A stretch of 64,000 bases of DNA, taken from Aneurinibacillus uraniidurans (GTDB taxonomy: Bacteria; Bacillota; Bacilli; Aneurinibacillales; Aneurinibacillaceae). The stretch lies in NCBI RefSeq assembly GCF_028471905.1, contig NZ_CP116902.1, forward strand, positions 1,462,501 to 1,526,500. The letters run 5' to 3'. Shown here one piece after another: positions 1-64,000 of the stretch (position 1 is the stretch's first letter; the number at the start of each line of letters is the position of its first letter). The translations under genes were made by a program, and so were the position numbers. The notes under the pieces are model-generated. The model was not told the origin of the DNA. It saw nothing but the letters and a program-made list of their open reading frames with translations, and did not search any database.

Positions 1-433
1 TGCTGCTGTTATGATGTTGATTCCGCGTAAAGGGAACGATGATAAGCGTGAAATGGAAAAGATAGAATTCAATCGCGTAATTGCGGTGATTTCTGCTTTT
101 ATTGTCGGGATTTCCTCGGGAGTTGTCGGGGCAGGTGGCGCTTTTATTCTGGTGCCGATTATGCTGACGGTTTTAAAGATTCCGGCTCGTATTACGATTG
201 CCTCTTCGCTCGCTATTACTTTTATTTCATCGATCGGGTCAAGTGTTGGTAAGTTAATGGCAGGACATATTTTGCTCTGGCCAACAGTTGTTATTGTACT
301 AGCTAGTGTTCTTGCGGCACCTTTAGGAACAAAGGTAAGCAAGCGAATGAATGCAAAGGTGCTACAGTTGATTCTTGCTATTCTCATCGTTGGAACCGCA
401 ATAAAAATCTGGTTCGATTTGCTAAGTAAATAA
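1..433 (+). CDS. TauE/SafE (TSUP) family permease, 5'-truncated by the window edge
   Basis: The C-terminal half of a sulfite exporter TauE/SafE-type membrane protein; the frame is open to the window edge, so the first ATG at 11 is probably internal. The visible ~140 residues carry about four hydrophobic segments, with a glycine-rich stretch (GVVGAGGAF) and then a PLGTKVSKRM-type loop, which is the second repeat half of this family (full length usually 250-270 residues). The family moves sulfite, sulfonates or other small organic anions; the substrate cannot be told from this piece. It is followed at once by a strong terminator and faces the old yellow enzyme gene tail to tail. Confidence 0.8.
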   Translation, partial: AAVMMLIPRKGNDDKREMEKIEFNRVIAVISAFIVGISSGVVGAGGAFILVPIMLTVLKIPARITIASSLAITFISSIGSSVGKLMAGHILLWPTVVIVLASVLAAPLGTKVSKRMNAKVLQLILAILIVGTAIKIWFDLLSK

Positions 434-470
434 AAAACGGGAAAACAGTGATGTCTTCCCGTTTTTTTTT
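434..470. terminator. Bidirectional rho-independent terminator
   Basis: AAAACGGGAA (434-443) pairs with TTCCCGTTTT (456-465), followed by a T-run. The A-run on the other side lets it also end the minus-strand gene that stops at 477. Confidence 0.85.
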
Positions 471-476
471 GTTGCA

Positions 477-1538
477 TTAACGTAGAGTTACGAGATGCTG
501 TTTGGCGTCATATGTGACAAGGGATTCATCATGTTGAACCCGATGTAGAAAATCAGGATTTGCGATAAGCGGACGACCAACCGCAGCTACGTCAATCGTA
601 CCTTCCTCTAATGCTTTTTCCGCAGTTTCTACATCCAAACTACCTACCCCGACAATGATGCCCTTCCAATGCTTGCGTACGAGTTGGTGCAGCGTTTTAT
701 TGTCTGCGATTACTTGTGTAAAATTCATCGTAGAAGGATGAATCATCGTTACGCCGACTTCGTTAAAGGCTGCAATAAATGTTTGAATCGCAGCTTCCGG
801 GTCTTCCCACATGTAGTTCGGGTTATCCATTTTCAACGCGGAGAAACGGATGAGTGTGCGGTCTGTTCCGATGGCATCGATAACGGCACGCAGAACTTCT
901 TTCATAAAGGTAAGGCGCTCGGCAAGGTCTCCACCGTATTTGTCAGTCCGATGATTCGAAATATCGGAATTAAATTGGTCGATGAGATAGCCGTGTGCCC
1001 CGTGGATTTCCACACCGTCAAAGCCTGCTTCGATCGCATTTTTTGCAGCCTGCGCGTATTGAGCAATTACTTCCTGAATGTCGCCCGTGGTCATCTCTTC
1101 CGGGACATCATACGGTTTGCGGAAACGCGGTACGACTCCTTCGGCTTGAATCGCGGACGGAGCTTGCGGTGGAAGACCGCCGGCTAGTTCATGGTGAGTA
1201 ACGCGACCTACATGCCAGATTTGTGCAATAATAGTGCCGCCTTCGCTGTGAACAGCGTCGGTTACTTTTTTCCAGGATTCAATTTGTGCGGGAGAATATA
1301 TACCGGGAACACCAGGATTTCCTTTCCCGCGCGGGCTGATAACGACCCCTTCGGTAATAATCAGGCCAATCCCATCTGCTGCTCGCTTGCGATAATATTC
1401 TACGACATCCTCGCCGACTACCCCGGTTTGATCATCAGCAAAGCAGCGCGTCATCGGAGCCATCGCTGTGCGGGTTTTTAGATTCCAGGCACCGATTGTA
1501 ACAGGTTCAAATAATTTGTCATATGTTTTGTTTGTCAT
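477..1538 (-). CDS. Old yellow enzyme family alkene reductase (NADH:flavin oxidoreductase)
   Basis: A 353-residue FMN-dependent TIM-barrel ene-reductase of the NemA/OYE type. Visible marks are the N-terminal LFEPVTIGAWNLKTRTAMAPMTR, the substrate and FMN motif EIHGAHGYLIDQF, HRTDKYGG after it, and the C-terminal VAAVGRPLIANPDF phosphate-binding segment. Family members reduce activated C=C bonds of enals, enones, nitro compounds and quinones with NAD(P)H; the natural substrate is usually unknown. It overlaps the upstream Rrf2 regulator by 4 nt (ATGA), so the two are co-translated from a promoter that carries a perfect palindrome. This suggests self-regulated induction by an electrophile, nitro or redox signal. 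The exact substrate is not inferable. Confidence 0.92.
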   Translation of the reverse strand: MTNKTYDKLFEPVTIGAWNLKTRTAMAPMTRCFADDQTGVVGEDVVEYYRKRAADGIGLIITEGVVISPRGKGNPGVPGIYSPAQIESWKKVTDAVHSEGGTIIAQIWHVGRVTHHELAGGLPPQAPSAIQAEGVVPRFRKPYDVPEEMTTGDIQEVIAQYAQAAKNAIEAGFDGVEIHGAHGYLIDQFNSDISNHRTDKYGGDLAERLTFMKEVLRAVIDAIGTDRTLIRFSALKMDNPNYMWEDPEAAIQTFIAAFNEVGVTMIHPSTMNFTQVIADNKTLHQLVRKHWKGIIVGVGSLDVETAEKALEEGTIDVAAVGRPLIANPDFLHRVQHDESLVTYDAKQHLVTLR

Positions 1539-2038
1539 TGTGCAGTCCCTCCATTTATTTGTTCATGTATCCACGTTTCAAGTGCGAGGAGTTTATGCTG
1601 TGGATACGTGTTTGTAACTTTTTCCTGCAAGCTGGCCAGCGTTTCGGTTTTTAGTACGTCTGTCCAGGCGTTTTCTGCGTCCTTCATCAGGATCTCAAGG
1701 GCGCATGATTCGTGGGAAGAGCAGGTCTTCTCATCTGCGAACAGATGGGAGGATACACCTTGATTCAGATACAACGATTGGCAGCCTTCCACAGCGACAT
1801 AGATGTCGTACACGGTAACATCCTCTGGCTGTTTCGCGAGAGAAAATCCGCCGCGAATACCTGGTGTAGAGTGTACGAGCCCGGCATGAACTAACTTTTG
1901 CATTAATTTTTTTAGATAGGAAGGGGAAACGCCCAGCCGTTCGCTAAGTGGTTCTGCCGGAAGGCTTGTGCGCTTTGGAAGCCGAACGAGAATAAGCAGT
2001 GTGTAGACGGCTTGTTCCATTCCTGTTTTCATTCGCAT
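1535..2038 (-). CDS. Rrf2 family transcriptional regulator
   Basis: A 167-residue winged-helix regulator of the Rrf2 family (IscR/NsrR/CymR relatives). The N-terminal half has the Rrf2 pattern LPAEPLSERLGVSPSYLKKLMQKLVHAGLVHSTPGIRGGFSLA, with a recognition helix followed by a GxxGGF wing. Cysteines in the sensor half (CQSL, then TCSSHESC) could bind a cluster or act as redox thiols, but the spacing is not canonical for IscR or NsrR. It is the first gene of a two-gene operon with the old yellow enzyme. A perfect 11-bp-arm palindrome just upstream is the likely autoregulatory operator. The ATG follows AGGTGA at suitable spacing. Confidence 0.92.
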   Translation of the reverse strand: MRMKTGMEQAVYTLLILVRLPKRTSLPAEPLSERLGVSPSYLKKLMQKLVHAGLVHSTPGIRGGFSLAKQPEDVTVYDIYVAVEGCQSLYLNQGVSSHLFADEKTCSSHESCALEILMKDAENAWTDVLKTETLASLQEKVTNTYPQHKLLALETWIHEQINGGTAQ

Positions 2039-2065
2039 TTTTTATTCACCTATTCAAAATATAAT

Positions 2066-2090
2066 ATTAAGGATAAACATTATCCTTAAT
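2066..2090. promoter_or_regulatory. Perfect palindrome, probable Rrf2 operator
   Basis: ATTAAGGATAA (2066-2076) and its exact reverse complement TTATCCTTAAT (2080-2090) are separated by 3 nt, about 30 bp upstream of the minus-strand regulator start. The size and dyad match operators of Rrf2 dimers. Assignment to the adjacent regulator is inferred from position. Confidence 0.65.
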
Positions 2091-2112
2091 GAGGATGATA
2101 AATTGAAAAAAG

Positions 2113-2145
2113 AAAAAAAGCAAGCCTTTAGAGCCTGCTTTTTTT
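2113..2145 (-). terminator. Rho-independent terminator downstream of a chemoreceptor remnant
   Basis: A-run plus GCAAGC (ending 2125) pairs with GCCTGC plus T-run (2133-2145), with one A-C mismatch. On the minus strand it lies directly after the remnant stop codon at 2157-2159, where the lost gene's terminator would be. Confidence 0.6.
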
Positions 2146-2156
2146 CATATAGTTGT

Positions 2157-2225
2157 TTATACTTTGAATGTGCTCAGTTCACGGTGAAGTTCATCAGCCA
2201 ATTGGCTGAGCGAGTGGGCGGAGGG
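2157..2225 (-). pseudogene. Remnant of a methyl-accepting chemotaxis protein C-terminus
   Basis: Read on the minus strand, the last ~20 codons translate to SLSQLADELHRELSTFKV followed by a stop. This is the usual end of Bacillota chemoreceptors (LAxxLxxxVxxFKV). Upstream, the frame hits a stop at once, and fragments resembling the EEIS/ALQ region occur in broken frames up to about 2310. Only the tail survives; the rest appears deleted or scrambled. The 335-nt gap 2039-2373 otherwise holds the Rrf2 operator, this remnant and its terminator. Confidence 0.5.
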
Positions 2226-2373
2226 TCAGTACCCAGAATAGCAGTGCTGAAGCGCTTAGCGTGATGATGAAATCTCATCCGGAACGCTCATTTGTTGATA
2301 ATTCTATGGCGGCAATACTCTTATTGCTTAAATAGCATGTCGTGTATCTGTACATTATAGGGGGAGATAAAAT

Positions 2374-3213
2374 ATGAAGGTGTCTGTTCTGCTTGACAAT
2401 AACACATTGATTGACCGCTATTTTTTTGGGGAGCCAGGGGTGTCATTTTACATAGAAGATAACGGAAAGAAAATTTTGTTTGATACGGGATACTCTGATG
2501 CTTTTGTACGAAATGCAGAGAAAATGTGCATTGACTTGCGCCAGCTTGATCATATTGTTTTATCACACGGACATGTCGATCACAGCTGGGGGCTGACGTA
2601 TCTGGCTCGAATGTATATGGAAGCCAAAATTGAGGATGTGCCGCATACACAGCCATCTATTATCGCCCATCCTGCTGTATGGGAAAGTAAAAAGTTTGGT
2701 GACATGGGGGAGATCGGAAGTTTATTTAGCGAGCAAAAGATTCAAATGCACTTTGCTACTCATACGTCTATAGAACCTGTTTGGTTGACTGAAAATTTGG
2801 TGTTTCTTGGTGAGATTCCAAGGCATTTTGAGTTTGAAGGAAAAGAAGTTATTGGAACCGTTAGTAGAAATGGAGAAGAGACCGATGATTTCGTAATCGA
2901 TGATACTGCCTTAGCGTACCGCTCACCTAACGGATTAGTGATTATAGTAGGTTGTGCTCATTCCGGAATTTGCAATATTGTCGAGTATGCAAAGCAGGTG
3001 TGTGGAGATGAGCGGATTATAGATATTATCGGGGGGTTCCACCTTCAGCATCCGTCCAAGGAACAAATGGAGCAGACTGTGGAATACATGAAAGGACTGC
3101 GCTTGCCTGTTATGCATCCGTGCCATTGTACAGACTTTTCGTCTAAAGTAGCACTGACTAGGGCAGCGTCTATTCAGGAAGTGGGGGTAGGGCTCCGGCT
3201 TCAATATGAGTAA
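2374..3213 (+). CDS. MBL-fold metallohydrolase, dihydropterin-synthase-like subfamily
   Basis: A 279-residue metallo-beta-lactamase-fold protein. The metal-binding motif is LSHGHVDHSWGL (HxHxDH) near residue 68. Later ligands are in VVGCAHSGICN and GGFHLQHP, and there is a C-terminal MHPCHCTD. The GCAHSG...GGFHL...PCHC pattern is that of the 7,8-dihydropterin-6-methyl-4-(beta-D-ribofuranosyl)aminobenzene-5'-phosphate synthase-like group found widely in bacteria and archaea. The true reaction in bacteria is unknown. GGGGG lies 8 nt before the ATG. It is monocistronic, ending in a terminator that is also the left edge of a repeat unit. Confidence 0.85.
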   Translation: MKVSVLLDNNTLIDRYFFGEPGVSFYIEDNGKKILFDTGYSDAFVRNAEKMCIDLRQLDHIVLSHGHVDHSWGLTYLARMYMEAKIEDVPHTQPSIIAHPAVWESKKFGDMGEIGSLFSEQKIQMHFATHTSIEPVWLTENLVFLGEIPRHFEFEGKEVIGTVSRNGEETDDFVIDDTALAYRSPNGLVIIVGCAHSGICNIVEYAKQVCGDERIIDIIGGFHLQHPSKEQMEQTVEYMKGLRLPVMHPCHCTDFSSKVALTRAASIQEVGVGLRLQYE

Positions 3214-3216
3214 ATG

Positions 3217-3270
3217 ACCGAGGTTGTCTCAAAAGCCAGAACGTGGTGGGTGGGACAGCCTCTTTTTTTG
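3217..3270 (+). terminator. Terminator at the left edge of a repeat unit
   Basis: GAGGTTGTCTCA (from 3220) pairs imperfectly with TGGGACAGCCTC (about 3251-3262), followed by seven T. The first 20 nt (3217-3236) recur as an exact reverse complement at 3929-3948. Confidence 0.75.
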
Positions 3271-3279
3271 TAGAATCGA

Positions 3280-3515
3280 CAACGTGTGGTGGGGAGGGAG
3301 TGGGAGAAGGAAGGAGCCGTTCGCTTCGGTACGCTGGCAGGGAAGTGGGGGCTGTCCGCTCCGGGAGCCCGACAAACTCGCCCGCAAAGAAAATCTATGA
3401 TGTTGATTCATAGAAGGATTGCGGGCAAAGGTCCGTTCGTTGTTCTCCCTCCGCTGAGTAGGCGCGTACAGGCGCTCTTGCTCCTCCCTTCTCCCACTCC
3501 CCGCACAACGTTTTG
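3280..3515 (+). repeat. Structured repeat copy A
   Basis: About 236 bp that folds end to end. Outer arms are GGAGTGGGAGAAGG-type purine-rich sequence (from 3297) against CCTTCTCCCACTCC (about 3486-3500). Next inward, GTACGC (3329-3334) pairs with GCGTAC (3464-3469). Then GCCCGCAA (3380-3387) pairs with TTGCGGGC (3419-3426), and the apical TCTATGA (3394-3400) pairs with TCATAGA (3408-3414). Conserved unpaired blocks include GGGAAGTGGGGGCTGTCCGC and AAAGGTCCGTTCGTTGTTCT. The family is not one I recognise. Confidence 0.75.
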
Positions 3516-3643
3516 TTTTACAAAAAACATGCGGCGCCAGAATGGATTTACTCGATAGACATTGGCTTTTTGAAAGCATGCTTTCTTTATTTTTTACCCG
3601 CATAGCAAAGCTTAGCATCTTAATATTGCTTGATGGTGTTTAA

Positions 3644-3876
3644 CCAAAGTGTGCTAGGAGTGGGATTGGGCGGGGAAGCGGAACGCCTGTACGCGACTTC
3701 CTAGCGGAAGGGGCCGGGCGAACGGGCCTTTGCCCACAATGCTTCGATGCATATACATCGCGGTCATCTTTTGTGGGCGAGTTCGTCTGGAACCTGAAGC
3801 GGGCAGTCCCCACTTCTCTGTAAGCGTACCTAAGTGACGAGGCCCCGCCCGATCCTGCTCCTCCACCACACATTGG
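3644..3876 (-). repeat. Structured repeat copy B (inverted)
   Basis: Reverse-oriented homologue of copy A with much-diverged outer arms that still pair: GGGCGGGG (3668-3675) with CCCCGCCC (3843-3850), and GGAT (3663-3666) with ATCC (3852-3855). GTACGC (3689-3694) pairs with GCGTAC (3824-3829). The inner stem is GCCCACAA (3732-3739) with TTGTGGGC (3771-3778), a compensatory change from copy A, and the apical hairpin is CGATG (3745-3749) with CATCG (3756-3760). Ends read CCAAAGTGTG and CACACATTGG. Confidence 0.75.
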
Positions 3877-3901
3877 AAAAAATCGCCCACCAAGAAAAGA
3901 A

Positions 3902-3947
3902 AGAGGCTGTCTCAGCCGCTATGCTACAGCTTTTGAGACAACCTCGG
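3902..3947 (-). terminator. Terminator of the minus-strand MBL gene
   Basis: On the minus strand, GAGGTTGTCTCA pairs with TGAGACAGCCTC, with one mismatch, and is followed by a T-rich tract (the A-rich run before 3902 on the plus strand). It shares its 20-nt outer part with the terminator at 3217. Confidence 0.75.
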
Positions 3948-3957
3948 TTATCGCCAA

Positions 3958-4698
3958 TCAATGGTCTTTGATAATAGCTCGGAGTTGATCTTTAATGTTC
4001 CCGGTACATACGCCCCCGTGATAGCAAATCACGGTTTCGATATCGAGCGGTAAGAATTTTTCGAGAGAGCGAAGAGCGGTATCCATATCAAGTGTAGTTC
4101 TTTGTACGGGTCCATGTAAGATGCCGTCCACACTAACCATAGCATCTCCGACAATAAGTGTTTTACTTTGCTTCAAATATAAACTAATATGACCGGGAGT
4201 ATGTCCGGGTGTAAACAGAACGAGAATTCCTCCGCAGTACGGAAGTTCTTGACCGTCCACCAATGTTTTGTCTACTTTCGCTGTCGGTGGATTTTCGCAT
4301 AATGCCAGCAATTTTTGGCGTTCGTTTTCGGGGAGGGAGGCTGCGACTTTAGCAATGCTGCTTGGGTTTGTTTTGATCAAGGGCAGTGTGCCTTCGATAT
4401 ATGGCTTGTCTAGTTCGTGGGCATATACTTCAATACGCCCATTGGACTCGTGCACGATGTCAGCAGTACTACCGATATGGTCAATATCCTGATGTGAGAG
4501 AATAATGGCTTTTACTTTGTCAAATGATACACCAGACTCAATCATGGCTGCGCGTAATTTTTCCATATCCCCAGGCATGCCTGTATCAATCAAGATGGCT
4601 GTTTCATCATCCCAAATGAGTGTGGGATTCAAGAACATACGACCGCCGAATCCCTCCGCTTGTAATTCGAGCATTTCTACTCCGTTCGCAATTCTCAT
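3958..4698 (-). CDS. MBL-fold metallohydrolase (glyoxalase II-like)
   Basis: A 246-residue metallo-beta-lactamase-fold hydrolase with the full ligand set: LSHQDIDHIGS (HxxDH variant of HxHxDH), FTPGHTPGHISLYL, and an aspartate in IVGDAMVS, with a late histidine in ICYHGG. The first HxH histidine is replaced by glutamine (SHQDIDH), a variant common in this YflN-like group. Activity is probably hydrolysis of a thioester, lactone or ester; the substrate is unknown. It is monocistronic, transcribed towards repeat unit 1. The start is supported by GGGGGAT a few bases upstream. Confidence 0.88.
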   Translation of the reverse strand: MRIANGVEMLELQAEGFGGRMFLNPTLIWDDETAILIDTGMPGDMEKLRAAMIESGVSFDKVKAIILSHQDIDHIGSTADIVHESNGRIEVYAHELDKPYIEGTLPLIKTNPSSIAKVAASLPENERQKLLALCENPPTAKVDKTLVDGQELPYCGGILVLFTPGHTPGHISLYLKQSKTLIVGDAMVSVDGILHGPVQRTTLDMDTALRSLEKFLPLDIETVICYHGGVCTGNIKDQLRAIIKDH

Positions 4699-4957
4699 TG
4701 GCTATCCCCCTTGTGGATTGTTTTTGTACAGATGAATCGTACATAGTATATTGTATCACATTCTTTTTATTATTTTTAGTTTAAATAATTTATCATACCA
4801 TATAAAATTTATTTTGTCAAGAACAAAAGAGGTTTAGACATACACAAAAAGAGTAGTTCGAAGCATTTCTGGAATTTTATGTCGTGGGTTCACGATACGT
4901 GTCCTCTCTTGCAAGGCGAGATCATTGTGATTTCTCTGTTAAAATAATGAAAATCTG

Positions 4958-4987
4958 TTGACAATTATGTTCAGGCCCCTTTATAAT
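4958..4987 (+). promoter_or_regulatory. Sigma-A promoter of the T-box leader
   Basis: TTGACA (4958-4963) and TATAAT (4982-4987) with an 18-nt spacer, both consensus. Transcription would start near 4994, leaving a 360-nt leader before the hydroxylase start codon. The 259 nt between 4699 and 4957 show no gene. Confidence 0.85.
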
Positions 4988-4993
4988 TCAACG

Positions 4994-5278
4994 TATTCAA
5001 AAAAACGTACCTGTTACAGGTGTATATAGAGCATTGAAAGGAATACAGTAGTGCCTGGAATTTTTGTCTCAGAGAGCTGATGGTCGGTGCGAATCAGTAC
5101 ATATCCAAGCATGAATTACACTCCCCGAGCTTCTTTTTCGTAGTAAAGATCTGGTCTTTATGAAGGGAAAGACGGCAATAAAGCCGTTATCAAAATAAGA
5201 GTGGTGAGCACTTGCTCGCAACTAGGGTGGTACCGCGATGTTTATTCGTCCCTACTGGTTTTCCAGTAGGGATTTTTT
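4994..5278 (+). promoter_or_regulatory. T-box riboswitch, probably tyrosine-specific
   Basis: Stem I carries the AGAGAGCTGATGGTCGGTG apical motif (about 5070-5090), a 5' AGTA and a 3' GAA of the loop-E type around the specifier loop, and Stem III AACGGC-type pairing near 5170-5190. The T-box sequence AGGGTGGTACCGCG is at 5224-5237, where TGGT would pair with the tRNA NCCA end. The terminator CCCTACTGG (5250-5258)/CCAGTAGGG (5263-5271) plus six T follows. In the specifier loop GAATTACAC, the codon after GAA-N is UAC (Tyr). Uncharged tRNA-Tyr would therefore stabilise the antiterminator and switch on phenylalanine hydroxylase, which makes tyrosine. Confidence 0.9.
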
Positions 5279-5353
5279 GTGTTTATCAAATAACGAATGG
5301 AGACAAGCATTATGCTCCCTGAGCTTCTTAATGCAGAAAGGAAGGAATCTAGT

Positions 5354-7114
5354 ATGAAACAATTAGTAAAATCTACAGCACAAATTCCGGCACACTTGAG
5401 ACAATTTGTCTCTCAACAGCATTATGAAGACTATACCCCTGTTGATCACGCTGTATGGCGCTACGTTATGAGACAAAATCATCATTTTCTTAAAGACACA
5501 GCACATCCTGCATATGTCGAAGGGCTTTTAGCATCAGGGATTGATATCGAAGCGATTCCAAAGGTATCGGACATGAACGAGCGCCTTGCGAAAATCGGCT
5601 GGGGGGCTGTGATTATCGATGGACTAATCCCTGGCGTTGCCTTCTTTGATTTTCAAGCTCACGGTATTTTACCGATTGCCGTAGACATTCGAAAAGTGGA
5701 AAACATTGAATACACACCGGCTCCAGATATTATTCATGAATCTGCGGGACATGCGCCTATTTTGTTTGACGCTAAATATGCATCATATGTAAAACGGTTT
5801 GGAGAAATTGGAGCGAAAGCATTTGCAACAAAAGAGGAACATGAGGTTTTCGAAGCGGTAAGACACTTATCGATTGTAATGGAAGACCGCGATTCTACAC
5901 CTGAACAAGTTGCAGAAGCAAAACAAATGCTAAGTGAAAAACAGAAAGCTGTAAAAGGGATGTCCGAAGCAGAGCAAATCTCACGCATCTTTTGGTGGAC
6001 AGTAGAGTACGGACTAATCGGAACGGTAGAAAATCCGCAAATTTATGGTGCTGGACTCTTATCATCGGTAGGAGAAAGCAAGCACTGCTTATCCGAAGAG
6101 GTAGTGAAGCTACCGTTCTCCGTAGAGGCTTGTATTCAAACAAGTTACGATGTGACAACGATGCAGCCGCAATTATTTGTATGCGAGAGCTTTGACCAAT
6201 TGATAGAAGGAATTGAAGAGTTTTCAAGAACAATGGCATTTCAAACAGGTGGAACGGAGAGCTTGGATAAAGCGTTACGATCAGGCAGCACGGCTACATT
6301 TGTGCTAAATTCCGGATTGCAAATTACAGGGTCTATTACAAACATTCATAAAGATTCAAACGGAGAAGCCATTTACGTAAATACAATGGGGCCTACAGCT
6401 TTAGCTATCGATAACAAGGAACTTCCAGAACATTCAAAAGATGTTCATAGAGATGGCTTTGGAACACCGATTGGTTTATTGGACGGCAACATTTTACTCG
6501 AAGAATGTACAGACGAACAACTTGCTGCGTTAGGAATTGTAAAAGGCCAACTAACGACGCTATCGTTTAAAAGCGGTGTTCAAGTAACTGGGACAGTCTC
6601 AAATATTATCCGAAATAAAGAAAAAGTAGCGCTGATCTCTTTTGAAAGCTGTAATGTTGTAGTAGGGGATACCGTATTATTTGCAGAGCAGTGGGGAACA
6701 TTCGACATGGCGGTAGGATCTGCAGTCATCTCTGCTTTTCCGGGGGCTGCGGATACAGAAGCCTTTTTCGATACAGTGGAAATGGAAGAAGATAGTTTAA
6801 CAACACCAAAACAATTAACAGAGTTAGAAAGTATGTACCAGACAATCAGAGATACTCGTGAAAAAGCAATATGGGATGAACAGAGTATAGCTGCTGTTCA
6901 AGAAGTTCTTCAAACATTGAGAAGTTTTTACCCGAAAGAATGGCTGTTACGCTTAGAAATTCTCGAGTTATTTGTCATTCATCATGTACAAACTTCAAAC
7001 AAAGAACAGGTTCTTGAGGAATTACTCAATCTTAGTAAAACAAAAGAGCTTCAGCGTCTCATCAAAAATGGCCTAGAGTTACTTCCGCTTCGAGTTGGGA
7101 ATCACGGGTGCTAA
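5354..7114 (+). CDS. Phenylalanine 4-monooxygenase (aromatic amino acid hydroxylase)
   Basis: Converts phenylalanine to tyrosine with O2 and a reduced pterin. The catalytic domain covers roughly residues 1-310 with the iron ligands His128 and His133 (IIHESAGHAPIL) and Glu218 (FWWTVEYG). The start at 5354 is preferred over an in-frame ATG at 5297 because AAGGAAGG lies 7 nt upstream. It gives 586 residues, the length of the long Bacillus-type enzymes. The C-terminal ~270 residues are an extension absent from the short Pseudomonas enzyme and hold two similar beta-rich segments (VLNSGLQITGSITNI and SFKSGVQVTGTVSNI). Expression is controlled by the T-box leader just upstream, fitting a biosynthetic role in tyrosine supply. 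Confidence 0.95.
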   Translation: MKQLVKSTAQIPAHLRQFVSQQHYEDYTPVDHAVWRYVMRQNHHFLKDTAHPAYVEGLLASGIDIEAIPKVSDMNERLAKIGWGAVIIDGLIPGVAFFDFQAHGILPIAVDIRKVENIEYTPAPDIIHESAGHAPILFDAKYASYVKRFGEIGAKAFATKEEHEVFEAVRHLSIVMEDRDSTPEQVAEAKQMLSEKQKAVKGMSEAEQISRIFWWTVEYGLIGTVENPQIYGAGLLSSVGESKHCLSEEVVKLPFSVEACIQTSYDVTTMQPQLFVCESFDQLIEGIEEFSRTMAFQTGGTESLDKALRSGSTATFVLNSGLQITGSITNIHKDSNGEAIYVNTMGPTALAIDNKELPEHSKDVHRDGFGTPIGLLDGNILLEECTDEQLAALGIVKGQLTTLSFKSGVQVTGTVSNIIRNKEKVALISFESCNVVVGDTVLFAEQWGTFDMAVGSAVISAFPGAADTEAFFDTVEMEEDSLTTPKQLTELESMYQTIRDTREKAIWDEQSIAAVQEVLQTLRSFYPKEWLLRLEILELFVIHHVQTSNKEQVLEELLNLSKTKELQRLIKNGLELLPLRVGNHGC

Positions 7115-7123
7115 ACAGATTTT

Positions 7124-7164
7124 AAAAAAAGGTTTTTACTCCGTCAAGAGTAAAAACCTTTTTT
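7124..7164. terminator. Terminator after phenylalanine hydroxylase
   Basis: AAAAAAAGGTTTTTACT pairs with AGTAAAAACCTTTTTT across a short loop, with a T-run. The symmetry could also serve the converging minus-strand gene. Confidence 0.85.
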
Positions 7165-7215
7165 GTGTAGTGGTGGCTTGATGTGTCGTTAACGTGCTAT
7201 GAAGCATTTCTAAGA

Positions 7216-7866
7216 TTAGCAATGTCCATTCATGTCACAGTGCATTCCATCAAATTCGGTTGTTTTATTTTTCTCTAATTCCTGATCAATAATTTGGGCT
7301 AATCTTTCTTTGCTAGCCAGTCCTTGAACGACTTCTTTACCAATCACAAACGTTGGCACCGCCATAATTTGAGCCTCTTCATAGGCATGTTTCAGTGCTT
7401 CTTGATGCACTTCACGATACTTTCGTGATACTAATGCTTCTTTAAATGCATCCTTAGAGAGACCGACTTCATCCGCTAATTTTGTTAACACCTCAATGTC
7501 TTCAATGTTTTGTTCTTCTTGGAAGAAGGCAGTAAACACTCTGTGGTGATACTCGTTTCCTTTCCCATGTTCCTTTGCGAAATGGTACCCTTCAAAAGCC
7601 AAATGCGTATATGGATGTGGAGAGACACGTGGTAAACGCATGTCAATTCCTAACTTTTTCGCAGCAGGGAGAATAAAGGAATCCCATGAACTTAATTTTG
7701 CAGGATCTTGCCATGGGTCAATTTTTTCATGAGGGCTAGGACGTAATTCAAATGGCATCCATTCTACTTCTACATCTTTTTCCTTGATGATTTCATCTAA
7801 TGGGCCTGTACCTAAAAAACAAAATGGACAAATAAAATCAGAGTAAGCTTTAATTTTTATCGTCAT
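7216..7866 (-). CDS. DsbA family oxidoreductase (FrnE-like)
   Basis: A 216-residue thioredoxin-fold protein of the DsbA/FrnE group with the active-site CPFC near the N-terminus (YSDFICPFCFLG) and the cis-proline loop MAVPTFVIG. There is no signal peptide, so it acts in the cytoplasm, probably as a thiol-disulfide isomerase or glutathione/bacillithiol-S-transferase-like enzyme. The last residues hold a second Cys pair (MHCDMNGHC), as in FrnE proteins with extra redox cysteines. An ATG at 7866 with AAAGGTG upstream is chosen over a GTG four codons earlier. The promoter contains a perfect 11-bp-arm palindrome, so expression is likely controlled by a thiol- or quinone-sensing repressor not present nearby. 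Confidence 0.88.
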   Translation of the reverse strand: MTIKIKAYSDFICPFCFLGTGPLDEIIKEKDVEVEWMPFELRPSPHEKIDPWQDPAKLSSWDSFILPAAKKLGIDMRLPRVSPHPYTHLAFEGYHFAKEHGKGNEYHHRVFTAFFQEEQNIEDIEVLTKLADEVGLSKDAFKEALVSRKYREVHQEALKHAYEEAQIMAVPTFVIGKEVVQGLASKERLAQIIDQELEKNKTTEFDGMHCDMNGHC

Positions 7867-7898
7867 GTATGACCGCACCTTTCCTTTTTAATTCTTTT

Positions 7899-7937
7899 GT
7901 TGTAACTATAATAGTTACAACTAGGATGAAAGTCAAT
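7899..7937 (-). promoter_or_regulatory. Promoter with palindromic operator for the DsbA-like gene
   Basis: On the minus strand, TTGACT (7932-7937) and TATTAT are spaced by 17 nt. The -10 lies inside the palindrome GTTGTAACTAT-A-ATAGTTACAAC (7899-7921), which is perfect. GTAAC/GTTAC dyads are typical of HxlR (DUF24)/YodB-type and related MarR redox repressors; the protein that binds is inferred, not seen. Confidence 0.65.
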
Positions 7938-8102
7938 TCATTTATGATAAAAACTTTAACGGATACTTTATTCAAAAAAATGAAACTATGAATAAATTTT
8001 TTCGTATAAAAACTATAGCTTGTTGGATGCAGAAGGAAGCAGAGTTGTCTAAACTGCTTTCTTTATTTGTTAGCAGGGCAAAAGTAAAGAAGGAGTGGAA
8101 AT

Positions 8103-8987
8103 GTGTTTAAAAGAATTGGTTTATTCATGCTTGTGAACATCCTCGTAATGGTCACAATCGGGGTCATTACAAGTTTACTAGGGGTGCAGTATTACGTTAC
8201 ATCTCGAGGAATTAACTTTGGAGCGTTACTCGTATTCAGCGGCGTGGTCGGCTTTTCTGGCGCATTGATTTCGCTTTCGCTTTCACGTATCATAGCGAAA
8301 TGGTCGATGGGTGTGCAAGTTATTGATCCGAATGGTCCGCTTCGATCACACGAAAAAGCGTTGCTTGAAGAAGTATATAGTTTAGCTCGCAAAGCAGGAT
8401 TGCGTGTTATGCCGGAAGTTGGGGTGTATGATTCACCGGAAGTAAATGCTTTTGCGACAGGTCCGAGCAAAAGTCGTTCCCTTGTAGCGGTGTCGAGTGG
8501 TTTGCTAGAAGAGATGGACGAGGATGCGGTGAAGGGCGTATTAGCGCATGAGATCGCACATATTGCCAATGGGGATATGGTGACGATGACATTATTGCAA
8601 GGTGTCATTAATACATTCGTCGTATTCTTATCGCGCATATGTGCCTATGTAGCGTCTCGCTTTGTTCGAGAAGATATGGCTCCGATCGTGCAGTTTATTG
8701 CGTCGATTATCTTTGATATTTTGTTCTCGATTTTAGGTAGCATTGTGGTGATGGCGTTCTCTCGTTATCGTGAATATCAGGCAGATGCCGGGGCGGCTCG
8801 CCTGACAGGTAAGGACCGAATGATTCATGCACTGCAATCACTAAAGCATACGGTAGAGTTGGTAGATACGGAACAGAAATCGGTGGCGGCTTTTAAAATC
8901 AGCAGCGGTAGAAACGGATTTCTTAGCTTGTTTGCGAGCCATCCGGATTTGGATGATCGCATTCAGCGTTTGCAATCTATGAAGTAG
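8103..8987 (+). CDS. htpX: Membrane zinc protease HtpX
   Basis: A 294-residue M48 family membrane metalloprotease that degrades damaged or misfolded membrane proteins. It has two N-terminal membrane helices, the zinc motif HEIAH ([13 protein letters not shown]), the third ligand glutamate in [14 protein letters not shown], and two more hydrophobic segments in between. The C-terminal [15 protein letters not shown] is the usual HtpX end. The start is GTG (8103) with AGGAG about 8 nt upstream; the ATG two bases earlier is out of frame. It is monocistronic, ended by a hairpin at 9001. Confidence 0.95.
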
Positions 8988-9000
8988 TATACAAAAAATA

Positions 9001-9044
9001 AAGGCCCGAGCTTTGCCGGAAAATGGCAGGCTCAGGCCTTTTTC
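9001..9044 (+). terminator. Terminator after htpX
   Basis: AAAGGCCCGAGCTTTGCC pairs imperfectly with GGCAGGCTCAGGCCTTT, followed by a T-run. A second small dyad (ACAGGA/TCCTGT, 9060-9081) follows without a T-run. Confidence 0.8.
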
Positions 9045-9186
9045 ATGACAATCTAATGAACAGGAGATTATTTCATCCTGTTATCACGAATGATTCACTA
9101 TGTCTACACGATTTCAACACACTTTATAGGTATATTGCGCTTGTAGCACCAATACAGCAACGCGTAAGCCAAGGAGGAGTGTTGGT

Positions 9187-10530
9187 ATGACAAGTGTTAT
9201 CATGTTGAGTCGGATTCAGTTTGCGGTCACGGTGTTTTATCATTTCCTGTTCGTCCCTCTTACGATTGGTCTGGTTATTTTAGTAGCGTATATGGAAACG
9301 CAGTACGCTCGCACACGTCAGCCTTTGTATCGCCAGATGGCTGATTTCTGGGGTAAGTTATTTTCGATTAACTTCGTGCTTGGAGTGGTCACAGGGATTA
9401 CGATGGAGTTTCAATTCGGAACGAACTGGTCGGAGTATTCGAAGTATATGGGGGATATTTTTGGCTCACCTCTTGCGATTGAAGCGCTCGTTGCCTTCTT
9501 TTTAGAATCAACCTTCATGGGGCTCTGGTTATTTGGGCGCGATAAAATTTCGCCGAAGATGCGTGCTTTCTCGATCTGGATGGTTGCCATTGGTACGAAT
9601 ATTTCGGCCTTATGGATTATTACGGCTAATGGATTTATGCAGCATCCGGTTGGTTACGTGATCCGCAACGGTCGCGCGGAGCTGAATAGCTTTTATGAAT
9701 TGGTGACGAACTCGTATGCATGGTATATGTTTTTCCACACGGTTGTAGCCAGCTACATTGTCGGTTCCTTCTTTGTGATGGGTATTAGCGCGTATCATCT
9801 GATTCGCAAGCAAAATGTTCCATTTTTTGAAAAATCATTTTCGATTGCACTCGCTCTTGGATTGTTGGCCGCTACGGCTACTCCATTTATTGGTCATGAG
9901 CATGGGGTGCATACAGCAGAGAAGCAGCCAGCGAAAGCCGCCGCGATGGAGGCAGTATGGGAAACGCAACAATCAATGCCGTTCTCGATTATTTCGATTC
10001 CTGATCCGAAGAATGAACGGAATATTGAGGCGTTATCAATTCCGTATATGGGCAGTTTCTTTTATACGAATAACTTTACCGGAAAAGTGACAGGTTTAAA
10101 GGATATTCCGGCTGATGAGCGTCCGAATGTAAATCTCGTATTTTATAGCTTCCGATCGATGGTGGCACTTGGGATGTATTTCCTGGCACTTGTCTGGTAC
10201 GGATTTTATCTCGTGCGGAAAAATCAGCTTGTGTCCTCATCTCGTTATTTAAAAGTAGTGTTATACAGTATGCTGCTTCCATATGTGGCGATTAATCTCG
10301 GTTGGGTCGTGGCAGAAGCGGGTCGTCAGCCATGGGTTGTATATGGCTTAATGAAAACGGTCAACGCTATCTCACCGATTTCAGTATCACAAGTTATATT
10401 CTCGCTCTTAGGTCTCGTATTGTTCTATAGCATTCTGATTATCGCAGATGTCATCCTTCTTGTGAAATACGCCAAGTCTGGTCCGAAGGCTTACAAGGAA
10501 GGAAAGGGGGAATTGCAGCATGTCTCATGA
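9187..10530 (+). CDS. cydA: Cytochrome bd ubiquinol oxidase subunit I
   Basis: A 447-residue integral membrane subunit that carries haems b558, b595 and d and oxidises quinol while reducing O2 to water. The axial haem histidine is in VFYHFLFVPLTIG, a second in WYMFFHTVVASY, and the quinol-site GRQPW is in VAEAGRQPWVVYG near residue 380. The Q-loop is of the short type, lacking the C-terminal insertion of proteobacterial CydA, as usual in Bacillota. It overlaps cydB by 11 nt and is preceded by AAGGAGG. No cydCD follows here, so cofactor-export genes lie elsewhere. Confidence 0.97.
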   Translation: MTSVIMLSRIQFAVTVFYHFLFVPLTIGLVILVAYMETQYARTRQPLYRQMADFWGKLFSINFVLGVVTGITMEFQFGTNWSEYSKYMGDIFGSPLAIEALVAFFLESTFMGLWLFGRDKISPKMRAFSIWMVAIGTNISALWIITANGFMQHPVGYVIRNGRAELNSFYELVTNSYAWYMFFHTVVASYIVGSFFVMGISAYHLIRKQNVPFFEKSFSIALALGLLAATATPFIGHEHGVHTAEKQPAKAAAMEAVWETQQSMPFSIISIPDPKNERNIEALSIPYMGSFFYTNNFTGKVTGLKDIPADERPNVNLVFYSFRSMVALGMYFLALVWYGFYLVRKNQLVSSSRYLKVVLYSMLLPYVAINLGWVVAEAGRQPWVVYGLMKTVNAISPISVSQVIFSLLGLVLFYSILIIADVILLVKYAKSGPKAYKEGKGELQHVS

Positions 10531-11548
10531 TATGTTAGCCATGATCTGGTTTGGACTGTGGGGAGTAATCTGGACGGTATATTTCGTGCTTGATGCATAT
10601 GGACTCGGAACCGGAATGCTGTTTCCGTTTCTTGCAAAAGATGAGCGAGAGCAGCGCCAGCTTCAGGAGTCAATCGGACCGTTCTGGGGCGGAAATGAAG
10701 TCTGGCTGATTACAGCAGGTGGGGCGACGTTTGCGGCGTTTCCCCTGACGTATGCGTTGATGTTTAGCTATTTGTATACACCGCTGATGTTGATTTTGTT
10801 CAGCTTGTTTTTTCGTGCGGCGGGACTTGAGTTCATGCACAAAATGGATCATCCGCGCTGGAAATCGTTTTGGAAGTGGAGTTTTTTCACAGGCAGTTTT
10901 GCCATTGCGCTGTTGTTTGGGGTAGCGTTTGCCAATTTGTTTTATGGATTGAGAATTGATGAGACGGGCTATCACGGTACGCTATTGTCCTTGCTGCATC
11001 CGTATGGCATAGCTGGCGGACTCGTATTCGTGACACTGTTTCTGCTATCTGGAAGTTCGTGGATTGCGTTTAAAACAGTCGGGGAGATTCGGACGCGTGC
11101 GCTGAATGTAGCAAAGAAAGTATGGTTTTTTGCGATGGCGCTGCTTGCCATTTTTATGGTAGCAACAAACAATCTAACGCCGTTGTTCGACAAGTTCGTC
11201 CAGTATCCCGCGCTCTGGCTTCTGCCTTTGCTGTCTATGACATTCCTCTTGTTTGTCATGATTGCACTGAATCAAGATCGTCCGGGAATCGCCTTCGGTG
11301 GTGTGTGTGCTTCGATTGCGTTGCTGATGGCGGGAGGATTTGCGGGAATGTTTCCGAATATGCTTCCATCTGCTTTGGACCCTGCGTCGAGTGTTACGTT
11401 ATTTGAAGCGGCGGCAAGTAAGTTGAACTTGACGATTATGCTCGGTGTCGCACTTGTCATGGTTCCGATCGTCCTGACGTATCAGCTCTGGTTGTACCGC
11501 ATTTTTCGGGAGAAGATCTCACCTGAGAATGCAAAAGGATATGAATAA
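10520..11548 (+). CDS. cydB: Cytochrome bd ubiquinol oxidase subunit II
   Basis: A 342-residue membrane subunit with about eight helices that pairs with CydA. N-terminal WFGLWGVIWTVYFVLDAYGLGTGML matches the conserved first helix with the WxxYxxLDGFDLGxG-type motif (here DAYGLGTG), and GPFWGGNEVWLITAGGATFAAFP is the family signature. The start overlaps the end of cydA and is preceded by AAAGGGGG, consistent with translational coupling. It is the last gene of the operon. Between its stop and the downstream riboswitch there is no clear T-tailed hairpin, so some read-through into nrdAB is possible. Confidence 0.97.
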   Translation: MSHDMLAMIWFGLWGVIWTVYFVLDAYGLGTGMLFPFLAKDEREQRQLQESIGPFWGGNEVWLITAGGATFAAFPLTYALMFSYLYTPLMLILFSLFFRAAGLEFMHKMDHPRWKSFWKWSFFTGSFAIALLFGVAFANLFYGLRIDETGYHGTLLSLLHPYGIAGGLVFVTLFLLSGSSWIAFKTVGEIRTRALNVAKKVWFFAMALLAIFMVATNNLTPLFDKFVQYPALWLLPLLSMTFLLFVMIALNQDRPGIAFGGVCASIALLMAGGFAGMFPNMLPSALDPASSVTLFEAAASKLNLTIMLGVALVMVPIVLTYQLWLYRIFREKISPENAKGYE

Positions 11549-11567
11549 AGAATACAACTCTTGTTTA

Positions 11568-11615
11568 TTTGGATATGTTGTTGTATCGTATAACTCATAC
11601 AACTACATATAGTGC
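11568..11615 (+). promoter_or_regulatory. Two NrdR-box-like sites flanking a -10
   Basis: The site at 11600-11615 (CAACTACATATAGTGC) matches all the strongly conserved positions of the NrdR box (acaCwAtATaTwGtgt). A weaker match lies at 11568-11583, exactly 32 bp upstream, the usual three-turn spacing of tandem NrdR boxes. TATAAC (11589-11594) between them may be the -10. The regulator gene is not in the window; assignment is by pattern. Confidence 0.45.
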
Positions 11616-11910
11616 TTTGTGGTGTGCCTGTGAGAACGCTCCAGGTACTTAAAAGGGAAGTTCGGTGCAAGTCCGACACGGTCCCGCCACTGTAAAGGGG
11701 AGTATGCTTCTACGATGCCACTGTTTGAAAAAAATGGGAAGGCGAAGCATGCAATGAACCTGAGTCAGGAGACCTGCCGCAGAGTAAGACACAGGAAGTA
11801 GCCACGGGAGATGGTGAAGTGTCAGTGAAGAGTAGTTTTCAACATCATAAGGCTCTTTACTTTGACATGAACAAGCATCTTTCTTGGACGACGGGAAAGA
11901 TGCTTTTTTG
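11610..11910 (+). promoter_or_regulatory. Cobalamin (AdoCbl) riboswitch and terminator controlling nrdAB
   Basis: The conserved core runs from about 11615 to 11812 and includes GGTGTGCCTGTGAGAACGC, AAGGGAAGTTCGGTGCAAGTCC, CCCGCCACTGTAA, AACCTGAGTCAGGAGACCTGCC and GTAGCCACGGGAG. A downstream pair, TGTCAGTGAAGAG with CTCTTTACTTTGACA (11820-11867), may act as the alternative helix. It is followed by a true terminator, AAGCATCTTTC (11873-11883)/GAAAGATGCTT (11895-11905) plus T-run. Excess B12 would end transcription before the class I ribonucleotide reductase genes, as known for class I nrd operons in organisms that also have a B12-dependent class II enzyme. Confidence 0.92.
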
Positions 11911-11945
11911 CGTGGTTCTATCCTGATGAACAGGAGGAGAAATAA

Positions 11946-14204
11946 ATGATCGTATATAAGCCTGACAACCGTGCTCTGCAATTTGATAAAGAAAGGCTAT
12001 TGCGCTCGATTGATCGTTTGACAACAGGGATAGCCGGTGTAAAGTCGGATGTACTAGGGAAATATGTATTGGCTAAGCTTGCGGAGGGCGAGCTTCATGC
12101 AGAGGCGATTACCCGCACGATTTATATGACAGCACTGGAGCTTGTATCGAAGGAAGAAGCGAACTGGACGTATGTAGCGGCCCGTGCTTATTTGAACGGG
12201 TTATATAAACAGGCCGCGCGCAATCGTGGCTATAAGGCGTATCCAGATCGTCCGTATGGTTCCTTCTCTCGTCTAGTAGCGCAGCTTGTGGAACAAGGGA
12301 TTTATCAGGAGCAGCTGCTGACTACATACAGCTCAAGAGAGTTAGAGGAATTAGGAGACATGATCGACCATGAGCGAGATCATTTGTTTACCTATATTGG
12401 CGTTGTGACGTTGACGGAGCGATATTTGGCATGTGACTTTGCGGGACGAATCTATGAATTGCCGCAGGAACGCTTTTTAATGATTGCGATGCAGCTGATG
12501 ATGCAGGAACAGCCGGAGAAGCGACTTGCGCTCGTAAAAGAAGCGTACTGGGCGCTTAGCAATCATTATATGACGGTCGCGACACCGACGATGGCAAATG
12601 CAGGCAAGGCAAGGGGCGGGCAATTGTCGAGCTGCTTCATTGATACAGTAGATGATTCTCTTCAGGGGATTTATGATTCCAATACGGATGCGGCGCGCTT
12701 GTCCAAGATGGGCGGCGGAATTGGTGTGTATATGGGGAAGGTAAGAGCGCGAGGGTCGTCCATTCGTGGCTATGAAAATAAATCAAGCGGCGTAATCCCA
12801 TGGATTCGCCAGCTGAATAATACGGCGGTGAGCGTCGATCAGTTAGGGACACGCAAGGGAAGTATTGCGGTGTATTTGGACGTCTGGCATAAAGATATTT
12901 TGGCGTTCCTCGATATTAAGCTGAATAACGGAGATGAACGCATGCGGGCGCATGACATATTCCCTGGGGTGTGCATTCCTGATTTGTTTATGGAAGCAGT
13001 GGAACAGCGGGCGGAGTTCCATTTGTTTGATCCGCATGAAGTCCGGCAGGTGATGGGTTTCTCGCTAGAGGACTATTATGATGAAGAGCCGGGGCAGGGA
13101 AGTTTTCGTGAGCGATACGAAGCGTGCGTGCGCCATGCTAAGCTCAGCCGCATTACAGTCCCGGCGATTGAGATTATGAAGCGGGTAATGATTTCCCAGC
13201 TAGAGACCGGCACACCGTTCATGTTTTATCGTGATACGGTGAATCGGGCGAATCCGAACAAGCATGCTGGAATGATCTATGCGAGCAACTTATGTACAGA
13301 AATTATGCAAAATATGTCGGCGACAACGGTTGTGGAAGAGACGATGGAAGATGGCGAGATCGTCATTCGCAAGAAGCCAGGGGATTTTGTCGTGTGTAAC
13401 TTGTCAAGCGTTCATCTTGGACGAGCCGTGCCAGATGGTGTGCTGGAGCGTCTGATCCCCATTCAAGTTCGTATGCTGGATAATGTAATTGATAATAACA
13501 AAATCGACGTCCTGCAGGCGCAGCATACGAATCGGCGCTATCGTGCGGTCGGTCTTGGGACGTTCGGCTGGCATCATCTGCTAGCGAAGAAGAGAATTTC
13601 CTGGGAAAGTGAAGCGGCTGTGCAATTTGCGGATGAGTTGTATGAGCGCATTGCTTATTTAACCATTCAGGCATCGTGTGAGCTAGCGCAGGAAAAAGGC
13701 GCATATCCGCTCATCCACGGAAGCGAATGGGAGAGTGGTACATATTTTACCCGTCGGGAATATGAATCAGCGGCATGGCAGGAACTTGCGGCAAGAGTTG
13801 CTCAGCATGGGGTGCGGAACGGATACATGATGGCGGTGGCACCGACTGGCTCGACATCGATTATCGCTGGTTCGACCGCTTCGATTGATCCGGTATATGA
13901 GCTAATCTCATATGAAGAGAAGACGACGTATAAAATTGCCAATCCAGCACCGGATTTATCGCCAGAGACGATCTGGTACTATAAAACAGCCTTTCATCTG
14001 GACCCACATGCAGGCATTCAGCAGGCGGCGGCCCGACAGCGCCACATCGATCAGGGACAGAGCGTGAATTTGTACGTACGCCCGGACATTCATGCTCGTG
14101 ATTTTCTCGGGCTGCATCTTGCGGTGTGGAAGCAAGGGGTTAAAACAACGTATTATGTGCGCAGTCGAGCGGTCGAAATCGATGTGTGCGAGGCGTGTGT
14201 ATAA
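11946..14204 (+). CDS. nrdA: Class I ribonucleoside-diphosphate reductase, alpha subunit
   Basis: A 752-residue catalytic subunit that reduces ribonucleotides to deoxyribonucleotides. The N-terminal ~90 residues resemble an ATP-cone. Active-site cysteines are seen in GQLSSCFIDT, in the loop cysteine of SNLCTEIMQN, and in FVVCNLSSVHLG; the C-terminal redox pair is CEACV at the end. The finger motif APTGSTSIIAGST is intact. GGAGGAG precedes the ATG. It forms an operon with nrdB 18 nt downstream. Control by the B12 riboswitch implies a B12-dependent class II reductase elsewhere in the genome (inference). Confidence 0.96.
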   Translation: MIVYKPDNRALQFDKERLLRSIDRLTTGIAGVKSDVLGKYVLAKLAEGELHAEAITRTIYMTALELVSKEEANWTYVAARAYLNGLYKQAARNRGYKAYPDRPYGSFSRLVAQLVEQGIYQEQLLTTYSSRELEELGDMIDHERDHLFTYIGVVTLTERYLACDFAGRIYELPQERFLMIAMQLMMQEQPEKRLALVKEAYWALSNHYMTVATPTMANAGKARGGQLSSCFIDTVDDSLQGIYDSNTDAARLSKMGGGIGVYMGKVRARGSSIRGYENKSSGVIPWIRQLNNTAVSVDQLGTRKGSIAVYLDVWHKDILAFLDIKLNNGDERMRAHDIFPGVCIPDLFMEAVEQRAEFHLFDPHEVRQVMGFSLEDYYDEEPGQGSFRERYEACVRHAKLSRITVPAIEIMKRVMISQLETGTPFMFYRDTVNRANPNKHAGMIYASNLCTEIMQNMSATTVVEETMEDGEIVIRKKPGDFVVCNLSSVHLGRAVPDGVLERLIPIQVRMLDNVIDNNKIDVLQAQHTNRRYRAVGLGTFGWHHLLAKKRISWESEAAVQFADELYERIAYLTIQASCELAQEKGAYPLIHGSEWESGTYFTRREYESAAWQELAARVAQHGVRNGYMMAVAPTGSTSIIAGSTASIDPVYELISYEEKTTYKIANPAPDLSPETIWYYKTAFHLDPHAGIQQAAARQRHIDQGQSVNLYVRPDIHARDFLGLHLAVWKQGVKTTYYVRSRAVEIDVCEACV

Positions 14205-14222
14205 AGAAAGTAGGGAGAAAAT

Positions 14223-15254
14223 ATGTTACAGACACAACAAGTTTTTAATACAGAGGCACCAAATAAATCAAACCGAATTATTAACGGGCAGTGCTCCGGT
14301 GTTCTGAATTGGGATGACATTCGGCGCCCTGAGATGTACAAGCTGTATCGCGTACTGATCGCCAACCACTGGATTCCGTCTGAGATTGCGATGAATAAAG
14401 ATAAGCAGCAGTTTGCGGAATTGAGCGCTGTCGAGCAGGAAGCGTACAAAAAAATCATCGGATTATTAGCGGTACTTGACAGTATGCAGACAAACTTTGT
14501 TACAGATGTAGGGCAGTATTTGACAGATTCATCGCTTGTTGCGATTGCGGCGATTATTAATCAGCAGGAAGTGATTCATAACCAATCGTACTCGTATGTG
14601 TTATCAAGTATTGCGGACTACCAGACGCAGAAAGAAGTGTTTGAATACTGGAAGCATGATGAGGTGCTACAGCGGCGCAATTTGTTCATTGCCCGCATGT
14701 ACCAGCACTTCCGGGAGGAGAAAACGCCGCAGACATTTCTTGAAGCGCTTGTAGCGGATATGATTCTGGAGGGAATTTTCTTTTATAGCGGGTTTGCTTT
14801 CTTTTATAACCTTGCTCGCCATCAAAAAATGCTTGGCACAAGCCAGATGATTAGTTACATTCAGCGGGATGAGGCACAGCATGCGTACTTTTTCGGGGAA
14901 GTGTTCAAGATGCTGTTGGAGGATTTCCCGGAGCTGAATACAGACGCGAACCGTGCTTTCGTCTATGAAAGAGTCGAGGAAGCGGTTCAGCTAGAGACGG
15001 AGTGGGCGCATGAAGTGCTTAGTGGTATAGAGGGCATTGATCTGGTAGAGTTCCAGGATTATATTCGTTACATTGCGAATAAACGATTGCAGACGATGGG
15101 ATTGGATAAGGCGTACGGCGGGGTGGATAACTGCATGCCGTGGATTCGCCCGTTTTCAGACGAGGCGCTCAATCAGACGAAGACGGACTTTTTCGAAGGA
15201 AAGTCGCGCACGTATGCAAAAGTGACGACGATAAATGGATTCGACGATTTATAA
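14223..15254 (+). CDS. nrdB: Class I ribonucleoside-diphosphate reductase, beta subunit
   Basis: A 343-residue ferritin-fold subunit that generates the tyrosyl radical (or other metal radical) for NrdA. The dimetal and radical motif QQEVIHNQSYSYVL (ExxHxxxY) gives glutamate, histidine and the candidate radical tyrosine. The second set of ligands is in ADMILEGIFFYSGF and RDEAQHAYFFGEV. The C-terminus TINGFDDL is the acidic/hydrophobic tail that docks into the alpha subunit. It is co-transcribed with nrdA and ends in a strong terminator. Whether the cluster is diiron or dimanganese cannot be decided from sequence; no nrdI lies nearby. Confidence 0.95.
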   Translation: MLQTQQVFNTEAPNKSNRIINGQCSGVLNWDDIRRPEMYKLYRVLIANHWIPSEIAMNKDKQQFAELSAVEQEAYKKIIGLLAVLDSMQTNFVTDVGQYLTDSSLVAIAAIINQQEVIHNQSYSYVLSSIADYQTQKEVFEYWKHDEVLQRRNLFIARMYQHFREEKTPQTFLEALVADMILEGIFFYSGFAFFYNLARHQKMLGTSQMISYIQRDEAQHAYFFGEVFKMLLEDFPELNTDANRAFVYERVEEAVQLETEWAHEVLSGIEGIDLVEFQDYIRYIANKRLQTMGLDKAYGGVDNCMPWIRPFSDEALNQTKTDFFEGKSRTYAKVTTINGFDDL

Positions 15255-15263
15255 AAAAATTTA

Positions 15264-15308
15264 AATATAGCCCTTCCTATCTTTTTATAAGGATAGGAAG
15301 GGTTATTT
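15264..15308 (+). terminator. Terminator after nrdB
   Basis: AGCCCTTCCTATC (15269-15281) pairs with GATAGGAAGGGTT (15292-15304) and is flanked by A/T runs. Confidence 0.85.
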
Positions 15309-15341
15309 GGTATTTAACTAGAATTTTTTATGATGAAAAAA

Positions 15342-15366
15342 GAAACCAAAAAAATTGTATCTCGTA
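15342..15366 (+). promoter_or_regulatory. Sigma-W-like (ECF) promoter of the pspA operon
   Basis: GAAAC (15342-15346), a 16-nt spacer and CGTA (15363-15366) match the sigma-W pattern TGAAAC-N16-CGTA. B. subtilis pspA is a known sigma-W target, so the assignment agrees with the downstream gene. Confidence 0.7.
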
Positions 15367-15416
15367 TATACTGGTGAGCATAAAAATTTGGCCTGAATTC
15401 GAGGAGGAACTATACG

Positions 15417-16082
15417 ATGTCACTATTTAAACGATTGCGTGATCTTACTCTTTCAAATGTGTATGCTTTAATTGAAAAAGCGGAAGACCCGGTAAAAATG
15501 CTGGATCAATACATTCGAGATATGGTAGAAGACTTAGAAGAAGCAGAAAAAGCAGTTGCGGCGCAAATCGCGATTGAGAAAAAGTTTAAAGTTTTGTATG
15601 AAGAGCAGGAAGCACTCGTACAAAAACGAGCTGAGCAGGCAGAGAAAGCGGTACAGGTAGAAAATCTTGATCTAGCACGCCGTGCGCTGGAAGAGAAGAA
15701 AAGCGCATCGCAAAAAATGGATGAATATAAAGCTGCATACGAGCAAAATAAAGCGGCAGCTGAGCAGCTGCGCGAAAAACTGCGCGAGATGCAAAAGCAA
15801 GTAACCGAGATGAAAAATAAACGGGAGACACTCGTTGCTCGTGCGAATGCAGCGAAAGCCCAAACAGAAATTAACAAAGCGATGGCAGGCTTCGGCTCTG
15901 ATACGGCACAGGCTGGATTAAAACGTATGGAAGAAAAAGTGCTCCAGATGGAATCGCAAGCGGAAGCATCAAACGAACTGTCACGCAAAGAGAAGTCGCT
16001 TGATGATGAATTTGCGGCTTTGACAAAAGATGCGGATATTGAGAATGAATTAGCCGCTTTGATGAAAAAACATCAGAAGTAA
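15417..16082 (+). CDS. pspA: PspA/IM30 family envelope stress protein
   Basis: A 221-residue, almost wholly coiled-coil protein of the ESCRT-III-like PspA/IM30 family that binds the inner face of the membrane and repairs or protects it under envelope stress. The N-terminal amphipathic helix MSLFKRLRDLTLSNVYALIEKAEDP is typical, followed by long charged heptads to about residue 190 and a small C-terminal helix (DIENELAALMKK). It has GGAGGA before the ATG and a sigma-W-like promoter. Two envelope-related genes (DUF4178 and DUF4247 lipoprotein) follow on the same strand, a combination often seen with Bacillota PspA. Confidence 0.95.
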   Translation: MSLFKRLRDLTLSNVYALIEKAEDPVKMLDQYIRDMVEDLEEAEKAVAAQIAIEKKFKVLYEEQEALVQKRAEQAEKAVQVENLDLARRALEEKKSASQKMDEYKAAYEQNKAAAEQLREKLREMQKQVTEMKNKRETLVARANAAKAQTEINKAMAGFGSDTAQAGLKRMEEKVLQMESQAEASNELSRKEKSLDDEFAALTKDADIENELAALMKKHQK

Positions 16083-16099
16083 GGCACAGCATGTTATAG

Positions 16100-16146
16100 C
16101 ACCCCTTACCATAAACATGGCAGTATCCATGTTTAGGCAAGGGGTG
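16100..16146 (+). terminator. Long hairpin between pspA and the DUF4178 gene
   Basis: CACCCCTTACCATAAACATGG (16100-16120) pairs, with mismatches, with CCATGTTTAGGCAAGGGGTG (16127-16146); the loop is CAGTAT. Only a weak T-run follows, so it may be a partial terminator or an RNA stability element that lowers expression of the downstream genes. Confidence 0.6.
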
Positions 16147-16183
16147 TGTTTTGTAGGTAGCAAATAGGGGGAGGAAGATACAA

Positions 16184-16690
16184 ATGAGTTTATTTGAGCG
16201 CATTGCGAACATCTTAAAAAAGCCTGAGCCACCGAAACCGGAGAAAAGTGTCCGGGATTTAGGACCGGGAGATATTGTAGAAGTATCCCTGGTCACATAT
16301 GAAGTGGTTGGAAGTACACAAAGTCCAAAGCGCAAGGCGGTTTTTCTAACATTACAGGATGGTAGCACCGTGAATTACTTGAAAATCGAAGAGCGGGAAC
16401 GTGTGTATTACGAGTTGTATACCGCTATCGATGGCCGCCTGGATTCGGTGGATGAGATTCCGACCACAATCGAAATGGAAGATACGGTTTATCATATGGA
16501 AGAACAATACTCAGGTAATGTGCTCAGCCAAGGAAAGACGCCTTTCTCAAGCGGTAGCGAACAATACGTCTGGGAATTCCAGTCAGACAATCGGAAATTA
16601 CTTCGAATCGAATGGCAGGATGGACGCATGATGATGTATGAAGGGGAGTCAGTTATTCCTGGTGATGTAAAAGTCATACGGGCAACATAG
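16184..16690 (+). CDS. DUF4178 domain-containing protein
   Basis: A 168-residue soluble protein with the DUF4178 beta-rich core: DLGPGDIVEVSLVTYEVVGSTQ, then YLKIEERERVYYELYTAIDGRLDS and a C-terminal VWEFQSDNRKLLRIEWQDGRMMMYEG. The function is unknown. DUF4178 proteins commonly sit beside PspA and DUF4247/DUF350 genes, which implies a role in membrane stress response. GGGGGAGG precedes the ATG. It is 12 nt ahead of the lipoprotein gene and certainly co-transcribed with it. Confidence 0.85.
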   Translation: MSLFERIANILKKPEPPKPEKSVRDLGPGDIVEVSLVTYEVVGSTQSPKRKAVFLTLQDGSTVNYLKIEERERVYYELYTAIDGRLDSVDEIPTTIEMEDTVYHMEEQYSGNVLSQGKTPFSSGSEQYVWEFQSDNRKLLRIEWQDGRMMMYEGESVIPGDVKVIRAT

Positions 16691-16702
16691 GAGGGAAAAG
16701 CG

Positions 16703-17476
16703 ATGGTAACAAGGCTCCTCACATCGGTCAAGGTTATTTTGATAGGTGCGTTACTCGCTTTAACACTAGCAGGATGCGGAGGTGAAGCGGCAGAGAATTC
16801 GTACCCGCTGGAGTCGATTACACAAAACGGTCAGCAGCAGTCTAAAGTATATCGCGCGGAAAATAAGACAGTTCCACAAGTAGCAGAAGAGCTTAGGCAG
16901 CAGGAAGAGCCAAAAGAAATCTCCAAAACAGATACCGAGCGAATGTTCCTTGTTTACCCGGATAAGTGGTACCATCTTCAAAAAGATCCCAAAAAGCCAG
17001 AAGATACATTAATTGAGGTCAGCAATAATGAATTTGTCCGTCAGAATTATAGTCCTTCCTTTTTAGAAGGATACATTTTAGCCAGCGTACTAGATAACTT
17101 ATTTGATTCACATAAACGATATGATGGCAAGTACCGTGGATATACGGAGCGGGATATCTATAGGCCAAAAACTACGTATCATACACCTACAGCACAAGAG
17201 AAGAAAGTGACGCCACCGATTACAACACAGAGCAGTGGATCGATTATTAAGCGAAGTGATCGACCGTCATCTACCTCAAACAGTGGGAAAACATCGGTTG
17301 GCACAAATGAAAGTCCTACGAAAAAAGGGAAGATTGTAAAGTCATCTGATGAGGGTGCTTCGTACAATAAGAGGAAGGAAATTAGGCCGAGCAGTTCGAG
17401 TTTTTCCAGACCACAAAGCAATTCTCCACCTCGAGTTAATAGTGGAGGATCAGGGAAAATTACAAAACGAAGATAA
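16703..17476 (+). CDS. DUF4247 lipoprotein
   Basis: A 257-residue exported lipoprotein: N-terminal hydrophobic stretch with lipobox LTLAGC (Cys near residue 25), a central conserved part (FLVYPDKWYHLQKDP through NYSPSFLEGYILASVL) that fits DUF4247, and a low-complexity Ser/Pro/Lys/Arg-rich C-terminal third. It is anchored to the outer face of the membrane. Its location behind pspA and DUF4178 suggests a part in envelope stress; no enzymatic motif is seen. A perfect terminator ends the operon. Confidence 0.82.
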   Translation: MVTRLLTSVKVILIGALLALTLAGCGGEAAENSYPLESITQNGQQQSKVYRAENKTVPQVAEELRQQEEPKEISKTDTERMFLVYPDKWYHLQKDPKKPEDTLIEVSNNEFVRQNYSPSFLEGYILASVLDNLFDSHKRYDGKYRGYTERDIYRPKTTYHTPTAQEKKVTPPITTQSSGSIIKRSDRPSSTSNSGKTSVGTNESPTKKGKIVKSSDEGASYNKRKEIRPSSSSFSRPQSNSPPRVNSGGSGKITKRR

Positions 17477-17483
17477 GATCGTA

Positions 17484-17522
17484 AACAAGGCATCGCCCCG
17501 GTACAGTAGGCGATGCCTTGTT
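17484..17522 (+). terminator. Terminator of the pspA operon
   Basis: AACAAGGCATCGCC (17484-17497) and GGCGATGCCTTGTT (17509-17522) are exact complements; only a short T-run follows. Confidence 0.85.
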
Positions 17523-17600
17523 GTCTGATATCAGGACGCTTTTGTTTTGAAAGATGTCTATATTTCGTACATTACATTTATCATACAGGATGATTTGGAC

Positions 17601-17615
17601 TGGCATAATCTTTGC
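17601..17615 (+). promoter_or_regulatory. Sigma-54 (-24/-12) promoter of the acyl-CoA synthetase
   Basis: TGGCAT (17601-17606) and TTGC (17612-17615) with exactly 10 nt between GG and GC, the defining sigma-54 geometry. Transcription would start near 17627. A sigma-54 activator is encoded at 24803. Confidence 0.75.
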
Positions 17616-17641
17616 TTGTTTAGAGTAAAGAAAGAAGTAGA

Positions 17642-17656
17642 TGTTAAGCGCTTACA
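17642..17656 (+). promoter_or_regulatory. Possible catabolite-responsive element
   Basis: TGTTAAGCGCTTACA, a near-palindrome around AAGCGCTT within the 5' leader of the synthetase gene. It resembles a CcpA cre site but has one extra base relative to the consensus, so binding is uncertain. Confidence 0.3.
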
Positions 17657-17678
17657 AAGTAGTGGGAGGAGAATGGAC

Positions 17679-19193
17679 ATGTTACTTTCAAATGTATTGC
17701 AGCAGCATGCTGTGAGGCAGCCGGATCGACTGATTACCGTTTTTCAAGGACGTGAAACAAGCTATGCGCATATGCAGGAGAATTGCCGCCGTCTAGGGGG
17801 ATATTTTCATAGACAGGGGCTTGTTCAGGGTGATGTTGTTGCTCTGTTGCTCAATAACTCAGATTCGTTTGTAACATGCTATTTCGCTTGCCAGTTTGCC
17901 GGGCTTGTTGTACTTCCGATTAATACTCGCCTTGCTCCGCGGGAAATCGAATACATCCTGAATCATTCAGAAGCTCGCATGCTTGTGTATGATCATGATT
18001 TGTCAGGGATCGTTGAACAGGTGATTCCACAGGTGCCGCATTTGCAGCACTTCGTTCACGTAGGAGAAGGCGGAGGTGGATTTGAGCTGAACGAGGCGAT
18101 CAAGCTAGGAGGCGAGATTCCGAAGCTTCAGCAGCAGGAAGATGATACCGCTGTCATTTTTTATACGTCTGGCACAACCGGGAAGCCAAAAGGGGTAATG
18201 CTCACCCATCGCAATTGTGTGGCGGTTGCATCTATGTGGAACGAGGCGCTTGGCATGCAGAAGGAAGATCGTGTCATGATTGTCGCACCGCTGTTCCATT
18301 GCGCAGCAGCGCACGTTTTTATGCTACCGCTGATTTATGGGGGCGGGACACTTGTGATTGAATCAGGGTTTCATCCGCAGGGGACGATTGAATCGCTGCA
18401 GAAGAATGAAGTGTCCATCTTCTTTGGTGTTCCAGCCATGTATATGATTTTGTTAAACACACCTGGCATTGAAAGCATGGAAGTTCCAAACCTGCGCAAA
18501 TTTATGTACGGGGCAGCGCCAATGCCGTATGAATTAATTAGAAGAATTAAGCAGCTATTCCCGCAGACTGGAGTGCAAAATTTGTACGGTCAGACCGAAA
18601 ATTCACCAGGTACGACCACATTAGGGGATGAGCATGCATTAAGTAAAGCTGGATCAGTAGGGAAACCACTTCCGCGCAGCGAGGTGCGCGTTGTGGACGA
18701 AGAGGGGAACGAAATGCCGATTGGACAAGTTGGAGAGATTGCGATTAAAGGCGATCATGTAATGAAAGGGTACTTGAAAAATCCGGAAGCGACAGCGCTT
18801 GCGATTCGAGGTGGCTGGCTGTTCAGTGGGGATCTGGGCAAGCTGGATGAAGAAGGATTTCTGTATATTGTTGACCGCAAAAAAGATATGCTGATTCGCG
18901 GCGGTGAAAATATTTATCCGATTGAGGTCGAAGAAGTATTGTATGAGATGCCGGAAGTGCTCGAAGCGGCTGTCGTCGGCGTACCGCACGAAGTATACGG
19001 TGAGATTCCCAAGGCATGCGTTGTTGTAAAGGATGGGTATTCGCTGACTGAGGAGCAGGTGGTATCGTTTTGTCAGGAGCGTCTAGCGAAGTATAAGGTG
19101 CCAACTCTCGTAGAATTTGTGAGTGAGCTGCCGCGCAATGCAAGTGGGAAAGTGTTGAAAACAGTTTTGCGTGGAGAGATCAAGTTTTCGTAA
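17679..19193 (+). CDS. Acyl-CoA synthetase (AMP-forming, long/medium-chain fatty acid:CoA ligase type)
   Basis: About 504 residues of the ANL adenylating superfamily. Motifs in order: FYTSGTTGKPKGVMLTH (P-loop-like A3), NLYGQTENSPGT (A5), GWLFSGDLGKLDEEGFLYIVDRKKDMLIRGGENIYPIEVE (A7-A8 hinge) and PRNASGKVLKTVL with the catalytic lysine (A10). It activates a carboxylic acid to its CoA thioester; chain preference is not readable. The start at 17679 is chosen because GGGAGGAG is 7 nt upstream and the sigma-54 promoter lies at 17601; a longer frame opening at 17547 would precede the promoter. It probably feeds the acyl-CoA dehydrogenase and thiolase at 27-29 kb. Confidence 0.92.
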   Translation: MLLSNVLQQHAVRQPDRLITVFQGRETSYAHMQENCRRLGGYFHRQGLVQGDVVALLLNNSDSFVTCYFACQFAGLVVLPINTRLAPREIEYILNHSEARMLVYDHDLSGIVEQVIPQVPHLQHFVHVGEGGGGFELNEAIKLGGEIPKLQQQEDDTAVIFYTSGTTGKPKGVMLTHRNCVAVASMWNEALGMQKEDRVMIVAPLFHCAAAHVFMLPLIYGGGTLVIESGFHPQGTIESLQKNEVSIFFGVPAMYMILLNTPGIESMEVPNLRKFMYGAAPMPYELIRRIKQLFPQTGVQNLYGQTENSPGTTTLGDEHALSKAGSVGKPLPRSEVRVVDEEGNEMPIGQVGEIAIKGDHVMKGYLKNPEATALAIRGGWLFSGDLGKLDEEGFLYIVDRKKDMLIRGGENIYPIEVEEVLYEMPEVLEAAVVGVPHEVYGEIPKACVVVKDGYSLTEEQVVSFCQERLAKYKVPTLVEFVSELPRNASGKVLKTVLRGEIKFS

Positions 19194-19210
19194 AACCGTA
19201 AGATGTAGGA

Positions 19211-19241
19211 AAGCCGTTGACTTGGAGTCGGCGGCTTTTTG
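19211..19241 (+). terminator. Terminator after the acyl-CoA synthetase
   Basis: AAGCCG (19211-19216) pairs with CGGCTT (19232-19237), with further GAC/GTC-type pairing inside, then a T-run. Confidence 0.8.
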
Positions 19242-19396
19242 CTTGTTATGGAACGTGTAAATAAGTGAGAGAGAGAAGGTAAATAATTAGCATTGTAAGC
19301 TTTTACAAAAAAATTCTAGATAAAATTTTATTTATACGCTTGTTTTTTTATTCGGATAATTCTATCATGATAGTATAATCCAAAAACGGAATCGAT

Positions 19397-19413
19397 GTTC
19401 CGAAATTCGGAAC
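19397..19413. promoter_or_regulatory. Perfect palindrome, probable IclR operator
   Basis: GTTCCGAA-A-TTCGGAAC lies between a TATAAT (about 19372) and the IclR start codon. A half-site-like TTCGGA also sits at the presumptive -35. Its position just downstream of the promoter suits autorepression. Confidence 0.6.
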
Positions 19414-19424
19414 GAAAGGATAGT

Positions 19425-20180
19425 ATGAGCGCAAACAAAACAATTATTAAATCGCTAGATGTATTGCAATTATTTTATAGTCATAAAGAGCTTAGCTTGC
19501 AAGAAATGGTAGCGCTTTCAGGCATGCCTAAAACATCGCTTCATCGCTTGCTTGGATCATTGGAAGAAATGGGATTTTTGCAGCGGAATGAAAGCGGATT
19601 GTATGAGCTGGGACTAATCTTTTTACGATTGGGTCATCTTGTGGCGGAGCGGTTGGATATCAGGAATGTTGCTTTGCCAATTATGCGACGTGTACGTGAT
19701 GAATTGGAGGAGGCTGTAAACCTTGTTGTTCGTGATGGGGACGATGTGATCTATATTGAAAAGGTTGATACAAGGCAGCCTGTTCGTGTTTATACCCGGA
19801 TCGGACGACGAGCCCCACTGTATGGAGGCGCCTGCCCGAGAGCTTTGCTTGCCTTTTTAACCGATGATGAACGGAGTCGCTACATCGATCAGGTAGATCT
19901 GATCAAAGTTGCATCTGGAACGATTACGGATCGAAATCAGTTGAAGACGATAACGGAAGAAGCAAGAGAAAAGGGATACACAGTCAGTCACTCTGAACTG
20001 GAAGATTACTCATCTGCGGTAGGGGCTCCGATTTTCGATTATACGGGAGGTGTTGTCGCCAGTTTGAGTATTGCAGGATTGACAACACGGTTTAGTTCTG
20101 ACCGCTTGCCGTTGCTGATCGAGAAGGTGCAGGAAGCAGCGACGGAAATCTCGGAGAAGCTAGGCTGGGTACAAAAATAG
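19425..20180 (+). CDS. IclR family regulator of the 5-oxoprolinase operon (KipR-like)
   Basis: A 251-residue regulator with an N-terminal winged helix (LSLQEMVALSGMPKTSLHRLLGSLEEMGFLQRN) and the IclR effector domain (residues ~75-245; RRAPLYGGACPRALLAFL and SHSELEDYSSAVGAPIFD). The start at 19425 has GAAAGGA upstream; an in-frame ATG at 19395 would overlap the palindromic operator and is less likely. It is the first gene of the pxpBCA-NRAMP-ycsI run, matching the kipR of the B. subtilis ycsF-ycsG-ycsI-kipI-kipA-kipR cluster but at the other end. It probably represses the operon until oxoproline or a related compound is sensed. Confidence 0.88.
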   Translation: MSANKTIIKSLDVLQLFYSHKELSLQEMVALSGMPKTSLHRLLGSLEEMGFLQRNESGLYELGLIFLRLGHLVAERLDIRNVALPIMRRVRDELEEAVNLVVRDGDDVIYIEKVDTRQPVRVYTRIGRRAPLYGGACPRALLAFLTDDERSRYIDQVDLIKVASGTITDRNQLKTITEEAREKGYTVSHSELEDYSSAVGAPIFDYTGGVVASLSIAGLTTRFSSDRLPLLIEKVQEAATEISEKLGWVQK

Positions 20181-20201
20181 CACGGAAGGAGGAGAAGGAA
20201 C

Positions 20202-20897
20202 ATGCGATATTTTTCATTAGGAGACACCGCGGTTGTGGTGGAGTTTGATACGGTTATCGGGTCATCCTCTCATGAAAAAGTTCGGCTGCTGTCGTTGTAT
20301 CTCGATCAGTACCCGTTTTTGGGAATGATTGAATATATCCCGGCTTTTACAACGGTGACCGTATTTTATGACCCGTTTGTTTTGCGATATGCAGAGGCGG
20401 AGGCGGAGTTGGAGCGGGCTGTATCACAGGTGGAACATCTATCATTGAAACAGAAAGCGCGTACAGTGGAAATACCGGTATGTTATGGAGGGGAATTCGG
20501 ACCCGATCTGGAGGATGTTGCATCGCATAACGGGCTGACAGCAGAAGAAGTAGTACGCATCCACAGCGGCGGAGAGTATCTGGTCTATATGATCGGTTTT
20601 GCACCAGGATTTCCATATCTAGGCGGCATGTCTGAGCGGATTGCAGCACCGAGACGCTCATCCCCGCGCCTATCAATTCCAGCAGGAACGGTTGGAATTG
20701 CCGGGATGCAGACTGGGGTATACCCAATTGAGACACCGGGCGGCTGGCAGCTGATTGGTCGGACGCCGGTTCCGCTATTCCGTCCAGATCGGAACCCTCC
20801 GACATTGTTGATGGCGGGGGATGTGATTCGCTTCCGACCGATTACACAGGACGAATATGAAAATTGGGAGGGGGATATTGTATGTGTATCCGGGTAA
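20202..20897 (+). CDS. pxpB: 5-oxoprolinase subunit PxpB (KipI homologue)
   Basis: A 231-residue allophanate hydrolase subunit 1-like protein. With PxpC and PxpA it hydrolyses 5-oxoproline (pyroglutamate) to glutamate with ATP. Family marks: N-terminal FSLGDTAVVVEF, IEYIPAFTTVTVFYDP, IPVCYGGEFGPDLEDVA, FAPGFPYLGGM and the late IPAGTVGIAGMQTGVYPIETPGGWQLIGRTP. The B. subtilis homologue KipI also inhibits sporulation kinase A, a second role that may or may not hold here. Its end overlaps the start of pxpC by 16 nt. Confidence 0.93.
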   Translation: MRYFSLGDTAVVVEFDTVIGSSSHEKVRLLSLYLDQYPFLGMIEYIPAFTTVTVFYDPFVLRYAEAEAELERAVSQVEHLSLKQKARTVEIPVCYGGEFGPDLEDVASHNGLTAEEVVRIHSGGEYLVYMIGFAPGFPYLGGMSERIAAPRRSSPRLSIPAGTVGIAGMQTGVYPIETPGGWQLIGRTPVPLFRPDRNPPTLLMAGDVIRFRPITQDEYENWEGDIVCVSG

Positions 20898-21859
20898 AGA
20901 AGCCGGGGCTGCTTACAACCGTACAAGATACCGGGCGCTTCGGACTTCAGAAGTATGGTGTGCTGGCAAGTGGTGCCATGGATACGATGGCGCTTCGGCT
21001 GGCTAATCTTCTAGCAGGCAATGAGGAGCAAGCAGCAGCTCTTGAGATTACGCTCTTAGGGCCTGCGCTTGTCTTTGAGAAAGCGACGCTTGTTGCGCTT
21101 GCGGGTGGCAATCTTTCTCCTGCTGTTGACGGTATGCCCATACCACTCTGGCGACCTGTATACATACCTGCAGGAAGTACGCTGACATTCGGAGGCGCTG
21201 TGTCAGGATGCCGGACGTATCTCGCAGTCGCTGGCGGGATTTGTGTACCAGATGTGATGGAAAGCCGAAGCACGTATTTGCGAGCTGGAATCGGCGGATT
21301 TCATGGACGGGCACTTCAGGCGGGAGATGTGCTCAAGACAGGAGAGAGCACGGGCTGGTTGAAAGCGCCATCAGATGAGGCTGTCGTTTTGCCGTGGGGA
21401 GTTAGTCATGAGCTTCGTCCGGTATACGAGGAGAATCCGGTGCTTCGTGTTGTACGTGGACCAGAATTCGAGTGTTTTGCAGAAGAGAGTAAGCAGAAGT
21501 TCTGGAAGGAGCCATTCCGTGTCACACCCCAGTCTGACAGGATGGGGTATCGGCTGGCAGATGTGTCGCTAGAACTGACCGAGCCGCTTGAGATGGTATC
21601 GTCAGCTGTTAGTTTCGGAACGATTCAGGTGCCGCCGGAAGGAAATCCAATTGTGTTGCTGGCAGACCGGCAGACGGCTGGCGGATACCCGCGTATCGCT
21701 CAGATTATTAGTGTGGATCTGCCGTTGATTGCTCAGGTAAAGCCAGGCGGATACGTACGGTTTGAAGAAGTTTCACTTGAGGAAGCGCAGGCGCTGTATG
21801 TGAAGCGGGAATTCGACATGAAGCAATTCAAGCAGGGATTGACTCTGCAAGTTCGATAG
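20882..21859 (+). CDS. pxpC: 5-oxoprolinase subunit PxpC (KipA homologue)
   Basis: About 325 residues, biotin-dependent-carboxylase/allophanate-hydrolase subunit 2-like. Marks: [37 protein letters not shown] at the N-terminus, [25 protein letters not shown] and [24 protein letters not shown]. The start at 20882 is inside the end of pxpB and has GGGAGGGGG upstream; an in-frame ATG at 20864 lies 18 nt earlier, before this ribosome site. In B. subtilis KipA counteracts KipI. Together with PxpB it forms the subcomplex that works with PxpA. Confidence 0.93.
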
Positions 21860-21870
21860 GAGGGATTTGC

Positions 21871-22629
21871 ATGTACAAGGTAGACATAAACTGTGACATG
21901 GGGGAGAGCTTTGGCGCATACCGGATGGGGACAGACGAAGAGATATTACCGTTCGTTACATCGGCGAATATCGCCTGTGGGTTTCATGCCGGTGATCCAT
22001 CCATCATGAAGAAAACGGTGGCAGCGGCGCTTGCACACGGGGTTGCAATCGGGGCGCATCCTGGATTGCCTGATCTGGCAGGATTCGGACGCCGCAATCT
22101 CGATCTAACTCCGGAGGAAGCATATGACATTGTCGTCTATCAGGTTGGTGCCCTCTATGGATTCGTTAAGGCGGTAGGCGGGAAGATGCAGCATGTTAAG
22201 CCGCACGGCGCACTCTATAACATGGCCGCTAAAAATCGTGCGTTGTCAGATGCGATTGCGCAGGCGGTATATGATGTAAACTCGGAGCTGGTGCTGTTCG
22301 GCCTATCGGGCAGTGAATTAGTTAAAGCTGGTCAGGCAGTGGGGCTTCGAACTGCACATGAAGTGTTTGCGGATCGGACATATCAAGTGGATGGGTCACT
22401 GACTTCGCGCCGGGAAGTAAACGCACTCATTACAGATACAGAGGAAGCAGTCGAGCAGGTCATTCGCATGGTAAAAGAAGGTGCCGTTCGCTCCGTGCAG
22501 GGACAGGACGTAGCGATTCAGGCGGATACGGTATGTATTCATGGCGATGGTGCGCATGCGCTTGCATTTGCCCGAAGCATTCGGCAGCTGCTGGGGCAGG
22601 CGGACATCGCTGTCCAATCGATCATATAA
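21871..22629 (+). CDS. pxpA: 5-oxoprolinase subunit PxpA (LamB/YcsF family)
   Basis: A 252-residue LamB/YcsF family protein, the third subunit of the prokaryotic 5-oxoprolinase. Conserved blocks are [13 protein letters not shown] at the start, [40 protein letters not shown] and CIHGDGAHA near the end. Several of these histidines and aspartates line the presumed active site. It lies 11 nt after pxpC with AGGAGGG before the ATG. Confidence 0.95.
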
Positions 22630-22657
22630 AGAAGGCATCTTAGAAGGGGGAAGTAGT

Positions 22658-23848
22658 ATGGGCAAAGAAAGTAGAACAAGTGTGTTGCTGGGCGCTGCAT
22701 TTTTGATGGCGACTTCCGCAATTGGACCTGGATTTTTAACACAGACAACGGTATTTACCAGCAAGCTTGGTGCAAGTTTTGGTTTTGTCATTCTGATGTC
22801 GATTTTGCTTGATATCGGAGCTCAGATGAACATTTGGCGCATCATTGCGGTTTCTGAAAGACGGGCGCAGGATATTGCGAATATGGTATTGCCTGGCCTT
22901 GGTTATCTGCTTGCGTTTCTCGTTATAGTCGGCGGTCTTGCATTTAATATTGGGAACGTCGGTGGTGCTGGTCTTGGTACGAATGTAATGTTTGGCTTAT
23001 CCCCTGAGAAGGGTGCGCTTTTGAGCGGGGCAATCGCGATTGGGATTTTCCTCATTCGAGAAGCCGGGAAAGCGATGGATCGTTTTGCACAGCTTGCGGG
23101 TGTTGTTATGATTCTTCTTATGATTTATGTGGCTGTGACATCTCATCCTCCGGTTGGAGAGGCTGTTGTTAAATCGTTTGTGCCAGATAAAATTGATATG
23201 CTGGCCATTGTGACACTAGTAGGTGGTACGGTAGGCGGTTACATTACATTTGCAGGTGGGCATCGTCTCATTGATGCCGGAATTAAAGGGCGTGATGCAC
23301 TGCCAGAAGTAACGCGCAGTGCTGTATCAGCAATCGGTATTGCATCAATCATGCGGATTTTTCTGTTCCTAGCTGCGCTTGGTGTTGTTACGCAAGGATT
23401 GGCACTTGATCCAGGTAATCCACCAGCCTCTGTGTTCCAGCATGCTGCAGGGAATATCGGATATAAACTATTTGGGATCGTAATGTGGGCTGCTTCGATT
23501 ACATCCGTAATTGGCTCTGCTTATACGTCAGTATCTTTCATTCGGACGCTTAGCCCGGTGATTGAAAAATATGAACGAGCTATTATTGTAGCGTTTATTG
23601 TGATTTCTACAGCTGTATTTGTTATGATTGGCAAGCCGGTTAAAGTCCTCATTCTCGTTGGTGCGCTTAACGGTCTGATTCTTCCGCTTGCACTTGGCGT
23701 GATGCTGGTGGCGGCACACCGTAAAAATATTGTCGGAGATTACAAGCATCCGATGTGGATGACTGTATTTGGTCTTTTCGTTGTGATTGCGATGTCCTAT
23801 ATGGGCTTTAAGACATTAACGACAGAACTTCCGAAATTGTTCTTATAA
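22658..23848 (+). CDS. NRAMP family divalent metal (or solute) transporter, YcsG-like
   Basis: A 396-residue membrane protein with about 11 helices of the NRAMP family, YcsG branch. The first helix has ATSAIGPGFLTQTTVF in place of the DPGN metal motif of true NRAMPs, and helix 6 lacks the MPH signature, so it may carry something other than Mn or Fe. Its fixed position in 5-oxoprolinase operons suggests uptake of a substrate or cofactor for that enzyme (inference). The start at 22658 has GAAGGGGG upstream; the open frame reaching back to 22541 overlaps pxpA and is not real. Confidence 0.87.
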   Translation: MGKESRTSVLLGAAFLMATSAIGPGFLTQTTVFTSKLGASFGFVILMSILLDIGAQMNIWRIIAVSERRAQDIANMVLPGLGYLLAFLVIVGGLAFNIGNVGGAGLGTNVMFGLSPEKGALLSGAIAIGIFLIREAGKAMDRFAQLAGVVMILLMIYVAVTSHPPVGEAVVKSFVPDKIDMLAIVTLVGGTVGGYITFAGGHRLIDAGIKGRDALPEVTRSAVSAIGIASIMRIFLFLAALGVVTQGLALDPGNPPASVFQHAAGNIGYKLFGIVMWAASITSVIGSAYTSVSFIRTLSPVIEKYERAIIVAFIVISTAVFVMIGKPVKVLILVGALNGLILPLALGVMLVAAHRKNIVGDYKHPMWMTVFGLFVVIAMSYMGFKTLTTELPKLFL

Positions 23849-23873
23849 TAGGCAGCAGGGGGGAGCAACGAAT

Positions 23874-24665
23874 ATGCATCATGCTTCATTGTTTACACCG
23901 GAAGAAGCGCGCGCGCTGATTCGCACAGGGGAATGGACGCGTCCTACATCGGGTATGGCGGCTGGCTACACGCAGGCAAATATGGCGATTTTGAAAAAAG
24001 AGCTGGCGTTTGATTTTCTACTGTTTTGCCAGCGAAATCCGAAGCCGTGTCCGGTGCTGGATGTGACGGAAGTCGGTTCACCGGTGCCGAAGTTGATCGC
24101 TCCGAACTCTGACCTGCGTACAGACCTGCCAGGTTACCGGATTTACCGGAACGGGGAACTGACTGAAGAAGTGACGGACATTACACCGTACTGGGAAGAC
24201 GATATGGTAGCATTTCTAATTGGATGCAGCTTTACGTTTGAGCGGGCGATGCTCCAGAATGGTCTTCCGGTTCGCCATATTGAGGAGAACTGTAATGTAG
24301 CGATGTATAAAACAAACATTCCGTGCGTGAAGACCGGTCATTTCGAAGGTCCGATGGTTGTAAGTATGCGTCCACTTCCAGTGCGTGATGTTGTACGAGC
24401 GGTGCAGATTACAAGTCGTTTTCCAGCAGTACATGGAGCACCGGTGCATATCGGTGACCCGTCCGCGATAGGGATTGCCGATATTAATCGCCCTGATTTT
24501 GGAGATCGGGTTACGATTAAGGATGGGGAAGTACCTGTGTTCTGGGCTTGCGGTGTGACACCACAAGCAGTGGCAATGCATGTGAAGCCGGAAATTATGA
24601 TTACGCACGCGCCGGGTCATATGTTTATCACGGATATGAAAGAAGAGCATTATAGCGTTTTATAA
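23874..24665 (+). CDS. Putative hydro-lyase, DUF1445 (YcsI family)
   Basis: A 263-residue protein of the D-glutamate cyclase-like/DUF1445 family. Marks: TPEEARALIRTGEWTRPTSGMAAGYTQANMAIL near the N-terminus, NPKPCPVLDVTEVGSP, FLIGCSFTFERAM and the C-terminal VFWACGVTPQAVAMHVKPEIMITHAPGHMFITD. Mammalian relatives (DGLUCY) turn D-glutamate into 5-oxoproline, so this gene may supply or recycle oxoproline for PxpABC. It is the last gene of the operon, followed by a strong terminator. Confidence 0.88.
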   Translation: MHHASLFTPEEARALIRTGEWTRPTSGMAAGYTQANMAILKKELAFDFLLFCQRNPKPCPVLDVTEVGSPVPKLIAPNSDLRTDLPGYRIYRNGELTEEVTDITPYWEDDMVAFLIGCSFTFERAMLQNGLPVRHIEENCNVAMYKTNIPCVKTGHFEGPMVVSMRPLPVRDVVRAVQITSRFPAVHGAPVHIGDPSAIGIADINRPDFGDRVTIKDGEVPVFWACGVTPQAVAMHVKPEIMITHAPGHMFITDMKEEHYSVL

Positions 24666-24674
24666 AGGATACGT

Positions 24675-24720
24675 AAAAACGTGCAGCCCTTATTTACGAG
24701 GAGAGGGCTGTACGTTTTTT
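24675..24720 (+). terminator. Terminator of the 5-oxoprolinase operon
   Basis: AAAAACGTGCAGCCCT pairs with AGGGCTGTACGTTTTTT. Confidence 0.88.
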
Positions 24721-24802
24721 GTTTTCCAAAAAACCTGTATATGTGTGGTTTCTACCGTATAATAAGAGCATACATATGATTCATAGAATAGGTGTGATAG
24801 CT

Positions 24803-26890
24803 GTGATTCAATTACGAGAGATTATGACGCCTGTGACCGACTATTTGAGTCAGGCAAGCACGCTAGAGCAGGCGATCACTATTATGAAGCGAAAAAAATG
24901 GAACATTGTCCCGGTAACCGATCAGGATGGACGCTTACGTGGTGTATTTACACGCAGCATTCTCTATCAAATGGTACTTGCAGGACACCCCTTGCATACG
25001 CCGATTCATCCGTTTATGAAAAAAGATGTGGTAGCGTTTTCAGTCGATACGCCGTATGACATCATCGAAAAGGTTGTAGAGAATAGTAATGTCGGCTCCG
25101 GGGTTGTGCTTGACAGTGAGCAGCGTCCTATCGGTTTGATTACATCGATTGATATTGCCCGGACATTGCTTCTTACAAGCTACTCGCTGCGGGAACAGCT
25201 TGAAGCGATACTAGCTACGTCACAGCTAGGGGCGGTTATGACCGATGAACAAAACCGGGTTATTTTTGTGAATGCACGGTTTTGTGACATGCTCGGCTGT
25301 GTAGAGAAACAGATCATTGGGTGCAACATAAAGGATGTAATCCCGGATATCCATACAACTGAAGTACAAGAGATGGAACAAGAAGTTCACCAGCGAATTG
25401 CAGTAGGAAATTATCGTACGATTGTTCGTCTGTCCAAATATAAGACGGTCAAAGGACAGGAAGGGTTTATCGCTCTGTTTCAGAATATTTCGGAAGTAGA
25501 GCGAATGGCAGAAGAACTTGAATCGGTCAAGCGTTGGAAATCGATGCTTCAGACCGTAATCGATAAAGCGTACGATGGCATTGTGATGATTAACCAACAG
25601 GGCCGTATCTCATTCGTAAGCCCGTCTCTTATTGAATTGTTTGAGCTTGACGAATCCAGGACGATTCATCAAGCGATTGATGGCGTATTGCCGCAGCTTG
25701 GATTAACACGAGTTATCAAAAGTGGACTTGCGGATATAAGCGATTTTATGGAAGTAAACGGCATTCAGTATATCGTACATCGGATTCCGGTTTTGCAAGA
25801 TCAGCATGTGGTAGGTGCGATCGGAAAAATTATGTTTCGCCAGCTACAGGAGGTGCGAGAGCGCTTCAAACGATTTGATCGTCATGAAGGGAAAGACAGC
25901 ATGACGAGACAGCAGCGACGGCAGACGGAATCATCCCGTTTTACGTTTGATGAGATCATCACGGGCGATTATCAGATGGAGAAGCTTGTGCACAGCGTAA
26001 GCAAGGCGGCAAAAGGGCGTTCGACGATTTTAATCCGGGGGGAAAGTGGGACTGGCAAAGAGTTGTTTGCCCATGCGATTCATAGTATCAGTCCGCGTGA
26101 GGAAAAGCCGTTTGTAACGGTGAATTGTGCTGCGATCCCAGAGCACCTGCTGGAATCAGAATTTTTCGGCTATGAGGAAGGGGCGTTTACTGGGGCGAAG
26201 CATAAAGGGAAAGTCGGCAAATTTGATCTTGCACATGGTGGGACGCTGTTTCTTGATGAGGTGGGGGATATGTCACTTCCACTACAGGCGAAGCTGCTGC
26301 GGGTATTGCAAGAAGGAGAGTTCTATCGGGTAGGGGGAACGGATCGCATTCATGTCGATGTGCGGATTATTTCTGCGACGAATCGCCCGCTTGAGGATAT
26401 GGTAGAGAAGGGGACATTTCGTGAAGATTTGTTTTACCGCCTGAATGTCATTTCGTTCGAGATTCCTCCTTTACGTCTGCGAAAAGGCGATATTCTTTTA
26501 TTATGTGAGTTGTTCATTAAGGATTTAAATAAGAGTAACGGAACGAGTGTGACGAGCATTGATGCGGAGGCACAGCGAGTGATGCTCGAATATGAATGGC
26601 CAGGGAATGTGCGGGAATTGCGCAATGTGTTAGAGCGGGCCATGGTATTTGCTGAATCGGGAAAAATCCAGCTTGCTGATCTGCCGGATTATGTGTTGAA
26701 GAAAGCATCGCTGCCGAGTAGCCAGCTCCCTGTTTTGCAGCATAATTTGTTAAACAAGGCCGAGCAAGATACGATTCAGATGGCTTTGCAGAAAACAAAC
26801 GGCAATAAATCGCAAGCAGCTCGCTTGCTGGGCATCAGTCGCTCTGTTCTGTACGAAAAATTAAAGAAGTATCAGATAAACTGTCTGTAA
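24803..26890 (+). CDS. Sigma-54-dependent activator with CBS and PAS sensor domains
   Basis: About 695 residues. Order: tandem CBS domains (residues 1-125; [27 protein letters not shown]), two PAS domains (roughly 130-230 and 255-350), an AAA+ domain with Walker [15 protein letters not shown], the sigma-54 contact loop GAFTGA, Walker [11 protein letters not shown] and the arginine-finger region, and a Fis-type HTH ([23 protein letters not shown]). A GTG at 24803 with AGGTGTG upstream is preferred over an ATG at 24776 that would sit only a few bases from the transcription start (TATAAT at about 24757). CBS domains bind adenosyl ligands, so it may sense CoA or AMP status. Likely targets are the -24/-12 promoters at 17601 and 26982. 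Confidence 0.92.
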
Positions 26891-26981
26891 TCGAGTCATC
26901 TCCTGTTTTGTATGTGTCCGGATTTAAAACATATTGTCCGAAAAACTACCGCTAGGATAGGAGAGTACGAGGGTTTTCCTG

Positions 26982-26996
26982 CTGGCATGGAAGTTG
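26982..26996 (+). promoter_or_regulatory. Sigma-54 (-24/-12) promoter of the acyl-CoA dehydrogenase operon
   Basis: TGGCAT (26982-26987) and TTGC (26993-26996) with exactly 10 nt between GG and GC, preceded by CTGC. It lies about 55 nt before the start codon chosen for the dehydrogenase and immediately after the activator gene. Confidence 0.75.
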
Positions 26997-27049
26997 CTTT
27001 TGTATGTAGGTACAGGCAAATAGCAATGATCATGTTTGGAGGGAGACAC

Positions 27050-28195
27050 ATGGCAGGCAGATACATGCAGGAAGAACATAAAATATTTCGAGATGCGTTT
27101 CGTAAATTTTTGGAGAAGGAAGCGTATCCACACTATGACACGTGGGAAAAAGACGGTATCATTCCCCGCGAATTCTGGACGAAGCTGGGGGAGAACGGAT
27201 TTTTATGCCCGTGGCTGGATGAACGGTATGGTGGGCTAAATGCGGATTTTGTGTATGAAGTGATTATTAACGAAGAATTAGAGCGTGTTGGATCGAGCTT
27301 GATCGGAGTGGGGCTGCATAATGATATTGTCGTTCCGTATCTTGATACATTCGGAACCGAAGAGCAGAAAGAGCGCTGGCTTCCTGGCTGCATTAGCGGG
27401 GAGCTAATTACGGCGATTGCGATGACGGAACCAGGGGCGGGATCAGATCTGGCCGGAATCCGGACAACAGCGGTGCGCGATGGTGACCACTACATTCTAA
27501 ACGGAGAGAAGACGTTCATTACAAACGGCATTCACGCTGATCTGGTCGTTGTCGTATGCAAAACAGATCCAGCGGCTAAACCGGCGTATAAAGGTATTAG
27601 CCTGCTCGTCGTAGATCGCAACACGCTGGGCTTTTCACGCGGCAAAAAGCTGGATAAAGTCGGGTTGCACAGTCAGGATACGGCGGAGCTTATTTTTGAG
27701 GATGCACGTGTTCCGGTACAGAACTTGCTGGGGGAAGAAGGCCAAGGCTTCTATTATTTGATGGATAAGCTGCAGCAGGAGCGGTTGGTTGTAGCTATCG
27801 CTGCACAAGTTGCTGCCGAGGAAATGCTGAAGCTGACAATGGAATACGTCCAAAATCGCAAAGCGTTTGGCCAGTCGATTGGTAGCTTCCAGAATACCCG
27901 CTTTAAAATTGCAGAAATGGCAACGCAGATCGAAATTGGACGTACATTCCTAGATGATCTTATCGTCAATCATATGGCAGGCAAAGATGTTGTTACACAA
28001 GTGTCGATGGCGAAATGGTGGGTCACTGACATGGCAAAGCAGGTCGCGTCTGAATGCATGCAGCTGCACGGTGGCTACGGGTATATGGAAGAATACGAAA
28101 TCGCTCGCAGATACCGCGATATTCCGGTAGCGGCGATTTATGCCGGTACAACGGAAATTATGAAAACAATTATTGCGAAAAATCTGGGACTATAA
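27050..28195 (+). CDS. Acyl-CoA dehydrogenase
   Basis: A 381-residue flavoprotein that oxidises acyl-CoA to trans-2-enoyl-CoA. Signature 1 is AMTEPGAGSDLAGIRT and signature 2 is QLHGGYGYMEEYEIARRYRD; AIYAGTTEIMKTIIAKNLG includes the usual C-terminal catalytic glutamate region. The start at 27050 has GGAGGGAG upstream and follows the sigma-54 promoter; an upstream in-frame start at 26912 is before the promoter and is rejected. It is in an operon with the thiolase 24 nt downstream. Chain length or branched substrate cannot be read from sequence. Confidence 0.95.
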   Translation: MAGRYMQEEHKIFRDAFRKFLEKEAYPHYDTWEKDGIIPREFWTKLGENGFLCPWLDERYGGLNADFVYEVIINEELERVGSSLIGVGLHNDIVVPYLDTFGTEEQKERWLPGCISGELITAIAMTEPGAGSDLAGIRTTAVRDGDHYILNGEKTFITNGIHADLVVVVCKTDPAAKPAYKGISLLVVDRNTLGFSRGKKLDKVGLHSQDTAELIFEDARVPVQNLLGEEGQGFYYLMDKLQQERLVVAIAAQVAAEEMLKLTMEYVQNRKAFGQSIGSFQNTRFKIAEMATQIEIGRTFLDDLIVNHMAGKDVVTQVSMAKWWVTDMAKQVASECMQLHGGYGYMEEYEIARRYRDIPVAAIYAGTTEIMKTIIAKNLGL

Positions 28196-28219
28196 AACAT
28201 AATAATGGAGGGGTTTTGG

Positions 28220-29401
28220 ATGCGCGATGTCGTAATTGTAAGCGGGATGCGAACACCAATTGGTGATTTTTCCGGGGCATTAAAAAGTTTGACTGCGGTA
28301 GAGTTAGGGATTATTGCACTGAGGGCAGCGATTGAGAAAGCAGGCATTGTCGCCGAGCAAATTGAAGAAGTGCTTGCAGGGCATGTCTACCAAGCTGGAT
28401 GTAAAGGGAATCCAGCTCGTCAGGTCGCACTTGGAGCAGGATGCAATGTAGAAACCGTGGCGGCCACCATTAATCAGCAGTGTCCGTCCTCCATCCGGGC
28501 AGCGGAAATTCTCGTACAGGAGATTATGCTCGGCAAGGTTGAGATCGGGGCTGCCGTTGGCTTTGAAAGTATGACAAACGTGCCGCATTTGCTGCCGAAA
28601 GCACGGGACGGTTTCCGTATGGGTGGCGGAGAAATTGTTGATTCGCTGTTATATGATGCACTTATTGATCCATACAACAATTATCATATGGGCGTAACGG
28701 CCGAAAATCTTGCCGAGCAGTATGAGATTTCTCGTACGGAGCAGGATGCGCATGCGCTGCTCAGTCATCAGCGTGCCTGCCAGGCGATTAAAGAAGGAAG
28801 GTTTAAAGACGAGATCGTTCCGGTGGAAGTGAAGACGAGAAAAGGAACCGTTGTAATCGACACAGATGAGCATCCGAATCAGGATACTAGTCTCGAATCA
28901 CTTGCAAAGTTGCGCCCGGTGTTCAAAAAAGACGGAACGGTGACAGCTGGCAATGCATCCAGTCTGAATGACGGAGCAGCCGCCCTTATTATTATGTCTG
29001 CGGATAAAGCAAAAGAACTTGGGCTCAAGCCTCTTGCCCGTATCGTGGCAACCGCATCTGCGGCGGTTGATCCGAAGGTGATGGGGATCGGTGTCGTTCC
29101 AGCGGTTGATCGTGCGCTCAAGTTTGCGAATCTGAGCGTAGGGGATATTGACTATTGGGAGGTTAATGAAGCATTTGCCGCCCAGTTCCTTGCGGTGAAC
29201 AGGGAGCTGAAGATTGATATCGAGAATGTAAACGCAAATGGCTCCGGTGTATCACTTGGTCATCCGGTCGGTTCGACAGGTGTTCGGTTGCTGGTGACGT
29301 TACTTAATGAAATGAAGCGCCGTGGTGTTCGATACGGCTGTGCGTCTTTATGCGCAGGTGGGGGTCCTGCGGCAGCTATGATTGTGGAGGCGCTTGAGTA
29401 G
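28220..29401 (+). CDS. Acetyl-CoA acetyltransferase (thiolase)
   Basis: A 393-residue thiolase. The acyl-accepting cysteine is in [13 protein letters not shown] near residue 88 (the common motif is NxxCxSG; the glycine is serine here). The histidine block [15 protein letters not shown] and the second cysteine block [15 protein letters not shown] are intact, and [15 protein letters not shown] is typical. It cleaves or condenses acetoacetyl-CoA or longer 3-ketoacyl-CoA. ATG at 28220 with GGAGGGG is used rather than the ATG at 28205, which overlaps the ribosome site. No hydratase or hydroxyacyl-CoA dehydrogenase accompanies it here, so the beta-oxidation set is incomplete in the window. Confidence 0.93.
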
Positions 29402-29417
29402 CACAATAGATGCGGGG

Positions 29418-29447
29418 AGTCCACCTGTTTGATGGGTGGGCTTTTTT
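29418..29447 (+). terminator. Terminator after thiolase
   Basis: AGTCCACC (29418-29425) pairs with GGTGGGCT (29435-29442, one G-T pair), followed by a T-run. Confidence 0.8.
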
Positions 29448-29459
29448 GCGATTCCAGAC

Positions 29460-29692
29460 TTTGGTGGTGGGAGGGGGAGAAGAGAGAATCTGTTCGCTTC
29501 GGTACGCTTTGCGGGGAAGTGTAGACTGTCCGCTCCAGGAGCCCAATGAACTCGCCTGCAAAGAAAAGCCCCACGACGTTTTTTTCATGAGAGGATTGCA
29601 GGCAAAGGCCCGTTCATTGTTCTCCTTCCGCTGAGGAGAAAGCGTACAGGCGCTTTCTTGCTTCTCTCTTCTCCTCCTCCACTACACGTTGG
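29460..29692 (+). repeat. Structured repeat copy C (single)
   Basis: Homologue of copies A, B and D in the 322-nt gap between thiolase and the FAH gene; no gene is seen in it. Outer arms GGGGGAGAAGAGAG and CTCTCTTCTCCTCC pair. GTACGC (29502-29507) pairs with GCGTAC (29642-29647). The inner stem is GCCTGCAA (29554-29561) with TTGCAGGC (29596-29603), again a compensatory variant. The right end ACTACACGTTGG resembles the ends of copy B. It lacks the second inverted copy and the spacer found in units 1 and 2. Confidence 0.75.
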
Positions 29693-29723
29693 ATAATATC
29701 AACCATCAAGAACAAGCTTTTAG

Positions 29724-30578
29724 CTACACTAACACATTCGTCAACGTCCCAATTTTTTCGATGGAAACCGCAACCGTATCCCCTGGCTGGAGCCACTTCT
29801 GCTGACCTTCCGGATATCCAAGGATAACTCCCTCCGGCGTACCAGAGTAAATGATATCGCCAGGCTGCAGTGTCATATGGTGTGATACATAACTGATGAT
29901 GGCGGCACAATTAAAAATCATGTCTTTCGTATTAGCAGACTGGCGCACTTCTCCATTTACTGTGCATTGAATATGCAAATTCCCGGCATCGCCTACCTCA
30001 TCAGCGGTGACCAGATAAGGTCCGACGGGAGCGAATTGATCGCATGTCTTGCCGAGCAGCCACTGACCGGAGCGGAATTGGAAATCACGGGCGGAAAGAT
30101 CGTTGCCTGCACTGTAGCCATATACGTACTGGAGTGCCTCTGCCTCTGACACATCTTTTGCTGTTTTTCCGATCACAATCACAAGCTCTGCTTCATAATC
30201 GATTTTTTCGGAGTCGCGAGGGATACGGATTGGTTCTTGATGAGCAGCTAATGCGTTTGCAAATTTGCTAAACAAAACAGGTGAGGCCGGAATCTGCATA
30301 TTTGATTCTTTCGCATGGCTAATGTAGTTTAGACCTACACAAATAATTTTTTCTGGCTTTGATACAATCGGTGCGTAGCTAATGTTTGTTTCATCTATGT
30401 ACGAAAGATTCTGGTAATTCAGTAGAGATTGTAGCTGGGCAAGCCCAGCATCTCCTTGTTCAATTAATTGTTCCATCGTAAGATTTTCCTTAAGAGCAGC
30501 ACATACATCAATGATTCCGTATTCTGTTTTGATTCCGAGGTGAATTTGAGCGTTTCGTTTAAAGTTTAAAAGTTTCAT
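29724..30578 (-). CDS. Fumarylacetoacetate hydrolase family protein
   Basis: A 284-residue FAH-fold protein. Metal ligands are in EYGIIDV-distal DYEAELVIVIGK and the aspartate of GYSAGNDLSARDFQFR; GKTCDQFAPVGPYLV and the C-terminal PGDIIYSGTPEGVILGYP are typical. Members hydrolyse or decarboxylate acylpyruvates, oxaloacetate or ring-cleavage products. The ATG at 30578 with AAAGGAGAG upstream is used; a frame opening 42 codons earlier has no ribosome site. It stands alone next to a permease on the same strand and may be part of an aromatic or keto-acid pathway; its exact substrate is unknown. Confidence 0.88.
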   Translation of the reverse strand: MKLLNFKRNAQIHLGIKTEYGIIDVCAALKENLTMEQLIEQGDAGLAQLQSLLNYQNLSYIDETNISYAPIVSKPEKIICVGLNYISHAKESNMQIPASPVLFSKFANALAAHQEPIRIPRDSEKIDYEAELVIVIGKTAKDVSEAEALQYVYGYSAGNDLSARDFQFRSGQWLLGKTCDQFAPVGPYLVTADEVGDAGNLHIQCTVNGEVRQSANTKDMIFNCAAIISYVSHHMTLQPGDIIYSGTPEGVILGYPEGQQKWLQPGDTVAVSIEKIGTLTNVLV

Positions 30579-30717
30579 TAGTTCTCTCCTTTTTCGTTGT
30601 TTTATATCCGGTTTTGGTAGTGGGAGGACATCGCCACCAAGTTGAAATTTTATCGTTTTGGGGTGACTTGTTTTTTTAGGTTGATGGTGATGTGACTGAA
30701 CCACTTAGTGAATGTTT

Positions 30718-31860
30718 TTACATCAAAGCCAATATAAAGTAATGAACTATAGTTAAAAATCCTAAAACCGAAAAGTTGTATAGGCTAAACTTTATTAGGT
30801 AAATTTTACTTTCCTGTGGATTCTTTTTAATAAACAGCTTATATGAGATTACACTAGCTAGAGAGGCAATAATCGTACCAAGTCCACCTATATTGATTCC
30901 TAATAATAGAGGCTGCCAATTCATACAGAATTTCGATAAAAGGATTGCAGCTGGTACATTACTTATAAACTGACTTAAAAGTATTGAACTGAGGTATATG
31001 GAAGTTGGGCTTTTTAGGTTTTCGCTCGCATATGTGTGTACAACTGCTAGATTGGATATATTTCCTATAAATATAAAAAAACATATAAAGGTAATAAGTA
31101 ATAGATAATCTATCTTTCTTAATAATTTTATGTCAAAAATACATGCTGTTACCAATGTGATGATGAACGTAAGTTTGTAGCTTATAACTCCAAGTATAGA
31201 TGCAGTTATCATAAAAAAAACAATTCCCCATACAATTGTTTTTTTTCTATCTGCCATAGGAATAGAAGGGAGCTCCATTTCTAGCACTTCACTATTCAGC
31301 CTATGATTTAGAAGATATACAGAAATCATTCCTAGTATCACTAGTAAAAGGACAGTTGTAAAAAACTGCATCGGCTTAATTCCATAATAAGAAAATATAA
31401 ACAGGTTTTGAGGGTTACCCATAGGAGTTAGACTGCTACCGATATTAGCAGCAATAGTCTGAAGTATAATGGTATCTAGCATCCGAATTTTTGTTTTTTT
31501 ACTAATAATAAGAGTTAATGGTACAAAGGTTATTAATGCCACATCATTGGTTACTAACATAGAACTAAAAAAACATAATAATATCAGAATAGCCGAAACC
31601 CTTTTGCTATTAGTGCATTTATTCAGTATAGCAACTGCTAGCTTATCCAATATTTTAAGTTCTTCAAAGGCCTTTACTGCGAGCATAAGATTAAATAAAC
31701 TAATTAATACATTAAAATTAATATACTGTAGTTTTGGAGCCTGTATGAAACAGCTCATAATTGCTAACACAAGTGATATAGTAAATACAATGTCTTTTTT
31801 TAAGATGCCAAATTTCAAGTACAGTTCTTTTCTATTTTGGGCATATGTATATTCTCTCAT
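30718..31860 (-). CDS. Anion permease-like membrane protein (ArsB/NhaD, SLC13-related ion transporter superfamily)
   Basis: A 380-residue polytopic protein with about ten hydrophobic helices. The motif TIAANIGSSLTPMGNPQNLFIFSYYG is the helix-hairpin signature of the ion transporter superfamily (ArsB, NhaD, CitMHS relatives), and LVTNDVALITFVPLTL is the preceding conserved block. Substrate could be a di-/tricarboxylate, arsenite or Na+/H+ exchange; it cannot be settled. The coding sequence is distinctly A+T-richer than its neighbours, with abundant ATA codons, which points to separate acquisition. GTGAGGA precedes the ATG. It is upstream of the FAH gene on the same strand, 139 nt apart. Confidence 0.75.
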   Translation of the reverse strand: MREYTYAQNRKELYLKFGILKKDIVFTISLVLAIMSCFIQAPKLQYINFNVLISLFNLMLAVKAFEELKILDKLAVAILNKCTNSKRVSAILILLCFFSSMLVTNDVALITFVPLTLIISKKTKIRMLDTIILQTIAANIGSSLTPMGNPQNLFIFSYYGIKPMQFFTTVLLLVILGMISVYLLNHRLNSEVLEMELPSIPMADRKKTIVWGIVFFMITASILGVISYKLTFIITLVTACIFDIKLLRKIDYLLLITFICFFIFIGNISNLAVVHTYASENLKSPTSIYLSSILLSQFISNVPAAILLSKFCMNWQPLLLGINIGGLGTIIASLASVISYKLFIKKNPQESKIYLIKFSLYNFSVLGFLTIVHYFILALM

Positions 31861-32344
31861 AATTCCTCACTTTTTTGTTGTTTTCATTTTCCCCGACTAT
31901 TTTATATTATTAATCTGTTAAATTCATTATTATCTCATTTCCATCAGGTACAACCATCGTTTCTATTGTTGCTACCTTTTCTCCGGGATCGTAGAAAAAT
32001 CCGAGCAAATTTTTCTATGCAAATCTTATTGGCATTGTGTGTATGGCTAAGCCAGAAAGTAGCGAGTACTTCCCTAGCACAGCTATGCAACTGTATCGTT
32101 TCTCCAGCATGTTTTGTCTGATCTTCTTACACAAAATAGGAATGTATCCGGTATGTTGCCTCATCATTATAAAACCTTTATTCAGCAATGTCATACGATT
32201 GTTTCGTTTCATATTCTTTATTGGTGGAGAGGAAAATAGCTGGCTTATTCCATGTATGCGGTATGTTGCTTGTTCACGATCGGAGTGCTACAGTTGATAG
32301 GAATAGTTTTTTGAACGTCACGGATAACAGAGGAGCGTTACGAC
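31861..32344. other. Intergenic region without a supported gene
   Basis: 484 nt, A+T-rich. It holds short open frames with no ribosome sites and no recognised family. GGTATGTTGC occurs twice (near 32150 and 32261). A short frame encoding MLPHHYKTFIQQCHTIVSFHILYWW-like residues near 32152-32230 could be a gene remnant, but I cannot name it. GAGGAG just before 32345 is the ribosome site of map. Confidence 0.5.
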
Positions 32345-33094
32345 ATGATCATATTGAAGAATGAAAAAGAAATTGAACGGATGCATGAGGCAGGTAAACT
32401 CCTTGCTTCGTGCCACCAAAAAATCGCTGCGATGATCAAACCGGGAATTACCACATGGGAGATCGAAGCATTTGTGGAGAAGTTCTTAAAAGCGAATGGT
32501 GCAACACCGGAGCAAAAAGGCTATCAGGGTTATAAATACGCGACATGTGCATCCGTAAACGATGAGATTTGTCACGGGTTTCCGAATAAAAAACCGCTAA
32601 AAGACGGCGATATCGTTACAATTGACATGGTCGTGAATTTGGATGGAGCATTGGCTGATTCTGCCTGGACGTATGCGGTAGGAACGGTTTCACCCGAAGT
32701 GGAGCGATTGCTGGATGTAACGAAAGAATCATTGTATAAGGGAATTGAACAGGCGACAATCGGCAATCGACTCGGCGATATCGGGCACGCGATCCAGTCA
32801 TATGTCGAGGCAGCCGGATTTTCGGTTGTGCGGGACTTTACCGGTCACGGCATTGGGAAAACGATTCACGAGGACCCGGCTGTACTTCATTACGGCAAAC
32901 CAGGCAAAGGAATGCGCTTGAAAGAAGGAATGGTCATTACGATTGAGCCGATGGTCAACATAGGCTCATGGCATAGCAAGATGGATGCGAACGGCTGGAC
33001 GGCGCGGACGACAGATGGCAAATTTTCGGCACAGTATGAACACACACTGGCGATTACCAAAGATGGCCCACGTATTCTGACGGAACAACAATAA
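32345..33094 (+). CDS. map: Type I methionine aminopeptidase
   Basis: A 249-residue pita-bread-fold metalloprotease that removes initiator methionine. The five metal ligands are visible: Asp in DIVTIDMVVNLDGA, Asp in LADSAWTYAVG, His in DFTGHGIGKTIHEDP, Glu in ITIEPMVNIG and Glu in SAQYEHTLAIT. It is a stand-alone copy, not in the ribosomal-protein cluster where the main bacillary map gene usually lies, so it is probably a second paralogue. GAGGAGCG precedes the ATG. Confidence 0.95.
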   Translation: MIILKNEKEIERMHEAGKLLASCHQKIAAMIKPGITTWEIEAFVEKFLKANGATPEQKGYQGYKYATCASVNDEICHGFPNKKPLKDGDIVTIDMVVNLDGALADSAWTYAVGTVSPEVERLLDVTKESLYKGIEQATIGNRLGDIGHAIQSYVEAAGFSVVRDFTGHGIGKTIHEDPAVLHYGKPGKGMRLKEGMVITIEPMVNIGSWHSKMDANGWTARTTDGKFSAQYEHTLAITKDGPRILTEQQ

Positions 33095-33198
33095 TAGGCA
33101 AGCGGTGAAAAAGTTAGGCGCTGCACATTATTTGTTCAGAAAATGTTTAGAAGCATTTGGTAAGATGAAAGTGGGTACGAGTAGAGCCGACTATAAGC

Positions 33199-33237
33199 AA
33201 AAAAGGTTGGAGCCTCAACGTTCCAGCCTTTTTTGTT
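33199..33237 (+). terminator. Terminator after map
   Basis: AAAAAAGGTTGGA pairs with TTCCAGCCTTTTTT. Confidence 0.85.
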
Positions 33238-33282
33238 GTGGCGATATTTTACTGTGAAAAAGTTGCGGTACAGGGGGCATGC

Positions 33283-36200
33283 ATGAGAACAAGGCTACTG
33301 GCATTTGGAATATGTCTTTTATCTTTTGCTGTAATTTTTACTCTTTTTTGGGCAGTTATTGAAAAAAATAAGTCAAAAGAGATACCATCCGCCCACCATG
33401 GTATCCTTGATTTATCAACATGGGATATTGGGAAACAGGAGGCCATTCCTTTGAATGGGGAGTGGGCGTTTTACCCAGATCAATTGCTTGTACCAGAAGA
33501 CTTTACAAGAGAAGAAAAAACGCCGACGTATGTCCAAGTCCCTTCTTTCTGGAATCATTATAGCATCAATGGCAAAAAGCGTTCTTCTTATGGTAGTGCA
33601 ACGTATCGTCTGCAAATTAAGCTAAAAGGTCGTGAACAGATCGTTGGGATTAAAACATCGAACATTCGTATGGCAAATAAAATCTATGTGAATGGGCAGC
33701 TGGTAGGATCGAGTGGAGTGCCAGGAAGCCCCGAAACCTATTCGCCGAAAAACACGCCATACGTGCGCTATGTGAATGTATCAGGCGCTAAGCTGGATAT
33801 TATTGTTCAAGTTTCTAATTATGTGTATGCACCTAACGGCGGAATTTCACATGCGATTTATTTTGGAAGCCAGGCGGCTATTTCCGCATTACGAGAAAAG
33901 GCACTTCTATTCGATTGGATTATGCTGACGAGCTTTTTTCTTATGGGTGTGTACTTTCTTGGATTATACATACAAAGAAGAAAAGATAGATCGGTATTAT
34001 GCTTCGCTCTTTTTTGTTTTTTTTCAGCACTCTATACTGTTACACATGGGGAGAAGGTGTTGTATACGTTCTTTCCCCACATTGATTACTTTTTGTTTCA
34101 AAGACTGCAAGTTATTTCAGGTACGATTTCTGCTGTCAGTCTAGTTTTGTATACGTATTTCTCTTTTCCAAAACTATGTTTTTTGTGGTTTGTTCGGGTG
34201 ATTGTCTTTATAGGCAGTGTGCTTATGATTATGTTTCTTATTTTTCCGATGACCGTTTATACACAGTTGGATTTCAGTTTCGCATTTTTGGGGAGTATCC
34301 CGTACTTTTATATGATTTATATCTCCGTATTGGCAGCTGTTAGAAGAGTGGAAGGAGCCGGCTACGTTACAATTGGAGCTCTTTCATTAATGATTGCAAT
34401 GGTGGAGACAACGCTTAATGTAGATGGATATTCATCTATGAATCTCTTACCTCCTTTTGAGCCGCTCTTATTTATGGTTATGCATTCTTTTTGGATATCA
34501 CTTCGGTTTTATAATGTGTTTAAAAAGAATGAAGAGTTGTCCATGAAATTAGTAACGGCTGATAAGGTAAAGGATGAATTTCTCGCCAAAACCTCGCATG
34601 AGTTACGAACGCCGCTGCATGGAATTATTAACCTGACGCAGCTATTGTTAGACGACATCGGGAAAGAGATACATCCTAGACAAAAAGAGAGCTTATACTT
34701 GATTCATTCAACAGGAAAGCGCCTCTCTAACCTTATTCATGATATTATCGACGTTTCGAAAATGAAGCAGGGTGAATTATCTATTTATCCATCTTGTATT
34801 GATGTAAGAACGAGTGCTCAGACGGTGCTGGCTATTTTCTCTACGTTACAGCACGAAAAAGGAATCAGGATTCTTAACCATATTCCTCAAGACTTACCCC
34901 CTGCTTATGTAGATGAGAATCGTCTGCATCAGATTTTTTATAATTTAGTTGATAATGCTCTGAAATATACGTTACATGGAAAGGTTGAACTTTTGGCTTA
35001 CGTACAGGGTGAGTGGCTGGAGATTGTTGTGGAAGATACGGGAACAGGAATTCCGGAAGATAAATATGATGAAATTTTTCAGTCGTTTCATCAATTAGAG
35101 GCACATATGACCCGGGAGAATAGCGGAATTGGCCTTGGCTTAAACATTACCAAGCAATTAGTCGAATTACACGGGGGGACAATTACGGTAGCGTCAAATA
35201 TAGGAGAAGGAACGCGCTTTACATTTACGCTACCAATCGCAAAAGAAGAAAGGGAGAAAGAAATACATGAAGAAAACGTGTATTCCCTAAAAAATATAGG
35301 AGGACGAGACGTCTCTTTTTCCACTCCGCACAAAATGATCAAGAACGGCGCCTATACAGTATTAGCCGTAGATGATGAGTATTCGAATTTAACAATTGTG
35401 ATGAATGCCATGAACTCGATGGGGTATTCGGTGATTGCGGTAAAAAATGGAGAGGAAGCGATTGAGGTACTGCAAAGTCATCCGAATATTGATTTGGTTA
35501 TTCTGGATCTTATGATGCCGCGCTTGTCTGGGTTAGAGGTGTGTAGGCACATTCGACAAACGTCTAGCTTAAGTGAACTGCCTATTCTTATGCTTACAGC
35601 AACCGGACAAGTCGGGGATATTCTTGCTTCGTTTGAAGCGGGGGCCAATGACTTTTTGCAAAAACCTGTAGAGCTTGCGGAATTGAAGGCTAGAGTCGAT
35701 TCTTTGCTGCTTATGAAAAAATCAGCGCAACATGCGATTCAGAACGAACTGGATTTTTTACAAGCGCAAATTACCCCGCATTTTTTATACAATACGCTGA
35801 ATACCATCGTATCGCTCTCGTATAAGGACAGTGAAAAAATGCGCGAGATCATTCATGATTTAGCGTACTATTTACGTGCCAAGTTTGATTTTAATCGTAC
35901 AGAGCGATTCGTCCCGATCCAGCGAGAAATTGAACTCGTACGAGCCTACCTGGAGATTGAACAGGTACGGTACTCGCAGCGGCTTCAGATTGTATTTGAT
36001 ATTGACGAGGCTGTTGCATGCTTTATTCCTCCGCTAACCATTCAACCGCTTGTAGAAAATGCAATTCAACATGGAATTGCCCCACAAGTTTCCGGGGGAA
36101 CGGTGAAAGTTTCCATTCAACAAATGAGAGACGAGGTTTGTATTACGGTAGAAGATGACGGAGTTGGAATGCCGCAAGAACGCATTCGTCAAATTCTTGA

Positions 36201-36339
36201 CGGGCAATACGATGGAGTTGGATTTAGGAATGTCAATAAACGCCTGCAAACGATGTATAATTGTCAGCTGCAAATCGAAAGTGCAAGTGGAGAAGGGACA
36301 AAAGTAGTCATGTTAATAAAGGAAGGGGGAATGCGATAA
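33283..36339 (+). CDS. Hybrid sensor kinase with two kinase modules (7TMR-DISM / HisKA / receiver / LytS-type)
   Basis: About 1018 residues. Order: signal-anchor helix; extracellular jelly-roll-like domain (about 40-200, HGILDLSTWDIGKQEAIPLNGEWAFYP); seven-helix 7TMR-DISM region (about 210-405); HisKA with phospho-acceptor His near 438 (AKTSHELRTPLHG) and an HATPase (DTGTGIPEDK, GIGLGLNI); receiver domain with acidic pair near 696 (AVDDEYSN) and phospho-acceptor Asp near 742 (LDLMMP); then a second, LytS/His_kinase-type dimerisation segment (QAQITPHFLYNTLNTI) with its own HATPase (PPLTIQPLVENAIQHG, DDGVGMPQERI). The start at 33283 has GGGGG upstream and matches the paralogue's N-terminus. Phosphate output partner is unknown; no separate regulator is adjacent. 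Confidence 0.92.
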   Translation: MRTRLLAFGICLLSFAVIFTLFWAVIEKNKSKEIPSAHHGILDLSTWDIGKQEAIPLNGEWAFYPDQLLVPEDFTREEKTPTYVQVPSFWNHYSINGKKRSSYGSATYRLQIKLKGREQIVGIKTSNIRMANKIYVNGQLVGSSGVPGSPETYSPKNTPYVRYVNVSGAKLDIIVQVSNYVYAPNGGISHAIYFGSQAAISALREKALLFDWIMLTSFFLMGVYFLGLYIQRRKDRSVLCFALFCFFSALYTVTHGEKVLYTFFPHIDYFLFQRLQVISGTISAVSLVLYTYFSFPKLCFLWFVRVIVFIGSVLMIMFLIFPMTVYTQLDFSFAFLGSIPYFYMIYISVLAAVRRVEGAGYVTIGALSLMIAMVETTLNVDGYSSMNLLPPFEPLLFMVMHSFWISLRFYNVFKKNEELSMKLVTADKVKDEFLAKTSHELRTPLHGIINLTQLLLDDIGKEIHPRQKESLYLIHSTGKRLSNLIHDIIDVSKMKQGELSIYPSCIDVRTSAQTVLAIFSTLQHEKGIRILNHIPQDLPPAYVDENRLHQIFYNLVDNALKYTLHGKVELLAYVQGEWLEIVVEDTGTGIPEDKYDEIFQSFHQLEAHMTRENSGIGLGLNITKQLVELHGGTITVASNIGEGTRFTFTLPIAKEEREKEIHEENVYSLKNIGGRDVSFSTPHKMIKNGAYTVLAVDDEYSNLTIVMNAMNSMGYSVIAVKNGEEAIEVLQSHPNIDLVILDLMMPRLSGLEVCRHIRQTSSLSELPILMLTATGQVGDILASFEAGANDFLQKPVELAELKARVDSLLLMKKSAQHAIQNELDFLQAQITPHFLYNTLNTIVSLSYKDSEKMREIIHDLAYYLRAKFDFNRTERFVPIQREIELVRAYLEIEQVRYSQRLQIVFDIDEAVACFIPPLTIQPLVENAIQHGIAPQVSGGTVKVSIQQMRDEVCITVEDDGVGMPQERIRQILDGQYDGVGFRNVNKRLQTMYNCQLQIESASGEGTKVVMLIKEGGMR

Positions 36340-36364
36340 TAAGTAGTACAGAAAGGAAAATAAC

Positions 36365-36413
36365 AGGGCTAGCCTCAAGAGGACATGAAACATGACTTCT
36401 CAAGGCTAGCCCT
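36365..36413. terminator. Bidirectional terminator between the two kinases
   Basis: AGGGCTAGCCT (36365-36375) and AGGCTAGCCCT (36403-36413) are exact complements and the stem continues inward (TTGAGAAGTCATG-type pairing). Confidence 0.85.
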
Positions 36414-36416
36414 TCT

Positions 36417-39400
36417 TTATAGTAGTTTTTCCTTTGGTAATGCTATTGTAATTGTTGTCCCTGTCTGATCAGAACTTTCGATTTGCAGGCGACAGTGATA
36501 GAAGCTTTGTAAACGCCTATCCACATTTCGGAGACCGACCCCTTTGTACTGACCCACAACAATTTCTTTCAGGCGGGATTCCGCAATTCCCACCCCGTCA
36601 TCAGCAACAGTAATATAAATCATATCTACCGTTTGAGAGATCGAGAGTGTAATCGTTCCACCCGAAAGTTTCGGAGCAATCCCATGGCGGACTGCGTTTT
36701 CGACGAGTGGTTGAATCGTGAGAGGAGGTAATAAACATTGAACCGTCTCATCGATCTCAAAAATAACACGTAGTCGTGTTCCATAACGTACTTGCTCAAT
36801 GCCAAAGTAAGCCCGTACTAGTTCAAGCTCCTGGGCAAGTGGGATAAGTCGTTCCTGGTTATGGAAGTCAAACTTGGCTCGCAAATAATACGTGAGATCA
36901 TTAATAATATCGCGCATTTTCTCTACATCTTTGTAGGAGAGAGAGATAACCGTATTGAGCGCATTATACAGAAAATGCGGGGTAATCTGCGCTTGTAAAA
37001 AGTCCAGCTCATGCTGCAGGGCTTCTTGAACAGATTTTTTCAGTAAGAGCAATGACTCTACTCGTGCTTTTAACTCAGGAAGTTCTACAGGCTTTTGTAA
37101 GAAATCATTAGCCCCTGCCTCAAAAGAAGCGATGATGTCACCAATTTGTCCCGCTGCTGTTAGGATAAGAACCGGGATCTCTGTTAGTTTATGAGTAGCC
37201 CGGATTGTACGGCATACGTCTAAGCCGGACATGCGCGGCATCATGAGATCTAGAATCACCAAATCAATCGTCGGATGGCTGTGAAGCATATCCAGTGCCT
37301 CTTGCCCATTTTTGGTTGCAATGACGGAATGGCCCATCGAATCGAGCGCGTCGAGCAACACTTTTAAGTTCGAGTATTCATCATCGACGACAAGTACGGT
37401 ATAAGTCGATTCTTTCAATAACTTATATGGCGTAGAAAATGATAGAGTAGCAGTAGCCGCAGCCGCAGGCTCGGCATTGGTGAACAAAGTGTGTTCCTGT
37501 ATGTCTTTATCCCCTTCATTTACTACTGGTAATGTAAAAGTAAAGCATGAACCTTCTCCTACTGTAGACTGAACGCGAATCGTCCCACCATGTAATTCAA
37601 TGAGCTGTTTCGTAATGTTTAACCCAAGACCGATTCCCGGATTCTCACTTGTCATATGATCTTCAAGTTGATGGAAGGAGTCGAAAATTTCCTCGAATTT
37701 TTCTGCTGGAATTCCTGTCCCGGTATCTTTTACGGAAATCGTTACAAAATTTCCTTCTACATAGCCCAAGAGCTCCATTTTTCCGCTACCTGTATATTTT
37801 ATTGCATTATCCACTAGATTATAAAAAATTTGCTTCAAGCGATTTTCGTCCGCATAGGCAAGAGGAAGATCGTTTGGAATTTGGTTGAGGAGGAGAAGCT
37901 GCTTTTCTTTTTGCATCATTTCGAAGAAAGATATAATCATCTGTGCTACGGCTCTCGTATCAACCGGAACGGGATAAATGCGCAGTTCACCGTGTTTGAT
38001 TTTCGATATATCAACAATATCATTAATAAGTGTGGCAAGCCGCTTTCCGATCAAGTGAATAGCGACGAGGCCTTCTCTTTGCTTTGGCTCTAGTTCTTCT
38101 TTTTTGTCTTGCAGCAATAGTTCGGCAATGTTAATAATTCCATGTAACGGCGTTCGCAGTTCATGAGAAGTTTTAGCGAGAAATTCATCTTTACGTTTGT
38201 CAAATGTTAATAGTTTTACAGATAGCTCCTCCACTTTTTTGAATGCGTTGGAAAAGCGTAGCGACATCCAGAGCGAATGCAGCAAGATAAATAGAACAGG
38301 CCAAAAGGGTGGCACAATGTTCAAAGGTAAATATCCCATAATATTAAGCGCGATCATGATCGTATACACAATTAAGAAAAGCGAGCTAAAAATCAGATAG
38401 AAAGCCCCTTCTACCTGACGAATGGACGCTAGTATTGATATGTATGTGAGATACATCCATATGTAAAGAACAAACATAATTTGCAAAATCTCAAAACGAC
38501 TATGAACGGATAACGGGCAAGCAACTACAGCTACCAGGAAGATTCCGACTGCCAGACAGATTCGAATCACCCATTTGGAGCATAGCTCTCGGAAGGAATA
38601 ATACGTGTACATTGTTAGGCCAATCCCGCTGAGCGAGGTAGAGAGAAATTGTAGTTTGGCAAATACATAATAATTGATGGATGGGACGAACATGTACAAT
38701 ATTTTCTCGCCGTGTGTAGCCTCATAAAAGATCGCAGCCAAGCAATACAGTGCGAAATATAGTAAAAATAAATCGCTTCTTCTTTGTGTGTACAGACCAA
38801 ACAAATACAGCCCCATTATGATGAAGCTCGTCATGACAATGGAATCGAACAGCAAGGCCTTATTTTGCAAAGACGAGATGGATGCCTGTTCCCCGAAATA
38901 AATCGGATCGATGATTCCTCCGCCAGGAGTGTAGTCATAGTTTGCGACATGAACGAGTATCTCCACGATCCCACCCGATAGTTGCGTATAGCGGGCATAC
39001 GGTGTATTTTCGGGAGAATAGGTAGCATCGGTTTTCGGAATGCCGCTTGCTCCGAGCTGTTTGCCATTGATATAGATACGATTTGACATACGGATGATCG
39101 ATGTTTTAAGGCCGAATACTTTTTCTGCATGCGGCAGCTTTATCTGTAAGCGATAGGTGGCACTTCCAAAGGGCGAAAGCGACTTTCCGTTACGGATATA
39201 ACGATTCCAGGGAGATGGAACAGGCACGTACTCTGGTGTAGGCTGTGAAACTACAAAGTCATGATGGGTCAGCAGTTGGTTCGGATAAAACTCCCATTCC
39301 CCTGTAAGAGGAACAGCGCCATTTTTCGTGAAATCCCATGTGGATAAATCGAGGAGACCATGCTGTGCTCGTGGGGATGCCTGATGGTTGAATTTATTCG

Positions 39401-39476
39401 TCATCCACCATATCCCATAAAAAATCCCGATGAAAGCAAGGATACAGAGAAAAAAAGCGAGTAGTCGTGTTTTCAT
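36417..39476 (-). CDS. Paralogous hybrid sensor kinase (7TMR-DISM / HisKA / receiver / LytS-type), convergent copy
   Basis: 1019 residues with the same domain order as its convergent neighbour: extracellular HGLLDLSTWDFTKNGAVPLTGEWEFYP, seven helices, HisKA AKTSHELRTPLHGIINIAELLLQD, HATPase DTGTGIPAEKFEEIF, receiver VVDDEYSNLKVLL and LDLMMPRMSGLDVC, a LytS-type QAQITPHFLYNALNTVISL, and a last HATPase DDGVGIAESRL. The kinase, receiver and LytS parts are very close to the neighbour's, the membrane part less so, suggesting duplication followed by change of ligand. It shares a terminator with the neighbour, so the two are independently transcribed. Confidence 0.92.
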   Translation of the reverse strand: MKTRLLAFFLCILAFIGIFYGIWWMTNKFNHQASPRAQHGLLDLSTWDFTKNGAVPLTGEWEFYPNQLLTHHDFVVSQPTPEYVPVPSPWNRYIRNGKSLSPFGSATYRLQIKLPHAEKVFGLKTSIIRMSNRIYINGKQLGASGIPKTDATYSPENTPYARYTQLSGGIVEILVHVANYDYTPGGGIIDPIYFGEQASISSLQNKALLFDSIVMTSFIIMGLYLFGLYTQRRSDLFLLYFALYCLAAIFYEATHGEKILYMFVPSINYYVFAKLQFLSTSLSGIGLTMYTYYSFRELCSKWVIRICLAVGIFLVAVVACPLSVHSRFEILQIMFVLYIWMYLTYISILASIRQVEGAFYLIFSSLFLIVYTIMIALNIMGYLPLNIVPPFWPVLFILLHSLWMSLRFSNAFKKVEELSVKLLTFDKRKDEFLAKTSHELRTPLHGIINIAELLLQDKKEELEPKQREGLVAIHLIGKRLATLINDIVDISKIKHGELRIYPVPVDTRAVAQMIISFFEMMQKEKQLLLLNQIPNDLPLAYADENRLKQIFYNLVDNAIKYTGSGKMELLGYVEGNFVTISVKDTGTGIPAEKFEEIFDSFHQLEDHMTSENPGIGLGLNITKQLIELHGGTIRVQSTVGEGSCFTFTLPVVNEGDKDIQEHTLFTNAEPAAAATATLSFSTPYKLLKESTYTVLVVDDEYSNLKVLLDALDSMGHSVIATKNGQEALDMLHSHPTIDLVILDLMMPRMSGLDVCRTIRATHKLTEIPVLILTAAGQIGDIIASFEAGANDFLQKPVELPELKARVESLLLLKKSVQEALQHELDFLQAQITPHFLYNALNTVISLSYKDVEKMRDIINDLTYYLRAKFDFHNQERLIPLAQELELVRAYFGIEQVRYGTRLRVIFEIDETVQCLLPPLTIQPLVENAVRHGIAPKLSGGTITLSISQTVDMIYITVADDGVGIAESRLKEIVVGQYKGVGLRNVDRRLQSFYHCRLQIESSDQTGTTITIALPKEKLL

Positions 39477-39617
39477 GTATACACCTCAACTAGATATAAA
39501 CAAATAGCCTTTGTAGGATTATTGTATCATAAAATGATGGATAAATAATGAGTATAGTCCTTATTACCTCTCAATAGTTATAGTTTTGAAAATGTTTAGA
39601 TAATTAAAAATATTATA

Positions 39618-39674
39618 TTGACATGGGAGAACACCCATATTATTATTTTGGTATCAAACGTTAAGTATTTAACG
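39618..39674 (+). promoter_or_regulatory. Promoter and dyad upstream of hpaB
   Basis: TTGACA (39618-39623) and TATTAT (39641-39646), 17-nt spacer; the spacer holds the small dyad ATGGG/CCCAT. TATCAAA (39652-39658) sits at the expected start point and is followed by CGTTAA-GTAT-TTAACG (39659-39674). TATCAAA recurs at other hpa promoters in this cluster (43336, 44033), so it may be a common operator. The rest of the 313-nt gap 39477-39789 shows no gene. Confidence 0.6.
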
Positions 39675-39789
39675 ATTTAATAAATTCTAACAATGGCAAG
39701 GAGGAACGTGGAAAAGGTAGAGTGTGCGGTATATTTCCACTAAAAATGTAAGCGTTATTATTTCATCTTTATTATAGGGAGGGTTTAGT

Positions 39790-41256
39790 ATGGCAGTACG
39801 GACAGGGCAGCAATTTCTTGAGGGTTTGAAAAACGATGGACGTGAGATTTGGTTAGACGGAGAGTTAATACAAGATGTAACGACTCACCCGGCGTTTAAA
39901 GGAGCAGCCGAGCATATCGCAAAATTGTTCGATTTGCAGCATAAATATCCGGAAGTTATGACAGCTACTTGCCCGGAAACAGGTGAAAAATTTGGAATTA
40001 CTCACTTGATCCCGAGAAGCAAAGAAGATATTAAACGAATTCGCAAAGCGATGAAAGTATGGGCGGAAGCGTCTGTTGGCTTAATGGGAAGAAGCCCGGA
40101 TTATATGAATACAACATTTGCTTGTTTTGCAGGTCATGCGGACGTATGGGCTCGTCGTGGGAATGAGCAAGGTGCACAAAATATGATCAAGTATCAAAAG
40201 TACGTTCGGGATAACGATTTAATTATGACCCACTCTATTATTAATCCACAGGTAGACCGTTCCGTATCGGAAGCCGAGCAGGGTGGCGGAGAAGTGTCCC
40301 TACACAAAGTTGGGGAAACAGAAGACGCCATTATCGTACGCGGCGCGCGAATGCTGGCGACATTAGCACCGTTTGCGGATGAATTAACAGTATATCCGGG
40401 AAGCGATATTCGCCTGCAGGATAAGAAATATGCGATTTGCTTCGCGGTTCCGATGAATACGCCAGGACTTAAATTTATCTGTCGTGATTCTTACAGCAAA
40501 GAGAGAAATAAATTTGACTATCCGCTGTCCGCTCGCTTTGATGAAATGGATGCGGTTGTTATTTTCGATGATGTACACGTACCAAAAGATCGCGTGTTTA
40601 TGGACGGGGATACAGTAGGTTATTCGGAAGTTATTGGAGATGGATACTGGAGAAACTATATCATCTTCCAGGCGATGAACCGCGCCTTAACAAAACTTGA
40701 GTTTGCATTTGGCCTTGGCCATATGATTGCTGATACGACAGGGGTAAATACATTCGATCATGTGCAAGAAAAACTCGGGGAAATTTGGAACATGATGGAG
40801 ATGACACGCGCAGGTGTAGTGGCTGCCGAGGAAGGGGCGTTTGAAGTTGATGGCAAAGGAATCTGGGCACCGAATGATAAGCCGCTGATTGCGCTGCGCG
40901 GTTTGATGCCGAAATGGATTCCACGTGCTACTGAACTGCTGAAAGTGATCGGCGGCGGTGGATATATGCTTACGCCATCTTTGAAAGACATGAACGGACC
41001 GCTGGCGAAAGATATTACAAAATATTATCAGGCACGAAATTCTGATGCCGAACAGCGCATTCGCTTATTCCGTCTCGGCTGGGACTTTATCGGCTCAGAG
41101 CTTGCTGGACGCGGTGATTTGTACGAGCGGTTCTATCTCAGTGACGCTTATCGGATGACAGCTCTAAACTACAAAATTGCAGAAAAAGAACATGCCAAAA
41201 TGCTAGTTGAGCAGTTTTTGAATGAGCCGGTAGCCGAATTACAGACCACAAAGTAA
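39790..41256 (+). CDS. hpaB: 4-hydroxyphenylacetate 3-monooxygenase, oxygenase component
   Basis: A 488-residue FADH2-dependent monooxygenase that converts 4-hydroxyphenylacetate to 3,4-dihydroxyphenylacetate. The acyl-CoA-dehydrogenase-like fold is shown by GLMGRSPDYMNTT (substrate residues Arg101 and Tyr105), the histidine near 148 in MTHSIINPQ, and late GGGGYMLTPS. It needs reduced flavin from an HpaC-type reductase, which is not in this window. It is the first gene of the hpa cluster but is ended by its own terminator; the dioxygenase and dehydrogenase lie 3-6 kb downstream after a permease, a repeat unit and the MarR gene. Confidence 0.93.
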   Translation: MAVRTGQQFLEGLKNDGREIWLDGELIQDVTTHPAFKGAAEHIAKLFDLQHKYPEVMTATCPETGEKFGITHLIPRSKEDIKRIRKAMKVWAEASVGLMGRSPDYMNTTFACFAGHADVWARRGNEQGAQNMIKYQKYVRDNDLIMTHSIINPQVDRSVSEAEQGGGEVSLHKVGETEDAIIVRGARMLATLAPFADELTVYPGSDIRLQDKKYAICFAVPMNTPGLKFICRDSYSKERNKFDYPLSARFDEMDAVVIFDDVHVPKDRVFMDGDTVGYSEVIGDGYWRNYIIFQAMNRALTKLEFAFGLGHMIADTTGVNTFDHVQEKLGEIWNMMEMTRAGVVAAEEGAFEVDGKGIWAPNDKPLIALRGLMPKWIPRATELLKVIGGGGYMLTPSLKDMNGPLAKDITKYYQARNSDAEQRIRLFRLGWDFIGSELAGRGDLYERFYLSDAYRMTALNYKIAEKEHAKMLVEQFLNEPVAELQTTK

Positions 41257-41270
41257 AATAGCTTGGGATC

Positions 41271-41310
41271 GCTTCTTCCTGATATAACCAGATACAAGGA
41301 AGAAGCTTTT
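41271..41310 (+). terminator. Terminator after hpaB
   Basis: GCTTCTTCCT (41271-41280) and AGGAAGAAGC (41297-41306) are exact complements, with TTTT after. Confidence 0.8.
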
Positions 41311-41373
41311 CTCGTATGTAGCTGCTAGAATAGCCAGAATAGATAATCCTAGCAAAAGAGGGGGAGCTTTTCT

Positions 41374-42762
41374 ATGGAAACAGAAACGACTTCTATTAAT
41401 GGGTCGGTTACGGTTGGAGCATCTGGTCACAAGGCAGAATTAAAACGGGTATTAAAGACGCGTGACTTGGTTATATTTGGAATGGTTTTTATGGCACCTG
41501 TTTCCGCTCAGACTCTTTTTGGTTCGCTTGCACAAGTATCACAGGGGCATGCTGTTTTGTCGTATATTGTTGGACTGGTCGCGATGATATTCACAGCGTA
41601 TTCGTATGGTAAAATGGCAGAGGCCTTTCCGATTGCAGGGTCTACGTATAGTTATACATCACGGGCGATTCATCCGTATGTAGGTTTTATTGCGGGCTGG
41701 TGTATGCTGCTCGATTATGTGCTCATTCCTATTTTGTTATATAAACTGAGCGCAATCTATGCGATGGAATTGCTGCCATCTATTCCACTTTGGTTAATGC
41801 TGCTTTTGTTTGTCGTTCCAGTAACGGTGTTTAATTGTATCGGAACGCAGATTGCTTCAAGGGTAAATACCTTTATGACTGCAATTATGGTCATAAGTAT
41901 TGTTTTGTTTGTCGGTTTTGCGATAAAAGCATTGCTTCATGGAGTAGGTGTCGGAAGTGTTTTTTCGATGCAAGGGATTTACAATGCACAAACCTTTACG
42001 TGGCCTTCTCTGATCGGGGGAGCATCGATTGCGGTTCTTTCTTTCCTTGGCTTTGATGCAGTAACAACGATGGCAGAAGATTCAAGTGTTTCAGGGAAAA
42101 TGGTGGGAAAAGCTGCGGTACTAGCCTGTATTGTAAGTGCGGTGTTGTATGTGGCCCAAGTTTATTTTGCTACGTTAACATTCCCGAATTTCACCGCTTT
42201 TCAGTCCCCAGATACAGCCTTTTTCGAGATTGCAACGCTTGTGGGAGGGAGCGGGCTGGCTACGCTTTTGGCGTTAATTATTTCGCTTTCCGGTATTTCA
42301 ACAGCTCTGGCAGGGCAGGCAGCCGCTTCTCGCTTGTTATACGGAATGGGGCGTGAACGTGTACTGCCCAAGTTTTTCGCACATATTCATCCGAAATACA
42401 AAACACCAGCCTACAGTATTTTATTTATGGCAGCTGCCGGGTATATCGGTGCCGTTTTGATTGATTTAAGCGTGCTGTTTTTGATCATTGTGTTCGGTGC
42501 GTTAATCGGATTTCTCTGTGTGAATTTATCTGTATTCATCGAGTACTACATCAAGAGAAAAGAGCGTTCGTTTACGGCATTTGTTCCGTACGTAGTATTT
42601 CCACTGGCTGGATTGGTTGTATGCGCTTACATCATGTGGGGGATGGATCGTATTGGGCATATTGTAGGGGGAAGCTGGCTTGCGCTCGGGATTATTTATC
42701 TGGCTATTATGAGTAAGGGCTTCACGAAAAAAGTCGAGATGTTTAAAGAGGATTCGTTTTAG
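41374..42762 (+). CDS. APC family amino acid/amine permease
   Basis: A 462-residue permease of the amino acid-polyamine-organocation superfamily with about 12 helices. LKTRDLVIFGMVFMAPVSAQTLFGSLAQVSQGH is the first-helix motif (here with MAPVSAQ), followed by AEAFPIAGSTYSYTSRAIHPYVGFIAGW, which is the conserved 'FPxAGSxYxY' block. Its place between hpaB and the hpa ring-cleavage genes suggests uptake of an aromatic amine or amino acid such as tyramine, consistent with the glutamylation pair downstream; this is inference. GGGGGAG precedes the ATG. Confidence 0.85.
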   Translation: METETTSINGSVTVGASGHKAELKRVLKTRDLVIFGMVFMAPVSAQTLFGSLAQVSQGHAVLSYIVGLVAMIFTAYSYGKMAEAFPIAGSTYSYTSRAIHPYVGFIAGWCMLLDYVLIPILLYKLSAIYAMELLPSIPLWLMLLLFVVPVTVFNCIGTQIASRVNTFMTAIMVISIVLFVGFAIKALLHGVGVGSVFSMQGIYNAQTFTWPSLIGGASIAVLSFLGFDAVTTMAEDSSVSGKMVGKAAVLACIVSAVLYVAQVYFATLTFPNFTAFQSPDTAFFEIATLVGGSGLATLLALIISLSGISTALAGQAAASRLLYGMGRERVLPKFFAHIHPKYKTPAYSILFMAAAGYIGAVLIDLSVLFLIIVFGALIGFLCVNLSVFIEYYIKRKERSFTAFVPYVVFPLAGLVVCAYIMWGMDRIGHIVGGSWLALGIIYLAIMSKGFTKKVEMFKEDSF

Positions 42763-42834
42763 CTGCGTTACAATAGTGGGCTGTCTCGGAAGCCAGAACA
42801 TGGCGGCGGGGCAGCTCTTTTTTTGTAATGTCGA

Positions 42835-43070
42835 CAACGTTTGGTGAGAGGGAGTTGGAGAAGAGAGGAGCCGTTCGCTTCGGTATGCTTGCAGGGAAGT
42901 GGGAACTGTCCGCTCCGAGAGCTCGACGAACTCGCCCGCAAAGAAAGGCATGTGATGTTGATTCATAGAAGGATTGCGGGCAAAGGCCCATTCGTCGTTC
43001 TCCCTCCGCTGAGTAGGCGCATACAGGCACTTGAGCTCCTCCCTTCTCCCACTCCCCGCACAACGTTTCG
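42835..43070 (+). repeat. Structured repeat copy D
   Basis: Closest to copy A. GTATGC (42883-42888) pairs with GCATAC (43019-43024), a two-sided change from the GTACGC/GCGTAC of A, B and C. The inner stem GCCCGCAA (42934-42941) pairs with TTGCGGGC (42974-42981). Outer arms GGAGTTGGAGAAGAGAGGAGC and GCTCCTCCCTTCTCCCACTCC pair with few mismatches. The apical hairpin of copy A is only half kept (TCATAGA present, partner altered). Confidence 0.75.
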
Positions 43071-43198
43071 TTTTACAAAAAACACGCGATGTCAGAATAG
43101 ATTTGCTCGATAGACACTGGCTTTTTGAAAACATGCTTCTTTTATTTTTTTACCTGCATAGCAAAGCTTAGCATCTTGATCTTGCTTGATGATGTTTA

Positions 43199-43299
43199 AC
43201 CAAAGCGTGCTAGGAGCGGGAGCGGACAGTCCCCACTTCTTCGTAAGCGTACCAAAGTGACGAGGCCCCGCCCGATCCCGCTCCTCCATTACACTTTGG
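43199..43299 (-). repeat. Truncated structured repeat copy E (inverted)
   Basis: Both ends match copy B (CCAAAGCGTGCTAGGAGCGGG and CTCCTCCATTACACTTTGG) and the 5' strand CCCCACTTCTTCGTAAGCGTACC is kept. About 130 bp are missing, including the whole inner hairpin and the 3' partner of the GTACGC helix. It is a clean internal deletion derivative, 101 bp long. Confidence 0.72.
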
Positions 43300-43335
43300 A
43301 TAAACCATCCACCAAGAAAGAATAGTTTTATCAAC

Positions 43336-43351
43336 TATCAAATGATATAAT
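43336..43351 (+). promoter_or_regulatory. Palindrome over the -10 of the MarR gene
   Basis: TATCA-AA-TGATA (43336-43347) is a perfect dyad overlapping TATAAT (43346-43351), upstream of the MarR-type gene; an autorepression site is likely. A second dyad, ATAGTT/AACTAT, lies just before it. Confidence 0.55.
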
Positions 43352-43403
43352 GAGTTCATTGTATGGAATCATTTTACATCGCAGATGGTAGGAGGATATA
43401 CAT

Positions 43404-43901
43404 ATGTTTGAAGACGATTTTCTGCCTGAGGAAAAAGATATTATAGACCGACTCAATGGTCAGCCATATAATTTTGAAGCGATGACCGTTGTAACGAATT
43501 TATACCGGGCTGCCCAGCGCATGCGAGTAAAAATGGAGCGGGAAGTTCTCTCTGCTTATAATCTTTCTTGGACTGCATTTGACTTGTTACATAACCTTTG
43601 GATATGGGAGCCGCTTGAGATGAGAAAGGCAGCCAAGCTGATGGGAGTAACGGTAGCGACTGTCAGCAGCATTACAAACACATTAGAGCGGAAAGAGTTA
43701 TGTATGCGGCTAGTAGATCAGCGTGATCGTCGACTGGTCCAACTAAAGCTGACGGATCAGGGGAGAGAAGTCATTGAAGATTTATACCCTAAGTTTAATA
43801 AGGGAGAAGTTGAAATTATTGAAGGGTTAACGGAACTCGAACAAAAAATTATTACAAATTTGCTTAGAAGAATCATTCGAAATATGGATGACCCTGAATG
43901 A
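43404..43901 (+). CDS. MarR family regulator, probable hpa cluster repressor
   Basis: A 165-residue winged-helix regulator. The DNA-binding core is EMRKAAKLMGVTVATVSSITNTLERKELCMRLVDQRDRRLVQLKLTDQG, with the usual DxRDRR wing. It is adjacent to hpaB, the permease and hpaEDG, as HpaR is in proteobacterial clusters, so it probably responds to 4-hydroxyphenylacetate or homoprotocatechuate. The shared TATCAAA motif at hpa promoters is a candidate site. It has AGGAGG before the ATG and its own terminator. Confidence 0.88.
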   Translation: MFEDDFLPEEKDIIDRLNGQPYNFEAMTVVTNLYRAAQRMRVKMEREVLSAYNLSWTAFDLLHNLWIWEPLEMRKAAKLMGVTVATVSSITNTLERKELCMRLVDQRDRRLVQLKLTDQGREVIEDLYPKFNKGEVEIIEGLTELEQKIITNLLRRIIRNMDDPE

Positions 43902-43948
43902 AAAGCCAGTCTCAATCGTCATGTACGACTTTTGAGACCGGCTTTTTT
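43901..43948 (+). terminator. Terminator after the MarR gene
   Basis: AAAAGCCAGTCTCAA pairs with TTGAGACCGGCTTTT, followed by a T-run; the stem begins at the stop codon. Confidence 0.85.
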
Positions 43949-43998
43949 TTACAAAAAAACAGAAATATATTCATAGATATCGTTAGATAACAAATGAC

Positions 43999-44039
43999 TT
44001 GACAGTGGAATATTCCTGTAATAATCTTAAAGTATCAAA
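43999..44039 (+). promoter_or_regulatory. Promoter of the hpaE-to-hpaG operon
   Basis: TTGACA (43999-44004) and TAATCT (44022-44027), 17-nt spacer. TATCAAA (44033-44039) lies at the expected start point, the same place as in the hpaB promoter. Confidence 0.6.
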
Positions 44040-44081
44040 AGGTTCTAATAATTTAAAATTTTCAAGAAGATAGGGGTGCTT

Positions 44082-45560
44082 GTGTTGGTAACAAAAGCGA
44101 GAGAGAAAATCATCGTTGCGAATGTGCCTGTATCACCAGACCATTATATTGGGGGACAGCGTATTTCCTCGACAAAATCGTTTACAGTTATTAGCCCGAT
44201 AGATGAATCTGTGTTAGGAGAAGTGGCAGCGGGGGGAGCGGAAGAAGTAGATGCCGCAGTACGCGCAGCTTTGAAAGCGTATCCAGAATGGGCGGCATTA
44301 GGCCCAAAAGGGCGCGGTGTCTACCTGCGCCGCTTTGCTGATGTTCTTGAAAGTCGGGTTGAAGAGCTAGCAGCAGTAGAGACGATGAGCAACGGATCAC
44401 TGCTAGAATCGGGCCGCAAGCGTGTCATGAAACGCGCTGCGCTTAATATTCGTTTTTTTGCCGAATGGGCGGAAAATCTAAAGGGAAAAACGTGGGAGTC
44501 GAATGGGACCCAGTATAGTGTTCATTATCAACCATCGGGGGTGTCGGCTCTAATTACGCCGTGGAACGCACCGCTCATGTTAACAACCTGGAAAGTAGGT
44601 CCGGCATTAGCCGCGGGAAATACCGTCGTTGTGAAGCCGCCGGAATGGGCACCTTTCACCTGTTCTCTGCTTGCTGATTGCGCAGAAGAAGCAGGCCTTC
44701 CTGCTGGTGTATTAAATATTGTGCAGGGAATTGGCGAAGAAGCGGGAGCGGCGTTGACCGGACATCCAGGGATTAGCCGTATTTCGTTTACGGGCTCTGT
44801 TGAGACCGGACGCATCATCGGAAAAGTAGCAGCGGACCGCATCGTTCCTGCCAGCATGGAACTAGGTGGGAAATCTCCGCTCATTGTCTTCGCGGATAGT
44901 GACTTTGAGGCGGCCGTTCGGACCACGATCGGACAGTACGATAATGCGGGGCAAGTATGCTTGGCAGGTACCCGGATTCTTGTTGAACAGTCCATTGCCG
45001 ATCGCTTTTTAGCGGCGATGACAGAAGCGGCGAAAAAGATTGTACTCGGTGATCCGCGTAACGAAGAGACGGATGTAGGGCCGTTAATCACACGCGAACA
45101 TATGAACAAAGTAGAAGGCTTTGTCGAGCGTGCGAAAGCGCAAGGAGCACGACTTTTGTACGGTGGTAACGTATCTGAACAACTGGGCGGGCTGTATTTT
45201 GAACCGACATTGTTTACAGACGTTCCAGAACATGCGGAGATTTTAAAAGAGGAAGTATTCGGCCCTGTGCTGACGTTCCAGACTTTTAGCACAGAAGAAG
45301 AAGCCATTCAAATGGCAAACAATACGGAGTACGGATTAGCTGCTACGATCTTTACGGGAAATGAAGCACGAGCGAAAAGAGTTGGAAGCGCAATCACAGC
45401 CGGAACCGTATGGATTAATACATTTTTTGCCCGTGACTTATCGGCTCCGTTTGGCGGAAGCAAGAAGTCAGGGATCGGACGCGAAGGTGGGGATTGGAGC
45501 TTTGATTTCTTCTGTGACATTGTCACGCTAGCTCATAAGACAGATTCATTCAATTCATAA
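44082..45560 (+). CDS. hpaE: Aldehyde dehydrogenase, probable 5-carboxymethyl-2-hydroxymuconate semialdehyde dehydrogenase
   Basis: About 492 residues of the NAD(P)-dependent ALDH family. The catalytic glutamate is in SMELGGKSPLIVF and the nucleophilic cysteine in YDNAGQVCLAGTR; SFTGSVETGRIIG is the cofactor-binding turn. It oxidises the ring-cleavage semialdehyde of homoprotocatechuate to the diacid, as judged from its place directly before the extradiol dioxygenase; other aldehydes are possible. The start is uncertain between GTG 44076, GTG 44082 and TTG 44085; AGGGG at 44072-44076 favours 44082. Confidence 0.88.
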   Translation: MLVTKAREKIIVANVPVSPDHYIGGQRISSTKSFTVISPIDESVLGEVAAGGAEEVDAAVRAALKAYPEWAALGPKGRGVYLRRFADVLESRVEELAAVETMSNGSLLESGRKRVMKRAALNIRFFAEWAENLKGKTWESNGTQYSVHYQPSGVSALITPWNAPLMLTTWKVGPALAAGNTVVVKPPEWAPFTCSLLADCAEEAGLPAGVLNIVQGIGEEAGAALTGHPGISRISFTGSVETGRIIGKVAADRIVPASMELGGKSPLIVFADSDFEAAVRTTIGQYDNAGQVCLAGTRILVEQSIADRFLAAMTEAAKKIVLGDPRNEETDVGPLITREHMNKVEGFVERAKAQGARLLYGGNVSEQLGGLYFEPTLFTDVPEHAEILKEEVFGPVLTFQTFSTEEEAIQMANNTEYGLAATIFTGNEARAKRVGSAITAGTVWINTFFARDLSAPFGGSKKSGIGREGGDWSFDFFCDIVTLAHKTDSFNS

Positions 45561-45592
45561 AAAATCCTAGTAAAAAATAAGGAGTGATATAA

Positions 45593-46474
45593 ATGGGTGA
45601 AATTATTGGGGCTGCTATTTTGTCGCATGTTCCGACGATTATGTTACCGGAGCGGGTTCGACTGGAAATGAACAAAGGAAAAGGCGATACAACGCTGATC
45701 GAAGGATTGAAACGACTGCGTTCTGAAGTGCTTGATCAACTAAATGCGGATACATTCATTATTTTCGATTCACACTGGCATACGACATTTGAAATGGTCG
45801 TAGACGGGCGTGAGCATTATGAAGGGCTTCACACATCAGATGAAATGCCGCGCAGTTTGCAGGATATTCCGTACAACTATGACGGCGACCCTGAACTGGC
45901 GACGATTATTGAAGAAACAGCGAAAAACTATGATGATGTGTGGGTTCATGTAAGCCGGAATGCAAACCTTCCGATCCATTATGGCACGGTCAATCTGGTA
46001 CACCATCTGCATCGTGGGGAACGAGTGCTTTCTATTGGGACATCACAAACAGGAGAACCGGAAGATTTCCTGCGATTCGGAGAAATGCTGCGGGAAGCGA
46101 TTGAAAAAAGCAACCGGCGCGTTGTGTTGCTAGGCTCTGGCGGACTTTCACACAAGTTTTATTCGCTGCGTGATATCAGGGTGTATGAAGAATATGATCC
46201 GAAATACCTCATTTCTCCAGAAGCGCGTGAAATTGATGAAAAAATCATCAGTTTATTCCTGGAAGGGAAACATGGTGACGTGATTGATCTTGTGCCTGAA
46301 TTCCGCACATTCAGCCCAGAGGGGCGCTTCGGACATTATCTCATGATGGCAGGCGCACTCGGGCAAAAAGCATGGACGGCTCCGGGGCAGAAGTTCTCTG
46401 AGTATGAGGCGTCAGCAGGAACAGGCCAGGTGAACATCTGGTTTCCAAGACCAGCAGCAGGATGGGAAGGATAA
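45593..46474 (+). CDS. hpaD: 3,4-dihydroxyphenylacetate 2,3-dioxygenase (LigB-type extradiol)
   Basis: A 293-residue class III extradiol dioxygenase. Iron-ligand histidines are in AAILSHVPTIM (residue 12) and FDSHWHTTFE, with further conserved LLGSGGLSHKFYS and GRFGHYLMMAGA. It opens the homoprotocatechuate ring next to the hydroxyls to give 5-carboxymethyl-2-hydroxymuconate semialdehyde, the HpaE substrate. It lies 32 nt after hpaE with AAGGAGTG before the ATG. The family resemblance is to E. coli HpaD rather than the vicinal-oxygen-chelate type common in other Gram-positives. Confidence 0.92.
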   Translation: MGEIIGAAILSHVPTIMLPERVRLEMNKGKGDTTLIEGLKRLRSEVLDQLNADTFIIFDSHWHTTFEMVVDGREHYEGLHTSDEMPRSLQDIPYNYDGDPELATIIEETAKNYDDVWVHVSRNANLPIHYGTVNLVHHLHRGERVLSIGTSQTGEPEDFLRFGEMLREAIEKSNRRVVLLGSGGLSHKFYSLRDIRVYEEYDPKYLISPEAREIDEKIISLFLEGKHGDVIDLVPEFRTFSPEGRFGHYLMMAGALGQKAWTAPGQKFSEYEASAGTGQVNIWFPRPAAGWEG

Positions 46475-46499
46475 TCTATACGGATAGGGAGGCGAATCC

Positions 46500-47855
46500 A
46501 TGGCAATCGGTGCAAATTTCATAGGCAATAACAAAGGGCGCCAGTCCGCTATCGAGCAATCGATGCAGGAATTGGAGCAAAAAGGGGTTAAGTTTGTCCG
46601 TCTGCTGTATAGTGATATTCACGGATTTCCGCGTGGAAAGGATATTCCGTTAGAATTCTTCCCTTCTGTTGTGGAAGAAGGGCAGGCATTTTGCTACTGG
46701 AATATTGTAGATGGCCTTGATGGAAGTCCGCTGCATGCTCCCGAAATGCCGGATCGTGGCTACCCGGATATGAAAGCGATTCCGGACTTATCGACTCTAG
46801 CGATGATCCCGTGGGAGAAGGATACAGTACAGTGTCTGGCTGATCTGGTTGATCATGAGGGACGGAAAATCGATATTTCGCCCAGGCAATTTTTAAAAAG
46901 GGTAACGAAGCTATTTAAGGAGAATCTTGCGGTCACGCCTATTCTTGCACACGAATTAGAGTTTTATCTGTTACAAAAGTCGGGGAATAGCTGGGAGCGA
47001 TATAGCGACAAGCAGGGCTTGATTTATACAGTAGGATACCGTTCGGATGAGCGGGGGCTAATGCAAAAATTTATGGAAGCGGGTAAAAGTTTGCATTTGC
47101 AGGCGACCGCTGCGAATCATGAGCATGGTGGCGGTCAATTTGAAGTGAATATGCTGCACGGAGAAAGTGTTGCTGCGGCTGACCGGGCATTCAGTTTTAA
47201 AAACATGATCAAAGAAGTGGCAGCTTGTAACGGCTTGATGGCCACATTTATGGGCAAACCGTTTACGGATCAGCCAGGATCGGGCTTTCATCTTCATCTT
47301 AGTTTGGTAGATGAGCATCATCATCACAATGTTTTCTCCGACCCATCTGCACGAGATGGAATAAGCAAAAATATGAAACATTTTATGGCAGGTATATTGC
47401 ATCATGCGCCGGCTCTTACTGCCTTCCTGGCTCCGACCATTAATGCGTATAAGCGGCTCATTCCGAATAATATTGCGCCGGTAGCGGCCGATTGGGGCTA
47501 TGACAATCGCCATCGCTTCATTCGGATTCCTCCAGAACGTGGTTCTAGCAGCCGGATGGAAATACGGGGTGGCGATGGGGCGGCGAATCCGTATTTGATT
47601 TCTGCGGTATGTCTGTTAGCCGGTTATAACGGAATCATAAAGGAAATGGAATTACAGCCAGAGACGGAACCAGGGAAATCACTGCCGCGAACATTGACAG
47701 AAAGTCTAGAAAAATTACATGCAGATAAAGACTTGTGTGATTTAATCGGGAATGCGATGGTTACGGCATATACGGCTGTAAAAAGAACGGAAATTGAACG
47801 GTATCAAACATATGTAACAGACTGGGAGCTTAACGAATATGTCTACCACTTATAA
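46500..47855 (+). CDS. Glutamine synthetase-like gamma-glutamyl-amine ligase
   Basis: A 451-residue glutamine synthetase-fold enzyme with the ATP/metal motifs HEHGGGQFEVNML, the PGSGFHLHLSL block, NAYKRLIPN, NRHRFIRIPPER and RMEIRGGDGAANPYL. It departs from housekeeping GlnA (no adenylation motif, changed N-terminus) and fits the gamma-glutamylpolyamine/aromatic-amine ligase group (PuuA, GlnA3-like). Such enzymes couple glutamate to an amine. Position inside the hpa operon, with a PuuD-like hydrolase overlapping by 17 nt and an APC permease nearby, suggests the amine is aromatic (for example tyramine or dopamine). This is inference. Confidence 0.85.
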   Translation: MAIGANFIGNNKGRQSAIEQSMQELEQKGVKFVRLLYSDIHGFPRGKDIPLEFFPSVVEEGQAFCYWNIVDGLDGSPLHAPEMPDRGYPDMKAIPDLSTLAMIPWEKDTVQCLADLVDHEGRKIDISPRQFLKRVTKLFKENLAVTPILAHELEFYLLQKSGNSWERYSDKQGLIYTVGYRSDERGLMQKFMEAGKSLHLQATAANHEHGGGQFEVNMLHGESVAAADRAFSFKNMIKEVAACNGLMATFMGKPFTDQPGSGFHLHLSLVDEHHHHNVFSDPSARDGISKNMKHFMAGILHHAPALTAFLAPTINAYKRLIPNNIAPVAADWGYDNRHRFIRIPPERGSSSRMEIRGGDGAANPYLISAVCLLAGYNGIIKEMELQPETEPGKSLPRTLTESLEKLHADKDLCDLIGNAMVTAYTAVKRTEIERYQTYVTDWELNEYVYHL

Positions 47856-48591
47856 ACATGCAAAGAAGCCGTTAATCGGCATTACTACATGGAGACGAGA
47901 TTTACCTACTTTTTTAGGTGAGAAGACGGATTTATATACGATTGGACCAGAATACGTGGAAGCCATTGAAGAGGCAGGAGGAATGCCTATTCTTCTGCCT
48001 CATGCCAAACCTGAGGCTGCCCCCTTGTATTTGGATTTGCTAGATGGGTTGCTTGTGTCTGGCGGGGGAGATGTCGATCCTGCTAGTTACGGTCAGACAA
48101 ATGAGGGCAAGTCTTACGATGTAAAGTCTGGTGCCGACGCTTTTGAGATTGCTTTATTGCACGAGGCGTATAAAAGGAGATTACCGACACTTGGAATTTG
48201 CCGGGGCTTTCAAATTATGCAGGTCGCTTTTGGGGGGAAGATGCTGCAAGATCTGCATGAAGTATTTCCGCTTCATCCGAAAAACGAGGGGAAGCCGGAG
48301 TATATCTTAAGTCAGAATCATATCGTGTCGTTTGCAGAAGATTCGATTCTAGCCGATGTATACGGAAGTGTAACCCGGACAGTAAACACCATTCATCACC
48401 AATGTGTACAAACAGTAGGAGATGGCTGGACTCCGATCGGCTGGAGTGAAGACGGAATTATTGAGGCAGTGCAAGCAAGTGGCGACTGGCTGGCATTAGG
48501 TGTGCAGTGGCATCCGGAAAAGTTGAAGGATGAAGTGGAGCATAAGCTGTTTGCGTATTTCATTCAAGCGGCGGGGAAGGTAGAAAAGTAA
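47839..48591 (+). CDS. Gamma-glutamyl-amine hydrolase, PuuD-like class I amidotransferase fold
   Basis: A 250-residue peptidase C26-type protein. The nucleophile elbow LGICRGFQIMQVAFGG puts the catalytic Cys at residue 121, and LGVQWHPEKLKD gives the His-Glu pair. Family members hydrolyse gamma-glutamyl-GABA and similar products back to glutamate. It overlaps the ligase gene by 17 nt, so the two are translationally coupled and probably form a load-then-release cycle. Confidence 0.9.
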   Translation: MSTTYKHAKKPLIGITTWRRDLPTFLGEKTDLYTIGPEYVEAIEEAGGMPILLPHAKPEAAPLYLDLLDGLLVSGGGDVDPASYGQTNEGKSYDVKSGADAFEIALLHEAYKRRLPTLGICRGFQIMQVAFGGKMLQDLHEVFPLHPKNEGKPEYILSQNHIVSFAEDSILADVYGSVTRTVNTIHHQCVQTVGDGWTPIGWSEDGIIEAVQASGDWLALGVQWHPEKLKDEVEHKLFAYFIQAAGKVEK

Positions 48592-48634
48592 AGAAACGAA
48601 AACCATCTTAATAAGACTAAATATTTAAAATTAT

Positions 48635-48663
48635 TTGATATAAAACGTTAGATATGATAAATT
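48635..48663 (+). promoter_or_regulatory. Possible internal promoter before the decarboxylase-like gene
   Basis: TTGATA (48635-48640) and TAAATT (48658-48663), 17-nt spacer, with TTTGATA (reverse complement of TATCAAA) overlapping the -35 and CGTTAGATATG in the spacer, similar to the hpaB dyad half. Confidence 0.4.
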
Positions 48664-48704
48664 CATTGTAAACGATTACCTTGCATGGAAAGGAAGATGA
48701 ACGT

Positions 48705-49499
48705 ATGTCAAAGTTAAATGGCTTCTCCTTGCCGCTTTCTCCTGAAGGAAAAGCAAATCTGTTACCGGCTCCTCCCTGGCATTATTCGGGTGATATGCTG
48801 CTGGTTGAATATCGCACAGATCCAGATGCGGTAATCGCCCTTCTGCCCGACGAATTGGAACCGGCAGATGATCCGGGGGCTGTCTCGGTTATTTTTGCAG
48901 ACTGGCAGTCGTGCACGGATAACGGACAGGAATGGCTTGATCCATACCACGCTCAGTACAAAGAAGCGATGGTGTATGTAGGGGCGAAATACAAAGGACA
49001 GCCGATTTGTCGTTGCGTCTACATATGGGTGGACAAAGACTTTGCCATGCTGCGCGGCTGGGTTCAAGGATTCCCGAAAAAACACGGAGATGTATGGATG
49101 TCCCGTCCGGTTACAGTAGGCAAAGCAGGCCCGCGTCTTGCTCCAGGTGGCAAGTTTGGCGCTACGCTTTCGGTGGGAGGCAGACGCCTTATCGAAGCGC
49201 AAGTAAACTTGACTGGTCTGTCTGAAAAAGGCCCGCAGGTGAATAATCCGCCGCAGTACAACAGCCGTCATTTCCCGAGATGGGATAGCCTGGAGCCTGC
49301 TCTTTATGAAATGGTAACGGTAAAAGGGGTCGATAAAGAATGCAGTCCGATCTGGGAAGGAACGGCAGACATTAAAGTATTTGATTCGCCATTTGAAGAA
49401 TTGAAAGCGCTTGAACCAAAAGAAATCATCGGTGGTTTCTATCATTCGTTTGGCTACACGATGATTGGTGGCGAAGTAGTGGAGCAACATAAACGCTAA
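48705..49499 (+). CDS. Acetoacetate decarboxylase family protein
   Basis: About 264 residues with the ADC fold. The Schiff-base lysine region is GWVQGFPKKHGDVW and the glutamate-rich/AVDDPG-like YRTDPDAVIALLPDEL N-terminal segment is typical. The ATG at 48705 follows GGAAAGGAAG; an ATG at 48681 lacks a ribosome site. Apart from acetoacetate decarboxylation, ADC-fold enzymes include pyruvate aldolase-dehydratases. Its place between hpaED and an hpaG-like gene suggests it handles an oxo-acid of the homoprotocatechuate meta pathway, possibly in place of the missing HpaF/H/I steps. That is inference. Confidence 0.85.
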   Translation: MSKLNGFSLPLSPEGKANLLPAPPWHYSGDMLLVEYRTDPDAVIALLPDELEPADDPGAVSVIFADWQSCTDNGQEWLDPYHAQYKEAMVYVGAKYKGQPICRCVYIWVDKDFAMLRGWVQGFPKKHGDVWMSRPVTVGKAGPRLAPGGKFGATLSVGGRRLIEAQVNLTGLSEKGPQVNNPPQYNSRHFPRWDSLEPALYEMVTVKGVDKECSPIWEGTADIKVFDSPFEELKALEPKEIIGGFYHSFGYTMIGGEVVEQHKR

Positions 49500-49533
49500 A
49501 AAAGGTTCATCTGTGATAGAAGGAGGAAAATGA

Positions 49534-50346
49534 ATGCAATTCGTTCGTGTAAAGCGTGGGGAGCAGATTGTAAAAGGATATAAAGAAGGCGAGATTCTCT
49601 TTTTAGAGAATGGGGAAAAAGTTCATGAATCGGAGGCGCATTTTCTAACACCGATCGAGCCGACAAAAATCATTGCGATGCACTTGAATTTTCCAAGTCG
49701 TATTGAAGCGTTTGGGATCAAGGACCCGCGCTGGCCGTCTTACTTTATGAAGCCTCTTTCCTCTCTTGCTGGACACCGTGCAGAAGTGGCCCGACCTCGT
49801 AACACCCAGTATTTGAACTACGAGGGAGAGATTGCGCTTGTCATCGGTAAAAAAGCAAAAGGGGTATCGCGCGAGGAGGCGTGGGATTATATTGCCGGAT
49901 ACAGCCCGGTGATTGATTACGGCCTGCATGACTTCCGCACTTCGGATGCTGGATCGATGCTGCGGGTAAAAGGACAGGACGGGTTCTGTCCGATGGGGCC
50001 GACGCTTATTCCAGCGCATGAAGTAGACCCGCATAATATGACGGTTCGGACGTATGTGAACGGCAAAGTGGCGCAGGAAGGGAATACAGGCACATTTAAA
50101 TTTGCATTCGACTATATTATCGCAGACTTGTCTCGTTTGATTACACTGGAGCCAGGCGATGTGATTTTGACCGGGACTCCGGCTAACTCTCGTCCGGTTC
50201 AACCAGGTGACGTAGTAGAAGTGGAAATTGAAGGCTATCCACGCTTGACTACGACAGTTGTGGAGAGTGAAGTGGATTTTGCTGATTTCGGTGCGCAGCC
50301 GGAAGACTCGGATAATGCGCGGAATACAGCGTTTGAAATTGAATAG
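49534..50346 (+). CDS. FAH family hydrolase/isomerase, HpaG-like
   Basis: A 270-residue FAH-fold protein. Metal ligands lie in YLNYEGEIALVIGK and GYSPVIDYGLHDFR; KGQDGFCPMGPTLIP and the C-terminal EPGDVILTGTPANSRPV are HpaG-like (the family is close to 5-oxopent-3-ene-1,2,5-tricarboxylate decarboxylase/2-hydroxyhepta-2,4-diene-1,7-dioate isomerase). In the pathway it would decarboxylate and isomerise the HpaE product. Only one HpaG-type domain is present, whereas E. coli HpaG is a fusion of two. It is the last gene of the operon; AGGAGG precedes the ATG. Confidence 0.87.
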   Translation: MQFVRVKRGEQIVKGYKEGEILFLENGEKVHESEAHFLTPIEPTKIIAMHLNFPSRIEAFGIKDPRWPSYFMKPLSSLAGHRAEVARPRNTQYLNYEGEIALVIGKKAKGVSREEAWDYIAGYSPVIDYGLHDFRTSDAGSMLRVKGQDGFCPMGPTLIPAHEVDPHNMTVRTYVNGKVAQEGNTGTFKFAFDYIIADLSRLITLEPGDVILTGTPANSRPVQPGDVVEVEIEGYPRLTTTVVESEVDFADFGAQPEDSDNARNTAFEIE

Positions 50347-50353
50347 CAGCCCG

Positions 50354-50390
50354 AATCCCTTTCTGCTTTGTGTAGAAAGGGATTTTATTT
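50354..50390 (+). terminator. Terminator of the hpa operon
   Basis: AATCCCTTTCT (50354-50364) and AGAAAGGGATT (50374-50384) are exact complements, then TTATTT. Confidence 0.85.
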
Positions 50391-50495
50391 ATGCTCTCCG
50401 GCTGGTACTAGTTTGACAGATACTGCTGCGCAACATTGCAAACTGTAAATAATCATTGACAAATACAAAAATAAAAAAGTAAAATTATTTTAAAA

Positions 50496-50511
50496 AACTG
50501 ACTAATCAGTT
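50496..50511. promoter_or_regulatory. TetR-type operator upstream of its own gene
   Basis: AACTGA-CTAA-TCAGTT, a perfect 6-bp-arm dyad 20 nt before the TetR start codon. A variant of the same site lies at 51193-51210 before the next gene. Confidence 0.6.
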
Positions 50512-50531
50512 AATTTTGCAGAGGGAATAAA

Positions 50532-51164
50532 ATGAGTGAAGTATACACAGAAGAATACATTGTAGAAACCTCAGTCAAAGATATAGAGCGAGTCAAGAAA
50601 AGAAGAGCGGAAATCATTGATGCAGCAGTAAAGATTTTTTCGGAAAAAGGATATCATGCAACTACCACCAAGGAAATAGCAGATGCAGCAGGAATGAATG
50701 TGGGGACTATGTTTCAATATGTAAAAAATAAGCAGGATATTTTGTATTTGGTCTGTTGTCATATTCATTCATTGATTGAGCAAGCTTTGTATGCAGCTAC
50801 TCCAGAGACTGCCGATCCTATGAATGTAATCGCACAAGATGTGACTGCGCTTTATCAAATTATCGATCAAGTGTCCGATTATGTTCTCATTATGTACCAG
50901 GAAACTGCTTCGTTAGATAAAGCAGCTCGTAGATCATTCCTCAGCAGGGAACAAAGGTTATGCAGCTATCTTGAGAATCAGATTAAAAAAGGAATAGAGG
51001 TTGGTATTTTCAACGTTGAGCCCGAATCAGTACCTCTTATAGCAGAAGATATTCTTGTTCAAGCTCAAATGTGGGCTTTTCGGAGGTGGTCTTTATCGAA
51101 GAAATTTACCTTGGAGAGCTATATTGCCGCGCGAATTGAATTATTAAAAACGCTGCTTCAGTAA
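50532..51164 (+). CDS. TetR family transcriptional regulator
   Basis: A 210-residue regulator with the N-terminal TetR helix-turn-helix (IIDAAVKIFSEKGYHATTTKEIADAAGMNVGTMFQYVKNKQDILY) and a helical ligand domain. GAGGGA precedes the ATG. It probably represses itself and the divergent-function operon that starts 90 nt downstream on the same strand, since near-identical dyads lie before both. FadR/PaaR-like members respond to CoA esters, which would match the adjacent CoA-ester-type enzymes, but the ligand is not evident. Confidence 0.9.
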   Translation: MSEVYTEEYIVETSVKDIERVKKRRAEIIDAAVKIFSEKGYHATTTKEIADAAGMNVGTMFQYVKNKQDILYLVCCHIHSLIEQALYAATPETADPMNVIAQDVTALYQIIDQVSDYVLIMYQETASLDKAARRSFLSREQRLCSYLENQIKKGIEVGIFNVEPESVPLIAEDILVQAQMWAFRRWSLSKKFTLESYIAARIELLKTLLQ

Positions 51165-51192
51165 CCAATACGTTTTTGGTAGGCAAATTTCC

Positions 51193-51210
51193 AACTAACT
51201 AGTCAGTATT
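51193..51210. promoter_or_regulatory. Second TetR-type operator
   Basis: ACTAACTAGTCAGT (51194-51207) is an imperfect dyad matching the operator at 50496-50511 (ACTGACTAATCAGT) at all but two positions, 45 nt before the 51255 start. Confidence 0.5.
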
Positions 51211-51254
51211 CTTAAGAGGAATATTTTGATTAGTAAGTAACGGGGGGATCGAGT

Positions 51255-52760
51255 ATGAAACGTATGACAGGTAAAGAGTATGTGTTAAGCCTAAGAGAGT
51301 ACAAACCTGATATTCAAGTAAAGGGGAAGAAAGTGGAGAGCGTTGCAGACGAACCACTATTTAAACCTGGAATCAATGCAATCGCTGTAACATATGAATT
51401 AGCCCAACAGAAGAAGCATCAGGATATTATGCTAGCTACCTTAGAAGATGGAACGAAGGTAAATCGACTAAATGCGCTTGATTTTACGAGAGATGACTTA
51501 TTGAAAAAGTTAGAAATGACTCGTCTGATTTGCAAATGGACCGGATGTGGACAGCGTTACCTTATGCACGATGCGCTTGCTGCACTTGCCGAGGTAACTG
51601 CTATGATGGATGCGGATAAAAACACGGACTATTTTGCTGTGTTTACTGAGTATCTTCACCATGTTCAAAAGCATGACTTGACATGTGGAACGGCTGTGAC
51701 AGATGCCAAAGGAGACAGGAGCAAACGGCCCCATGAACAATCCGATCCGAATTTTTATGTGCATGTAGTTGAAAAAAATCAGAAGGGGATTATTGTAAGT
51801 GGGGCAAAAGCGAATATAACAGGTGCTCCGTACGTCCATGAATTTATCGTTCTGCCTACTCGTGCAATGAATAAGGAAGATGTGGACTATGCTGTGTCTT
51901 TTGCCGTTCCGATCGATGCCCCTGGTTTGAAAATCATCGCAAAACCGGCAGGTCGACCAGAAGATACTGAAGCACCTTTTAGCTCTAATTTTGGGCAATC
52001 GACTGCACTTGTAATATTCAACGATGTATTTATTCCATGGGAGCGAGTTTTCCTGTGTGGTGAATGGGAATATACGGGGACGTTAGCTGAGGCATTCGCG
52101 AATCACCACCGACATTCTTGTATTGGTGCCCGTGCTGGATTGGGCGATATGATTATTGGGGCCTCAGCTCTTATGGCAGAATATAACGGTCTTCCACATA
52201 CGGACGTTTCTCACATTCGCAGAAGTATGAGTGAACTGATCCGGATTACCGAAGGGTTTTATGCAACAGGGGTTGCAGCCTCTGTTTATGGACGTAAAAC
52301 GGTAGCCGGAAATTTCGTCCCGGATTCCGTGCAATCCAATATTGGAAAACTGATGCTAGCGGAACAAGTATATGATATTTTTCGTATTGCCCATGAAATC
52401 AGCGGAGGAATCGTGGCAACTGCTCCTACTCCAGAAGATATTGGTGATCCAGAATCTGGAGAGTTGATTGATCGCTACCTGACTGGCAGGAATGGGGTAA
52501 CAGCGGCTGAGCGTATAACGATGGCGCGGTTTATTGAAGATTTGACCGCCTCGAAGGAAGGTGGATTTTACGCCCTTATCAGCCTGCATGGTGGAGGATC
52601 ACCAGAAGCAATGCGAATGTCAGCGGTACGAAATTATGATTTTGAAAGCCAAAAGAAACATGTTTTACACAAACTGGCGTGTTTTGCTAAGCTGGATGGA
52701 ACGTGTAAGGATTGTGAAACATGTGTTAACGATGAGCTTTGTGAAGATAAATGTGAGTAA
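51255..52760 (+). CDS. HpaB/4-hydroxybutyryl-CoA dehydratase (AbfD) family protein with Cys-rich tail
   Basis: 501 residues with the 4-hydroxyphenylacetate hydroxylase/AbfD fold (ATLEDGTKVNRLNALDFTRDD, ANITGAPYVHEFIVLPTRAM, SFAVPIDAPGLKI, GGGSPEAMR). It is nearer to AbfD than to the HpaB at 39790. AbfD needs three Cys and one His for its [4Fe-4S] cluster; here Cys93 and Cys98 (spacing one longer) and His285 align, but the fourth position is Ala292. The C-terminus carries six cysteines, at 476, 484, 487, 490, 496 and 500, within 25 residues, which I do not recognise from the family. It may be a dehydratase/isomerase for a hydroxyacyl-CoA or a flavin monooxygenase. AACGGGGGG precedes the ATG. 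Confidence 0.8.
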   Translation: MKRMTGKEYVLSLREYKPDIQVKGKKVESVADEPLFKPGINAIAVTYELAQQKKHQDIMLATLEDGTKVNRLNALDFTRDDLLKKLEMTRLICKWTGCGQRYLMHDALAALAEVTAMMDADKNTDYFAVFTEYLHHVQKHDLTCGTAVTDAKGDRSKRPHEQSDPNFYVHVVEKNQKGIIVSGAKANITGAPYVHEFIVLPTRAMNKEDVDYAVSFAVPIDAPGLKIIAKPAGRPEDTEAPFSSNFGQSTALVIFNDVFIPWERVFLCGEWEYTGTLAEAFANHHRHSCIGARAGLGDMIIGASALMAEYNGLPHTDVSHIRRSMSELIRITEGFYATGVAASVYGRKTVAGNFVPDSVQSNIGKLMLAEQVYDIFRIAHEISGGIVATAPTPEDIGDPESGELIDRYLTGRNGVTAAERITMARFIEDLTASKEGGFYALISLHGGGSPEAMRMSAVRNYDFESQKKHVLHKLACFAKLDGTCKDCETCVNDELCEDKCE

Positions 52761-52786
52761 ATAATAGTTTTAGGTGGAGGGAAATT

Positions 52787-53161
52787 ATGAGTTTGCAGGT
52801 TGGGGATGTTATCAGATTCGAGAGATCGTTTACAGTAGAGGATGTTGAATTATTTACTAAGGTGTCAGGTGATGAAGGTGCTCATCATGTTGCCCCTGAT
52901 GAACAGGGAAGATTAATCATTCAAGGACTACTGACGGCTACGCTGCCAACCAAAATAGGAGGCGACTATAATGTGCTAGCTCGTAAGATGACGTTTGAGT
53001 TTTTAAGACCCGTATTTACGCAGGATACTATTATTTGTGAAGTGGAAATTGAGCAATTCGAAAAACAAGGGGAGAGAATCCTTATTACTGCAGCTTTTTT
53101 ATGCTGGAATCAGAATGAGAAAGAAGTATTGAAAGGGTATTTTTCAGGAGTGATTGTTTGA
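52787..53161 (+). CDS. MaoC-like hotdog-fold protein
   Basis: A 124-residue hotdog-fold protein of the MaoC/R-specific enoyl-CoA hydratase or thioesterase type (VGDVIRFERSFTVEDVELFTKVSGDEGAHH, LIIQGLLTATLPTKIGG). The usual catalytic Asp-His region SGDxNPxH reads SGDEGAHH. It lies 26 nt after the AbfD-family gene and is surely co-transcribed. The pair suggests a small CoA-thioester pathway under TetR control. Confidence 0.8.
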   Translation: MSLQVGDVIRFERSFTVEDVELFTKVSGDEGAHHVAPDEQGRLIIQGLLTATLPTKIGGDYNVLARKMTFEFLRPVFTQDTIICEVEIEQFEKQGERILITAAFLCWNQNEKEVLKGYFSGVIV

Positions 53162-53222
53162 ATTTCTCGTAGCTAAAGTTAAGAGTATTCTCGGCTATTT
53201 ATATCAACAGATATACAAAAAA

Positions 53223-53262
53223 AGCGTCTGCTTACTAGAATCCGTTCGGGCAAGCAGACGCT
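53223..53262 (-). terminator. Terminator of ynfA-like gene
   Basis: AGCGTCTGCTT (53223-53233) and AAGCAGACGCT (53252-53262) are exact complements. The A-run before 53223 makes it a T-tailed terminator on the minus strand; it may also slow plus-strand transcription. Confidence 0.85.
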
Positions 53263-53336
53263 GATCGGTGATGTACTTCGTATACCGGATACTTTGCGCT
53301 AAATAAAGATCGGTCGAAGTGTTGAAAGTTGTTGAA

Positions 53337-53663
53337 TTATGTTCTCGGTGCCCAGAGCATAATGGAAACACCGAGCAGGCAAATGAGTGATCCGATCCAA
53401 TCATAAAGGTCAGGTGTTTTCTTATCGATTCCCCATCCCCATAGTACAGCAAGAATAATAAATACGCCTCCGTATGCAGCATACACTCTCCCGAAAGACG
53501 GAAAGGACTGGAGAGTTGGAATCACGCCATATAAAACAAGAACCAGGCTTCCAATTATACCATACCAATAAGAGGTCCCTTCACGTAGCCACAGCCATAC
53601 GAGATAGCCTCCGCCAATTTCTGCAAGACCGGCCAGTATAAAAAGAATGATCGCTTTTGTCAT
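53337..53663 (-). CDS. YnfA/UPF0060 family small membrane protein
   Basis: A 108-residue, four-helix membrane protein. [48 protein letters not shown] and [24 protein letters not shown] are the family blocks. YnfA proteins resemble small-multidrug-resistance exporters and form dimers, but the physiological substrate is unsettled. AAGGGAAA precedes the ATG on the minus strand. Confidence 0.95.
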
Positions 53664-53770
53664 ACTATTTCCCTTCTTCGCTAGTACTGGTTTGATAGAT
53701 AGTGATACGATCTACTATATCTTTTATTATGTTTTAACGCTAGAAAAAGTGGAAAGTTGGTGAGGAAAAT

Positions 53771-53947
53771 ATGCAACGTGACTATCATTGCTGTGCCACA
53801 TGTCAGCATTTTCGTGTAAGGAAGGAGGCTGGACAGAAAACGCAGTATATGTGCCAGCGCCTTGGTTATGCGACACATCCAACCTATACATTCAACTGCT
53901 GGGCACCAAACGAAACGGTCACCCGTCGATTAAAAAATGAGAGATAG
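53771..53947 (+). CDS. Small cysteine-rich protein, putative zinc-binding
   Basis: A 58-residue protein beginning MQRDYHCCATCQHFRV. Five cysteines (7, 8, 11, 28, 43) and His6/His13 could form a zinc site (CxxC, then CQRLGY and FNCWAP). I know similar short proteins with the MxRDYHCCxTCxHF start from Bacillota, of unknown function. GGTGAGGA is 7 nt before the ATG. It is too short for length-filtered gene calls and lies between two minus-strand genes. Confidence 0.7.
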   Translation: MQRDYHCCATCQHFRVRKEAGQKTQYMCQRLGYATHPTYTFNCWAPNETVTRRLKNER

Positions 53948-53972
53948 TCTGTTTGTCGAGGTATCGCAAGCA

Positions 53973-55280
53973 TTATTTCCATACACGTTTAAAGTGAAGA
54001 AGCTCTTGAATATATCCGTACACGGAGATAGGTGCCATAATCATTTGATAGATGAGCACATACGCGATGAAACCGACGATGTTTTTTCTGACAGCTAAAT
54101 GTAAGGCTTTAAATACCCGGCGTTGATAGACGTAGAGTATATAATAACTAATTAATGTAAGGGGAAGAACGAGCAGGGTAGTCAGCCCGATGATCCAGAA
54201 GTAGCCAAAAAAAGCGAGTATCAAGCCGGGTATCCAGAAACATGTATACGAAAAGTCAATATACGGAATAAGCAAGTCAATGCCGGTCAAAAACTTCGAA
54301 AATAACCGGGGCTGCTTCCATGGTCGCACTTGCTTGAGCGCTTCAATCATGCCGCGTGCCCAGCGATTACGCTGTCGGACAAAATGGGTAAACTTTACAG
54401 GTGCATTAGTAAAAGCAACGGCTAATGGTTCAAAATAAACACGGTAATGCTGCTCGAAAAATTTCCACGTTAGCACAATATCTTCTCCGATCGCATCTGG
54501 CCATCCCCCTGCTTTTACGATCGCTTCTGTTTTGTATAAACTAAACGCGCCTTGGGCCACTAATGTTCCTTGATACAGTCCTTGCAATCGTTTAATGGAA
54601 GCGATCCCGAGAAAGTAATCCCATTCTTGCAACCGCGTCCAGAATGTTTGTCGGCTATTGCGGACTAAGATGGAACCTGCAACGGCGCACACGTCGTCCG
54701 GTGCGCTGCGCAAGCGGGATACTACATACCGGACGGCCGCTGGATGCAGAAGCGTATCCGCATCTAATGTAATGACGAGATCCGTCTGTACACGGTCTAG
54801 ACCTGTGTTTAGCGCTATATGCTTGCCGGGTCTTTCTTCATCTAGAATCGTTAGCTGCATATTTAAGTGTCTCGCTGTTTCACTAGTGATCTGAACTGTA
54901 TCGTCTGTAGAGCCATTGTTCACGAGGATGACGTGAATCGTTCCTGCGTAATCCTGTCGGGAGATGTAGTGCAGCGTGTCTTGAATGTTGGTGGCTTCAT
55001 TGCGTGCTGCAATCAGAACCGATACGGCTTCCTGCGAATTATTTATTTTAAAATCCGGTTGCCTGTCAAAAAGTAGACTTATAACTAAAAATGCATTTAA
55101 ATAGCCCGGTACATAGGCAAGCCCCCCAACAATAAAGAAGGCCCAAAAATGTCCAACGATTTGTTCCAGATCATATACCCACGGAATGGAGAACCAGAGA
55201 GAAAGTGCGGTCCAACTGATAGCGACTGCCTGACTAATCCAGAATTTCCATAGTACAGGTATGTATATATTTTTCCGCAT
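53973..55280 (-). CDS. Family 2 glycosyltransferase (PgaC/IcaA-like membrane synthase)
   Basis: A 435-residue processive-type GT2 enzyme with two N-terminal helices, a cytoplasmic catalytic domain (VSVLIAARNEATNIQDTL, LVNNGSTDDT, LDADTLLHPAAV, the GEDIVLTW acceptor Asp, and QRNRWARG as the QxxRW motif) and C-terminal helices. The set matches poly-N-acetylglucosamine or hyaluronan-type synthases. It is a single gene with no accessory deacetylase or export gene directly attached; a polysaccharide deacetylase lies 1.3 kb away on the other strand. Product is inferred to be an exported beta-linked glycan. Confidence 0.9.
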   Translation of the reverse strand: MRKNIYIPVLWKFWISQAVAISWTALSLWFSIPWVYDLEQIVGHFWAFFIVGGLAYVPGYLNAFLVISLLFDRQPDFKINNSQEAVSVLIAARNEATNIQDTLHYISRQDYAGTIHVILVNNGSTDDTVQITSETARHLNMQLTILDEERPGKHIALNTGLDRVQTDLVITLDADTLLHPAAVRYVVSRLRSAPDDVCAVAGSILVRNSRQTFWTRLQEWDYFLGIASIKRLQGLYQGTLVAQGAFSLYKTEAIVKAGGWPDAIGEDIVLTWKFFEQHYRVYFEPLAVAFTNAPVKFTHFVRQRNRWARGMIEALKQVRPWKQPRLFSKFLTGIDLLIPYIDFSYTCFWIPGLILAFFGYFWIIGLTTLLVLPLTLISYYILYVYQRRVFKALHLAVRKNIVGFIAYVLIYQMIMAPISVYGYIQELLHFKRVWK

Positions 55281-55445
55281 ACTACACGCTCCTAAAAGTG
55301 TATTACTGTAGCATATGTATTTCTGTTTGTTGGGTGCAATAATCTGACTTGATACGTAAAAGAGGAGTAAATCTGAGACTTTATCATTAATATGCTCAAT
55401 AAAAAAGGGGTTTTATTGATTTTATCGAATACTATCATAGTTGAC

Positions 55446-55459
55446 TGAGCGTTCGCTCA
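55446..55459. promoter_or_regulatory. Palindrome upstream of the nitrilase-like gene
   Basis: TGAGCG-TT-CGCTCA, perfect dyad about 35 nt before the start codon, flanked by TTGAC and TGAAC. It resembles TetR-family sites; no TetR gene is next to it. Confidence 0.5.
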
Positions 55460-55492
55460 TGAACATCATCGTATAACAGAGGAGGATTAGGT

Positions 55493-56383
55493 ATGTCCCA
55501 TCCATGGTACATTTTATCGTATCCACTTGCTAGCGAGAAAATCGCGCTGGCTAATGTAGTTGAACAGCTTTCTTCTATAGAAGAGGGAGCTATTGTCGTC
55601 CTTCCCGAATATTTAGCTTATACTCGTGATAATTCCGAGTTGGCACTTGAATATCTGGTGGACGTATGTCGAAAGAGAAAAATCAGTGTAATGACGACAT
55701 TAAATCTTGTACCAGATCATCTTCCATACGCTGAACCAGGCCGTAACTACAATGTGTTAACGATTGTAAACCGACAAGGAGACGTATATACACCACAGGC
55801 GAAGATCACACCGCAGTCGTTTGAACGTGTTCAATTCGAAGAAAAATTTCCAGCGATGAATGTAGGCGATTATACGCATCTGAACCGAGTGACCCTTGAT
55901 ATTCATGGACAGGAGCATACAGCCTTCTTTGTGATCTGTTCCGATATGTATTCGCTTCTGCTTGGCGTTCAGCACATTGAAGATCTTAAAGCCGATTATG
56001 CGATTGTGCCGGGGAACTTTGGAAACAAAGCGGAGCGGGCGGTAGATCGCATCTTGCACCGTTTCCGAGAGGGCGGTGTGTTTGGCACGACGATTTTCTC
56101 CAATCCGTATCAGGTAATAAAAGATCCGTCAAAAGCACCGCTTGTACAGCGGGCAACGGAGTATACGGAACGAAGTGAGGATGCACCGATTATACCGCTT
56201 ACGGACTGGGATCGTATTCAGTTATTTAAAGAAAATGTCGCGGTGTATCCAGACGAATTCGTTCCGAGTTTCGTTCATATGGCGGGCCTTACGGTAAAAG
56301 ATGAGGGCCGTTTGACGGTTGGTTTGAATCGTTTTGCCGCAAATGTAACCATCGGGACATACTCTCCAATTATATCTTTGTAA
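55493..56383 (+). CDS. Nitrilase-superfamily-like carbon-nitrogen hydrolase
   Basis: A 296-residue protein with a divergent nitrilase fold. The Glu-Lys-Cys triad is probably Glu in IVVLPEYLAY (residue ~39), Lys in YTPQAKITPQSFE (~103) and Cys in FFVICSDMYSLL (~147). ADYAIVPGNFGNKAE matches the region after the nucleophile. Substrate unknown; the family hydrolyses nitriles, amides and N-carbamoyl compounds. GAGGAGG precedes the ATG. It is monocistronic with a palindrome in its leader and a perfect terminator. Confidence 0.72.
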   Translation: MSHPWYILSYPLASEKIALANVVEQLSSIEEGAIVVLPEYLAYTRDNSELALEYLVDVCRKRKISVMTTLNLVPDHLPYAEPGRNYNVLTIVNRQGDVYTPQAKITPQSFERVQFEEKFPAMNVGDYTHLNRVTLDIHGQEHTAFFVICSDMYSLLLGVQHIEDLKADYAIVPGNFGNKAERAVDRILHRFREGGVFGTTIFSNPYQVIKDPSKAPLVQRATEYTERSEDAPIIPLTDWDRIQLFKENVAVYPDEFVPSFVHMAGLTVKDEGRLTVGLNRFAANVTIGTYSPIISL

Positions 56384-56385
56384 TA

Positions 56386-56423
56386 AATAATGGATGCCTT
56401 TCAATAGAAGGGCATCCATTATT
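56386..56423. terminator. Terminator after the nitrilase-like gene
   Basis: AATAATGGATGCCTT (56386-56400) pairs with AAGGGCATCCATTATT (56408-56423) with one bulge. Confidence 0.85.
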
Positions 56424-56542
56424 TGTTTATTTATCCAGTATGTCTGATTTTATGTAAGAAAGTCGACATAAAAAACATATTTCCACGATACTTTAGTGAA
56501 AAAATACTTTATGATAGAAAGGAGTGATTTTTAGTAGAGAGG

Positions 56543-57430
56543 ATGAAAATAGGAGTGAAAGGTGTAAATAAGAGGGTCGTTTTGACTTGGTCTGCCATCA
56601 CATGTCTTGGAGTTATTATTCTAGTAAATATAGTTTTCCATCCATTAACGAAATCGTTAGCTCAAAGCGATTCATCTCAGGCTTCATTACCAGGTGACAC
56701 GAACAAACAACAACAGCAGCAGCAAGCGCAGGAGAAAACACAGGAGGAAATTGTACCGCCTAAGGATATTCCGCATCAGGAAGAGAGCTATCCGTTACCT
56801 CTTGGAAAATTAATTGATAATATCCCGACCAAAGATAATAAAACAGTTTACATAACGTTTGATGATGGTCCTGGTGAGTATACGAAGGAGATTGCGGCGA
56901 TTCTGCAAAAACATAACGCCCACGCCTCGTTCTTCTGGATTGGCAAACAGGTCACAGATGAGCTGGGACAATTCGGTCATCAAATGATCGAGCAGGGAAA
57001 TATTATTGGTTCTCATACCATGCGTCATGATGCACTTGGTAAGGAAAATGGAGCCAAGCAAAAAAGTGATTTAACACAGACAGCTAAACTTATTTCAAAT
57101 AAAGTTCAGCATCCGATTGTGTATATGCGTCCCCCGTATGGATCGGTAAATAAGGAGACAAGAGTAGTAGCGAAAGAATTGGGTGAGTACATTATGTTTT
57201 GGCAGGTTGATAGTTTAGACTGGAGCTTAGCTCATCATCCAGAAAAGATTCTGGCAAATATCAAAAATGGAGGCGTAAAGCCTGGTTCGATTATTTTGAT
57301 GCATGAGCGTAAGCAGACCGTTGAAATGCTGCCTAAAGTGATTGAATATTTACAAGGCCAGGGCTATACTCTTGCAGCGTTGCCGTCTTCTCCTGTACCA
57401 AAAGAGACAAAGCCAAAACCAAAACAATAG
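56543..57430 (+). CDS. Polysaccharide deacetylase (NodB domain), membrane-anchored
   Basis: A 295-residue exported enzyme with an N-terminal signal-anchor (about residues 12-32), a Gln-rich linker and a NodB domain. All five motifs are present: TFDDGP, GSHTMRHDAL (the HxxxH zinc histidines), MRPPYGSVN, FWQVDSLDW and IILMHE. It removes N-acetyl groups from peptidoglycan, chitin or poly-GlcNAc outside the cell. The start at 56543 has only a close AGAGAGG; the stronger AAAGGAG lies 20 nt earlier and fits no in-frame start, so the start is tentative. Confidence 0.92.
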   Translation: MKIGVKGVNKRVVLTWSAITCLGVIILVNIVFHPLTKSLAQSDSSQASLPGDTNKQQQQQQAQEKTQEEIVPPKDIPHQEESYPLPLGKLIDNIPTKDNKTVYITFDDGPGEYTKEIAAILQKHNAHASFFWIGKQVTDELGQFGHQMIEQGNIIGSHTMRHDALGKENGAKQKSDLTQTAKLISNKVQHPIVYMRPPYGSVNKETRVVAKELGEYIMFWQVDSLDWSLAHHPEKILANIKNGGVKPGSIILMHERKQTVEMLPKVIEYLQGQGYTLAALPSSPVPKETKPKPKQ

Positions 57431-57452
57431 AATTCTGTTCCAAGTAGTTTTG

Positions 57453-57489
57453 GAGTAACGATTCAGCCTATGGATTGTTACTCTTTTTT
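57453..57489 (+). terminator. Terminator after the deacetylase
   Basis: GAGTAACGAT (57453-57462) pairs with ATTGTTACTC (57474-57483), then eight T. Confidence 0.88.
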
Positions 57490-57516
57490 TTACAGAAAAA
57501 ATGATAATTTAAAACT

Positions 57517-57546
57517 TTGACATAGGGTGGTGGGGTATGGTATATT
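57517..57546 (+). promoter_or_regulatory. csoR promoter with G-rich copper operator
   Basis: TTGACA (57517-57522) and TATATT (57541-57546), 18-nt spacer. The spacer TAGGGTGGTGGGGTAT is a G-tract flanked by ATA/TAT, the type of element CsoR binds. Repression would be lifted by Cu(I). Confidence 0.7.
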
Positions 57547-57567
57547 CAGATTGAGGAGGTGATGGAA

Positions 57568-57882
57568 ATGGAGAACCAGAACCACTGTTGTGAGGGAGAG
57601 GGCCGCAAAAGCCATCACTCCGATAAAGTAAAAAGTAATCTTGTCACTCGGTTGAACCGTATTGAAGGGCAAATTCGCGGGGTAAAGGGCATGATTGAGA
57701 AAGACACCTATTGTGATGATGTTCTGAACCAGATCGCAGCCATTCAGTCCGCATTAAACGGTGTCGGCAGAATGCTGCTTGAAGGTCATATGAAAAGCTG
57801 TGTCATTGAACGCATTCAGGAAGGCGATCATGAAGTGATTGATGAGCTACTCATTACAATGAACAAGTTAATGAAAAAATAA
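57568..57882 (+). CDS. csoR: Copper-sensing transcriptional repressor CsoR
   Basis: About 104 residues of the CsoR/RcnR all-helical family. The Cu(I) ligand set is Cys in DTYCDDVL, then His and Cys in EGHMKSCVIERI (C-H-C). RLNRIEGQIRGVKGMIE is the DNA-binding helix. Starts at GTG 57559, ATG 57562 and ATG 57568 are possible; GAGGAGGT (57553-57560) favours 57568. It is the first gene of csoR-copZ-copA. Confidence 0.94.
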   Translation: MENQNHCCEGEGRKSHHSDKVKSNLVTRLNRIEGQIRGVKGMIEKDTYCDDVLNQIAAIQSALNGVGRMLLEGHMKSCVIERIQEGDHEVIDELLITMNKLMKK

Positions 57883-57903
57883 TCAATCGAAAGGAGAATT
57901 ACG

Positions 57904-58104
57904 ATGACAACTGTAACATTACAAGTAGAAGGCATGTCCTGCGGTCACTGTGTGAAAGCGGTGGAAGAAGCGCTTAAGGAAGTAGGGGCGACAGGGAAGG
58001 TAGATCTTGCGAGCAAGTCGGTAGCGGTTTCGTTTGAAGAAGGCAGTGTAACGCTGGATGCGATTAAAGCCGCGATTGAAGATCAAGGGTATGATGTGAA
58101 ATAA
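57904..58104 (+). CDS. copZ: Copper chaperone CopZ
   Basis: A 66-residue heavy-metal-associated (HMA) domain protein with the Cu(I) motif GMSCGHC near the N-terminus. It delivers Cu(I) to the CopA ATPase and to CsoR. AAAGGAGA precedes the ATG. It is followed by a hairpin with T-run that should reduce read-through into copA. Confidence 0.96.
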
Positions 58105-58110
58105 CAACGG

Positions 58111-58135
58111 GCTGCCAGTGGCAGCTTCCTTTTTT
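58111..58135 (+). terminator. Intercistronic terminator between copZ and copA
   Basis: GCTGCC (58111-58116) AGT GGCAGC (58120-58125) and then TTCCTTTTTT. It is only 6 bp but perfect, so it is probably a partial terminator. Confidence 0.65.
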
Positions 58136-58143
58136 ATGAATAA

Positions 58144-58162
58144 TATACCCTACATAGGTATA
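58144..58162. promoter_or_regulatory. CsoR-like box just before copA
   Basis: TATACC-N7-GGTATA; ATACCCTACATAGGTAT closely resembles the known bacillary copZA operator ATACCCTACGGGGGTAT. It ends 15 nt before the copA start codon, close to the ribosome site AAGGAGT. Confidence 0.6.
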
Positions 58163-58177
58163 GTAAGGAGTGCGGGT

Positions 58178-60592
58178 ATGAGTGAGAAACAAATCACGAT
58201 GCAGATTACGGGGATGACATGTGCCGCCTGTGCGAACCGAGTTGAAAAAGGGTTAAACCGAATGGAGGGCGTAACACACGCAGCAGTAAACTTTGCCTTA
58301 GAGCAAGCGACTGTTACGTATGATCCAGCGAAAGTAGATGCAGCCCAGCTTGAAGAAAAAGTAGAAGCGCTCGGATACGGAACGGTTAAACAGTCTGTCG
58401 AGCTGCAAATTACGGGGATGACATGCGCTGCCTGCTCGGCACGGATTGAGAAAGGACTATCTCGCATGCCGGGGATTTCGCAGGCAAATGTGAATTTGGC
58501 ACTGGAAACTGCTCACATCGAATATTCTCCGGCTGATGTAAGTGTAGAGGAAGTCATCCAGAAAGTGGAGAAGCTCGGATACGGGGCGATCATAAAGCAG
58601 GAGACACAAGAATCGGGGGATCATCGGCAAAAAGAAATAATGAAGCAGAAACGCAAATTATGGATTTCGGCACTGCTGTCACTGCCGTTGCTCTGGTCGA
58701 TGGTCGGTCACTTCTCATTTACGTCTTTTATCTGGGTACCCGACTTGTTTATGAATCCGTGGTTTCAGCTTTTGTTGGCGACTCCGGTGCAGTTTATAAT
58801 CGGACGTCAGTTTTATGTGGGGGCCTATAAGGCACTCCGCAATGGCAGTGCGAATATGGATGTGCTCGTCGCACTTGGAACATCTGCTGCGTATTTTTAT
58901 AGTTTGTACGTAACACTTGAATGGAACCGAATGGGTGGGCAGCATCAGCCTGAGATGTATTATGAAACGAGTGCGGTTCTTATCACGCTCATTCTTCTCG
59001 GTAAGTTGTTCGAAGCGCTTGCGAAAGGCCGCTCCTCAGAAGCGATTAAAACACTAATGGGGTTACAGGCAAAAACCGCTCTTGTGATTCGAGATGGTCA
59101 GGAAAGTATGATTCCGATTGAGCAAGTTATGCCGGGAGATATTCTACTTGTCAAACCAGGTGAGAAAATTCCGGTAGATGGTGACGTAGTAGAAGGACAT
59201 TCGACTGTAGATGAATCGATGCTTACAGGTGAAAGTATCCCGGTGGAAAAACAGGCGGGAGATGCAGTGATTGGCGCGACATTAAATAAGAGTGGTGCCC
59301 TTAAAATAAAGGCAACTCGCGTCGGTCGTAATACAGCGCTTGCACAAATCATTAAAGTTGTCGAAGAAGCACAAGGCTCAAAAGCTCCGATTCAGCGAGT
59401 AGCCGATGTAATCTCAGGTATTTTCGTGCCGGTTGTTGTCGGGATTGCAGTTGTAACGTTTTTTATCTGGTATATCTGGCTTGCACCGGGTAGCTTTGCG
59501 GATGCTTTGAAGTGTGCCATTGCAGTACTTGTGATTGCATGTCCGTGTGCGCTAGGATTGGCTACACCAACTTCGATTATGGCTGGGTCCGGTCGGGCGG
59601 CAGAGTTCGGGATTTTGTTTAAAGGTGGAGAACATCTGGAAGCGACACAGCAGACTAACACGGTCATTCTAGATAAGACGGGAACGATCACGAAGGGTAA
59701 GCCAGAATTGACGGACGTCGCTATGGAATCGGGCATTACGGAAGAGCGGTTCCTCACATTAGTAGGCGCTGCCGAGCGAAATTCCGGCCATCCACTTGCG
59801 GAGGCGATTGTAGCAGGTATTCGCGAAAAAGGAATCGACTTACCGGAAGCGCAGGAATTCATCGATATTCCAGGCTTCGGCATTCGTGCGGTAGTCGAAG
59901 GCAGTGAGGTTCTCGTTGGAACGCGCCGCCTGATGGAGCGGTATGAAGTAGACGCAAGCGCTGCTTACAGTAATATGGAAGAACTGGAGGCAGCGGGCAA
60001 AACCGCGATGCTTGCTGCGGTAGACGGTACGTATCAAGGAATCATTGCCGTGGCGGACGCAATCAAAGAAACATCGAAAGAAGCGATATCCAGGCTGAAA
60101 GCGCTTGGGATTGAAGTCGTTATGATTACCGGTGACAATGAGCGGACAGCAAGCGCAATTGCCCGGGAAACTGGCATTGATCGTGTGCTAGCAGAAGTGC
60201 TTCCAGAGGGGAAGGCAGAGGAAGTGAAGAAGTATAAGCAGATTGGCAGAAAAGTTGCCATGGTCGGGGACGGCATTAACGATGCACCGGCGCTTGCGAC
60301 AGCCGACATCGGGATGGCGATTGGTACTGGTACCGATGTGGCGATGGAGGCGGCGGATATAACGCTGATGCGTGGGGATTTAAACAGCATCCCGGACGCG
60401 ATTGCGATGAGCAAGAAAACAATGCGTAACATCCGGCAGAATTTGTTCTGGGCGTTAGCGTACAACGTGATCGGTATTCCAGTTGCGGCAGCAGGGTTTC
60501 TGGAGCCGTGGCTTGCAGGTGCGGCGATGGCGCTCAGTTCGGTGTCTGTTGTGTTGAATGCCCTGCGGCTGCAGCGGATCAAACATTTATGA
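58178..60592 (+). CDS. copA: Cu(I)-exporting P1B-type ATPase CopA
   Basis: About 804 residues. Two N-terminal HMA domains ([13 protein letters not shown] and [13 protein letters not shown]), membrane helices, the TGES actuator loop, CPCALG transmembrane copper site, the phosphorylation site DKTGTIT, the HP locus SGHPLAEAI and the hinge [11 protein letters not shown]. It exports Cu(I) across the membrane. The ATG at 58178 with AAGGAGT is used; the frame opening at 58118 overlaps the terminator and the CsoR box. Confidence 0.96.
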
Positions 60593-60607
60593 GAGTAACA
60601 AAAAGAT

Positions 60608-60696
60608 GAGAAGAGAAAATATAAGAGCGATCAAAGGAAGGGAAAGGTGTTCGCCACCTCCTACTGTACAATCGTTCTTGTATGTTCTCTTCTTTC
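60608..60696. terminator. Long imperfect hairpin after copA
   Basis: GAGAAGAGAAAATATAAGAGCGAT (60608-60631, quoted in part) pairs with the stretch ATCGTTCTTGTATGTTCTC (from 60671), followed by TTCTTTCTTTTTT. Confidence 0.75.
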
Positions 60697-60780
60697 TTTT
60701 TTCCGAACCCGGCAGCAGATCATGATTGTTTTATTTGGCATTGGGTATCTTATGAACAGGAATAAAACGGGAGGGTTACG

Positions 60781-61344
60781 ATGAAAATTTATGTGGTGTA
60801 TGACAGTGACAACGGACATACAGAAGCGCTGGCCCGCTCTATCACGGATGGGGCTGGCACAGTTGCTGGAGCAGATGTGTACATGGATCATGTACGAGAG
60901 GCGGATGTGAATCGGCTGCCTGACATGGATGCGCTTATTTGGGGTTGCCCAGGCCATTTTGGTACGATCAGTGCCGGAATGAAAACGTGGATTGATAAAC
61001 TTGGGTATTTATGGGCGCGTGGCGAATTAATCGGGAAAGTTGGCGGAGTATTTTGTACAACGGCAACGGTTCATGGTGGTGTAGAGGCAACGATGCTTAA
61101 CCTGATTACTCCGATGCTGCATCAGGGGATGATTATCGTTGGGTTGCCAGCTAGCATTCCGGAAAATGCATTATATGGCTCATATTACGGAGTAGGAGTC
61201 ACCTGTCCGGTTGAAACATCCGCGAATGATCCGATTAACCTGCCAACCGAAAATGATCTGGCTCTCGGCAGAGCGCTTGGACAGCGGGTAGCTGTAGTAA
61301 CGGGCAGGATGATTGGACAATCGCATCCAATAACAAAAAGGTAG
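60781..61344 (+). CDS. Flavodoxin-like NAD(P)H:quinone oxidoreductase (WrbA-like)
   Basis: A 187-residue flavodoxin-fold protein of the WrbA group. N-terminal [15 protein letters not shown] is the FMN phosphate loop; [20 protein letters not shown] and [17 protein letters not shown] are WrbA signature blocks. It reduces quinones by two electrons, guarding against redox cycling, which fits the neighbouring copper-stress genes. AGGGTT follows GGGA before the ATG. The next small gene starts 8 nt after its stop. Confidence 0.9.
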
Positions 61345-61351
61345 TAATGAT

Positions 61352-61732
61352 ATGATCATACCTACTATTCTCGGTATATTGGCTGTAGTTATCTTAATCT
61401 TGATCATATTTTTCAATACGAAGGCAATGTCGAATCAGCCAGAAAACAAACCGGATAAAACGAAACCGCACAAGGATGAAACAAAGCAGCAGGAGACGGT
61501 CATCATAAAAGATGAAAAACCTATGGAGAAAAATCCTACCAATATGTTAGATGAGGATTACAGGGATGCTCTCCGGCAGTTCCAAACACAAGGTAACAAG
61601 AGCAGTCAGGTAACGGCTGCAGCAGAGCCAACCACAGAACGGATACAGGACGAGGAATATCGGAATGCTCTGCGTTCTATGACGAACCAGAAGCAGCCAA
61701 ATCATTCCGATGACAGAGAAAGTGAGCGCTAG
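61352..61732 (+). CDS. Small single-span membrane protein with tandem D(E/D)xYRxALR motifs
   Basis: A 126-residue protein with an N-terminal membrane helix (residues 3-22) followed by a highly charged, probably disordered tail. Two copies of a short motif occur: LDEDYRDALRQF (near 66) and QDEEYRNALRSM (near 100). I do not recognise the protein. It lies 8 nt after the WrbA-like gene and is probably co-transcribed. It may be a short linear-motif protein for docking at the membrane. Confidence 0.75.
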   Translation: MIIPTILGILAVVILILIIFFNTKAMSNQPENKPDKTKPHKDETKQQETVIIKDEKPMEKNPTNMLDEDYRDALRQFQTQGNKSSQVTAAAEPTTERIQDEEYRNALRSMTNQKQPNHSDDRESER

Positions 61733-61753
61733 CAGGAAAGAAAGTGATGCGGA

Positions 61754-61797
61754 AACGGTAAACATCTAGAGCGAATCTAGGTGTCTACCGTTTTTTA
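61754..61797 (+). terminator. Terminator after the tandem-motif gene
   Basis: AACGGTAAACATCTAGA (61754-61770) pairs with TCTAGGTGTCTACCGTT (61776-61792), then TTTTT. Confidence 0.85.
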
Positions 61798-61879
61798 TGT
61801 GGGAAAAGTCAAGCTGTCGGACATGAAAAAATATGGTAGTATGAAAAGCATACAAACATCAAGTAAGGGTGGGAGCAGC

Positions 61880-62317
61880 GTGGAAGTAATGGTTGTCACA
61901 ACAGAAGAGCAGCAAAAAGCAGCATTTGATATTCGCATTCGTGTGTTTGTGGAAGAACAAAATGTACCATTGGAAGAAGAGTTAGATGAATTCGAGAGCG
62001 AGTCAACGCACTTTCTTCTATATAAAGACGGGATACCAGTCGGTGCGGGCCGATTCCGCGTTGTAGACGGCATGGGAAAAGTAGAACGGATTTGTGTTCT
62101 GCCTGATCACCGTAGCGGGGGCAGTGGTGGAGTGATCATGCGATCGATTGAGAAATACGCAGGGGAACAAGGCATTCGCAAACTCAAGCTGCACGGACAA
62201 ACGCATGCGGAAGGTTTCTATAAGAAGCTTGGATATGAAACAGTTTCCGAGGTTTTTATGGAGGCAGGAATTCCGCATGTTGTGATGACGAAAAATCTTG
62301 TAAAGAATACAGACTAG
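61880..62317 (+). CDS. GNAT family N-acetyltransferase
   Basis: About 145 residues with the GNAT core: FDIRIRVFVEEQNVPLEEELDEFE, VGAGRFRVVDGMGKVERICVLPDHRSGGSGGVIMRSIEKYA (acetyl-CoA pyrophosphate loop) and KLHGQTHAEGFYKKLGYETVSEVFMEAGIPHVVM. This is the ElaA/YjcF-like branch. The start is GTG at 61880 with GGGTGGGAG upstream; an in-frame start at 61781 lies inside the preceding terminator. Substrate unknown. Confidence 0.85.
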   Translation: MEVMVVTTEEQQKAAFDIRIRVFVEEQNVPLEEELDEFESESTHFLLYKDGIPVGAGRFRVVDGMGKVERICVLPDHRSGGSGGVIMRSIEKYAGEQGIRKLKLHGQTHAEGFYKKLGYETVSEVFMEAGIPHVVMTKNLVKNTD

Positions 62318-62343
62318 GTGAGTAACCTTGGTCTGTATTTTTC
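62306..62343 (+). terminator. Terminator overlapping the GNAT stop codon
   Basis: AATACAGAC (62306-62314) pairs with GTCTGTATT (62331-62339), followed by a T-rich tract; the left arm lies in the last codons of the gene. Confidence 0.8.
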
Positions 62344-62446
62344 TTTATAGAGTGGTACTGTCAAATTGGTCGACTAATGGAACTACAACCAACCAGCTGC
62401 TCTTTGCTACAGTATACATGACCAAAAAGTAGAGGAGTTGCTGAAT

Positions 62447-63385
62447 TTGATTACCCTTCGTATGAGCGCGTATTTCGAGTTAGCGATTGCGGCTGTTCTT
62501 GTCGGAAGTTCCGTTGTGGTTGGCAAAATAACAACGATGCAGATGCCAGTTTTTTTATCACAAGCTGTTAGCCTTGCAATTGCCTTAATGCTATTAATTC
62601 CTATTGTAGTAATGAACCGGAATGAGTCGATTTTAGTAGGAAAGAGAGATTTTCTTTTCCTATTTTTACAATCATTTCTCGGGATGTTTCTGTTCCGTGT
62701 ATTTCTGCTTTATGGCTTACGATCCGCACCGGCTGCAGAAGCTGGTATCGTAACCAGTTTGACTCCAGCGGTTGTGGCCTTGCTCTCATTTGTTTTCTTA
62801 AGAGAAAAAATAACAACAAGGCTTGTGATTGGTATTTTTTGTTCATTACTAGGGGTTGTCAGTATTCAGGTACCTAGTTGGTTTTTTCCAGATCCTTCAA
62901 TCCAATCGTATGCCTCATACGGTGGACTTTTTCTCATTCTAATGGCCGTCATCGGGGAGGCCATGCTCACCATATTGCGTAAGATGACAACAAGTAACGT
63001 TTCCTCTTTGTTAGGAACAACGTACGTAACGTTGTTTTCCTTCCTGATGTTTCTGCCCTTTGCTCTTGCTGAAGCAAGACAATTTGAATTCGTCCATATA
63101 AGTTTTGGGGATATCGGTCTGTTGCTTTACTATGGAATTTTCGTCACAGCATTAGCATACCTCTTATGGTTCCGTGGGGTTTCGAAAGTATCTGCCGGGA
63201 CTGCTGCCGTCTATACAAGCTGCATCCCTGTCAGTACCTTACTGCTTTCTTATGTCGTATTACATGAGCCGTTTTCTTTGGCTCATATCGTGGGGGTGTT
63301 ATTCGTGTTCGTAGGGATTTGGCAGGTATCTAGGAATCCCGCGCCAGAAACGTGTTCTGTTTTGGGGAATGAATTAGATTGCTGA
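62447..63385 (+). CDS. EamA/DMT family transporter
   Basis: About 312 residues with ten hydrophobic segments and two EamA repeats (GLRSAPAAEAGIVTSLTPAVVALLSFVFLREKIT and VSKVSAGTAAVYTSCIPVSTLLLSYVVLHEPFS are the repeat signatures). It exports small metabolites or drugs; substrate unknown. The start is uncertain: TTG at 62447 with GAGGAG 9 nt upstream is preferred, with ATG at 62462 possible. It is followed by a MarR-type regulator on the same strand, a common regulator-exporter pair. Confidence 0.88.
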   Translation: MITLRMSAYFELAIAAVLVGSSVVVGKITTMQMPVFLSQAVSLAIALMLLIPIVVMNRNESILVGKRDFLFLFLQSFLGMFLFRVFLLYGLRSAPAAEAGIVTSLTPAVVALLSFVFLREKITTRLVIGIFCSLLGVVSIQVPSWFFPDPSIQSYASYGGLFLILMAVIGEAMLTILRKMTTSNVSSLLGTTYVTLFSFLMFLPFALAEARQFEFVHISFGDIGLLLYYGIFVTALAYLLWFRGVSKVSAGTAAVYTSCIPVSTLLLSYVVLHEPFSLAHIVGVLFVFVGIWQVSRNPAPETCSVLGNELDC

Positions 63386-63399
63386 CCCTTCTCTCTTCC

Positions 63400-63429
63400 T
63401 TGACCAATTAGGAGAAGGAGAACTATTAT
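63400..63429 (+). promoter_or_regulatory. Promoter of the MarR gene
   Basis: TTGACC (63400-63405) and TATTAT (63424-63429), 18-nt spacer. It places the transcription start near 63436, which argues against translation from the ATG at 63439. Confidence 0.55.
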
Positions 63430-63465
63430 GGGTATAACATGCATATGAGAGGGGTTTTTTGTTCG

Positions 63466-63912
63466 GTGTCTTATAAAATTGATGAGTCGCTCGGGTTTAT
63501 TCTGAGTAACACTCAGCGGAAATTAAGTCATTTTTTGTTATCCAAATTCAAACCGTATGACATTACGACAGAACAATGGGTTTTAGTCGCCAAACTAGGA
63601 GAAGAGAACGGAATTACGCAGAAGGATTTAGCCGAGCGAACGGAGAAAGACCAAGCAAACGTGACCCGGATTATTGATCTGTTAGAAAAAAAGGGACTGG
63701 TTAGACGGGAAAAAAACAGTACCGATAGAAGATCGATGCTCGTACATCTGACTGATGAAGGAGAAAAATTACGAGAAATGCTGGCGCCAATCGAAGAGTC
63801 AGTCGTGAATGTATCGCTATCGGGCATGTCTGAGGAAGAAAAGGCGTTATTGAAAGATTTTCTTGCCCGCATCGCGGCTGCTATACAGAATGAGTGTCAA
63901 GATCAGGATTAG
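63466..63912 (+). CDS. MarR family transcriptional regulator
   Basis: About 148 residues. The wing-helix core is ITQKDLAERTEKDQANVTRIIDLLEKKGLVRREKNSTDRRSMLVHLTDEGEK, with the DRR wing. GTG at 63466 with GAGAGGGG upstream is preferred; the ATG at 63439 is only a few bases past the predicted transcription start. It probably regulates the adjacent EamA exporter. Beyond its stop (63913-64000) no gene is supported; an ATG at 63968 opens towards the window edge without a ribosome site. Confidence 0.88.
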   Translation: MSYKIDESLGFILSNTQRKLSHFLLSKFKPYDITTEQWVLVAKLGEENGITQKDLAERTEKDQANVTRIIDLLEKKGLVRREKNSTDRRSMLVHLTDEGEKLREMLAPIEESVVNVSLSGMSEEEKALLKDFLARIAAAIQNECQDQD

Positions 63913-64000
63913 ATGTTTATTATATAAAATATTGAATTTTCTCTATTTTTGTTTTATCATTTACATAATGAAGGTTGTTGTACGTAACTGGCGAAGCGTG

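Follow-up and report, generated by a model that had tools for sequence, protein, structure and literature searches.

The window is a stretch of 64,000 nucleotides from the chromosome of Aneurinibacillus uraniidurans (genome G000; NZ_CP116902.1, positions 1,462,501 to 1,526,500 of the forward strand). Between two convergent gene ends in it (2374-3213 on the plus strand and 3958-4698 on the minus strand) lie two copies of a repeat of about 235 bp that is dispersed in the genome; each copy is called an arm here. A sequence-only reading had described four like copies of one fold, A to D, in this window. When the sequence was re-read directly, their positions and fold stood, with one correction: B belongs to the minus strand, so that 3280-3876 is an inverted pair, A/B (Table 1). 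The left hairpin of the pair is absent from the list of our terminator scan, which admits loops of 3-8 only; the inner part of the right one (3917-3905) was found by it. The ends of the pair, 3214-3269 and 3896-3951 (56 nt), are 80% complementary.

Table 1. Arms and associated features in the window (R1, covariance model of the arm core; see text).
Feature	Position	Strand	Remarks
Left terminator-like hairpin GAGGTTGTCTC ... GGGACAGCCTC with T-run, 5' of arm A	3220..3269	+	by eye
Arm A	3280..3515	+	R1 match 3319-3481, E 1.5e-38; fold z -5.66
Inner stem GCCCGCAA of arm A, 5' side	3380..3387	+	partner 3419-3426; helix covaries
Spacer between convergent arms A and B	3516..3643	n/a	
Arm B, inverted relative to A	3644..3876	-	R1 match 3677-3839 (minus), E 1.2e-39; fold z -4.57
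Right terminator-like hairpin, T-run on minus strand, 5' of arm B	3893..3945	-	
Terminator-like hairpin with T-run before arm C	29420..29446	+	by eye
Arm C, single arm	29460..29692	+	pair at the same place in the sister species
Terminator-like hairpin with T-run before arm D	42778..42825	+	
Arm D, A-type	42835..43070	+	
Truncated B-type partner facing D (fifth arm)	43144..43299	-	R1 match 43144-43262, E 1.2e-4

The helices are as the same reading gave them. The inner stem is GCCCGCAA/TTGCGGGC in A and D, GCCCACAA/TTGTGGGC in B (on its own strand) and GCCTGCAA/TTGCAGGC in C. The second helix is GTACGC/GCGTAC in A, B and C and GTATGC/GCATAC in D, and the outer arms of B are unlike those of A in sequence, with pairing retained. 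All four copies fold 4.6-5.7 SD better than their dinucleotide shuffles, and none of 200 shuffles did equally well. Two open reading frames, 129 and 90 aa long, run across arm A; a protein-coding repeat was rejected from the indels between copies. One promoter-like site was found in 3150-4000, outside the arms (0.4 expected).

Pair-keeping changes in the helices

The two-sided changes among the four copies had been taken as the mark of selection on a structured RNA or on a cruciform/transposition substrate, and we can ask: How does this stand in a larger set of arms? Compensatory double substitutions were counted against a tree-aware null that preserves the number and kind of changes on each branch. 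There were 28 of them in 51 A-type arms (null mean 3.9, maximum 9 in 60 nulls) and likewise 28 in 54 B-type arms (null mean 5.3, maximum 10), so that the two-sided changes are upheld statistically, as a pooled count, within each type separately. Single changes that break a pair were depleted (125 vs 200.6 expected in A-type, 130 vs 216.1 in B-type), and the terminal branches alone kept the compensatory excess (19 vs 4.4 and 19 vs 4.5, respectively). Pair-keeping doubles numbered 29 and 26 at the true pairs and 0-4 at slid pairs; with the structure borrowed from one copy of the other type they numbered 14 and 13, as against 0-5 and 1-8 at slid pairs. The double counts vary by run (28/28, 29/26, 27/25) because ties between ancestral states were broken at random.

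Covariation was also evaluated pair by pair with our own R-scape-like, tree-aware procedure. Among 117 closely related copies from G000, the sister species (G005) and a further genome of the family (G006) no pair reached E<0.05, and the pooled count alone was significant. For 90 arms from many genera of Bacilli, in an alignment that was fitted to the model and thus favours the structure, 19 of 11,628 column pairs reached E<0.05; 16 of these are among the 30 model pairs and three lie beside model pairs, with no covarying column pair elsewhere. The 25 class-level arms, whose alignment was fitted to the model and favours the structure in the same way, had 199 double-changed cells, compared with 29-70 when the partners were slid. 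The fold is kept by selection through compensatory change, and the pooled double changes together with the 16 covarying pairs support a structured RNA or a cruciform/transposition substrate as its object.

One-sided changes on the strand of the sequence-only reading comprised 223 A.C and 135 G.U mismatches. Part of the A.C surplus is accounted for by a mutation bias: where columns are unpaired, G>A changes outnumber C>T changes. A sense-strand RNA has no support from the one-sided changes, and that strand is not favoured.

Distribution, gene ends and duplicated hairpins

The spread through Bacilli, the terminator setting and the hairpin duplication described below are additions to what had been read from the window. 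BLAST searches of the 3.85-Mb genome (a chromosome of 3,853,322 bp) gave 63 matches to copy A and 44 to copy B, pieces included. The covariance model R1, which covers a 164-position core and was built from 35 sequences, had 88 matches in the same genome and at least 150 in its congeneric sister species (scoring took in 150 candidates per genome). Among the other genomes of the family it had 6 matches in G006, 7 in G008, 9 weak ones in G007 and 2 in G003, and none in G001, G002, G004, G009 and G010. A survey of sampled Bacilli, in which at most nine candidates were scored per genome and the E-values are rough, detected R1 matches in 30 of 299 genomes and in 14 of 118 genera; 24 of the 30 genomes lie outside the family of A. 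uraniidurans, and 23 of these 24 supplied the class-level set of 60 loci. Restriction of the arms to Aneurinibacillus was overturned by this survey; an earlier search had given 36 stretches, 32 of them in Aneurinibacillus species, and the four elsewhere look like chance. Arm matches below 45-50 bits were left out of our counts, as were arms shorter than about 190-215 bp where full arms were required.

Neither copy A in plasmids nor one element of genus g28 in plasmids or phages had a match at DNA similarity, and plasmid or phage residence at that level was rejected after these searches. The window as a whole brought only a T-box leader (5025-5256) and a cobalamin riboswitch (11603-11795) to the gathering score of Rfam 15, both outside the arms. 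At 10 loci no arm reached a gathering score (the c-di-AMP riboswitch of L082 is not part of the arm), and 14 of the 60 class-level loci, like one other comparison with Rfam, gave weak matches only. A known Rfam RNA is rejected, as the arms tested fall below the gathering score of every Rfam 15 family; no description of the family was found in the open-access literature searched either, and the surmise that it is undescribed is in keeping with both results. The arms are a widespread structured mobile repeat family for which we found no described counterpart. A multicopy family of this kind, absent from Rfam and matched by R1 in 30 of 299 sampled Bacilli genomes, would represent a sizeable annotation gap.

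In the examined loci of G000 two adjoining arms always face each other, as A+ then B- or as B+ then A-, mostly at a spacing of 126-133 bp; single arms are also present. Most commonly in this genome, two convergent arms form a unit that is bounded on each side by a terminator-like hairpin. Convergent pairs recur in genus g28 (loci L289, L291, L292, L293 and L310; genomes G249, G275, G213 and G195). Over 28 pairs the mean identity was 87 and 86% for the two arms and 76% for the spacer. The unpaired motifs CTGTCCGCTCC and TCCGCTG are conserved, and the hairpin loop motif ACATCTGGGTA..GA.GGAGACA is common to the subfamilies, with similar loops read in L281, L282 and L299. In Aneurinibacillus sp. 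Ricciae_BoGa-3 (L119, L134, L135) the inner hairpin has an extra TTAGGGAATC...GATTCC before this loop motif. Locus L296 (G292) has two very similar arms, 401-563 and 627-789, that point the same way and form a tandem, not a convergent pair.

An arm pair can hold cargo. The D element of the sister species (L185, G005:C1:1955200-1958700, 645-2638) has TetR-like and MFS-like genes between its arms, both names being judged from the appearance of the sequence. As to terminal inverted repeats, five of ten elements have 11-13 of their first 18 letters in agreement with the inverted other end, a count made without a chance control; in the other five 3-7 of the 18 match, some ends being apparently shifted by a letter or two.

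In G000 a terminator-like hairpin with a T-run stands within 75 bp on the 5' side of 41 of 62 arms. In contiguous stretches such a hairpin was found 5' of 21 of 29 arms and 3' of none in G000, and 5' of 17 and 3' of three of 35 arms in the sister species; random segments contained one in 27 of 400 and 25 of 400 cases, respectively. Against terminator targeting count the general terminator scan of 3150-4000 (loops 3-8), with two sites vs 1.2 expected, and the class-level figures, with a hairpin 5' in 18 of 60 loci, 3' in 7 of 60 and in 85 of 600 random segments. Relative to a background of gene orientations taken from simple ORF calls, sites lay between convergent genes in 8 of 20 cases vs 103 of 499 (P 0.035) in G000 and in 10 of 23 vs 87 of 446 (P 0.006) in G005, and between divergent genes in 0 of 20 vs 119 of 499 and 1 of 23 vs 96 of 446. 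The enrichment between convergent genes is modest against the local background.

What stands at such places in genomes free of the element was judged by eye. At the place of D, the left gene in G004 and G006 is followed by a simple terminator-like hairpin, and the place of C in G004 has a terminator-like sequence too; a stretch of G002 showed no obvious terminator-like hairpin directly after the gene. In G007 the arms are enclosed by an outer stem, AAAAAAGGGAG/CTCCCTTTTTT, which itself looks terminator-like by eye. Related hairpins adjoin many A and B arms, and the end hairpins in G000 and G005 have a loop sequence in common across sites, so that in these genomes they seem to come with the element and not from the host. 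At three places in G000 a GGCTGTCYCAAAAGC-like hairpin was seen with no arm found within 8 kb (G000:C1:1539406, 1594027 and 1761207).

In genus g50 (G240, G204) nine of ten arms lie between two copies of a hairpin of 22-32 bp, with a spacing of 260-264 bp in all nine. These hairpins differ by locus, the two sides being identical at four loci and near-identical at five; the tenth arm, L287, is without duplication. Two further loci with a duplicated hairpin are L299 and L338. At an SW score of at least 34, a duplicated flanking hairpin was present at 11 of 60 class-level loci vs 1 of 672 mismatched controls; the 49 loci without one count against a duplicating insertion. In ten cases measured the hairpin occupies most of the duplicated segment. 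Duplicated length and hairpin span correlate with r 0.88 (n 10), a value that is inflated because the hairpin was measured inside the duplicated segment. The g50 duplication is taken as a putative target duplication spanning a terminator hairpin.

We compared 856.5 kb of G000 with 800 kb of G005, which are 88.6% identical in matching stretches. Twelve of 25 sites in G000 are occupied in both species (one by a 46-bp remnant in G005), five in G000 only, and eight were not bracketed; the 29 sites in G005 comprise 13 occupied in both (some by fragments), eight without an arm in G000 and eight not bracketed. The empty-site junctions at eight presence/absence sites are irregular, with a plain 8-bp duplication at one only, which counts against the mobile-element reading given below. 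Orthologous arms are 83-93% identical. In 13 comparisons with the best G005 paralog, the ortholog was the closer one only four times, equally close once and less close eight times, so that conversion or replacement between copies is likely to be common. One shared site has opposite orientations in the two species (A+/B- at G000:C1:1615304-1615868, B+/A- at G005:C1:2072304-2072808) and outer hairpins that look site-specific; this arrangement represents either an inversion between hairpins or two independent events.

Possible explanations for the arms

The family is MITE-like in anatomy: its copies are short, many, dispersed and, judging from indels, non-coding. Unusual are the fold and the hairpin duplication; the duplicated hairpins of g50, with 22-32 bp, have no fixed length. 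We consider it rather probable that the arms are a MITE-like element with a conserved multibranched fold, which has been carried into intrinsic terminators by a factor acting in trans, with duplication of the hairpin. A trans-acting enzyme would insert the element at the terminator hairpin, and insertion would duplicate this hairpin, whereby the neighbouring genes may keep their stop signal. The folded body, as single-stranded DNA or as RNA, would be recognised by the mobilising machinery, and the helices and the two unpaired motifs may be conserved because of this recognition. If the whole target terminator is duplicated, the arms would be an example of a mobile element spreading into gene ends while transcription stops stay intact. 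The terminal-branch compensation and the greater conservation of arms than of spacers suggest post-insertion selection or gene conversion; this is superfluous for a purely parasitic element and counts against it.

A further-reaching version, possible but in our view doubtful, is a hairpin-homing element in which the folded RNA or single-stranded DNA guides insertion into terminator hairpins regardless of their sequence and duplicates each one whole, leaving a working stop on both sides, so that a convergent pair would form a self-insulating, cargo-capable cassette. If true, it would provide a natural system for structure-guided rather than sequence-guided insertion. Whether convergent structured pairs insulate neighbouring genes also becomes testable.

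An alternative that we hold to be unlikely, though worth serious weighing, places the function in the host: the arms would be 3'-end elements kept for work in place, for instance as a read-through blocker, an insulator that separates convergent genes or a BIME-like topological site, and mobility would belong to their past spread. The enrichment of compensation on terminal branches, the depletion of pair-breaking changes and the conservation of arms above spacers in the 28 pairs would all be expected of it, as would the location at gene ends with a moderate preference for convergent gene gaps and the terminator-like outer stem around the G007 arms. However, G000 and G005, at 88.6% identity in matching stretches, are not occupied at all the same sites, and five of the ten other genomes of the family are without a match. 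The arms also lie downstream of terminators and are therefore probably little transcribed, and gene conversion, with orthologs closer in 4 of 13 cases and equal in one, could imitate selection in place.

It is quite improbable that the arms give rise to a structured RNA acting in trans or as a guide, for example the RNA of a hairpin-targeting ribonucleoprotein. Its RNA-like complexity, the conserved unpaired motifs, the loop motif common to the subfamilies and the covariation at 16 of 30 pairs would suit such a role, but the sole promoter-like site in 3150-4000 is outside the arms, G.U is not preferred over A.C on the strand of the sequence-only reading (135 vs 223), and no associated protein was seen. 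That these are ordinary palindromic or GC-rich repeats with an unselected fold, in which homogenisation among copies only resembles compensation, is very improbable: the rarity of orthologs closer than the best G005 paralog (4 of 13), which makes conversion likely, and the lack of an individually significant pair in the 117-copy set agree with it, but the null retains the number and kind of changes per branch, slid pairs yield fewer pair-keeping doubles, and 16 of 30 model pairs with three neighbours, and none elsewhere, are significant over many genera.

Search for a mover and comparison with known systems

If the arms are MITE-like elements moved in trans, which enzyme moves them? In the few families searched, no mobilising enzyme or autonomous partner with the same ends was found for the A/B or the g50 elements. 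Y1_Tnp occurs in 10 of 11 genomes of the family, once in G000 and twice in G005, and is unrelated to copy number. In genome G240 the ISNCY transposases fall into two groups, of seven and nine copies (L340, L344, L346-L359). Their copies are bounded by TGTTG..TGACA, and the target sequence that they duplicate, about 17 bp long, is not a hairpin; ISNCY/IS1202 was rejected as the mover, since these ends and duplications differ from those of the arms' elements. Target duplications made by IS1202/ISNCY elements are long and amount to 24-29 bp in one subgroup; the arms, with their putative target duplications, are alike in this respect and unlike the G240 copies in their terminal inverted repeats.

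In G006 and G008 single arms are enclosed by inverted ends, GTGCTTGAC .. GTCAAGCAC with variants, which by eye and at 3 mismatches of 24 resemble those of an ISL3-type IS of G000. This IS is found in L275 at about 1495-2990 (G000:C1 about 2565.9-2567.4 kb), with its transposase split in two frames. The carrier in G006 and G008 is, from its ends, probably an ISL3-type MITE. The likeness to ISL3-family MITEs is limited to these carriers; the A, B, C and g50 elements are without such ends.

Group IIC introns insert just after intrinsic terminators, and the arms resemble them in their putative insertion at terminators. They differ in being short, in having ends paired with each other and in the duplicated hairpin; we know of no hairpin duplication by group IIC introns. 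No Rfam intron match was obtained in the arms tested.

REP and BIME sequences are described as present in many intergenic copies, mostly 3' of genes and between convergent or unidirectional genes, and REPs of many families as lying close together in opposite orientation (PMC3733652). The many intergenic copies at gene ends and the oppositely oriented neighbours of our family are comparable with this description. In contrast, REPs are palindromes of 20-40 bp tagged by GTAG or CGTC and have an associated tyrosine transposase, while the arms are multibranched and of about 235 bp; a REP/RAYT system was rejected on this length and since Y1_Tnp does not track copy number.

The bcr repeats of the Bacillus cereus group are, as described in PMC6542083, dispersed, non-coding, taxon-limited and 100-400 bp long; bcr1 has a mean of 39 and up to 130 copies per strain and traits of a mobile element, and bcr mobility is linked there to TTTAT repeats (PMC6542083). 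The arms are like them, to the extent of that description, as dispersed, non-coding and taxon-limited repeats with mobile traits, and unlike them in their long multibranched fold, convergent pairs, terminator setting and hairpin duplication.
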